Assembly (NCBI GenBank): GCA_024277935.1
Contig: JAJRUF010000197.1
Coordinates: 1 to 37,222 of the forward strand
Direction: 5' to 3'
Source of the DNA: Gammaproteobacteria bacterium
Lineage (GTDB): Bacteria; Pseudomonadota; Gammaproteobacteria; Methylococcales; Methylomonadaceae
Length of the DNA stretch: 37,222 nucleotides
The first letter of the stretch is position 1. Each line of letters starts with the position of its first letter. The notes under the pieces are model-generated. The model did not search any database and was not told the DNA's origin. It was given only the letters and a program-made list of their open reading frames with translations. Of the stretch, positions 1-37,222 are shown piece by piece. A program made the translations under genes and the position numbers.

Positions 1-46
1 AGAGAAGCCAATCGATAAACATTAAAAACTTTAATCTGTTATTTTT

Positions 47-283
47 TTGTTAATGGAGTCTTTTTTACTAAGAAACAAGGTAATATTTTATTTAGGCTAC
101 GGACTTGTTCTTTTCTCCGCGCTAGCGGCTTCGTCCAACAAAGGTTCAACAAAGGTTCTGGCCTTGACCGCCACGGATGATGGAAATACAGATATTGCAG
201 GAGCAATATATCTGCCCTTCTCACAATACCTCAGGGAATTGCAATTGCCGTCGGCTAGTAGTTATAATCACCTAAAACGTTAG
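47..283 (+). CDS. Unrecognised short ORF (78 aa), doubtful
   Basis: An open frame of 78 codons begins at an ATG and ends just before the GTTAGGT motif at 279-285. I do not recognise the product. The first 30 residues are moderately hydrophobic, and the rest is rich in Ser, Ala and Thr. All three minus-strand frames are also fairly open here, so coding on either strand, or none, is possible. The start lacks a convincing ribosome binding site. The position right before an attC-like segment would suit a small cassette gene, but that is inference only. It could equally be a decayed fragment of a larger gene lying left of the window. Confidence 0.2.
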   Translation: MLMESFLLRNKVIFYLGYGLVLFSALAASSNKGSTKVLALTATDDGNTDIAGAIYLPFSQYLRELQLPSASSYNHLKR

Positions 284-342
284 GTAAAGTAGGTTCTTCT
301 ACAGGGGACTTTCACCCCATTAGTTTACGCCCATGCTGGGCG

Positions 343-436
343 TACCAATTTGCTCCAGCGGACAGTTTAAAGCGTCACTTTTTTTGCACATGCAAAAACG
401 TGCCACTTTAAACTGCTGTTGAGCAATGCGTTATGT
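343..436 (+). repeat. attC-like folded site upstream of the Lcl-type gene
   Basis: Nested inverted repeats fold this segment into one long imperfect hairpin. TTGCTC (350-355) pairs with GAGCAA (421-426), and CAGTTTAAAG (363-372) with CTTTAAACTG (406-415). The middle stem is extended by CAC/GTG and T-run/A-run pairing around GCACATGC. The right end reads GAGCAATGCGTTATGTT, which resembles the outer R' end of integron attC sites (G/TTRRRY), with one mismatch. The left end has ACCAATTTGCTCC, where an R''-spacer-L'' arrangement would be expected. The size (about 94 bp) is in the attC range. No integrase gene is present in the window. This is seen structure with an inferred identity. Confidence 0.4.
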
Positions 437-475
437 TTAGGTTATTCGCATTCATGTGTTACATTAATCTAATGT

Positions 476-492
476 GTGGTAATATTTTCCAC
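476..492 (+). promoter_or_regulatory. Operator-like 17-mer upstream of the first Lcl-type gene
   Basis: GTGGTAATATTTTCCAC is an imperfect dyad (GTGG...CCAC) that ends 38 bp before the ATG at 531. Nearly the same 17-mer, followed by the same GCAT, lies 31 bp before the paralogous gene at 28683-29345. The surrounding upstream DNA is not otherwise alike, so this looks like a conserved regulator site or promoter element. Confidence 0.45.
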
Positions 493-530
493 TCGCATGG
501 TTTATTAAACAAAGAAAAAAAGGAATACTT

Positions 531-1208
531 ATGAAAAAAATAATGTTTTTAATGCTATTTTGTGCTTTCCAAGTTAATGCAAGTCTAATAAATAGAGGTA
601 ATGGCTTAATTTACGATTCAACACAGAATCTCACATGGGTACAAGACCCTCTAGCCGCAGTAGAGGCTGCTAGGTTTCAACTATCACCTAGAATTCCTGG
701 GCAGACAGGCACGATTACACTTACGCCAGACGGTAGAAGCAATTTTGGCGATCCAGCTGTTCTAATGAACTTAAACGGAACAAGTTACAAAGGGTATAGT
801 GATTGGCGCAGACCGGGGGGCAATGCTCCACTAGGGACTATCGCGACCCCTTCCGAAATTATTGCATCTGTGAACACAATTAACAACGAGCTGTATAATC
901 TATTCAATACAGTTGGTAATGATCTATCACTATTTAACCTGCCGATAGGTGGTTGGGTATTTTGGTCAAGCAGCTTGCAATTAGCCGATCCAGCCAATGG
1001 ATTATTCAGTAATAATGGTGTATTTCAATTTAACACCCAAACAGGGGCAAGCACATTAGTCAATAGACAAACCGTTTTATCGTCCGAATGGGCTGTTCGT
1101 TCAGGGGATGTTGCTGTTTCATCTGTGCCGTTACCCCCTTCACTACTTTTATTTATTTCTGGTTTACTGCCTTTTTATATAAAACGTTTCCGAATCAAAA
1201 AAATATAA
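531..1208 (+). CDS. Secreted Lcl-type domain protein with VPLPA/PEP-CTERM-like sorting tail
   Basis: The product is 225 aa. Residues 1-17 form a signal peptide (basic MKK, then a hydrophobic stretch ending near NAS). The body has the features of Lcl C-terminal (DUF1566-like) proteins: an early YDSTQNLTWVQDP segment, a central YSDWRRP, and a late SSEWAVRSGDV. The C-terminus has a VPLPPS motif, a hydrophobic segment (LLLFISGLLPF), and a basic end (KRFRIKK). This is the tripartite layout of exosortase-type sorting signals, close to VPLPA-CTERM. The protein is therefore probably exported and then anchored or released at the outer surface. Its molecular role is unknown. A good ribosome site (AAAAAGGA) precedes the ATG. 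It is a clear paralogue of the minus-strand gene at 28683-29345, and the gene lies between attC-like sequences. Confidence 0.75.
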   Translation: MKKIMFLMLFCAFQVNASLINRGNGLIYDSTQNLTWVQDPLAAVEAARFQLSPRIPGQTGTITLTPDGRSNFGDPAVLMNLNGTSYKGYSDWRRPGGNAPLGTIATPSEIIASVNTINNELYNLFNTVGNDLSLFNLPIGGWVFWSSSLQLADPANGLFSNNGVFQFNTQTGASTLVNRQTVLSSEWAVRSGDVAVSSVPLPPSLLLFISGLLPFYIKRFRIKKI

Positions 1209-1449
1209 CGAATTAGGTTAGATTGTGATTACGGAGTTGACTGGCATTTTGCACTGATAATGGACGCGCTAGCGGGCGATTATCGGTGCAAAATTGCCTG
1301 TCGAACGTCGGTTATCTGGGCACTGGAACGCAGTGGAAGTGACCTGATAATCGGCGTTCGGCTGGCTTCCAGTCAACTCCGTATTATCAGGGTGCTGGAG
1401 CGGAGCGGAGCGGAAGCACCCTGATAACGGAGCAATTAGAGTGTTAGGT
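1209..1449. repeat. Multi-hairpin block, possible complex attC
   Basis: Four inverted repeats lie in tandem or nested order. ACGGAGTTGACTGG (1231-1244) pairs with 1369-1382. TTTTGCACTGATAAT (1247-1261) pairs with 1279-1293 (one G-T type mismatch). CGAACGTCGGTTATCTGG (1303-1320) pairs with 1343-1360 with a few mismatches. TTATCAGGGTGCT (1384-1396) pairs perfectly with 1415-1427, around three repeats of GGAGC. The stop codon of the preceding gene runs into TATAAC, and the block ends in GTTAGGT (1443-1449), which matches the attC core GTTRRRY. The G+C content is visibly higher than the flanks. It is longer than usual attC sites, so a REP-like array is the alternative. Confidence 0.45.
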
Positions 1450-1575
1450 CTTACCTTTTGCTTAACAGTTAATGTTTGATGTAACATAGTACAAACTCCT
1501 AAAAATTCTATTCATCTCAGTCTAGCTATTACTGTATCATCTATCTTTTACATTTAAGCAAAAGATAAGACCCGA
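1444..1575. repeat. Inverted repeat pair flanking 88 bp
   Basis: TTAGGTCTTACCTTTTGCTT and its last two bases AA (1444-1465) are matched in reverse complement at 1554-1575, with 19 of 22 positions identical. The 88 bp between them contain no recognised gene. This could be a small MITE-like remnant or a regulatory fold. The rest of the gap up to 1654 shows nothing else that I can name. Confidence 0.4.
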
Positions 1576-1654
1576 TGCCGCTCCTACAGCTCTTCAACAG
1601 CTAAAGGGCAAGATTTTTAAACCACATGGGTATTTTTTATATTTTAAATACGAA

Positions 1655-2170
1655 GTGAATTCTATTACAGGCTTTCTACCTATCGAGGATAAATCGGCTG
1701 AAATATTAATTTTAGGCTCCATGCCCAGCACCGCCTCATTAACTAAACAACAATATTATGCACACCCTCGTAATGCATTTTGGCCTATTATGCTGGCATT
1801 ATATAATCTATCATCTGAGTTACCCTACCAACAATGCAAACAACTGTTAATTGAAAAACATATCGCTGTTTGGGATGTATTACAAAGTTGTTGTAGAGAA
1901 GGGAGTTTAGATTCGGCAATTAAAGTGGAATCCATTAAAATTAATGATTTTCAGTTATTTTTTAGCCAACACCCACAATTAAAAACCGTTTGCTTTAATG
2001 GCTTAAAAGCAGAAGCTGTGTATAAAAAACAAGTACTGCCAAAGATTAAAAAAAACTTTAATGGCTTAAAATACCATAAACTTCCCTCAACCAGCCCGGC
2101 TTATGCGGCAATGAGTTTACAGCATAAAACTATTATTTGGTCGAATTGCCTTAAAGATACTTTATCTTGA
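1655..2170 (+). CDS. DNA-deoxyinosine (hypoxanthine-DNA) glycosylase
   Basis: The product is 171 aa and belongs to the uracil-DNA glycosylase superfamily, the branch annotated as DNA-deoxyinosine glycosylase (family 6). It would excise hypoxanthine produced by adenine deamination and so start base excision repair. The diagnostic N-terminal sequence is present: GFLPIEDKSAEILILGSMPS at residues 6-25, with the GSMPS motif of the active-site loop, followed by QQYYAHPRNAFWP. The C-terminal motif LPSTSPAYA is also present (about residues 143-151). Length is normal for the family. The start is a GTG; no strong ribosome site precedes it and no upstream in-frame alternative looks better. It stands alone, with a small palindrome just downstream. 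Confidence 0.85.
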   Translation: MNSITGFLPIEDKSAEILILGSMPSTASLTKQQYYAHPRNAFWPIMLALYNLSSELPYQQCKQLLIEKHIAVWDVLQSCCREGSLDSAIKVESIKINDFQLFFSQHPQLKTVCFNGLKAEAVYKKQVLPKIKKNFNGLKYHKLPSTSPAYAAMSLQHKTIIWSNCLKDTLS

Positions 2171-2182
2171 CCCCTGTACTTC

Positions 2183-2210
2183 GTAGAGGCAAGGCATACT
2201 TTGTCTCTAC
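2183..2210. terminator. Small palindrome after the glycosylase gene
   Basis: GTAGAGGCAAGGCATACTTT and the following GTCTCTAC form an imperfect hairpin (GTAGAG/CTCTAC arms with internal CAA/TTG pairing) 13 bp past the stop codon. There is no following T run, so it may be a short dispersed palindrome that works as a weak or factor-assisted terminator. Confidence 0.35.
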
Positions 2211-2258
2211 AATACTGTGGCGTATAATAAGTTTAACAATTAAAATAGAGGTAACAGG

Positions 2259-2444
2259 ATGGAGCTTTCACTATGGGAAAACCTTTTATTAGGTGTAATG
2301 GTCGTAGGTATTATCTTATGGATGCGCCCTGGGATTAAAGCATCTATGCAACAGTCTCGTGATGCAAAACCTGACTGGATGGGGGCATTAGTACCTATTG
2401 GTTTAGTCGTTATGTTTGTGGTGTTTCTAATAGCAATGGTTTAA
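2259..2444 (+). CDS. Small two-helix membrane protein, unknown function
   Basis: The product is 61 aa. Residues about 5-22 and 42-60 are strongly hydrophobic, giving two membrane helices joined by a polar linker (RPGIKASMQQSRDAKPDW). A good ribosome site (AGAGGTAACAGG) precedes the ATG. The stop codon is 2 bp before the start of darP, so the two genes are almost certainly co-transcribed. I do not recognise a named family. It may be a lineage-specific protein, and pairing with DarP does not by itself indicate a ribosome function. Confidence 0.65.
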   Translation: MELSLWENLLLGVMVVGIILWMRPGIKASMQQSRDAKPDWMGALVPIGLVVMFVVFLIAMV

Positions 2445-2446
2445 AA

Positions 2447-3010
2447 ATGATAGATAATAATGAAGTTGCCTATGGTGGTGATGAGATTGAATATGACGAA
2501 AATGGAGAAATAATAGAATATTATGCAATTCGCCCTAATAAAGAACAAATTAAAAGGGATATTGCTGAAATTGCTAAATTAGCTGAATTTCTTACCCACT
2601 TATCAGAAAGCCAACTGGCTTCAATGCAGATGCCAGAGAAAATTGAACTGGCTATTCTTGATGCAAAAAAGATGCCTGCGACAAAACCAGCACGAAAACG
2701 CCAACTTAAATTTATCACTGCAAAATTAAGAGAAATTGACCTTGATAAAGTGACTGAAGTTCTTGAGCGCATTCAAACAAAAAGTGCTCATGGCGTAAGG
2801 GAGCACCATCAAGCAGAGCAATGGCGGGATAAATTAATTTCCTGTGAAAGTAATGCTGAATTAACGGCTCTTTTAAATAAGTACCCTAATGCTGATCGCC
2901 AACATTTAAGACAATTACAAAGAAATGCTCAAAAAGAAGCTAAAGCAGAAAAGCCACCTAAGTCTGCTCGTTTGTTATATCAATCTTTAAAAGAACTGGT
3001 TTCTGAGTAA
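2447..3010 (+). CDS. darP: Ribosome biogenesis factor DarP (YjgA/DUF615)
   Basis: The product is 187 aa of the DUF615 family, known as YjgA or DarP, which binds late 50S ribosome precursors and helps mature the peptidyl transferase centre. The sequence shows the family's acidic N-terminus (residues 1-25), the IKRDIAEIAKLAEFLTHLS segment, a basic helical middle with KPARKRQLKFITAKLRE, and the conserved basic HLRQLQRNAQKE before the C-terminal LYQSLKEL. No enzymatic motif is expected or seen. The gene follows the small membrane protein after 2 bp. A weak hairpin with a short T run follows. Confidence 0.9.
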   Translation: MIDNNEVAYGGDEIEYDENGEIIEYYAIRPNKEQIKRDIAEIAKLAEFLTHLSESQLASMQMPEKIELAILDAKKMPATKPARKRQLKFITAKLREIDLDKVTEVLERIQTKSAHGVREHHQAEQWRDKLISCESNAELTALLNKYPNADRQHLRQLQRNAQKEAKAEKPPKSARLLYQSLKELVSE

Positions 3011-3022
3011 ATCTATAGTTAA

Positions 3023-3058
3023 AAAAGGCTTTATATGCGTTAGGTATTACTGCCTTTT
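3023..3058 (+). terminator. Weak terminator after darP
   Basis: AAAAGGC (3023-3029) and GCCTTTT (3052-3058) form a short stem with a long loop and a T-rich end, 13 bp after the darP stop. The loop contains GTTAGGT. The long loop makes it a weak candidate. Confidence 0.35.
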
Positions 3059-3119
3059 ATAACAGTCTTCACTTATAAATGAGGTTAATTAATGCAACCT
3101 CTTACTTAATTACCAACAC

Positions 3120-3285
3120 TTAGGAACGTATATGAAACAACTTCCCGATTTCTAACTTGTCTTTTTGCTCCAGATGGAACGGCCTCATTCGTTGCGTAGC
3201 CAGCTATGCGCCCCATGAAATCATTCCATCTGAAACAAAAGTCCTACTTTATATTTTCGGGAAGTTATTCCATGCACGATCCTTA
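3120..3285. repeat. Large dispersed palindrome, copy A
   Basis: A roughly 165-bp near-perfect palindrome runs from TTAGGAACG at the left to CGATCCTTAA at the right. The arms contain ACAACTTCCCGA matched with TCGGGAAGTTATT, and CAGATGGAA (3171-3179) matched with TTCCATCTG (3224-3232). The centre is GTTGCGTAGC-CAGCTATGCG-CC (3191-3212). The same element, with matching changes in both arms, occurs at 8818-8983. It lies in the gene-free gap between the convergent genes darP and dinB. Confidence 0.85.
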
Positions 3286-3310
3286 ATGCACGCATAACCA
3301 TTATTTTTAA

Positions 3311-3428
3311 CCACGAAGTACACAGAGAGCACAGAGAGCACAGAGAAGAGCAAGGTGAAATTATTCACTACCTTTCAATAATCGCTCTTGCTCATTAAAA
3401 TCTCAGTGTTCTCTGTGTACTCCGGTGG
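3311..3428. repeat. Second palindromic repeat in the darP-dinB gap
   Basis: CCACGAAGTACACAGAGA at the left is matched by TCTCTGTGTACT and CGGTGG at the right (perfect core AGTACACAGAGA 3317-3328 with 3410-3421). The left arm carries a tandem AGAGAGCAC duplication. Sequences of the type 'CCACGAAGTACACAGAG' are, from general knowledge, common dispersed repeats in several bacterial groups. The remainder of this gap (3286-3310 and 3429-3549) holds no gene that I can see. Confidence 0.6.
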
Positions 3429-3549
3429 CTAAACAGTTCTTACAAAAATGCTATATCCATTATTTATGGCTATGTATACGTTAGGTGTTAACACCTTTAT
3501 AAATTATCAACACTTAATGCCGACATAAGCTAAAAAAGGCTTATGATCA

Positions 3550-4638
3550 TCAATAATTTTCAAACAAATCCAGTTGCCTATAATTTAATAATTGATCTTG
3601 ATTATTAAATGATGACAAGGCAACACCTAATAGACGTACCTTGCGTTGCCCAACATCTGTTTTGCTTAATAAGGTTTCAAATATGGCAGCACTATTGATT
3701 GTGCTGGTGATTATATTAGGCAATGTTCTACTTCGTGTTATTTGCACAAAATCATGATATTTGACTTTTATGGTGAGTGTTTGGGCTTCTAGCTCTTTTT
3801 CCTTAAGTTTTATTAGCGCTTTTTCTAATAATAACTGCAAGTGCTTTAAAATTTCTATACGCTCTTGAATATCAAATTGAAAGGTTGTTTCAACCCCCAC
3901 TGACTTGCTTTCTTTATGATTATTAACAGCCCTTAAATCAATAGCTCTTGAGATATTATAATAATGTTGCCCTATCTTGCCAAAGTTCTGAGTTAAAAAA
4001 ACCAGTGACTGTTGCTTTAAATCTCCCCCTGTTTTTATACCTAAGGCATGCATTTTCTTTTCTGTTGCTTTACCAATACCATGAAACTTCCCAATGGCTA
4101 ATCCTTCGACAAATTGTTCGCCTTGCTCAGGGGTTATTAAATACAAGCCATCAGGCTTGTCCATATCGGATGCAATTTTAGCCAGAAATTTATTGTAAGA
4201 TATACCGGCTGAAGCAACTAAACCTGTTTCAGTTAAAATAGATTGTTTTATCGCTTTAGCAATTAATGTTGCAGAACCGTGGTGAGAAGGGTTTTGACTT
4301 ACATCTAAATAGGCTTCATCTAGTGACAAAGGCTCATACAGCTTAGATACTTTGGAAAAGATTTGTCGAATAATGCTGGATGCTTCTTTATAAGCATCGA
4401 ATCGCGGTTTTACAAAAATGGCTTGTGGGCATAGGCGATAAGCTTGTGAGGATGACATCGCTGAGTGGATTCCAAATTTTCTGGCTTCATAGCTACACGT
4501 CGCAACAACGCCTCGGCTATCTGGCTTTCCACCTACAATTATAGGTTTATTTTGATACTCAGGATGGTCGCGTTGTTCAACGGCAGCAAAAAAAGCATCC
4601 ATATCTATATGAATGATTTTTCTACCTTGCGTTGGCAT
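3550..4638 (-). CDS. dinB: DNA polymerase IV (Y-family translesion polymerase)
   Basis: The product is 362 aa, a Y-family polymerase that copies past damaged bases. The palm carries the catalytic acids: Asp12 in IHIDMDAFFAAVEQRD and Asp107/Glu108 in SLDEAYLDV. The helix-hairpin-helix region is visible in IGKFHGIGKATEKKMHALGI. The little-finger domain fills the C-terminal part. The tail ends with QLDLF (residues 355-359), a typical beta-clamp binding motif. Length is normal. The start lies 4 bp after the stop of the DUF4389 gene, so the two form an operon. No LexA box was recognised upstream, so SOS control is not shown. Confidence 0.95.
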   Translation of the reverse strand: MPTQGRKIIHIDMDAFFAAVEQRDHPEYQNKPIIVGGKPDSRGVVATCSYEARKFGIHSAMSSSQAYRLCPQAIFVKPRFDAYKEASSIIRQIFSKVSKLYEPLSLDEAYLDVSQNPSHHGSATLIAKAIKQSILTETGLVASAGISYNKFLAKIASDMDKPDGLYLITPEQGEQFVEGLAIGKFHGIGKATEKKMHALGIKTGGDLKQQSLVFLTQNFGKIGQHYYNISRAIDLRAVNNHKESKSVGVETTFQFDIQERIEILKHLQLLLEKALIKLKEKELEAQTLTIKVKYHDFVQITRSRTLPNIITSTINSAAIFETLLSKTDVGQRKVRLLGVALSSFNNQDQLLNYRQLDLFENY

Positions 4639-4642
4639 ATTA

Positions 4643-4948
4643 CTATTTTTTGATTTTAGGTAGGTCTAGGTCTTCAGTTAGACCCCAATCAGAAAATGGA
4701 AAAGGGACTTGATTTGTACTGTAAGTTAAAAATAATAAAATATGATACAAATAAGCTGATAACTTGCTACCAAAACTAAGAACATTTTGGTTAGCCCCCC
4801 CCGTTATTAAGGCAGATCCAACTTGTAAAACTATTATGGTCCATAATAATATACGAACCAAGCTGACGATAACGGCAAGAATCAGCATAAAGAAAATACG
4901 TTTCCAGGTGCTAATTTTTTTTATATTGTCATTTATTTCTTGTTGCAT
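4643..4948 (-). CDS. DUF4389 family membrane protein
   Basis: The product is 101 aa. The sequence matches the pattern of DUF4389 proteins: a basic N-terminal stretch (TWKRIFFMLILAVIVSLVRI), a second hydrophobic segment ending in ITGG, then the NVLSFGSKLSAYLYHILLFL block and a PFPF...W end. Two to three membrane helices are expected (about residues 17-45 and 63-78). The function of the family is unknown. It lies 4 bp upstream of dinB, so the polymerase is probably expressed from the same transcript. The same association is worth checking in related genomes. Confidence 0.8.
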   Translation of the reverse strand: MQQEINDNIKKISTWKRIFFMLILAVIVSLVRILLWTIIVLQVGSALITGGANQNVLSFGSKLSAYLYHILLFLTYSTNQVPFPFSDWGLTEDLDLPKIKK

Positions 4949-4988
4949 AATAAAAAAACCTCTTAAATAACAAAATTATAAGCCTTTG

Positions 4989-5040
4989 ATGGCATCTTTC
5001 AGTTTAGCTGATGCGCTTCGTTCCTCAGCACATCCTACAA
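4989..5040 (-). repeat. Dispersed repeat, internally deleted copy
   Basis: Read on the minus strand, this runs from TTGTAGGATGTGCTGAGGAA through GCGCATCAGCTAAACT into GAAAGATGCCAT. The copy at 33036-33150 has the same two ends, but with 63 extra bases between two AAACT direct repeats. Thus this copy looks like a deletion product between those AAACT repeats. Confidence 0.7.
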
Positions 5041-5175
5041 GGATATGCTTATTTTCTCACACTAAAAGTGTAAGCTACTTTTAGGTTAAAATGAAAGAAG
5101 CCTCTTTAATTTTTGTTATTCTCTGATTGATCGACGAGAGCGGCCTCATTCGCTACTTAGTTTAAGCAAAGCAAG

Positions 5176-6213
5176 TTAGCCTTTATTCATTAAATCACGT
5201 AAATCAAGCGCGGAGGCGTTTGCTCTTGCAATATAGTTAGCCATAGTAAGTGAGTAGTTGGCAGTTACACCAAAACCATCGCCATTTAATATCATTGGGC
5301 TAAGAACAGGTGTTATAGCATTTTCTAAAGCACGAATCATATTGTCTAATGTATTCATTGCCCTTTTATCTAAAATAATATCTTCAAAGTCAATTTTTAT
5401 TGCTTTTAAAATATGCATTAACCCCCAACTAGCTCCGCGTGCTTCATAAAAAACATCGTCAATTAATAACCAAGGGGTTCTGCCTGCCCCCTTTGTAAAT
5501 TCAGCAACATTTTGTGGTGCATTTTTTCCACTCGGGTCATAAAGTATGCCAGCAGCACCAGCAAACCTGTCGGTACTTGCCGTTAATTTTGTGGACAAGC
5601 CGCCCAAACGTTTAATAATCACCTCTAAATAAGTCCATAAGTTATCAGAACGAGAATAAAACTGCCCACGCCTTTCACCATCTTGAGGGTTTTGTAACCG
5701 TTTCATATATCTATGTAGATACTTAACCCCTTTTTCATACTCTGACTCTGTCGAGGGAAGAGCCCATGAGTTAGGTTCGTAGTAAAAATAAGGCTCTGCA
5801 ACACCAAGGTCGACATCTTCTACAGATTGTGACTGGTCTCTGGCAAAGTGATTCCTTAAGGCAGTGGCTCCATCACGAAGCATCACTAAAGCACCATACT
5901 CCCAGTTTCGGATATTATCTAAAAACACCCCAGGTGGTGCGACATCATTTGAGATATAGCCTCCAGGTTTTTCCATTAATACCTCAGCCATATGAGCTAA
6001 TGTATTGGTATAAACAAAACCAATAGGCATATTGGTAGAGCCGCTCTGCTCCATATATTCAATGGCTTTTTCCCTTACATCAAAAGGCTCCGGCTCATCT
6101 CCCCACCAAAAACCAAGAATTGTTAGGATAATAAGAGTTACCCCTAGTAATGATCCAAAAAACCAAAGTATCCCTTTTGATCTGGCATCTTCTGTGGCTG
6201 CACTATCTGTCAT
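5176..6213 (-). CDS. DUF2333 family membrane-anchored protein
   Basis: The product is 345 aa and follows the DUF2333 pattern. There is one N-terminal membrane helix (about residues 14-36), then a large exported domain beginning DEPEPFDVREKA. Conserved-looking blocks are GGYISNDVAPPGVFLDN, WEYGALVMLRDGATALRNHF, and SRSDNLWTYLEVI. The function of this family is unknown. It probably faces the periplasm with a short cytoplasmic tail. It lies 71 bp downstream of xerC on the same strand and may be the last gene of that operon. No clear T-run terminator follows. Confidence 0.85.
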   Translation of the reverse strand: MTDSAATEDARSKGILWFFGSLLGVTLIILTILGFWWGDEPEPFDVREKAIEYMEQSGSTNMPIGFVYTNTLAHMAEVLMEKPGGYISNDVAPPGVFLDNIRNWEYGALVMLRDGATALRNHFARDQSQSVEDVDLGVAEPYFYYEPNSWALPSTESEYEKGVKYLHRYMKRLQNPQDGERRGQFYSRSDNLWTYLEVIIKRLGGLSTKLTASTDRFAGAAGILYDPSGKNAPQNVAEFTKGAGRTPWLLIDDVFYEARGASWGLMHILKAIKIDFEDIILDKRAMNTLDNMIRALENAITPVLSPMILNGDGFGVTANYSLTMANYIARANASALDLRDLMNKG

Positions 6214-6284
6214 TTTTGTGTGGTCCCAAGTAACGTGAGTATAAATATATTTCTGCTGGAAAATATCTGCAATAATAACAGGTT

Positions 6285-7190
6285 TTAGACTTTATCTAGC
6301 TTCTTTTTTGCTCTAGGATGTGCTTTATCGTAAACTTCGGCTAAATGTTGAAAGTCTAAATGCGTATAAATTTGCGTGGTGCTTAGGTTACTATGTCCTA
6401 ACAGCTCTTGCACGGCTCGGATATCATGGCTTGATTCAAGCAAATGACTGGCAAAAGAGTGCCTAAGCATATGTGGATGAACATGCTCAGGCAACCCAAT
6501 TTTCTTACACCATCTATCTAATCTAAGTTGGATACTGCGCTGCCCTAAACGTTTGCCTTTATTTGAAATAAAAACAGCCGAATCTAGTGTTTCTGTACGG
6601 CATTTTAACCATTTTTCTAAAGCAGAAATAGCTTTGCTTCCTACAGGTAAGTTTCGTTGCTTATCTCCCTTCCCCTTTAATACCCGTAACTCTCGATCAG
6701 CAAGGTCTATATCATCCATATTTAAAGCAGAAAGTTCACTTAACCTGAGGCCGGATGAGTAAAAAAGTTCAAACATGGCTAAATCACGTATTTCTAAAAT
6801 TGAATCAGGACTACTTCCTAAGATGCCCGACATTTGGTCAACATCAAGCACCTTGGGTAACTTTTTTTCTTGCTTAGGGGCTTTAATATGTCGAGCAGGG
6901 TTATTTTGAAGGTGTTGATTTTTTATTAGATAGTTATAAAAACTGCGGATGGCTGAAAGTTCACGCTGTAAAGATTTGCTAGCAATACCTTTTCTATGTC
7001 GGCCTGCTATATGGTTTCTTATATCAGCTGTTTGAATATCTTGCCACTGTTGAGTTTTTTCAGCGACACAATAGTTTAATAAATATTTAATATCACGCTG
7101 ATAGCTTTTTAATGTATGTTCAGAAACTCTTTTTTCAAACTCTAAATACTGAAAGTAATTGGCTAGTAGTATTTTTTCAGAAGGAAACAT
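6285..7190 (-). CDS. xerC: Tyrosine recombinase XerC
   Basis: The product is 301 aa. It is the tyrosine recombinase that, with XerD, resolves chromosome dimers at dif at the septum. The N-terminal core-binding domain spans about residues 1-100. The catalytic set is complete: Arg149 in SSGLRLSE, a lysine in GKGDKQR (about 174), His240 and Arg243 in HPHMLRHSFASH, His266 in LLGHSNLS, and nucleophile Tyr275 in TQIYTHL. Length is normal. It follows the DUF484 gene after 21 bp, the same order as in Pseudomonas. It is a chromosomal XerC, not an integron integrase. Confidence 0.95.
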   Translation of the reverse strand: MFPSEKILLANYFQYLEFEKRVSEHTLKSYQRDIKYLLNYCVAEKTQQWQDIQTADIRNHIAGRHRKGIASKSLQRELSAIRSFYNYLIKNQHLQNNPARHIKAPKQEKKLPKVLDVDQMSGILGSSPDSILEIRDLAMFELFYSSGLRLSELSALNMDDIDLADRELRVLKGKGDKQRNLPVGSKAISALEKWLKCRTETLDSAVFISNKGKRLGQRSIQLRLDRWCKKIGLPEHVHPHMLRHSFASHLLESSHDIRAVQELLGHSNLSTTQIYTHLDFQHLAEVYDKAHPRAKKKLDKV

Positions 7191-7211
7191 AAGTAAGGTT
7201 ACGCCTAGCTA

Positions 7212-7907
7212 TTATGTTTCATCCAAAAGCCCAATCAATCTTGTCGCAATAACCTCGCTCATTTGGGTTAGAAACAAGTCCCCCATGTTGTAGTGAAACC
7301 GAGCATCTTCTTTACTTCCTATGGCAATAATGCCTTCCAGTTGAGTATAAGCCATTGGAATAATGGCACACGATTTTATTTCAGTGGCAACATCTCCAAA
7401 CAAAAATTTGGCTTGCGCTAAAGTAGGTCGGCCACACTTTGGCTGGTTACTACTTAATATTTGTATAAAATGTTGCAAGTGCTCATCATCAATATTTACA
7501 AAGATATTGCTATTAAAAGTCTCGGCATCTTGTTTGATAATACGAACAGCTGAAAAGTCAGTTAAAAAACATTCTTTAAAGACCTTATCAAGGTTTACCA
7601 ACACATTTTCAATAGAATCTGCCTCCATCAAAGCTAATGTCAATTCATGCATCTGACTCAGCGTAATATCATTATCTTTAGCAATTTCAATCAAAGCAGT
7701 CAATTGATTTTCTAGCTCTTTATGTTTGCTTCTAAAAATTTCTAGCTGCTTAGATATTAAAGAAACAGCATTGCCACTAGGGTGGGGAATACTCATATTT
7801 TCTAACAAGGCTAAATGTTGGTGAAAAAATTCCGGGTGTGACTGCAAGTAATCTTCAACTTGAGCTGGCGTTAGTTCATTTTGCTTAATAATTTTTTCAG
7901 CACTCAT
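7212..7907 (-). CDS. DUF484 family protein (GAF-like)
   Basis: The product is 231 aa. The opening part, LTPAQVEDYLQSHPEFFHQH, followed by IPHPSGNAVSLISKQLEIFR, is typical of DUF484. A coiled-coil linker (about residues 50-80) leads to a GAF-like C-terminal domain with AIIPMAYTQLEGIIAIGS. The function is unknown. The gene sits between dapF and xerC in many gammaproteobacteria. Its ATG overlaps the dapF stop by 4 bp, which implies translational coupling. Confidence 0.9.
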   Translation of the reverse strand: MSAEKIIKQNELTPAQVEDYLQSHPEFFHQHLALLENMSIPHPSGNAVSLISKQLEIFRSKHKELENQLTALIEIAKDNDITLSQMHELTLALMEADSIENVLVNLDKVFKECFLTDFSAVRIIKQDAETFNSNIFVNIDDEHLQHFIQILSSNQPKCGRPTLAQAKFLFGDVATEIKSCAIIPMAYTQLEGIIAIGSKEDARFHYNMGDLFLTQMSEVIATRLIGLLDET

Positions 7908-8734
7908 AATTCAATTTGTCCTTCAAAAACCGAGGTGGCCGGTCCTTTCATAAAAACAGCATGCCCGCGCCCTGCCCAGTTTATTTCTAGTTGTCCACCT
8001 GGTAGCTCAACAGTGATATTATTTTGATCTAGCAGGTTTTGTTCTACCCCAATAACCACAGCCGCACATGCACCACTACCACAGGCTAATGTTTCAGTAG
8101 CTCCACGCTCATAAACGCGTAATTTTATATGCTGCCGATTTATAATTTGCATAAAACCAATATTAGCTCTTTCTGGAAAAAAAACATGACTTTCTAATGC
8201 GCTCCCTATTTTAACGACAGGTTCGGTATTAATATCTTTAACTATTATAACGGCATGGGGGTTTCCCATAGAAACTGCGCCAAACTCTATTTCAGTATGG
8301 TTGACTAATAGTTTATAAGATATAGCTTGCTGTTTTGTATCTATTGGTATTTCTTTGGGCAAGTGTCTGGGAATGCCCATATTGACAGTAATTAAATCAG
8401 CTTTATCAAAAGTGAGAGTTAACTGGCCTGAATCAGTATCTACGGTGATTTTATCCTTTGTCGTTAATTTTTTGTCACGGACAAAGCGCGCAAAACAACG
8501 TGCGCCATTACCACATTGTGCAACTTCACTGCCATCGGCATTGAAAATACGGTATTTAAAATCAGCATTGCTACTGACCGGCTTTTCAACCAGTAGTAGT
8601 TGGTCACAACCTATACCAAAGTGTCTATCCGCCATAAATTTAATTTGGCTAGATGTTAATGAAATATTTTGCTTGATAGCGTCAATAACAACAAAGTCGT
8701 TACCTAAGCCATGCATTTTAGTGAATTTAATCAT
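7904..8734 (-). CDS. dapF: Diaminopimelate epimerase
   Basis: The product is 276 aa. It converts LL- to meso-diaminopimelate, the substrate of LysA and a building block of peptidoglycan. Both catalytic cysteines are present: Cys74 in QCGNGARC and Cys218 in ACGSGACAA. The N-terminus MIKFTKMHGLGNDFVV is typical, and the length is standard. The gene is downstream of lysA on the same strand, but 245 bp away, with a large palindrome in between. It overlaps the DUF484 gene by 4 bp. Confidence 0.96.
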   Translation of the reverse strand: MIKFTKMHGLGNDFVVIDAIKQNISLTSSQIKFMADRHFGIGCDQLLLVEKPVSSNADFKYRIFNADGSEVAQCGNGARCFARFVRDKKLTTKDKITVDTDSGQLTLTFDKADLITVNMGIPRHLPKEIPIDTKQQAISYKLLVNHTEIEFGAVSMGNPHAVIIVKDINTEPVVKIGSALESHVFFPERANIGFMQIINRQHIKLRVYERGATETLACGSGACAAVVIGVEQNLLDQNNITVELPGGQLEINWAGRGHAVFMKGPATSVFEGQIEL

Positions 8735-8817
8735 GCAGGTTTGTACTTAAATTTAATAGACGTAAGAGGTATAGCCTTGATGCAGAAAATCAGAGTCAAG
8801 ACTACATCCGCTGATAT

Positions 8818-8983
8818 TAAGGAACGTGCATGAAACAACTTACCGATTTCTAACTTGTCTTTTTGCTCCAGGTGAAATGCTCTCATTCGTTGCGTAGCCA
8901 GCTATGCGCCTCATGAGATCATTTCACCTGAAACAAAAATCCTACGTTATAATTTCGGGAAGTTATTCCATACACGCTCCTAA
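8818..8983. repeat. Large dispersed palindrome, copy B
   Basis: This is the same element as at 3120-3285. Left end AAGGAACGTGCATGAAACAA, centre GTTGCGTAGC-CAGCTATGCG-CC at 8889-8910, right end ATACACGCTCCTAAGG. The lysA stop codon (8980-8982) lies in its right tip. The arm CAGGTGAAA (8869-8877) pairs perfectly with TTTCACCTG (8922-8930), although both differ from copy A by two compensating changes. It occupies the lysA-dapF interval and would be transcribed as a very long hairpin if the two genes share a transcript. Confidence 0.85.
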
Positions 8984-10227
8984 GGTAATAGTTTTTCACC
9001 TTGCCAAAGTTGAGGAATCGACTCCCTTTCTCTGATTAAATGAATGTCTGCACCATCAACCATTATTTCAGCCACTTTAGGTCTGGAATTATAGTTCGAA
9101 CTCATTGTAAAACCATAAGCCCCCGAAGACCGAATAGCTAATAAATCACCTTCAGCAAGCTTTAACTTACGCTCTTTTCCTAAAAAGTCCCCGGTTTCAC
9201 ACACAGGGCCGACTATATCCCAGGTTTCTTCAGTGACTGTACTGTCTTTATTAACCGCTATAATTTCTTGCCAGGCACTATATAATGACGGGCGTACCAA
9301 GTCATTCATTGCCGCATCAACAATAGCAAAATTTTTATACTCCGTTGGTTTTAAATATTCAACTTTTGTGACTAAAATACCGGCATTACCGGCGATAGCC
9401 CTACCAGGTTCTAATGCAATTTCATATTTATTATCCCCTAAACGTTCTAAAATAGCTGAAACGTAATCAGCTGGAGAAGGGGGACACTCATCTTTATAAC
9501 GAATACCCAGCCCACCTCCTAAATCTAAATGATGTAATTCAATACCCTGTTGTTTTAAAGTATTGACTAAATCTATTACTTTATCTAAAGCGGCTAAAAA
9601 GGGGGATGTTTCTGTCAGCTGTGAGCCAATATGACAATCAATACCGATAACTTTTATATTGTGCATTTTTGTAGCACGGCGATATTCAGCTAAAGCGTGC
9701 TCTATATCAATGCCAAACTTATTTTCTTTTAAGCCGGTAGAAATATAAGGGTGTGTTTTAGCGTCTACATTAGGGTTCACTCTAAATGAAACAGGGGCAA
9801 CAACACCTAATTCTGCGGCTAAAGAGTTAATTCTATCGAGTTCACCTTTAACTTCAATATTAAAACAGCGAATACCAATTTTAAGAGCCGCGGTAATTTC
9901 ATCTGCACGTTTACCTACACCTGAAAATACTATTTTTTTCGGTGCTCCACCAGCCGCCAACACTCTTTCTAGCTCGCCTTGTGAAACAATATCAAACCCC
10001 GAACCTAACCTTGCCAGGACATTAAGAATAGCAATATTTGAGTTGGCTTTTACCGCATAACAAATTAAATGAGGGTGTTCGCCAAAGGCTTGATCAAAGG
10101 CTTTCCAGTGTCTTTCAAAGGTCGCTCGTGAATAGATATAACAAGGTGAGCCATATTGCTCAACAATCTGCTCTACTGCCACATCTTCTACAAATAACTG
10201 GTTTTCTTGGTAAGTGAAATAATCCAT
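8980..10227 (-). CDS. lysA: Diaminopimelate decarboxylase
   Basis: The product is 415 aa. This PLP enzyme decarboxylates meso-diaminopimelate to L-lysine. The PLP lysine is Lys60 in CYAVKANSN. The barrel also shows HIGSQ, HLDLGGGLGIRY and EPGRAI. The C-terminal domain has CETGDFLG, with the cysteine that reaches the partner active site, and GAYGFTMSSNYNSRP. Length is normal. The start is 2 bp after the lptM stop, so both are on one transcript. The stop codon lies in the tip of a dispersed palindrome. I saw no lysine riboswitch upstream. Confidence 0.96.
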   Translation of the reverse strand: MDYFTYQENQLFVEDVAVEQIVEQYGSPCYIYSRATFERHWKAFDQAFGEHPHLICYAVKANSNIAILNVLARLGSGFDIVSQGELERVLAAGGAPKKIVFSGVGKRADEITAALKIGIRCFNIEVKGELDRINSLAAELGVVAPVSFRVNPNVDAKTHPYISTGLKENKFGIDIEHALAEYRRATKMHNIKVIGIDCHIGSQLTETSPFLAALDKVIDLVNTLKQQGIELHHLDLGGGLGIRYKDECPPSPADYVSAILERLGDNKYEIALEPGRAIAGNAGILVTKVEYLKPTEYKNFAIVDAAMNDLVRPSLYSAWQEIIAVNKDSTVTEETWDIVGPVCETGDFLGKERKLKLAEGDLLAIRSSGAYGFTMSSNYNSRPKVAEIMVDGADIHLIRERESIPQLWQGEKLLP

Positions 10228-10229
10228 GC

Positions 10230-10343
10230 TTATGATTCTTCTTCAGGTACATAAATAGGAGCCTGTTCATCGGGTAGATAAAGAGGTCCGGTTTGTCCAC
10301 AAGCTTGTAGACCTAAAATAAATATAAAGAGTAACTTTTTCAT
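10230..10343 (-). CDS. lptM: LptM (YifL) small lipoprotein
   Basis: A 37-residue ORF starting MKKLLFIFILGLQACGQTGP and ending PVPEEES-like (IYVPEEES). It has a signal peptide and a lipobox LQAC, so Cys15 would be lipidated. The CGQTGPLYLP sequence after it is the hallmark of LptM/LppL, the small lipoprotein that helps LptD assemble with proper disulfides in E. coli. It lies immediately upstream of lysA, exactly where this gene is found in many gammaproteobacteria. It is followed by lysA after 2 bp and preceded by dctM after 8 bp. Confidence 0.85.
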   Translation of the reverse strand: MKKLLFIFILGLQACGQTGPLYLPDEQAPIYVPEEES

Positions 10344-10351
10344 TAGAAATT

Positions 10352-11731
10352 TTAAATATCAGTGTAAATAACGGAGGGTAGCCAAGTTGCCAGCTGTGGC
10401 CAAAAAGCTAAAATGGCTAACATCATAAGCTGAATAGCAATAAAAGGCATGACACCTTGGTATATTTGCCCCGTGGTTATTTCTTTCGGTGCAACACCTC
10501 TTAAATAGAATAAAGCAAAACCAAAAGGAGGGGTTAAAAATGAGGTCTGTAAATTAATGGCAATCATAATACCAAGCCATACTGGATCTACCCCCATTGC
10601 TAATAAAATAGGCCCAACAATAGGCACAACTACAAAAGTGATTTCAATAAAGTCCAGCACAAAACCAAGGAAGAACATGATTAGCATGACAAAGAATAGA
10701 GCTCCAAATTTACCACCCGGTAAATCTAATAATAAGCCAGTGATTAACTCGTCACCTTCAAAGCCTCGAAAGACTAAAGAAAATAAAGCAGCTCCAATTA
10801 AAACCATAAACACCATACTAGTCACTCGCGTGGTATTTTGCATCACGGCTTGTAAAGTATTTAAACTCAGTTGTTGCTTAAAAAAAGCCAATACAATAGC
10901 CCCCATAGCCCCAACAGATGCGGCCTCTGTTGGTGTTGCCAAGCCACCCATAATTGACCCAAGTACTGAAAATATAAGTAATAAGGGGGCTGCAAGGCTT
11001 TTTAAGACACTAAGATAAAAACCCTTTTCTCTCTTTATTTTTTCAGGGGCTGGCATTGAGTTAGGTGAAAGCCATGCCGTGATAATAATGTATAGCAAAT
11101 ACATAAAAACCAAGCCCATACCTGGCAGTAAAGCACCTGCAAATAAATCACCCACCGAAACTGTTTCAGGTGAAAAAATCCCCATATCTAATTGAGCTTG
11201 TTGGTAAGCCGAGGAAATAACATCACCCAATAAAACCAGCACAATTGAGGGAGGGATAATCTGCCCCAAAGTTCCTGAAGCACAAATGACTCCACAAGCA
11301 ATTGAAGGGCTGTAGTTATTGCGTATCATAGTAGGTAAAGATATTAAGCCCATAGTGACAACCGTTGCCCCTACAATTCCCGTGCTAGCGGCCATTAACA
11401 TTCCCACTATTAAGACTGCGATACCCAGTCCACCCCGTAATGAGCCAAATAATTTAGCAATAGACTCTAACAAATCTTCTGCAATTTTGGCACGTTCAAG
11501 CATAACACCCATAAAAACAAACAAGGGCACTGCCATTAGTGTTTGGTTGCTCATAATGCCAAATAAACGATTAGGCATGGCATTTAAAAAAGCAGCATCA
11601 AACACATCAAATTGCAGACCAATAGTGGCAAATGCTAGTGCGGTTCCACTTAAAGCAAAGGCAACAGGAAATCCCGTTAAAAGTACGATAAAAACAGCGG
11701 CAAACATCCATAAAGCTAAATAACTATCCAT
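10352..11731 (-). CDS. dctM: TRAP transporter large permease (DctM)
   Basis: The product is 459 aa, very hydrophobic, with about a dozen membrane helices. It has the DctM pattern: N-terminal LTGFPVAFALSGTA, a middle GIVGATVVTMGLISLPTMI, and GQIIPPSIVLVLLGD. The C-terminal segment LTPPFGFALFYLRGVAP is also typical. It would form the sodium-driven channel part of a TRAP transporter for organic acids or related anions. It starts directly after the dctQ stop (TAAATG). The length suits the mannitol/chloroaromatic subtype. The substrate cannot be told without its binding protein, which is not in this window. Confidence 0.92.
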   Translation of the reverse strand: MDSYLALWMFAAVFIVLLTGFPVAFALSGTALAFATIGLQFDVFDAAFLNAMPNRLFGIMSNQTLMAVPLFVFMGVMLERAKIAEDLLESIAKLFGSLRGGLGIAVLIVGMLMAASTGIVGATVVTMGLISLPTMIRNNYSPSIACGVICASGTLGQIIPPSIVLVLLGDVISSAYQQAQLDMGIFSPETVSVGDLFAGALLPGMGLVFMYLLYIIITAWLSPNSMPAPEKIKREKGFYLSVLKSLAAPLLLIFSVLGSIMGGLATPTEAASVGAMGAIVLAFFKQQLSLNTLQAVMQNTTRVTSMVFMVLIGAALFSLVFRGFEGDELITGLLLDLPGGKFGALFFVMLIMFFLGFVLDFIEITFVVVPIVGPILLAMGVDPVWLGIMIAINLQTSFLTPPFGFALFYLRGVAPKEITTGQIYQGVMPFIAIQLMMLAILAFWPQLATWLPSVIYTDI

Positions 11732-12265
11732 TTAAACCATCTCCTCAGTTAAGCCTAAAGCAATTAACAGGTTTTGTAAAAACAGAGAAATACTTTGTAA
11801 TATGAGCAGTCCCGCCATTACAATAATAGTCGATTTTAATAGGTAGATACCGGGTAAGCCTCCTGAATTTCTTGAACTTTCATGAATGGCCCATGAATCT
11901 GCTACATAGCCCCAACTACTCCATATAATAAAAACTGTCACTGGAATCAGCAGAAATAGAGTACCAAGACAGTCAATCCATGCTTGGATTTTTGGAGTGC
12001 ATCGTTGATAAAGTATATCCACTCTGACGTGTGCATTATGCTTTAAGGTATATGCACTACCCAACATAAAAATAATGGTATGCATATATGAAACAGATTC
12101 CTGTAATGCAACCCACCCAAGATCAAAGCTATACCGGAGGATAACAATAATAAAGGTAGTCATAACCATGGCTAAAGCTAACCATGAGATAGTTTTACCC
12201 ACCCATTCATTAATCGTGTTAATAATGTTTATGTAGAGTTGACTGCTTTTAATTAGGGTAGACAT
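11732..12265 (-). CDS. dctQ: TRAP transporter small permease (DctQ)
   Basis: The product is 177 aa with four predicted helices (about residues 25-45, 60-75, 90-115 and 140-165). The sequence WVALQESVSYMHTIIFMLGSAYTLKHNAHVRVDI, in parts, is the typical DctQ second and third helix region with the conserved AHVRVD. It forms the membrane domain with DctM. The two genes abut without a gap. No dctP gene lies next to them: upstream is glmU and downstream is lptM. The start is preceded by 183 bp that contain hairpins and no gene. Confidence 0.9.
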   Translation of the reverse strand: MSTLIKSSQLYINIINTINEWVGKTISWLALAMVMTTFIIVILRYSFDLGWVALQESVSYMHTIIFMLGSAYTLKHNAHVRVDILYQRCTPKIQAWIDCLGTLFLLIPVTVFIIWSSWGYVADSWAIHESSRNSGGLPGIYLLKSTIIVMAGLLILQSISLFLQNLLIALGLTEEMV

Positions 12266-12335
12266 AAGACGACAGGCAAAACAGGTGATTTTACCTGAAA
12301 AGTGAGGGTTATTAAATATTAACTAAAGTTTCAGA

Positions 12336-12366
12336 GCTTGTTTTAAGTAATAAATAGAAAACAAGC
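12336..12366. terminator. Perfect 9-bp hairpin between glmU and dctQ
   Basis: GCTTGTTTT (12336-12344) is matched by AAAACAAGC (12358-12366), downstream of glmU on the minus strand. There is no T run on the minus strand beyond the stem. It may end or attenuate the glmU transcript. The rest of the interval shows only a minor stem (CAGGT/ACCTG near 12280). Confidence 0.4.
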
Positions 12367-12448
12367 CCCTTCAATTTGATTATTAAAACAATATCTTTCA
12401 AGCTACAAGGTTAATACTACAGACCATTTAACTTGTACCCATCAGATA

Positions 12449-13816
12449 TTATTTTACTTTTACAGGCCTTTGCCAACCTTTAATGGTGATTTGTTTAGCT
12501 CGTGATAAGGTTAGCATATTTTCTTTAGTATCTTTAGTAACAGTAGAGCCGGCTCCAATAGTAGCCCCTTTACCTACAGTTACAGGGGCGATTAATTGTG
12601 TGTCAGAGCCAATGAAAGCACCGTCCTCAATAACTGTTCTAAACTTGTTTACACCATCATAATTACAGGTAATTGTCCCTGCACCAACATTAACTTTACT
12701 ACCAATAGTGGCATCACCAATATAACTTAAGTGATTTATTTTACTTCCCATTGCAATTGTTGATTTTTTAATTTCTACAAAATTACCAATATGTACATCA
12801 CTTGCCAATTCTGCTTGCGGTCTTAATCTAGCAAAAGGGCCTATACGACTTCGGGAGCCGACTGTTGCATCTTCAATAATGCAATTTGCCAAGATCTCTA
12901 CATCATCACCAATAACAGCATTTTTTATAATACTATTAGCACCAATAACAACATTATTACCAATACTGTTTGTACCTTCAAATATTACGTTAATATCAAT
13001 CTCTATATCTTGCCCAATACTTGTAAATTTTCCTCTAACATCTATTCTTGAAGGGTCTCTTAAGCTAACACCCTGAAGCATTAAATTTTGAGCTTGTTTT
13101 AATTGATAAGCACGTTCTAAATAAGCTAACTGACTGCGATCATTAACACCTAATACTTCATCCATACTGACAGCTTGATTTGTTATTACTTGAACACCAT
13201 CTTTTACTGCCATTTCAATCACATCGGTCAAGTAAAATTCATTTTGAGCATTCGAATTTTGCAGTTTAGATAACCATTGTTTTAGTAAATTACCTGGGGT
13301 AGCGATAATTCCTGTATTGCCTTCAGTAATTAGTTTTTCGTCAGCATTGGTGTCTTTTTCTTCCACAATTTTTAATACAGACCCATCTTCTGCTCTTACT
13401 ATTCGGCCATACCCTTTGGGGTCATCAAGTTCCACCGTTAGTAATCCTATTGAATCTGGCGTAACATTATCAAGTAGTTTTTCTATGGTTGAATTTTTTA
13501 ATAGAGGCACATCACCATATAAAATAAGAACTTTATCACTGTCTCTGATAAAACTCTCTGCTTGTTGTACAGCATGCCCTGTTCCTAATTGTTGTTTTTG
13601 TTCAACCCAATTTGCATCTAAATAATTTAATTGTTCCTTAACTAACTCTCCACCATGGCCATAAACAATTACAATTGAGTTATTTTCTAGTTGAGCGCTA
13701 GTATCATATACATGCTCCAGTAAGGCTTTTTCTGCTACTTTATGTAATACCTTTGGTTTTGATGAACGCATACGCGTTCCTTGCCCAGCTGCTAAAATAA
13801 TTGTTTTAATATCCAT
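12449..13816 (-). CDS. glmU: Bifunctional UDP-GlcNAc pyrophosphorylase / GlcN-1-P acetyltransferase
   Basis: The product is 455 aa. It makes UDP-N-acetylglucosamine for peptidoglycan and lipopolysaccharide. The N-terminal uridyltransferase domain has LAAGQGTRMRSSKPKVLHKV (residues 8-27), QLGTGHAVQQA and LYGDVPLL. The C-terminal left-handed beta-helix domain shows hexapeptide repeats (VIGANSIIKNAVIGDD, and more), NHLSYIGDA with the catalytic histidine, and GTITCNYDG. Length is normal. It lies downstream of the atp operon, as in E. coli, but a strong terminator lies between, so it probably uses its own promoter. Confidence 0.97.
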   Translation of the reverse strand: MDIKTIILAAGQGTRMRSSKPKVLHKVAEKALLEHVYDTSAQLENNSIVIVYGHGGELVKEQLNYLDANWVEQKQQLGTGHAVQQAESFIRDSDKVLILYGDVPLLKNSTIEKLLDNVTPDSIGLLTVELDDPKGYGRIVRAEDGSVLKIVEEKDTNADEKLITEGNTGIIATPGNLLKQWLSKLQNSNAQNEFYLTDVIEMAVKDGVQVITNQAVSMDEVLGVNDRSQLAYLERAYQLKQAQNLMLQGVSLRDPSRIDVRGKFTSIGQDIEIDINVIFEGTNSIGNNVVIGANSIIKNAVIGDDVEILANCIIEDATVGSRSRIGPFARLRPQAELASDVHIGNFVEIKKSTIAMGSKINHLSYIGDATIGSKVNVGAGTITCNYDGVNKFRTVIEDGAFIGSDTQLIAPVTVGKGATIGAGSTVTKDTKENMLTLSRAKQITIKGWQRPVKVK

Positions 13817-13929
13817 GTTCCTTCCTTATAAAATTATTTAGTTGGTAAATAATAAATCATGTTTATAAACCTACCACTGCTTGATCTAATAAATCTTGAC
13901 AAAATATTGCAGAGCTACAATCTGTTTTG

Positions 13930-13935
13930 ATTATA
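13930..13935 (-). promoter_or_regulatory. Candidate -10 box for glmU
   Basis: The minus strand reads TATAAT here, about 115 bp upstream of the glmU start and just past the atp terminator. No good -35 box is at the right spacing, since the terminator stem occupies that place. A promoter is expected here from the layout, but the motif alone is weak. Confidence 0.3.
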
Positions 13936-13945
13936 GTACATGCAT

Positions 13946-13985
13946 AAAAAAGCCCGAAAATGTTTACACATAATCGGGCTTTTTT
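13946..13985. terminator. Bidirectional rho-independent terminator after the atp operon
   Basis: AAAAAAGCCCGA (13946-13957) pairs with TCGGGCTTTTTT (13974-13985). It gives a G+C-rich stem with flanking A and T runs, so it works in either direction. It lies 180 bp past the atpC stop, after the large palindrome, and most likely ends the atp transcript. Confidence 0.85.
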
Positions 13986-13990
13986 ATGAC

Positions 13991-14154
13991 TATACTTCGC
14001 GCAGTCACGGATGCGGAATTTATAAGCTGCTGATTTTTGTCGATAGCAAGGCGATGAAACAGGCGCATAGCAAGCTACGCAACTGTTTCAGCAACGCAGC
14101 TATCGGCAAAAATTCAGTGCTTAGAAATCCGCAGTCATGACCGCGCGAAGTATA
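13991..14154. repeat. Large palindrome in the 3' end of the atp transcript
   Basis: TATACTTCGCG (13991-14001) pairs with CGCGAAGTATA (14144-14154). Further arms GGATGCGGAATTT and AAATCCGCAGTCA, and ATTTTTGTCGATAGC and GCTATCGGCAAAAAT, pair inwards. The centre at 14062-14083 (GGCGCATAGC-AAGCTACGCA-AC) is, reversed, 20/22 identical to the centre of the palindromes at 3120 and 8818. It is thus a divergent member of the same superfamily, located between atpC and the terminator. Confidence 0.8.
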
Positions 14155-14164
14155 ACAATAAAAA

Positions 14165-14587
14165 CTATTTGCCTCGCTTTCTTAAACGATCCAAAGTTCT
14201 TAACTGCGACATTGCTTGCGCTAATTCAGCCTGTGCTTTAGCAAAATCAATTTTCCCAGATTTATCGGATAACATTTCTTCTGCTTTTGCCTTAGCTTCT
14301 AATGCTGAGGCCTCATCAATATCAGTTGCCCTAATGGCAGTATCTGCCAAGACAGTGACTAAATGCGGTTGTACTTCTAATATTCCGCCAGAAACATAAT
14401 ACTCTTGAGTTTCTGTAGCACTAACTTTAACCCGTACCTCACCAGGAAGAAGCTTTGTAATTAATGGAGCATGTCGTGGAGCAATACCTACCTCACCAAG
14501 CTCAGCGGGTGCAAATACCATTTCTGCTAAGCCCGAAAAAATTTCACTCTCTGCACTCACTATATCAACATGTACGGTCATGGTCAT
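14165..14587 (-). CDS. atpC: ATP synthase epsilon subunit
   Basis: The product is 140 aa, the central-stalk subunit that couples rotation and can inhibit ATP hydrolysis. The N-terminal beta-sandwich is marked by [21 protein letters not shown] and [20 protein letters not shown]. The C-terminal helical hairpin spans about residues 88-138 ([33 protein letters not shown]). Length is standard. It is the last gene of the atp operon, 18 bp after atpD. Confidence 0.96.
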
Positions 14588-14605
14588 AATATCTCCTAAA
14601 AAGGA

Positions 14606-16012
<1,407 letters not shown>

Positions 16013-16024
16013 CTATCGGCTGTA

Positions 16025-16903
16025 CTAAACAGCAGCAGCACCAGCAACAATTTCTGATATTTCTTGTGTGATAGCGGCTTGTCTAGCCTTGTTATAAACA
16101 AGTTGCAGTTCATCAATAATATTACCGGCATTATCAGAAGCACTCTTCATTGCAACCATTCTAGCTGACTGCTCACAGGCATTATTTTCAACTAAACCTT
16201 GATAAACTATTGACTCAATATAGCGAGTTAATAATGTATCTAACACTTCTTTGGCATCAGGTTCATATAAATAATCCCAATGTTTATTTCCAAAGTGATC
16301 TTCAGCATCATCTTCTAATTCCGTTGCAACAACAGGTATTAACTTCTCAACGGTTGGGTTTTGGGTCATTGTGTTAACAAATTCATTGTTAACAACATAC
16401 AGCTCATCAATGGAACCATTGCTATAAGAATCTAGCATGACTTTAATAATACCGACTATATCGTCAAGATGTGGCGTATCCCCTAGTTTACCAATTTGTG
16501 CAACAAGGTTTGCATTGATACCCGCAAAAAAGCTACTCCCTTTTGTACCAATAGTACAAATATCAACTTCAATCTTATCTTTTTCCCATGCCGCTAAATC
16601 TTTAAGTATGGTTCTGAATAAATTTGAATTCAACCCTCCACATAAACCACGGTCAGATGTTACAACAATAACACCGATACGCTTAACTTCACGCGCCACT
16701 AGAAAAGGGTGCTTGTACTCAGGGTTAGCATGAGCCAGATGCCTAATAATCTGGCTTATCTTTTTTGAGTAAGGGCGTGTTGCCTGCATTCTGTCTTTTG
16801 TTTTACGCATTTTACTCGCAGCAACCATTTCCATTGCTCGAGTGATTTTTTGAGTATTTTTAATACTCGATATCTGGGTGCGTATTTCTTTACCAACAGC
16901 CAT
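16025..16903 (-). CDS. atpG: ATP synthase gamma subunit
   Basis: The product is 292 aa, the rotating central shaft. The N-terminal coiled coil begins with [26 protein letters not shown] (in part), the family signature. The C-terminal helix carries [28 protein letters not shown], in parts, the other signature. A middle Rossmann-like domain contains [13 protein letters not shown]. Length is normal. It lies between atpA and atpD with short gaps of 10 and 42 bp. Confidence 0.97.
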
Positions 16904-16913
16904 AAGAAGCCCC

Positions 16914-18455
16914 TTACCAGCTACTTGTTTTAATAAAAGCTTCTATTGCCGCTTGAATGCTCTTCTTAATTTCATCACTATAGTCACCTGTATCATTGAT
17001 TTTTTGCATTAAATCAGTTTGTTCAGACTTCATATATGATTGTAAAGCAGCTTCAAAATCACGCACTTTAGCGACCTCCAGATCATCAAGAAAACCTTCG
17101 TTGGCAGCATGTAGAGAAACACCCATTTCAGCAACCGACATAGGAGAATACTGATCCTGCTTCATCAGCTCTGTTACACGTTGTCCACGTTCAATTTGCT
17201 TGCGTGTACTTTCATCTAAATCAGATGCAAATTGAGCAAATGCAGCTAATTCACGATACTGAGCTAAATCAAGCCGAATACCTCCCCCTAACTTCTTAAT
17301 GATTTTAGTTTGAGCAGCACCACCTACACGCGATACAGACAAACCAGCATTAACGGCAGGGCGAATACCCGAGTTGAATAAATCAGACTCTAAGAAGATT
17401 TGCCCATCAGTAATCGAAATCACGTTAGTCGGTACGAATGCTGATACATCACCACCTTGAGTCTCAATAATGGGTAAAGCAGTTAAAGAGCCTGTTTTAC
17501 CTTTTACTTTACCACCCGTTAGCTTTTCAACCTCAGCTGCATTAATTCTAGATGCTCTTTCTAATAAACGTGAGTGAATATAGAAAACATCACCTGGATA
17601 TGCTTCACGACCAGGTGGGCGACGAAGCAATAGTGACATTTGACGATATGCCCATGCTTGTTTAGTTAAATCATCATAAATAATTAGCGCATCTTCACCT
17701 TTATCCCTAAAGTATTCACCCATTGAACATCCGGTGTAAGGAGCAATGAATTGAAGTGCCGCAGCTTCTGAGGCAGACGCCACTACAATAATAGTATGAG
17801 CTAATGCATCATGCTCCTCTAGCTTTCGTACAACGTTAGCAATTGATGAACGTTTTTGACCGATAGCCACATAGATACATTTAACCCCCGTACCTTTTTG
17901 ATTAATAATGGCATCTACTGCAATGGCTGTTTTACCTGTTTGTCTATCACCAATAATTAATTCACGTTGACCTCGACCAACAGGAATCATAGAATCAATT
18001 GATTTCAAACCCAATTGCACAGGCTGGTCTACTGACTGTCTGGCAATTACCCCCGGTGCAATTTTTTCAACAGGTGAACTTTGAGTTGTTTCTATAGCCC
18101 CTTTACCATCAATGGCATTACCTAGGCCATCAACAACGCGGCCTAATAAGGCTTCACCAACAGGTACTTCTAAAATTTTTCCAGTACATTTGACTGTATC
18201 GCCTTCTGTAATATGTTGGTATGCACCGAGCATTACCACACCGACAGAATCTCTTTCTAAGTTAAGAGCCATACCATAAGTGTTTTCTGGAAATTCCAGC
18301 ATTTCACCCTGCATCGCTTCAGAAAGACCATGTACTCTAACAATACCATCAGTCACACTGACTACGGTACCTTCTGTATGAGCTTCGACAGTAACGTCAA
18401 AAGTCTCAATCTTCTTTTTAATCAGATCACTGATCTCAGATGGATTTAATTGCAT
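16914..18455 (-). CDS. atpA: ATP synthase alpha subunit
   Basis: The product is 513 aa, the regulatory nucleotide-binding subunit of F1. The P-loop GDRQTGKT (residues 169-176) is intact, unlike that of atpD. The arginine finger lies in [16 protein letters not shown], and other family blocks are [20 protein letters not shown] and [20 protein letters not shown]. Length is the same as in E. coli. Spacing to neighbours is 41 bp to atpH and 10 bp to atpG. Confidence 0.97.
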
Positions 18456-18496
18456 ATTTATTTTTACACCCTAATTTAGTAGTCCATAACGGAATG

Positions 18497-19027
18497 CTAG
18501 AGTTTTTTAGCTAATTGTTGAAGCTGGCCTTTTGTGGACCCATCAATTACTGTATCTCCTGCTTTTGCAAGAAAACCACCAATTAAAGTTTTGTCAACTG
18601 ATGTTGTAATGTGAACTTTTTTGTCCAATTTTTTTTCCAGCACCTTTGCAAATTTATTCTGCTCTTCTTTAGATAAAGCATAAGCACTAATGACTTCAAC
18701 ATCGACATAACCTTCGTGATCAGCTTTATAAGACTCATAAAGCTCAGCGATTTGAGGTGCCAATATTAGCCGACCATTTTGAACCAGTAACTTTAGAAAG
18801 TTCGCACCATCTTTTGTTAATTGATCCTGACAAATATCTAATAATAATTGAGTCAGTTTATCTTGACTCACTTTAGGATTAACGATAATTGTAGCGACTT
18901 CTTTATCTTGTATTACAACAGATAAAAACTCCAGCATATTAGACCATTCATTGGCCGACTTGCTTTCTACTGCTATTTTAAAAACAGCTTCAGCATAAGG
19001 TCTCGCCAATGTTGATAATTCACTCAT
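18497..19027 (-). CDS. atpH: ATP synthase delta subunit
   Basis: The product is 176 aa, the peripheral-stalk subunit that binds the N-terminus of alpha. Typical opening STLARPYAEAVFKIA, and C-terminal TSVDKTLIGGFLAKAGDTVIDGSTKGQL, in parts, match the family. Length is standard. It starts 5 bp after atpF. Confidence 0.95.
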   Translation of the reverse strand: MSELSTLARPYAEAVFKIAVESKSANEWSNMLEFLSVVIQDKEVATIIVNPKVSQDKLTQLLLDICQDQLTKDGANFLKLLVQNGRLILAPQIAELYESYKADHEGYVDVEVISAYALSKEEQNKFAKVLEKKLDKKVHITTSVDKTLIGGFLAKAGDTVIDGSTKGQLQQLAKKL

Positions 19028-19032
19028 TATAC

Positions 19033-19506
19033 TTACCCTAACTGACTAGACGCTTTGCTAAGAATATCTTTATGTTTTGCTTTATCAACTTCTGCTTGCA
19101 AAATTTGTTCAGCAGCTTTTAGTGCTAATGAAGAAACTTGCTTACGCAAATTTTCTTTTGCTTGTTGCATCTCTTGTTCAATTTGAGACTTTGCTAATTC
19201 AATCATTTTTTCACCTTCCAGTTTGGCAGTGTCTTTTGATTCTTCAACAACTTCATTAGCACGCTTTTGCGCGAGAGCAATAATATTTGCAGATTCAGCT
19301 TTAGCCTCTTTAAGATAGTTAGCTGCTTTCTTCTTAGCTAACTTGATATCTTCTTCACCCTGTTCAGCGGCAGCAAGGCCTTCAGAAATTTTCTTCTTAC
19401 GCTCTTCCAGAGCTTCAATTAGCGGTGGCCACACGTACTGCATGGTAAACCATACTAGCAGTGTAAATGTGATCATTTGACCGATCAGAGTAGCATTGAT
19501 ACTCAC
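19033..19506 (-). CDS. atpF: ATP synthase subunit b
   Basis: The product is 157 aa from a GTG start ([20 protein letters not shown]). I chose this start because it is preceded by AAGGGGAAT, gives the normal length (E. coli b has 156 residues), and aligns with the usual N-terminus. A longer open frame to 19617 would overlap atpE and adds 37 residues that are not family-like. The protein has one N-terminal membrane helix (about 8-26), then a long charged helix that forms the peripheral stalk dimer. Confidence 0.95.
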
Positions 19507-19543
19507 GGTATTCCCCTTATTGCTATTGAATAAAAATGACTTG

Positions 19544-19855
<312 letters not shown>

Positions 19856-19872
19856 TTAAAGTTAAAAAAGAA

Positions 19873-21043
<1,171 letters not shown>

Positions 21044-21059
21044 AGCTTATAGCCTGAGA

Positions 21060-21088
21060 ATTATATCTTTCAGCTATTATTAAAGCAA
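21060..21088 (-). promoter_or_regulatory. Candidate sigma-70 promoter of the atp operon
   Basis: On the minus strand, TTGCTT (21083-21088) and TATAAA (21060-21065) are 17 bp apart, 17 bp upstream of the atpI start. Spacing is ideal and the -10 box is a 5/6 match, but the -35 box is weak. The short distance to the start would leave a very short leader. Confidence 0.4.
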
Positions 21089-21225
21089 GTTCAAATCCCT
21101 CATCACTACAAATAATCACACTTCACTTTAACTAACCACTGAAACTTTTAATTGTACAGTATTGGCGAAATAGTGAAATTTCATGGATAATATCGGGTTT
21201 GTTGTTCTTTCATCCTTTTAAAATA

Positions 21226-22986
21226 ATGAAACAAAAGCTGGAAACATTGCTACAACACGCGATTACCTGTCTAAAATCGGAAGCCATTTTAGACCAAGAA
21301 ATAGCTCCTCAGATTATTATTGAACGTACAAAAGACTCTCGGCACGGTGATTTTGCAACTAACTTGGCACTATCCCTGGCAAAACCCGTTAAAACAAACC
21401 CTCGCCAACTTGCTGAAAAAATCATTTCTTTATTACCTAGCGACCCCGCTATTGCTAAAGTTGAAATCGCTGGGCCTGGGTTTATAAATTTTTTCATCTC
21501 CCCTGACTCTCAGTTTCAAATTATTGAACAAATCCATACTGCAGGAAGAAATTACGGCTCAAGTAAAATTGGAGCAGGGGAAAAAGTTCAAGTTGAATTT
21601 GTTTCTGCGAACCCTACCGGGCCACTTCATGTAGGTCACGGTCGCGGAGCCGCGTACGGTTCAGCCGTAGCAGACCTATTGCAAGCCGTTGGGTTTGATG
21701 TTTCCAAGGAATACTATGTCAATGATGCGGGTCGCCAAATGGATATTTTAGCGGTAAGCATTTGGTTGCGATATTTAGAAGAGTGCGGAGAGGTTGTTAC
21801 ATTTCCTTGTAATGGTTATCGAGGTGAATATATCAGAGATATTGCCTTCAATATTCACAACAATACCGGTAATGAATATCGCCACCCTGCAGAACTTGTT
21901 ATTGAAGATATTCCTGCTGATGAACCTCATGGTGGAGATAAAGAGCTACATATTGATGCGCTTATTGTTAGAGCCAAAACTTTATTAGGTGACTCTCTCT
22001 ATCGAGACTTATTTCAGGCAGGGCTAAATGTCATCCTTGACGACATCAAAGATGACTTAGAAGAATTTGGTGTCACTTATCAAGAATGGTTTTCTGAGCG
22101 TAGCTTAATGGAAGATCACTCGATAAAAGATGCACTACAAAGGTTGGATGATGGTGGCTACCTTTATAAAAAAGAGGGGGCTACCTGGTTTGCCTCAAGC
22201 CGTCTTGGCGATGAAAAGGACAGAGTGGTTGTGCGAGATAATGGTCAGTCAACTTACTTCGCATCTGACATTGCTTACCACATGAATAAACTTGATCGTG
22301 GCTTTGATCAAATTATTAATATCTGGGGAGCTGACCACCACGGGTACATCCCTAGAGTTAGAGCAGCAATGCTGGCTCTAGGTGCAGATGAGTCCAAGCT
22401 TAAAGTATTATTAGTGCAATTTGCAATTTTATATCGAGGAACAGAAAAAGTCCCTATGTCGACTCGTTCTGGAGAGTTTGTTACTTTACGGCAACTGCGT
22501 AGTGAGGTAGGAACTGATGCCGCTCGCTTTTTTTATGTGATGAGAAAATCTGAACAACACATGGATTTTGACCTAAAACTGGCCACCTCCAAAACCAATG
22601 AGAATCCAGTTTTCTATGTGCAATATGCTCATGCTCGAGTATGCAGTGTTTTGCGCCAACTTGATGAGAAAGGTTTAAATAGAAATTTAAATTTAGGTAT
22701 GAAAAACCTAAACAAACTGAATGAATCACACGAATTAGCACTGATTACTATTTTATCAAAATATCCTGAAGTGCTTGAAAAAGCAGCATTGCAATATGAG
22801 CCTCATTTATTAATTAACTACCTACGTGAATTAGCAACAAGCTTTCACACTTATTATAATGCACACCAGTTTTTAGTAGAAAACGAAGCACTTAGAAATG
22901 CTAGGCTTAACCTAATTTGTGCGACTAAACAAGTGCTTTCAAATGGTTTATCTTTATTAAATATTAATACGCCTGAGTCAATGTAA
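21226..22986 (+). CDS. argS: Arginyl-tRNA synthetase
   Basis: The product is 586 aa from the ATG at 21226 ([13 protein letters not shown]), which matches the usual N-terminus; an upstream TTG would add nine unlikely residues. It charges tRNA-Arg. The class I signature is [15 protein letters not shown] (HVGH at residues 135-138), and the KMSKS-like loop is [12 protein letters not shown]. The C-terminal domain has the usual [10 protein letters not shown] block. It is transcribed away from the atp operon, with a 180-bp divergent promoter region between. The stop overlaps the next start by one base. Confidence 0.96.
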
Positions 22987-23555
22987 TGGCCCGTGATTAT
23001 AAAAATAGAGCAACTTCTACCAGAAGAAAGCCTCAACAAAATACCGTTGCTTGGTGGAAGTGGCTGTTAATTGCTTTGTTAATAGCTGTTTTTACCATCT
23101 TTTTATTCTTTTTAAAAAGCACTAGCCCAAAACAAGCAACAGTAAAGCAACAAACCATTGCGGCTTCAACAAAACCAAAGCCAAAGCCAAAGCATCAGAA
23201 TAAGGTGATACAAGAACCTCGGTATGATTTTTATACCATACTTCCAGAGACTGAAGTTATCATCCCTGATTATGAAATTAATACTCGTCGCCGAGAGGAG
23301 CACCTAGGTAAAAGAAAGGCTAGTCAATATAATGTACAAGCAGGGTCTTTTCGTAATTTTACTGATGCTGATAAATTAAGAGCAAAACTAGCCTTAATTG
23401 GGATAGAATCAAGAGTGGAAAAAGCAACAATTGGAAGTGTTGTTTGGAATAGAGTAAAAATGGGGCCTTTTAGAAGCTCATCTCAAATTGCTATTCTAAA
23501 AAAACGATTGAAGAGTAACGGTATTGATATTATTGTTACTGAAACAAAAGGGTAA
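22986..23555 (+). CDS. FtsN-like cell division protein with SPOR domain
   Basis: The product is 189 aa. A basic cytoplasmic tail ([16 protein letters not shown]) is followed by one membrane helix (about residues 27-46), a Lys/Pro-rich linker with KPKPKPK, and a C-terminal SPOR domain (about 112-187; YNVQAGSFRNFTDADKLRAK, in part, and VWNRVKMGPF). SPOR domains bind denuded septal peptidoglycan. The argS-SPOR gene order is known from other gammaproteobacteria, and this protein is often annotated FtsN. It is shorter than E. coli FtsN, and the essential short helices cannot be assigned by eye. Its start shares one base with the argS stop. Confidence 0.85.
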   Translation: MARDYKNRATSTRRKPQQNTVAWWKWLLIALLIAVFTIFLFFLKSTSPKQATVKQQTIAASTKPKPKPKHQNKVIQEPRYDFYTILPETEVIIPDYEINTRRREEHLGKRKASQYNVQAGSFRNFTDADKLRAKLALIGIESRVEKATIGSVVWNRVKMGPFRSSSQIAILKKRLKSNGIDIIVTETKG

Positions 23556-23592
23556 GTTACAATTTACTTCAACCATGCCCCCTATAATTTAG

Positions 23593-23619
23593 AAAGAGAG
23601 CGTTAATATCACTCTCTTT
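23593..23619 (+). terminator. Weak terminator after the SPOR gene
   Basis: AAAGAGAG (23593-23600) pairs perfectly with CTCTCTTT (23612-23619), followed by ATTTAACT, 38 bp past the stop. The stem is AT-rich, so strength is uncertain. Confidence 0.5.
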
Positions 23620-23650
23620 ATTTAACTATCACAAAATAATTAAAATAAAT

Positions 23651-24175
23651 ATGTTTGAAATAGAGTACTTATTCCGTGAAAAAGATTTGGTTCATTTTAA
23701 TGAGCTATGCTTAAAAAACAATATCGAATTACAAAAAAGCCTCCGCAAACATAAAATGTTTGTCCCTGGCATTATGTTACTGATTGGCTTGTTTTATTAC
23801 ATCTATTATGCCGATATGATGACAACCGCTTATATTGTACTGTTAGCTGTTGGCTGGGGGATTTTTTCGCCTTACGCAATGAAAATGGATATGCGCAGGC
23901 AGTTTCTTGAAAAATATACAGATAAAGAAAAGGCTGATATTTTTGGATTGCACTCACTAAAAATAGAACCTGAATATTTGGCTGAAAAATCACCTGGCGG
24001 CAAACACAAGACACCCTGGAAAGATATGTTAAGAGTAGAATATTCAAAAGAATATGTTCTTATTTATACTGATTTAGATTCTGCTATTGTTATTCCTATA
24101 GAAACTATCAAGAGTGGTGAGTTAAAGAAATTTGCCAAACAAGCTGAAAGTATGATTGAGCGCTTAAGTGAGTAA
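23651..24175 (+). CDS. YcxB-like membrane protein
   Basis: The product is 174 aa. It has two adjacent membrane helices (about residues 36-52 and 57-75) after a polar N-terminus with MFEIEYLFREKDL. The C-terminal soluble part (about 95-170) carries the YcxB-like pattern: HSLKIEPEYLAEKSPGGKHK, then the TPWKDMLRVEYSKEYVLIYT stretch, and a final IPIETI. The function of the family is unknown. It stands between two terminators and may be monocistronic. I see no good ribosome site before the ATG. Confidence 0.75.
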   Translation: MFEIEYLFREKDLVHFNELCLKNNIELQKSLRKHKMFVPGIMLLIGLFYYIYYADMMTTAYIVLLAVGWGIFSPYAMKMDMRRQFLEKYTDKEKADIFGLHSLKIEPEYLAEKSPGGKHKTPWKDMLRVEYSKEYVLIYTDLDSAIVIPIETIKSGELKKFAKQAESMIERLSE

Positions 24176-24210
24176 GAACAAGCTTTAATCGACAGAAAGA
24201 CTGAAAAAAT

Positions 24211-24408
24211 TTAAAAAAGGGAAGGAACCTTTTCCAATACTATTGAAAGTAATATTGGAAAAGGCTCCTTCCCTTTATGCTTAGAAGCTCGCTGATATTT
24301 AGTTTTATCTTTATAAATTTTTGCTTTATTAAATTGATAAGCAAACTTGGCAACGGGGTTTTTAACTAGATTTTCAGCTAATCTCTTTGATTTCTTTGTT
24401 TTTTTCAT
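24211..24408 (-). CDS. Small basic protein, DUF7230-like
   Basis: The product is 65 aa and very rich in Lys. The run NPVAKFAYQFNKAKIYKDKT followed by KYQRASKHKGKEPF resembles small conserved gammaproteobacterial proteins annotated as DUF7230 (NPVAK...FNK...KHK). The function is unknown. An AGGTG sequence precedes the ATG. The last codons (after KEPFPI) are encoded by one arm of the strong hairpin at 24216-24276, so the real family protein may have ended near KHKGKEPF, with the hairpin added later. The family call is from memory. Confidence 0.55.
   Translation of the reverse strand: MKKTKKSKRLAENLVKNPVAKFAYQFNKAKIYKDKTKYQRASKHKGKEPFPILLSIVLEKVPSLF
24216..24276. terminator. Long bidirectional hairpin terminator
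   Basis: AAAGGGAAGGA and CCTTTTCCAATA at the left pair with TATTGGAAAAGG and TCCTTCCCTTT at the right: a stem of about 23 bp with one A/C mismatch. An A run lies before and a T run after the stem. It ends the YcxB-like gene on the plus strand and lies inside the end of the small ORF on the minus strand. Confidence 0.8.
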
Positions 24409-24483
24409 ATAAACACCTTAAATAAATTGGATTAATCAGCATATACTATTAATATAGCTTGTTTATTTGAACATAGAATTGCT

Positions 24484-26352
24484 GTGAACTTCCAGAAAAA
24501 TTTTGACGTTATTATCATCGGTGGTGGCCATGCAGGTACTGAAGCCGCACTTGCTTCTGCTCGGGTAGGTGTAAAAACACTGCTCCTTACCCAAAATATC
24601 GATACTTTAGGACAAATGAGCTGTAACCCCGCTATTGGAGGTATTGGTAAAGGCCATTTAGTTAAAGAAATTGATGCGCTAGGTGGTGCAATGGCTCAAG
24701 CTGCTGATAAAGCGGGTATCCAGTTTAGAACTTTAAATGCAAGTAAGGGGCCAGCGGTAAGAGCTACTCGCGCTCAGGCAGACCGTAATTTATACAAACA
24801 GGCTATTCGCTATACCTTAGAAAACCAAGATAATCTCACCTTATTCCAGCAAACTGTCTCTGATTTTATAGTGGAAGGCGATAAAATCGTAGGTGTTAAA
24901 ACTCAGATGGGGCTAAATTTTTCTGCTAAAGCTGTGGTGTTAACAACAGGTACATTTTTAGGCGGGCTCATTCATATTGGACTTGAGAGCTATGCAGGTG
25001 GCAGAGCAGGTGAAGCTGCATCAATCGCTTTAGCCGACCGCTTACGCGAGTTACCTTTTCAAGTTGACCGCTTAAAAACAGGCACCCCTCCTAGAATTGA
25101 TGGCAGAAGTATTGATTTCACCAAGCTTGAAGTTCAGCCAGGTGATAGTCAGCTACCTGTATTTTCATTTATAGGTTCTAAGGAACAGCACCCACAACAA
25201 ATTCCCTGTCATATCACTCGGACTAACAGCCGTACTCACGATATTATTCGTTCAGGAATGGATCGTTCGCCTATGTACACCGGAATTATTGATGGTGTTG
25301 GCCCTCGCTACTGCCCATCAATTGAGGATAAAGTGGTGCGTTTTGCTGATAGAGATTCTCATCAAATATTTGTTGAACCTGAAGGTTTAAAGACCCATGA
25401 AATATACCCAAATGGTATTTCAACCAGCTTGCCATTCGATATTCAATATCAATTTGTACAGTCCATGTTGGGGTTTGAGAATGCCGTCATTATTCGCCCT
25501 GGGTATGCAATTGAATATGATTATTTTAACCCTATTAATTTAAAATCATCACTAGAAACCAAACATCTGAATGGCCTGTTTTTTGCCGGCCAAATAAATG
25601 GAACAACGGGCTATGAAGAAGCTGGGGCACAAGGCTTAATTGCTGGCTTAAATGCTGCCAGACAAGTTAAGGGGTTGGAAAGTTGGTGTCCAGAACGTGA
25701 TGAGGCTTATATCGGAGTAATGATTGATGATCTTATCACCCTAGGCACAGAAGAACCTTACCGCATGTTTACCAGTCGTGCAGAATACCGTTTATTATTA
25801 AGAGAAGATAATGCTGATTTAAGGCTAACAGAAAAAGGTAGAGAACTAGGCTTGGTTGATGATAATCGCTGGCAAACATTTGAAATAAAGCGTGAATCTA
25901 TTGCTCAGTTACAAAACCAATTGAGTAAAAAATGGGTAAGAGCAGGGACTGAACAAGCTCAACAAGCCGAAAATTTATGGGGTAAAGAATTAAAAAAAGA
26001 AGCCAGTATGTTTGCTCTATTACACCGGCCAGAAGTTGATGTTGATAATTTACTGTCTTTTGCAGAAATAGGTAATATTGACGCTCAAGTTGCTGAGCAA
26101 GTTGAAATACAAGCTAAATATGCCGGCTACATTGAAAGACAACAAACAGAAATCAACCGAACTAAACGTTATAATCACTTGAAGTTGCCTATTAATGAAG
26201 ATTACAGTAAAGTTTCTGGCTTATCTAATGAGGTGAGTGAAAAATTATTAACTCAAAAACCAGAAACATTAGGTCAGGCGTCTCGTATTCCCGGTATTAC
26301 CCCAGCGGCAATATCCCTACTGCTAGTTCATTTAAAAAAGAAATCTGCATAA
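24484..26352 (+). CDS. mnmG: tRNA uridine-5-carboxymethylaminomethyl modification enzyme MnmG (GidA)
   Basis: The product is 622 aa with a GTG start. With MnmE it builds the cmnm5 group on the wobble uridine of certain tRNAs. The FAD-binding motif is [13 protein letters not shown] (GxGxxG region at residues 13-18). Other family blocks are [45 protein letters not shown] with a catalytic cysteine, and [10 protein letters not shown]. The C-terminal helical domain for MnmE and tRNA binding is complete. The stop overlaps the rsmG start by one base. Confidence 0.96.
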
Positions 26353-26984
26353 TGGAAAATTGTCAGAAAATATTGCAACAGGGTTTACAGGAACTTAATA
26401 TAAAAAGTGATGAAGCACAGTTAGACAAACTTATTAAATTTATAAAGCTGATTGAAAAATGGAATAAAGCTTATAATTTAACTGCTGTGCGTATTAGAGA
26501 GGATATGGCTAGGCTGCATATACTGGATAGCTTGACAGTTTTACCTTATCTCCATGGGAATCTTGTGGCTGATATAGGTACAGGAGCCGGGTTACCAGGG
26601 ATACCTTTGGCAATTTTTTCACCTGATATTGAATTTGTTTTGCTTGATTCAAACTCAAAAAAAACACGCTTTGTCCAACAGGCTATTTTAGAGCTAAAAC
26701 TGACTAATGTGAGTATCCAGCATTGTCGAGTTGAGAGCTTTCACCCCAGGCTGTTATTTTCAACGGTTACAATGCGAGCCTTTTCCAGCTTACAAGATAT
26801 TGTGGACTTAACTAAACATTTAATCGCACCTTCAGGCATTTTACTCGCAATGAAAGGGCAACAGCCAGATACTGTAGAAATGAGTGCACTGACGACACCT
26901 TATTCTGTTATTCAACTGACTGTTCCAGAAGTTAAAGCAAAAAGGTGTTTAATTAAAATCGAAGGAGTTGCTGATCATGGGTAA
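26352..26984 (+). CDS. rsmG: 16S rRNA (guanine527-N7)-methyltransferase
   Basis: The product is 210 aa, a SAM-dependent methyltransferase that modifies G527 of 16S rRNA. The motif-I sequence DIGTGAGLPGIPLAI begins near residue 74. The N-terminal segment KWNKAYNLTAVR and HILDSL are typical. It overlaps mnmG by one base and parA by 8 bp (26977-26984). This tight packing implies translational coupling through the cluster. Confidence 0.95.
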   Translation: MENCQKILQQGLQELNIKSDEAQLDKLIKFIKLIEKWNKAYNLTAVRIREDMARLHILDSLTVLPYLHGNLVADIGTGAGLPGIPLAIFSPDIEFVLLDSNSKKTRFVQQAILELKLTNVSIQHCRVESFHPRLLFSTVTMRAFSSLQDIVDLTKHLIAPSGILLAMKGQQPDTVEMSALTTPYSVIQLTVPEVKAKRCLIKIEGVADHG

Positions 26985-27747
26985 AGTTATTGCCATTACC
27001 AATCAAAAAGGTGGCGTAGGTAAAACTACAACGAGTGTAAACCTAGCTGCAACATTAGCATCGGCAAACCGTAAAGTATTACTTATAGACCTGGATCCTC
27101 AAGGTAATGCTGCGATGGGTTGCGGTGTAGACAAAGAAGAGGTTGAATACTCAAGCTGTGAATTATTATTAGAAGAAGTCCCTGCATCAGAAATTATTGT
27201 CAAAAATTCAGAGATAGAATTTGATATTATCCCTGGTAATTCTGATTTGACTGCTGCAGAAGTGCATTTAATGAATACAAAAAATAAAGAGCGAAAGCTT
27301 GCAGATGCATTATTACAAATTAAGCCTGAATATGATTATATTTTGATTGACTGCCCACCTTCATTAAATATGCTGACTTTAAATGCTATGGTCGCAGCAG
27401 ATAGTGTATTAATTCCTATGCAGTGTGAATATTATGCCTTGGAAGGCCTTTCAGCATTAATGACGACCTTAAAAAATATTCGAGATAGTGTTAACCCTGG
27501 GCTACATCTTGAAGGTATTTTAAGAACCATGTTTGATAATAGAAGCCGTTTGACCAAAGATGTTTCAGAGCAATTGCAGGAATACTTTGGCGATAAAGTT
27601 TTTAGAACCTGTATTCCAAGAAATGTACGCCTGGCAGAAGCTCCCAGTCATGGCTTACCCATTATTCAATATGATAAAAAATCTCGAGGTGCTGTTGCTT
27701 ATATCGCAATGGCAGGCGAAATGATTAGAAAAGAAGAGAAAAAATAA
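26977..27747 (+). CDS. parA: Chromosome partitioning ATPase ParA
   Basis: The product is 256 aa from the ATG at 26977, which is preceded by GAAGGAG at a 9-bp spacing; an upstream TTG codon at 26968 lies too close to that site. It is a chromosomal (Soj-type) ParA. The deviant Walker A motif KGGVGKTT is at residues 11-18, and the DPQGNA and DCPPSLNMLTLNA blocks are present. With ParB it separates the replication origins. It is within the mnmG-rsmG-parA-parB cluster usually found near the chromosomal origin. Confidence 0.95.
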   Translation: MGKVIAITNQKGGVGKTTTSVNLAATLASANRKVLLIDLDPQGNAAMGCGVDKEEVEYSSCELLLEEVPASEIIVKNSEIEFDIIPGNSDLTAAEVHLMNTKNKERKLADALLQIKPEYDYILIDCPPSLNMLTLNAMVAADSVLIPMQCEYYALEGLSALMTTLKNIRDSVNPGLHLEGILRTMFDNRSRLTKDVSEQLQEYFGDKVFRTCIPRNVRLAEAPSHGLPIIQYDKKSRGAVAYIAMAGEMIRKEEKK

Positions 27748-27748
27748 C

Positions 27749-28597
27749 ATGGCAGTAAAAAAACGGGGACTAGGTCGAGGGTTAAATGCTCTTTTAGGGG
27801 ATATTACGCCCGTAGAAAAAGAAAAAAACCAAGCTTTACACTCCTTACCCATTGAATTTTTGCAACGCGGAAAATATCAGCCTCGAAAAGATATAGATCC
27901 AGAAGCTTTGCAAGAGTTAGCGGATTCAATTAAAGCTCAGGGTGTTATACAGCCTATTGTTGTTAGATTAATAGCAGCAGAAAAGTATGAAATTATTGCA
28001 GGAGAACGCCGCTGGAGAGCTTCGCAATTAGCCGCTTTACAGGAAATTCCGGTTGTTATAAGAGACATTGACGATAAAACAGCGATGGCTATCGCATTGA
28101 TTGAAAATATTCAACGTGAAGACTTAAATGCTCTGGAGGAGTCGGAAGCCTTAAAAAGACTGGTTGATGAATTTGATATGACGCATCAACAGACTGCTGA
28201 TGCCGTTGGTAAATCCAGAGCAATGGTCTCTAACTTATTACGTTTACTGGAATTACCTAATGAAGTAAAAACTTTATTATCAAAAGGCCTTATTGAAATG
28301 GGGCATGCAAGAGCATTATTGACTCTCGATATTGACAAGCAAATTGAAATTGCCAATAAAATAGTCAAGCAAAACCTGACCGTTAGGGCAACAGAGAAAC
28401 TGGTTAAAAACAGTGCAGTAGATATAGCTCCTACCCATAAGCAACAAGACTCAGACACTTTAAGATTACAAGAACAATTAACAGAAAAAACAGGGGCTAA
28501 AGTTATTATTAATCATCAAAAAAATGGCAAAGGTAAGCTTGTTTTTAATTATACAAGCTTGGAAGAGTTGGAAGGGATTATTAATCGCATCAATTAA
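27749..28597 (+). CDS. parB: Chromosome partitioning protein ParB
   Basis: The product is 282 aa, starting one base after the parA stop. The N-terminal KKRGLGRGLNALLGD binds ParA. The CTP-binding part shows AGERRWRASQLA (arginine patch residues 85-90) and ENIQREDLNALEE. A helix-turn-helix follows (MTHQQTADAVGKSRAMVSNL, about 144-163), then the C-terminal dimer domain. It binds parS sites. I recognised no perfect parS (TGTTTCACGTGAAACA-like) in this window. Confidence 0.95.
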   Translation: MAVKKRGLGRGLNALLGDITPVEKEKNQALHSLPIEFLQRGKYQPRKDIDPEALQELADSIKAQGVIQPIVVRLIAAEKYEIIAGERRWRASQLAALQEIPVVIRDIDDKTAMAIALIENIQREDLNALEESEALKRLVDEFDMTHQQTADAVGKSRAMVSNLLRLLELPNEVKTLLSKGLIEMGHARALLTLDIDKQIEIANKIVKQNLTVRATEKLVKNSAVDIAPTHKQQDSDTLRLQEQLTEKTGAKVIINHQKNGKGKLVFNYTSLEELEGIINRIN

Positions 28598-28682
28598 TAG
28601 TACTCTTAAAAAGCCACTGCTTATGAATTGTAGAGCGGACTTTAATATTCTGTCAGTTTATGCCGCTAAATGATTATATTTT

Positions 28683-29345
28683 TTAAATTCGGCAGTTCTT
28701 CATATAAAAGGGTAGCAAACCAGAGATAAATAAAAATATTGAAGGGGGAATTGGCGTTGAAATAGTCGCAACATCACCACTCCGAACTGCCCATTCCGAA
28801 GCCAGAACAATTTGCCGGTTTACTAAAACTTGCTCATTACTATCGACAAGGTACATTAAAACACCATTGTTACTAAAAACACCATGAGCAGGGTCAGCTA
28901 ATTGTTGGCTAGCGGCCCAAAAGACTTGGCCAGTAATATTATTAAAAATACTGGTATCATTATCTCTGAATAGGTTGGCTAACTCCCCATCCACATTTGT
29001 GCCTGTAAGCTCTGCAAGTACTGCTTCTATTGTTGTTGTGCCCGTTATTGTACTAACTGTTGTGGGCCGCCTCCAATCACTATAACCCAAATAGTTTATG
29101 CCTCTTAAATTATAAAGCACTGCTGGATCACCAAAATTACTTCTACCATTTGGAGCTAAAGTAATGGTAGCTGTTTTACCTATATCTCCGGGATGGTCGC
29201 GAGCTGCTTCAATTGCAGCCAATGGGTCTTGAACCCAGGTTAGATTTTGGCTTGAATCATAAATTAACCCATTGCCTCTATTTATTAAATTTGCGTAGGG
29301 TTGAGACGCATATAGTAGGCATAAAAATAAAATGGTACTTTTCAT
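28683..29345 (-). CDS. Second secreted Lcl-type protein with VPLPA/PEP-CTERM-like tail
   Basis: The product is 220 aa from the ATG at 29345, which follows AAAAGGAAACC; a longer frame reaching 29405 would put 20 residues before the signal peptide. Residues 1-19 form the signal peptide. The body is clearly paralogous to the protein at 531-1208: both share LINRGNGLIYDS, QNLTWVQDPLAA, RSNFGDPAVL, GYSDWRRP, LADPA, FSNNGV and SEWAVRSGDVA. The C-terminus STPIPPSIFLFISGLLPFYM ends in a short basic stretch (KNCRI). It is thus a secreted, probably sorted surface protein of unknown function. It stands alone on the minus strand between parB and a diguanylate cyclase. Confidence 0.75.
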   Translation of the reverse strand: MKSTILFLCLLYASQPYANLINRGNGLIYDSSQNLTWVQDPLAAIEAARDHPGDIGKTATITLAPNGRSNFGDPAVLYNLRGINYLGYSDWRRPTTVSTITGTTTIEAVLAELTGTNVDGELANLFRDNDTSIFNNITGQVFWAASQQLADPAHGVFSNNGVLMYLVDSNEQVLVNRQIVLASEWAVRSGDVATISTPIPPSIFLFISGLLPFYMKNCRI

Positions 29346-29376
29346 TATGGTTTCCTTTTCTTTTTTAAAAGAATGC

Positions 29377-29393
29377 GTGGAAAATAATACCAC
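29377..29393 (-). promoter_or_regulatory. Operator-like 17-mer upstream of the second Lcl-type gene
   Basis: On the minus strand this reads GTGGTATTATTTTCCAC, followed by GCAT. It is 16 of 17 identical to the sequence at 476-492 before the paralogue. It ends 31 bp before the ATG, close to the 38 bp of the other copy. Confidence 0.45.
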
Positions 29394-29547
29394 AAAAATA
29401 TTCATACCTCAACTCGCCTAAACCCTGTCTATTTCGATACATATTTCAGAGATAGATGAATATTTCATCTTTTTTTCTAAGAATATTGACGAAAGTTATT
29501 AACTAACCTATCTTTAAGTATCCCGTTTAGTTTTATTTTATAAATCT

Positions 29548-30573
29548 ATGTCTATTATTACTACATATGACTTTTCTAAAGATCAAAACTCTCATTTCTT
29601 GAGACAAATATTACGCTTCTTAACAACCCAAAAAATGTTGCCAACACCGGTAAACTACGCACTTATTTATGAGTATGTATCAGGCTGTAATATCAAGTTA
29701 AGGGTAGCCATTGATTTACTGTTAAAACAAGGTAAAACTTTTGATAAAGAATTGTCAATTAAGCTATATAACAAATATATTAGTAATAATTCTTTGGAAT
29801 CTTTTGATAAAGTGAATCAAGAACTAGAAGTTCTTATTACTAATACTCGGAATATTGTTTCTGAGACCAGTCAAAAAGCTTCAGATGCCGGCGTTGTTTT
29901 CGAAGAACAAGCTGCGACTGTTTCTTCAATCCAAACAAGTAGTGACTTAAAAAAAGTGATTACAGAAATTGCGACTGAAGCAACAGGGTTAGCAAATATA
30001 AGTCAATCACTAAAAAAAGAGTTAGATTCTGCTAATGAAGAAATGGACATGTTACGAGCAGAGCTGATAAAAGTTAGGGAATCAGCCTCTACAGATGCTT
30101 TAACAGGTTTGCTGAATAGAGGTGCATTTGATAAAGCACTAAATAATTTAATAGAACAAGCCGACACTAATGAGGCTTGCCTGCTTATGTTAGATTTAGA
30201 TCACTTTAAAAAGGTAAACGACACGCATGGACACCTAATTGGTGATAGTGTACTTAAATTTACTGGAAATTTATTAAAAAAACATAGTCAACCACAACAT
30301 TTTTCGGCCCGCTATGGTGGCGAAGAATTGGCTATTATCATGCCTCAAACTTCGATCAAAGAAGCAGCTAAAATTGCTGAACAAATAAGAATAGCCTTAG
30401 AAAACAGTCGGCTAAAGAAAAGGAACAGTAGTGAATCTATTGGTAAAATCACTGTATCAATTGGTATTTCACATTTAAAAAAAAATGATGTCATGGAAGA
30501 TTTAATTATGCGAGCAGATAAGGCTTTGTACCAAGCTAAAGAAACCGGACGGAATAAAGTTGTTATTGAATAA
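29548..30573 (+). CDS. Diguanylate cyclase (GGDEF), without I-site
   Basis: The product is 341 aa. Residues about 25-75 form an N-terminal helical region (LPTPVNYALIYEYVSGCN), followed by a coiled coil (about 85-180) and a GGDEF domain (about 181-340). The active-site motif is RYGGEEL at 255-261, close to the GG(D/E)EF consensus with Leu in the last place. The metal-binding LDLDHFKKVND is intact, so it may make cyclic-di-GMP. The product-inhibition RxxD site is not present (QPQH at that position). No membrane segment is visible. It converges with another GGDEF gene 41 bp away. Confidence 0.88.
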   Translation: MSIITTYDFSKDQNSHFLRQILRFLTTQKMLPTPVNYALIYEYVSGCNIKLRVAIDLLLKQGKTFDKELSIKLYNKYISNNSLESFDKVNQELEVLITNTRNIVSETSQKASDAGVVFEEQAATVSSIQTSSDLKKVITEIATEATGLANISQSLKKELDSANEEMDMLRAELIKVRESASTDALTGLLNRGAFDKALNNLIEQADTNEACLLMLDLDHFKKVNDTHGHLIGDSVLKFTGNLLKKHSQPQHFSARYGGEELAIIMPQTSIKEAAKIAEQIRIALENSRLKKRNSSESIGKITVSIGISHLKKNDVMEDLIMRADKALYQAKETGRNKVVIE

Positions 30574-30614
30574 AACCAGAAATATTTACCTTCCCCTAAA
30601 GCAAAACTCCTGCA

Positions 30615-32159
30615 TTATAATATTACGCATTGATTGCGCCCGTTCTCTTTCGCAACATATAAAGCTTTATCAGCCCGATTAAAACAAGACTCGCTAGTAT
30701 CCATATTCGTTAATTGAGTCATACCACAAGAAATAGTAATGGAGATTTTTTTTCCATTTGAGTTAAATGCCGTTTTCTCAATAATTTTACGGATGTTATT
30801 AGCTGATTCCAAAGCTGATTCCACCTTTGTATTTGACAGCAGCATGGTAAACTCTTCCCCACCAAAACGTGAAACAAAGTCAGTTTCTCTGCAATGCTGA
30901 GATAGCAATTTAGCAATTAAAATCAGCGTCTTGTCTCCAGCTTTATGTCCAAAGGTATCATTTATATTTTTGAATAAATCAATATCCCAAATAAGTAGGG
31001 ATAAAGGTGTTTTATACCGTTTCCAATTAGCCATGTCAGTTGTAAACCGTTCATCATAGGCTAATCGATTAGGCAACCCTGTAAGAGGGTCATGTATCGC
31101 TCTTTGATGAGCAGTAATCAGTTTTTTGTTTAATACCGACGACTCTTGCTTCATTGCATTAATTTTTGTGGATAAAGATTCTAACTCCTGTTTTGCTTTT
31201 TTACGCTCAATCTCTTCATGCTTACGTTGTTTTTGGATTTGTTGAGCAATATTATCTAAACGTGAATGTATCAGTTGTTTTAGTGGTTCTAGTTGAGTCG
31301 CACTTTTAGAGCTATTTTGTAATTCAAGCATTTGAGATGAAACAGATTCATCTAGTAAATTTCGTTTAATACTCCTTGCATCAGCCGTTGATTTTACGCC
31401 TGAAGCTTTAATACCAAGCTCTGCAAGTTGCTCTGTTAGTTGCCCTAAAAATCGTGCCATTTCCTCTTGCTCAGATTGCTGATGTTTTTTTATTTTAACT
31501 AAAAGTGAAATCGTTTCATCAAGAATACTAGTAAGAGAAGGAGTGTTTGCAAGATTCTGTTTTAATGCTTCTGCTTGATCCTCAAATTTAGCAGGTATTT
31601 CTGTGCTATTTAATAAATGTTGTAGCTGACTGTTAATCGCTTCAACATCAATGGAATCAAAAGATTGAGCTCTTAAGTCTAAAGCTTGCTCAGAAATAGG
31701 TTCGATATGCTGAATACTATCAATCAGATCATTGATAGCAACAATTAAATATTGTGAGTTTGAATATTTCTTTTTTTCATACTGCGCTTCAATATACTGA
31801 ATTTCTTTTTTTTGTTCAGGAAAGTGATGAAATAGAAATTCAAAAAGTAAACTTGCATCTGTTAATGAGTCATCGGCAACGGTATCTTCAAGCCTAATCA
31901 AAGCGCTGGTAAATTTATCCAACTCTAACTTTAGTTGTTCGCTTTTTAGGCCATTTTTTAACTGCTTGCGGATGCGAATAAGGTGAGGGTCTAGCTGTTT
32001 ATTAAAGCCTGTTGTTGCAAGAGAAAGTCGAATGATGGTTTTACAAAGGAGTTCTTCTTTAGTTTTATGTGTCTTTTCAAGCTCTTCATTATCATCCAGT
32101 AAATCAAAATATTTATTTTTCCATTTATCGGGATTATTTTTGTTACTCAATATGCCCAT
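30615..32159 (-). CDS. Diguanylate cyclase (GGDEF) with long helical N-terminus
   Basis: The product is 514 aa. Residues 1-350 are almost wholly helical and charged, with strong coiled coils at about 60-90 and 300-350, and no recognised sensor domain or membrane helix. The GGDEF domain (about 352-514) has DIDLFKNINDTFGH, an inhibitory I-site RETD (424-427), and the active motif RFGGEEF (431-437). It should make cyclic-di-GMP with feedback control. It lies downstream of dsbA on the same strand after 72 bp that hold a perfect hairpin. A diguanylate cyclase near dsbA and cytochrome c4 is also found in Pseudomonas. Confidence 0.88.
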   Translation of the reverse strand: MGILSNKNNPDKWKNKYFDLLDDNEELEKTHKTKEELLCKTIIRLSLATTGFNKQLDPHLIRIRKQLKNGLKSEQLKLELDKFTSALIRLEDTVADDSLTDASLLFEFLFHHFPEQKKEIQYIEAQYEKKKYSNSQYLIVAINDLIDSIQHIEPISEQALDLRAQSFDSIDVEAINSQLQHLLNSTEIPAKFEDQAEALKQNLANTPSLTSILDETISLLVKIKKHQQSEQEEMARFLGQLTEQLAELGIKASGVKSTADARSIKRNLLDESVSSQMLELQNSSKSATQLEPLKQLIHSRLDNIAQQIQKQRKHEEIERKKAKQELESLSTKINAMKQESSVLNKKLITAHQRAIHDPLTGLPNRLAYDERFTTDMANWKRYKTPLSLLIWDIDLFKNINDTFGHKAGDKTLILIAKLLSQHCRETDFVSRFGGEEFTMLLSNTKVESALESANNIRKIIEKTAFNSNGKKISITISCGMTQLTNMDTSESCFNRADKALYVAKENGRNQCVIL

Positions 32160-32178
32160 TGAATCAGCCTTGGGGGTT

Positions 32179-32202
32179 TAGAGCAGGTGAACACCTGCTC
32201 TA
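32179..32202. repeat. Perfect 11-bp hairpin between dsbA and the GGDEF gene
   Basis: TAGAGCAGGTG and CACCTGCTCTA form a perfect inverted repeat with a two-base loop. There is no T run on the minus strand after it, so it may stabilise the upstream mRNA or act as an attenuator, or be a short dispersed palindrome. Confidence 0.6.
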
Positions 32203-32231
32203 TAATTTAATAATAAGTTAATGGGTACGTT

Positions 32232-32840
32232 CTATTTAGCTTGCGTTTCTTGTTCAATTAATTGATTCATTACTTTAATCATATTTTCTTGCGACTTGGC
32301 AAGAGGGCCATTTGTTTTGTATTTACCATTGATAATAATAGCGGGAACACCTGTTATACCATAGCGCGGTGCCATAGCTTTAGCTTGGCGCATTTTAGAA
32401 TCAACTAAAAAAGAATTAAAAGCTTCTCTAAATTTGGCCTCATCAACACCATGTGCGACAAAAAATTTAGCTAACTGGTCTTCAGAAGTTAGTTTTTGCT
32501 TTTTATTTTGAATGGCATCAAAAAAATCAGCATGGACTTTATCCACCACTCCTAAAGCCTCAGCAACAAAATAAGCTTTTGCATGCTTGCCCCAAAGTGA
32601 ACTAAAAATTGCTGGCTGACGAATAAACTCAACATTAGCAGGTTTGGTTTTTAACCATTTTTCTAATACCGGTTCAAAGTGATAACAATGTGGACAGCCA
32701 TACCAAAAAAATTCAATAACTTCTATTTTATCCTTGTTTTGAGTGGGCTGAGCTGGTGATAAAGTTTGATACCCTAATGATTCAGCTTGTGAAAGAGAGG
32801 AAAATGAAAGAAATAGAAAGAACACTGCTTTTAATAACAT
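32232..32840 (-). CDS. dsbA: Thiol:disulfide interchange protein DsbA
   Basis: The product is 202 aa, the periplasmic oxidase that introduces disulfides. There is a signal peptide with likely cleavage after SQA (residues 1-19). The active site is EFFWYGCPHC with Cys49 and Cys52. The cis-proline loop is GITGVPAII. Length is normal. It follows cytochrome c4 on the same strand, 370 bp away. It may also supply disulfides to LptD together with LptM, encoded elsewhere in this window, though that is inference. Confidence 0.95.
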   Translation of the reverse strand: MLLKAVFFLFLSFSSLSQAESLGYQTLSPAQPTQNKDKIEVIEFFWYGCPHCYHFEPVLEKWLKTKPANVEFIRQPAIFSSLWGKHAKAYFVAEALGVVDKVHADFFDAIQNKKQKLTSEDQLAKFFVAHGVDEAKFREAFNSFLVDSKMRQAKAMAPRYGITGVPAIIINGKYKTNGPLAKSQENMIKVMNQLIEQETQAK

Positions 32841-33035
32841 TGTAAAGATCTCTGTAAATTTGATGGATTAAAGTAGGTTTAAAAATTGTAGCGAGTTTTA
32901 AAAGACATTTAATACATATTATAGTTCAACTTGGTAAATTTAGTTCATGGCTATTAATCACAGCTTAAAGAACATAAAAGCATGTAGTCTTGATGTATAG
33001 TGAATCGAAATCAAGGGGGGGCAATTTGTAGTTTA

Positions 33036-33150
33036 TTGTAGGATGTGCTGAGGAACGAAGCGCATCTGCTAAACTTCGTTTGATGTGCCTCCTAACGTCG
33101 GCACACCCTACAAAAACATCAAGACAACAGTGTAAACTGAAAGATGCCAT
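33036..33150 (+). repeat. Dispersed repeat, full copy with palindrome
   Basis: TTGTAGGATGTGCTGA at the left pairs with TCGGCACACCCTACAA at the right (33036-33113). The unit continues with an AAACT direct repeat (33071-33075 and 33134-33138) and ends in AAACTGAAAGATGCCAT. A shortened copy without the part between the AAACT repeats lies at 4989-5040. It fills most of the gap between dsbA and cytochrome c4; the rest of 32841-33210 shows no gene. Confidence 0.7.
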
Positions 33151-33175
33151 TAATTTAATATGATACCCCTCGCCC

Positions 33176-33210
33176 TTAGGAACGCACGCTCCTTAGTTAA
33201 GGAATAACTT
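33176..33210. repeat. Collapsed remnant of the large palindrome family
   Basis: TTAGGAACG is directly followed by CACGCTCCTTA, and GGAATAACTT comes shortly after. These are the two tips of the element at 3120/8818 without its arms and centre. It lies 1 bp before the cytochrome c4 stop codon, downstream of that gene. Confidence 0.5.
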
Positions 33211-33900
33211 TTATTTCATTGTTGAGATATAGTAAGAAAGTGCTTTAATTTCCTTATCATCCATTTTTTTAGAAATCATGTGCATAATATTGTCAGTCTG
33301 ATTACTGCGAGCACCTTTTTTAAAGTCAGTTAAAGCTTTAATTAAATAGTCAGCATGCTGTCTTCGTAGCGAAGGAAACAAAGCAGGTTTATTTCCCTCT
33401 CCTACGGGCCCATGACAAGCGATGCATGCAGATACTTCTGTAGTAAGGTTGCCATTTCTATATATATCAGCCCCTAAAGCAATTAAGTCATCAAGTTCAG
33501 CTTTTTTTTGTTCTGCAGTTATTTCAGTATCTTCTTCTTCTTCATCATCGTCGTCAGAAAATAATACCGGGGGTAAATTTTTAGATATTTTTTTAGAAGC
33601 ATAATAAGCCGCTATATCTTTAATATCTTTTTTATCAAGCCCCATTGCCAAGGGAGCCATCATGGGTGCATTTCTACTTCCAGCTTTAAAGGATAACAGT
33701 TGTTGTTCAATGTACCCTGCATGTTGCTCTGCCAATTTAGGAAATGATCCCACCATACTATTTCCATCTTCGCCATGGCACCCCGCACAGCTGGCGGCTT
33801 TAAGCTTACCTGCTGAAATGCTACCTTCTGCATGTGATGTTGTTGAAACAGTAGAAAGTGCGAGTGAAACAGAAAGAACGAGAATTTTTTTTATCATCAT
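33211..33900 (-). CDS. Cytochrome c4, dihaem
   Basis: The product is 229 aa, exported by a signal peptide (residues 1-24). Two haem-binding motifs are present: CAGCH (38-42) and CIACH (159-163). Each domain has a distal methionine candidate (MMAPLAMG and IMHMISKKM). It is an electron carrier to terminal oxidases in the periplasm. The link between the domains has an unusual acidic run, DDDDEEEED (residues 116-124), encoded by GAT/GAA triplet repeats. It is divergent from engB and lies upstream of dsbA, as in Pseudomonas. Confidence 0.93.
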   Translation of the reverse strand: MMIKKILVLSVSLALSTVSTTSHAEGSISAGKLKAASCAGCHGEDGNSMVGSFPKLAEQHAGYIEQQLLSFKAGSRNAPMMAPLAMGLDKKDIKDIAAYYASKKISKNLPPVLFSDDDDEEEEDTEITAEQKKAELDDLIALGADIYRNGNLTTEVSACIACHGPVGEGNKPALFPSLRRQHADYLIKALTDFKKGARSNQTDNIMHMISKKMDDKEIKALSYYISTMK

Positions 33901-33987
33901 AGTCCCCTAAGGAGTAAGTGTTTATTGAGGCTGATTCTTTAGATAGCCTATATAATAGCTGAATTCTACATTCTAAGCGAGAGTTCG

Positions 33988-34584
33988 ATGAATCCAGTTT
34001 ATCATCAAGCCAAATTTATGTTGAGCGCATCAAAGGTTAATGAAGCGCCTGAAGACCAGGGAAAGGAAGTTGCCTTTGCAGGAAGGTCTAATGCCGGTAA
34101 ATCAAGTGCTCTAAACACCTTAACGCGTCAAAATGCTTTAGCTCGAATAAGTAAAACACCAGGACGGACACAGTTACTTAATTTTTTTGAAATTAATGAA
34201 CGGTGTAAGTTTGTTGATTTACCGGGTTATGGTTATGCAAAAGTACCTTTAGCAATAAAAAAACAATGGCATAAAATGATGGAAGATTATTTGCATCAGC
34301 GAAATGCCCTTTGTGGCATAGTCTTAGTCTCAGATATTCGCCATCCATTAACCGATTTTGATATGCAAATGATTGAATGGTGTGAATACACAAAGTTGCC
34401 TTTGCATATGCTACTGACTAAAGCGGATAAATTAAATTATGGCGCAGCAAAAAATACTCTGTTAAAAGTACAAAGAGAACTACAAGATAGTGATGCTACA
34501 ATTACCTTGCAATTATTTTCAGCATTAAAAAAAACTGGGGTTGATGATATACATAAGGTGCTTGATCAATGGTTTGGTTTTTAA
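33988..34584 (+). CDS. engB: Ribosome biogenesis GTPase EngB (YsxC/YihA)
   Basis: The product is 198 aa, a GTPase for 50S ribosome assembly and cell growth. GTP-binding motifs are complete: GRSNAGKSS (32-40), [16 protein letters not shown], and SALKK near the C-terminus. Length is normal. It is divergent from cytochrome c4 across 87 bp, and convergent with the metallo-hydrolase gene, 17 bp apart. Confidence 0.96.
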
Positions 34585-34601
34585 AATTAAACTTTCTTAA
34601 T

Positions 34602-35483
34602 CTATATAAAAAAATCAATTCCCTCTTTGGCTAATACTATTTCATATTCCAGATTAGGATTTTTTTTAATAAGTTGTTGATAAATTTTATCAAGCTGATT
34701 ATCGGTGCGAGTGGGTTCGTGATGCGTAAAAAATAATTTTTTTACCTGGGCAGCATTTGCAATTTTTATGGCAGAACCATAAGTCCCATGCCCCCAACCT
34801 TTTTTAGCCGTATATTCTTCAGTGGTATAGGATGAATCAATAATAAGAGCATCCACACCTTTTATTGCTAAGGCTATTTCCTGCTGTTTTTGGTCAATAA
34901 AGGATTGGTATTCTTGGTATTCACTGTCATCGGGTTCATAAATATTAAAGATAGGCTCATAATCTCCGGTAAAGAAAATTGATTGACCATCACAATCTAC
35001 CCTGTAACCAAAATTAAGCACAGGGTGACTAAGCAAAATCGGGGTTATTGTAGCTCCTGCTACGACAATTGAATGTTCTGGTTTTATGGTGTTGTACACT
35101 ATTTTGGCATTTAACTCAGCCTCACGAATGGGGAAGTAGCTATATTGAAGCTGTACCCCTAAGGCACGTTCAATCCCTTCATTAGTCACTGGATCTAAGC
35201 CCCCATAAATATTAATATTATTACCTGGAATAAAAATGGGGGAGAAAAAAGGTAAACCCTGGATGTGATCCCAATGAGTATGGGTAATAAAAATATGTGC
35301 TGTTACAGGGAGTTGTTTAAGCAATTCCTGTCCCAAAGGGTGAATCCCCGTTCCTGCATCTAAAATGATTAGTTCATTATTATTTGTTCTAATTTCTATA
35401 CAGGTTGTATTGCCTCCATATTTAACGGTTGCAGGGCCGGGGGTTGAAATTGAGCCTCTCACCCCCCAAAACTTAAATTTCAT
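34602..35483 (-). CDS. Metallo-beta-lactamase fold hydrolase
   Basis: The product is 293 aa. The N-terminal KFWGVRGSISTPGPATVKYG is typical of a subgroup of MBL-fold proteins related to phosphodiesterase and RNase Z folds. The metal motif HTHWDH is at residues 68-73, FTGDYEP supplies the bridging Asp, and FFTHHEP the last His. Substrate unknown; phosphodiester hydrolysis is plausible. It is probably cytoplasmic, since no signal peptide is visible. Confidence 0.85.
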   Translation of the reverse strand: MKFKFWGVRGSISTPGPATVKYGGNTTCIEIRTNNNELIILDAGTGIHPLGQELLKQLPVTAHIFITHTHWDHIQGLPFFSPIFIPGNNINIYGGLDPVTNEGIERALGVQLQYSYFPIREAELNAKIVYNTIKPEHSIVVAGATITPILLSHPVLNFGYRVDCDGQSIFFTGDYEPIFNIYEPDDSEYQEYQSFIDQKQQEIALAIKGVDALIIDSSYTTEEYTAKKGWGHGTYGSAIKIANAAQVKKLFFTHHEPTRTDNQLDKIYQQLIKKNPNLEYEIVLAKEGIDFFI

Positions 35484-35535
35484 AGCACTTTCCTTTCATA
35501 AAACGACTGGGTAATTAAAAATAAACACGACGGCC

Positions 35536-35609
35536 TTGTAACACGGACTTTAGTCCCCTATAGGAGCTGTTGCTATACTCCTTACTGTGGGCTAAAGTCC
35601 ACTCTACAA
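35536..35609. repeat. Palindromic repeat between HDOD and MBL genes
   Basis: TTGTAACACGGACTTTAGTC (35536-35555) pairs with GGCTAAAGTCCACTCTACAA (35590-35609), matching in TTGTA, GGACTTTAG and CC. It resembles short dispersed palindromes of the type found elsewhere in the window, located just downstream of a gene stop. Confidence 0.55.
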
Positions 35610-35621
35610 CCGTAAGCTTAT

Positions 35622-36467
35622 TTAAGAGTTAATAAATGAAAGCGCTTCAGACTTTATTGCGGATAAATCGCCTAAAGATATTATTAAGTCATCTAAAGTC
35701 ACTTCAAAATAAGGCATAATTTCACTTGGGGATTCTTCAACAACCCCATTTCCTGAAAAGCCAAACTGTAACTTTTTACTTACCTGGTTGGCTATTGCTA
35801 TACAAGCTGTCAGACGTTGTTCGTTGCTATTGTCATGGTGGTGCTCAATAGCCTCTATTAAGACTGGGTCAAGCTCCCATTTTTCAGCCAGCATTTTACC
35901 TACCTGGGCATGATTAATTCCCATAAATTCTGTTTCTGCTTGATGTAGTGGAATATTCTGTTCAGCACTTTTTTCTAGTGCAAGTTTAAAATTATCAGGG
36001 TCAAATTCAGCAAACACTATTTTGCCAAAATCATGAATTAAACCAGCAACAAAGAAATCACTACATTCAGAACCTTTAACATTAAGTTTTTCTGCAAGTA
36101 GACGACAAATAGAGGCAGTAGTAAGTGAGTGTAGCAAAAAATCCTGAGTATTAAAGTTCGCTTGATTGGTGGGTTTTAATACTCCCATGGCTGCCACACT
36201 TAATGCCAGGTTTTTAATAGTATTAAGCCCCATATGCACAACAGCACGTTGAATTGAAGTGATTTTTTTTGGTAAGCCATAAAAAGCCGAATTAATAACT
36301 TTTAATATTTTAACCGTCATAACAGGATCACTTTCAATAACCCTGACAATTTCTTTCGCCGGTGCATTAATATTAGACGTTAGCTGTACAACTCGCTGCA
36401 CACTTTTGGGAAAAGCGGGCATTTTTTCAACAAATTTAATTAATTCTTTATTGTCAGTCTGTTGCAT
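35622..36467 (-). CDS. HDOD domain signalling protein
   Basis: The product is 281 aa, one HDOD domain over almost the whole length. Typical pieces are MPAFPKSVQRVVQLTSN, ESDPVMTVKILKVINSAFYG, and SIQRAVVHMGLNTIKNLALS. The HD pair is kept (GLIHDFGKIVF, His145 and Asp146), as is HHH-like EAIEHHHDN. HDOD proteins act in bacterial signalling, often linked to cyclic-di-GMP. The exact role is unknown. It lies upstream of the MBL gene and after polA on the same strand, but with palindromes between. Confidence 0.9.
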   Translation of the reverse strand: MQQTDNKELIKFVEKMPAFPKSVQRVVQLTSNINAPAKEIVRVIESDPVMTVKILKVINSAFYGLPKKITSIQRAVVHMGLNTIKNLALSVAAMGVLKPTNQANFNTQDFLLHSLTTASICRLLAEKLNVKGSECSDFFVAGLIHDFGKIVFAEFDPDNFKLALEKSAEQNIPLHQAETEFMGINHAQVGKMLAEKWELDPVLIEAIEHHHDNSNEQRLTACIAIANQVSKKLQFGFSGNGVVEESPSEIMPYFEVTLDDLIISLGDLSAIKSEALSFINS

Positions 36468-36491
36468 GAAAGCTCAGTGATCAGTGTGTAA

Positions 36492-36558
36492 GTTGGGTTA
36501 TATTTTTGAGTGCAGTGAAAAAACGTAACCCAACATCTCAGTAATGCCCTTTACTGAG
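36492..36558. repeat. Two short palindromes between polA and the HDOD gene
   Basis: GTTGGGTTA (36492-36500) pairs with TAACCCAAC (36526-36534), and CTCAGTAA (36537-36544) with TTACTGAG (36551-36558). Neither has a T run on the minus strand. Together they fill the region downstream of polA and may mark the end of its transcript. Confidence 0.5.
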
Positions 36559-36592
36559 CATAGCAGATAATATAAAAAACACAGCCATAAAT

Positions 36593-37222
36593 CTAATGAG
36601 CCTCATCCCAGTTATTACCCACACCAATATCAACAATTAATGGGACATTCAGCTCTGCGGCAGAGCACATGATTTTATTGATATGGGTAGAGAAAACCTC
36701 AACTTGTGCTTCAGCAACTTCAAACACCAATTCATCATGGACTTGCATAATCATTTTGGCAGCAGATTGAGAATCTTGTAACCATTGATGTGTATTAAGC
36801 ATGGCAATTTTAATAATATCAGCGGCAGTACCTTGCATGGGGGCATTAATCGCTGTACGTTCTGCATACTGTCTGCGCGCAGCATGACGAGAGTTAATTT
36901 CAGGCAAATATAGCCGGCGGCCAAATAAAGTTTCAACATAACCCTGCTCTTTAGCCTGTTCGCGAATATTATCCATATAATTTTTTACCCCTGGATAGCG
37001 AGCAAAATATAATTCTATATATGACTGGGCTTGTTTTCGAGACAATCCTAACTGTTGGGCAAGACCAAAAGCAGACATGCCATAAATCAAACCAAAGTTA
37101 ATAGCTTTGGCTGAACGCCGTAAATCAGTAGTTACTTGGTCAACAGGTACATCAAACACTTCAGCCGCTGTTGCACGGTGTATATCAACCCCATTGGAAA
37201 AAGCTGTTAACAAGCCTTCATC
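36593..37222 (-). CDS. polA: DNA polymerase I, C-terminal part (cut by window edge)
   Basis: The last 209 residues of DNA polymerase I, running past the right edge of the window. The O-helix block [20 protein letters not shown] is present, as is the catalytic [11 protein letters not shown] with the HDE motif, and the conserved [20 protein letters not shown]. The frame is open to the last base of the window (DEGLLTAFS), as expected for the inner part of the gene, so no start is called. It functions in repair and in Okazaki fragment processing. A polA, engB, cytochrome c4, dsbA neighbourhood is also known from Pseudomonas. Confidence 0.95.

What the first reader, a model, noticed from the sequence alone, without database searches (positions are those of the whole stretch)
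3120..8983. Two copies of a 165-bp palindrome differ by compensatory changes in both arms
Copies at 3120-3285 and 8818-8983 are alike along their whole length. Copy A pairs CAGATGGAA with TTCCATCTG, while copy B pairs CAGGTGAAA with TTTCACCTG: two positions changed and both partners changed with them. That is the covariation expected if the fold (cruciform DNA or RNA hairpin) is maintained, or if arms are converted to each other. The element has no coding capacity and lies downstream of genes. I do not know a named family for it.
Basis: seen in the sequence. Interest (0 to 1): 0.7.

Follow-up and report, generated by a model that had tools for sequence, protein, structure and literature searches.

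The report
Jumping hairpins with conserved folded core
The two look-alike palindromes are short parasitic DNA elements that appear to borrow another element's cutting enzyme, and their middle keeps one particular folded shape while its letters change, a shape that recurs in many different elements across a large group of bacteria and looks like an undescribed mobile RNA-like structure.

Summary
Both copies are 160-bp elements (window 3123-3282, 8821-8980) flanked by 3-bp repeats (TTA, TAA). They are MITEs: 31+34 ends in the own genome, 97+99 in a congener; 135 of 170 end-paired elements have perfect 3-bp repeats, 129 of them TTA/TAA. ISAzo13-family insertion sequences in other genomes have similar ends and repeats.

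The two copies alone are thin evidence for covariation: of 17 differences, four make two compensated pairs and 11 are one-sided. Wider comparison is strong. The inner ~90 nt recurs in MITEs with about 15 or more different ends (one lies unnoticed at window 13993-14152); stems change jointly while loop letters stay (covariation 0.539 against 0.194 shuffled, 0/500). It occurs in 46 of 151 sampled genomes of the family, 19 of 369 of the class, 29 of 398 of the phylum. G.U outnumbers A.C on one strand (14 of 15 decided clusters; arms outside the core 14 of 16), which points to a single-stranded fold, most likely RNA. Orientation to genes is unbiased (41 v 41); no promoter or terminator pattern, no Rfam family. 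Reading: ISAzo13-type MITEs carrying a conserved strand-specific fold; transcription and function are inferred, not shown.

The parts
3120..3285 (-). Copy A: 160-bp MITE 3123-3282 with TTA target repeats 3120-3122 and 3283-3285; core sense strand is minus
3156..3244 (-). Structured core of copy A (model R1, 70.9 bits; opposite strand 28.9)
8818..8983 (-). Copy B: 160-bp MITE 8821-8980 with TAA target repeats 8818-8820 and 8981-8983, inserted at the lysA stop codon; core sense strand is minus
8854..8942 (-). Structured core of copy B (model R1, 88.4 bits; opposite strand 41.1)
13991..14154 (+).
14031..14117 (+). Structured core of the third element (model R1, 73.8 bits; opposite strand 41.9)
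3123..3147 (+). Terminal inverted repeat of copy A, left (GGAACGTATATGAAACAACTTCCCG)
3258..3282 (-). Terminal inverted repeat of copy A, right (GGATCGTGCATGGAATAACTTCCCG on minus)
8821..8845 (+). Terminal inverted repeat of copy B, left
8956..8980 (-). Terminal inverted repeat of copy B, right

Best explanation
The palindromes are non-autonomous transposons (MITEs), most likely moved in trans by ISAzo13-family DDE transposases, which recognise the terminal repeats and duplicate a 3-bp TTA/TAA target. Shown: ends, target repeats, multiplicity, congeners without the element at the copy-B site, insertion sequences in other genomes with similar ends and the same repeats, and a core whose stems covary while its internal loops stay fixed, shared by MITEs with about 15 or more different ends. 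Inferred: mobilisation by that transposase; that the conserved thing is a single-stranded fold of one strand (strand B, minus for both window copies), most likely an RNA hairpin made when the element is transcribed; and that it is kept because it helps the element itself (transposition, survival of copies or tolerance by the host) rather than the neighbouring gene. The MITE would be modular: changing ends and a constant folded core.
For: Copies: 56 matches in the own genome, reverse-strand rows and fragments included; 31+34 ends, reversed-pattern control 0; 97+99 ends in congener G003. Target repeats: (135 of 170 perfect 3-bp, 129 TTA/TAA). Site without the element. ISAzo13 elements: L077; 1340-bp element in G882, right end GGAATAAGCACGAAACAACTTCCCGAT, TTA/TAA repeats at 5 of 18 loci scanned; a second lineage in G857 with end GGACTCAGGATTTAAT, like the ends of another MITE type in L043/L122. 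Covariation: 16 rows, 92.0% paired, score 0.430 v 0.172, 0/500; slid partners 40.3-50.6%; 71 distinct rows, 92.1% paired, 24 of 29 pairs with changes on both sides, 0.539 v 0.194, 0/500; slid 39.3-48.2%. Strand. Spread.
Against: No transcript evidence could be seen. No sigma-70 promoter or terminator pattern around either window copy. No orientation bias to genes, so no host-gene role is indicated. The own genome holds only a decayed ISAzo13 transposase, and 9 of 16 core-bearing genomes searched have no PF07592 match. 35 of 170 elements lack a perfect 3-bp repeat. No transposase for the TA-flanked type was found. Many end types share an AAATAA-CTT layout inside, so they may have diverged from one ancestor instead of being swapped. 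A G.T excess could partly come from strand-biased mutation. Alignment A3 was fitted to the model and its rows were chosen on strand B; the arm test does not use that fit but does use the orientation. Two of the 29 pairs are unpaired in 33 and 43 of 71 rows. 8 of 71 elements and 5 of 25 clusters fold better on the other strand.
Confidence: 0.6

Rival explanations
1. Plain MITE with a palindrome kept by DNA-level arm-to-arm correction (template switching or conversion), with no function of the fold.
For: Long palindromes do correct themselves (recalled); copies with only one changed arm are common in the family; the elements are transposons.
Against: Correction would erase the internal loops, yet their letters and mismatches persist across elements with different ends. 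It does not explain G.U over A.C on one strand in 14 of 15 decided core clusters and 14 of 16 decided arm clusters.
Confidence: 0.2
2. The fold acts as single-stranded DNA of strand B (displaced or lagging strand), recognised by a transposase or host protein, not as RNA.
For: Strand specificity and fixed loops fit this too; G.T is also a well-tolerated DNA mismatch (recalled); random orientation to genes needs no transcription.
Against: The ends and TTA/TAA repeats are those of DDE transposons, which act on double-stranded DNA (recalled). The core apex was not found in the two ISAzo13 elements tested, so their transposase does not seem to need it.
Confidence: 0.15
3. A regulatory RNA element of the host (3' UTR stabiliser, terminator, processing site) spread by transposition.
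For: Very stable hairpin in intergenic position, beside lysA and dapF in the window; MITE-derived sRNAs are reported in Coxiella (PMC5896051, passages).
Against: No orientation bias: upstream gene same sense 41, opposite 41 of 82; no terminator pattern; occupancy of the copy-B site differs between congeners.
Confidence: 0.05

Closest known systems
ISAzo13 family insertion sequences (NF033519, PF07592)
   Same: Similar ends and the same TTA/TAA 3-bp repeats: MITE consensus end GGAACGTGCATGAAACAACTTCCCGAT, insertion sequence in G882 GGAATAAGCACGAAACAACTTCCCGAT
   Different: The MITEs have no transposase gene, and their core apex was not found in the two ISAzo13 elements tested for it, so they do not look like simple internal deletions
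Coxiella burnetii QMITE1/QMITE2 (PMC5896051, passages read, among them part of the abstract)
   Same: MITEs (300-400 and 150-190 bp) with stable predicted hairpins; sRNAs CbsR3, CbsR13 and CbsR16 originate from them
   Different: The authors report no orthologues of QMITE1 in other genomes; in the passages read no core shared between MITEs with different ends; QMITE2 repeats are 7-11 nt
Thiomargarita nelsonii hupL and dsrA MITEs (PMC4853749, passages read, among them part of the abstract)
   Same: MITEs with large hairpins in many copies; T. nelsonii assemblies also carry elements with the GGAACGTG-type ends (L090, L109)
   Different: The hupL MITE has 10-bp repeats and the dsrA one TATAG repeats; in the passages read neither is described as sharing such a core
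REP/BIME, ERIC, Correia/NEMIS (recalled)
   Same: Short intergenic palindromes in many copies
   Different: Not compared by sequence here; that their ends, lengths and target repeats differ is recalled

Membership tests
MITE | Short, no transposase gene, many copies | tested here: met
   160 bp; 31+34 ends in the own genome
MITE | Terminal inverted repeats | tested here: met
   25-bp ends found on both strands; reversed-pattern control 0
MITE | Target-site duplication of fixed length | tested here: met
   135 of 170 perfect 3-bp, 129 of them TTA/TAA; 35 of 170 without
MITE | Relatives without the element at the site | tested here: met
   Copy-B site read by eye in 8 congeners: no such element in G003, G007, G008 and G005 (G005 has another inverted repeat there); G001 has a different core-bearing element at the same TAA; G002 a MITE-like end; G004 and G006 other sequence
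ISAzo13-family derivative | Ends and target repeats like those of an ISAzo13 element | tested here: met
   L077 (1615 bp, TTA repeat) and 5 of 18 loci scanned (1340 bp, TTA/TAA)
ISAzo13-family derivative | Interior is a remnant of the insertion sequence | tested here: not met
   Core apex not found (up to 4 mismatches) on either strand of L307 or L294; other ISAzo13 copies not tested
ISAzo13-family derivative | Mobilised by an ISAzo13 transposase | not testable with these tools
   Needs a transposition assay; the own genome has only a decayed gene
Structured RNA | Covariation in stems above shuffles, fixed loops | tested here: met
   the outer P0 stem also varies jointly
Structured RNA | Strand specificity (G.U over A.C) | tested here: met
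   with the caveats given in the report
Structured RNA | Transcribed | not testable with these tools
   No expression data
Known Rfam family | Match at gathering score | tested here: not met
   0 in the window; sub-threshold matches only (401 bases; 5 loci)
Intrinsic terminator | GC stem followed by T run | tested here: not met
   0 found around both window copies; the third element was not scanned
IS630-type MITE (third element 13993-14152) | TA target repeat | tested here: inconclusive
   TA on both sides, but the ends themselves also read TA; no transposase with these ends was found (open frames not matched to Pfam)

The most novel reading that the evidence does not exclude
The core is a mobile structured RNA in its own right: a strand-specific hairpin of about 90-120 nt with fixed internal loops and freely covarying stems, which has come to sit between about 15 or more different sets of transposon ends, including ends with TA and ends with TTA/TAA repeats, and has spread through several classes of Pseudomonadota. 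The MITE would then be a vehicle for an RNA passenger that helps non-autonomous elements to persist whatever transposase is at hand.
Probability: 0.4. Interest if true: 0.88.

Novelty: new variant of a known kind. Interest (0 to 1): 0.72.

Why it matters
MITEs are usually seen as decayed insertion sequences whose interior does not matter. Here the ends differ and the interior stays, with covariation that no shuffle reaches and a strand bias, in 46 of 151 sampled genomes of the host's family and in other classes of the phylum. That gives a concrete, testable case that a non-autonomous bacterial transposon carries a selected RNA-like part, and a covariance model with which such elements can be found and annotated.

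Tried and rejected
Autonomous partner among unpaired ends in the own genome and the congener: with up to 5 mismatches most fetched ends turned out to be paired, as 160-bp MITEs or shortened ones (46 to 124 bp); L057, L059 and L068 kept a single end. The open frames I listed there were read by eye only and none looked like a transposase. The long-pair list has 12 rows; I followed 1 (L077) as an insertion sequence and took the other 11 for neighbouring MITEs without matching their frames to Pfam.

Plasmids and phages: no match with copy A (plasmids) or with L217 (plasmids and phages); viral-contig pattern scan 0. Transposase of the TA type: 20 stretches taken from G017 (14), G000 (3) and G008 (3), 19 of them beside ends that looked unpaired; I recognised no insertion sequence there, and the open frames were listed but not matched to Pfam. 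A likeness of the apex to Xer dif half-sites was considered from memory and dropped: spacing differs and insertion is at TTA/TAA. Known RNAs: mir-2807 matches (31.4 and 30.3 bits against a cut-off of 54) are taken as chance likeness to a long hairpin. A second motif (CATGGATG...GGTAGnnCAATGCnGGAGC) was first taken for a second domain; 6 of its 9 matches lie outside such MITEs. Papers: the listings of searches showed no paper that I recognised as describing this core; only open PubMed Central papers are held, so this is no proof of absence.
Full report
WHAT IS THERE. Copies A and B are 160-bp elements at 3123-3282 and 8821-8980, each between identical 3-bp repeats (TTA; TAA). They are 90% identical and fold with z-scores of -6.65 and -7.28. 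Copy B sits at the lysA stop codon: lysA (minus strand) now ends in TAG built with the element's last base, and reading the empty site the stop would be TAA (the latter is inference from the letters). Copy A lies between convergent genes. A third element at 13993-14152 has different ends (TACTTCGCGC) and TA repeats, yet the same core.

IT IS A MITE. A DNA search with copy A gives 56 matches in the own genome (40 of 65 first-look candidates scored; reverse-strand rows and fragments included). Over 61 genomes (own and 60 relatives) this DNA query is found in 6, all of one genus, so the copy family itself is narrow. The end pattern (up to 3 mismatches) occurs 31+34 times in the own genome and 97+99 times in congener G003, with 0 for the reversed pattern; 5 of the 8 congeners have none. 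Over all fetched loci, 135 of 170 end-paired elements of 40-260 bp have a perfect 3-bp repeat, 129 of these TTA/TAA. At the copy-B site, read by eye, G003, G005, G007 and G008 show no such element before lysA (G005 has another inverted repeat there), G001 carries a different core-bearing element at the same TAA, G002 ends in a MITE-like end, and G004 and G006 have other sequence.

WHAT MOVES IT. In the Bathymodiolus japonicus methanotroph symbiont, L077 6145-7759 is a 1615-bp insertion sequence with these ends and a TTA repeat. Its two transposase pieces match PF07592 (1.2e-24, 1.3e-71) and NF033519 ISAzo13 (165.8 and 270.5 bits, cut-off 200; the first piece also IS630 at 30 bits, under its cut-off of 100). 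Genome G882 (same family) has 54 PF07592 matches, 12 of them in 351-aa frames. Of 18 ISAzo13 loci scanned for ends, 5 (L307, L310, L314, L315, L318) gave a 1340-bp element with TTA/TAA repeats; at L312 and L316 the ends are visible without a clean repeat; most others gave nothing by this scan. Its right end GGAATAAGCACGAAACAACTTCCCGAT is close to the MITE's. In G857 a second lineage has ends GGACTCAGGATTTAAT/GGAATGCGGATTAAAT with TTA (L294), like the ends of another core-bearing MITE type (L043, L122). Seven of the 16 core-bearing genomes searched had any PF07592 match, and the own genome has one decayed copy, so the helper is often not in the assembly at hand. The core apex was not found in L307 or L294.

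WITHIN THE FAMILY. Of 76 end-paired elements of 155-161 bp with the apex, 63 are 160 bp long and 62 of these distinct; only these were counted. Pairs 52/107, 55/104 and 57/102 show two or more kinds of Watson-Crick pair, but 26 of 62 have A.C at 52/107 in the + orientation (G.U on strand B), and some pairs near the loops carry unpaired letters.

THE CORE OUTLIVES THE ENDS. The inner 85-90 nt turned up alone in the first search because it also sits in MITEs with other ends. I aligned 16 representatives, wrote down a 29-pair structure and counted: 92.0% of cells paired (shuffled 77.7), covariation 0.430 (0.172), 0/500 shuffles; slid partners 40.3-50.6%. Model R1 then gave 141 hits at E<=0.01 on both strands of 68 loci; for the alignment I gave it 61 of these 68 loci (left out: L044, L118, L138, L147, L150, L166, L185) at E<=1.5e-7: 73 hits, 71 distinct rows, 24 of 29 pairs with changes on both sides, 92.1% paired, 0.539 against 0.194, 0/500. 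This alignment is fitted to the model, which favours it. Pairs 33/63 and 40/57 are unpaired in 33 and 43 of 71 rows. The opposite strand also matches R1, at lower scores (window: 41.9, 41.1, 28.9 bits against 73.8, 88.4, 70.9). The outer P0 stem also changes jointly, for example TAAC/GTTA, TTGC/GCAA, TGGC/GCCA, TGAC/GTCA (68 rows). Mostly fixed letters on strand B are the apex GGCGCATAGC-nn-GCTAYGYAAC, the tracts GGATTTTTG and CAAAAAGACAAG, and in one large subgroup a possible tandem G.A (GAGGC/AACGA) (the G.A pairing is my reading). By left arm the elements fall into 21 clusters at 70% identity, three of them with arms of 10 bp or less; by eye I count about 15 or more end types. Many of these share an AAATAA-CTT layout inside, so common descent with diverging ends is as possible as swapping; the TA type departs most.

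ONE STRAND. On strand B, A3 has 178 G.U and 68 A.C cells; 43 of the A.C are at one pair, without which it is 178 to 25. By cluster at 80% identity: 14 with G.U above A.C, 1 the other way, 1 tie (p 0.001; at 75%: 10 and 1, p 0.012) (the one pair left out). In the arms outside the core, paired without the model: 14, 2 and 5 ties of 21 clusters (66 elements), p 0.004. Folded as RNA, strand B is the more stable in 63 of 71 elements and 20 of 25 clusters, p 0.004. In a DNA cruciform both strands fold, so DNA-level correction predicts no such bias. Caveats: rows were chosen on strand B; clusters are not a tree; strand-biased mutation is not excluded.

HOW FAR IT GOES. E<=1e-4 per genome, own genome included in each: 46 of 151 genomes of the family (15 of 29 genera), 19 of 369 of the class, 29 of 398 of the phylum sample, of which 24 belong to other classes of the phylum, 16 of these in one family (f212). 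The samples overlap. Candidates scored per genome were capped at 28, 11 and 10 for the three searches in the order named, so copy numbers are lower bounds, and stricter filters were in force. At this threshold fewer than one chance genome per search is expected, though E-values of the model are rough. I looked at nine of the loci from other classes; several show TTA/TAA-type MITE ends.

FUNCTION. Neighbouring frames for 82 placements: 28 same-sense tandem, 24 antisense tandem, 17 divergent, 13 convergent; the upstream gene has the sense of strand B in 41 and the opposite in 41 (simple open frames of 90 aa or more; placements without both neighbours or inside a frame were left out; near-symmetric apices, e.g. 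L008 and L030, were counted on both strands). So no selection for a use by the neighbouring gene is visible. No promoter or terminator pattern was found around copies A and B. I therefore infer a use for the element itself. RNA is the likeliest form, because G.U is favoured along the whole hairpin.

LITERATURE. Seen as passages: PMC4853749, PMC9208149, PMC12542641, PMC10969869, PMC5896051; other papers only as search listings. They describe MITEs with stable transcripts and, in Coxiella, MITE-derived sRNAs; in the passages I saw there is no core shared between MITEs with different ends. That ISAzo13 elements make 3-bp repeats I recall from ISfinder; here it was seen directly.

VERDICT. Ordinary at one level (MITEs of the ISAzo13 type), unusual at another (a conserved strand-specific fold that persists while the transposon ends change).

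Noticed in passing
window 13991-14154: A third MITE, between glmU and atpC, with different ends (TACTTCGCGCAGTCACGGATGCGG) and TA repeats carries the same core; this end pattern (up to 2 mismatches) is frequent in the own genome (21+15), G008 (28+29) and G017 (23+17).
   Followed up: yes
L077 6820-7110 (approx.): The ISAzo13 transposase of the Bathymodiolus symbiont is interrupted by about 290 bp of sequence that does not look like transposase.
   Followed up: no
L046, L074, L085, L098, L152, L180, L210: Another repeated motif, CATGGATG...GGTAGnnCAATGCnGGAGC, occurs mostly alone and also inside some of these MITEs (L152, L180, weaker in L147).
   Followed up: partly
window 5001-5040 and 33036-33075: Inverted pair of a 40-nt repeat (98% complementary) that looks like a short REP-type repeat.
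   Followed up: no
window 3309-3432 (approx.): A further imperfect palindrome (accacgaagtacacagagagcacagag...ctctgtgtactccggtggc) follows copy A; a similar sequence lies beside the partial copy in L030.
   Followed up: no
window 531-1208 and 28683-29405: Two similar genes whose proteins end in a PEP-CTERM-like tail (name recalled), with a 102-nt stretch 71% complementary, 28 kb apart.
   Followed up: no
L138, L147, L150, L185: MITEs with the same kind of ends in other Gammaproteobacteria carry another conserved apex (GTGCAGGAATAGTCGTTCTATTTCGAGC, less clear in one L185 element) with changing stems, possibly a second class of structured core.
   Followed up: no
L281 (G001), before the lysA stop codon: A different core-bearing MITE (read by eye), with ends GGTATAACG.../GCTAACGTGC..., sits at the same TAA as copy B does in the window.
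   Followed up: partly
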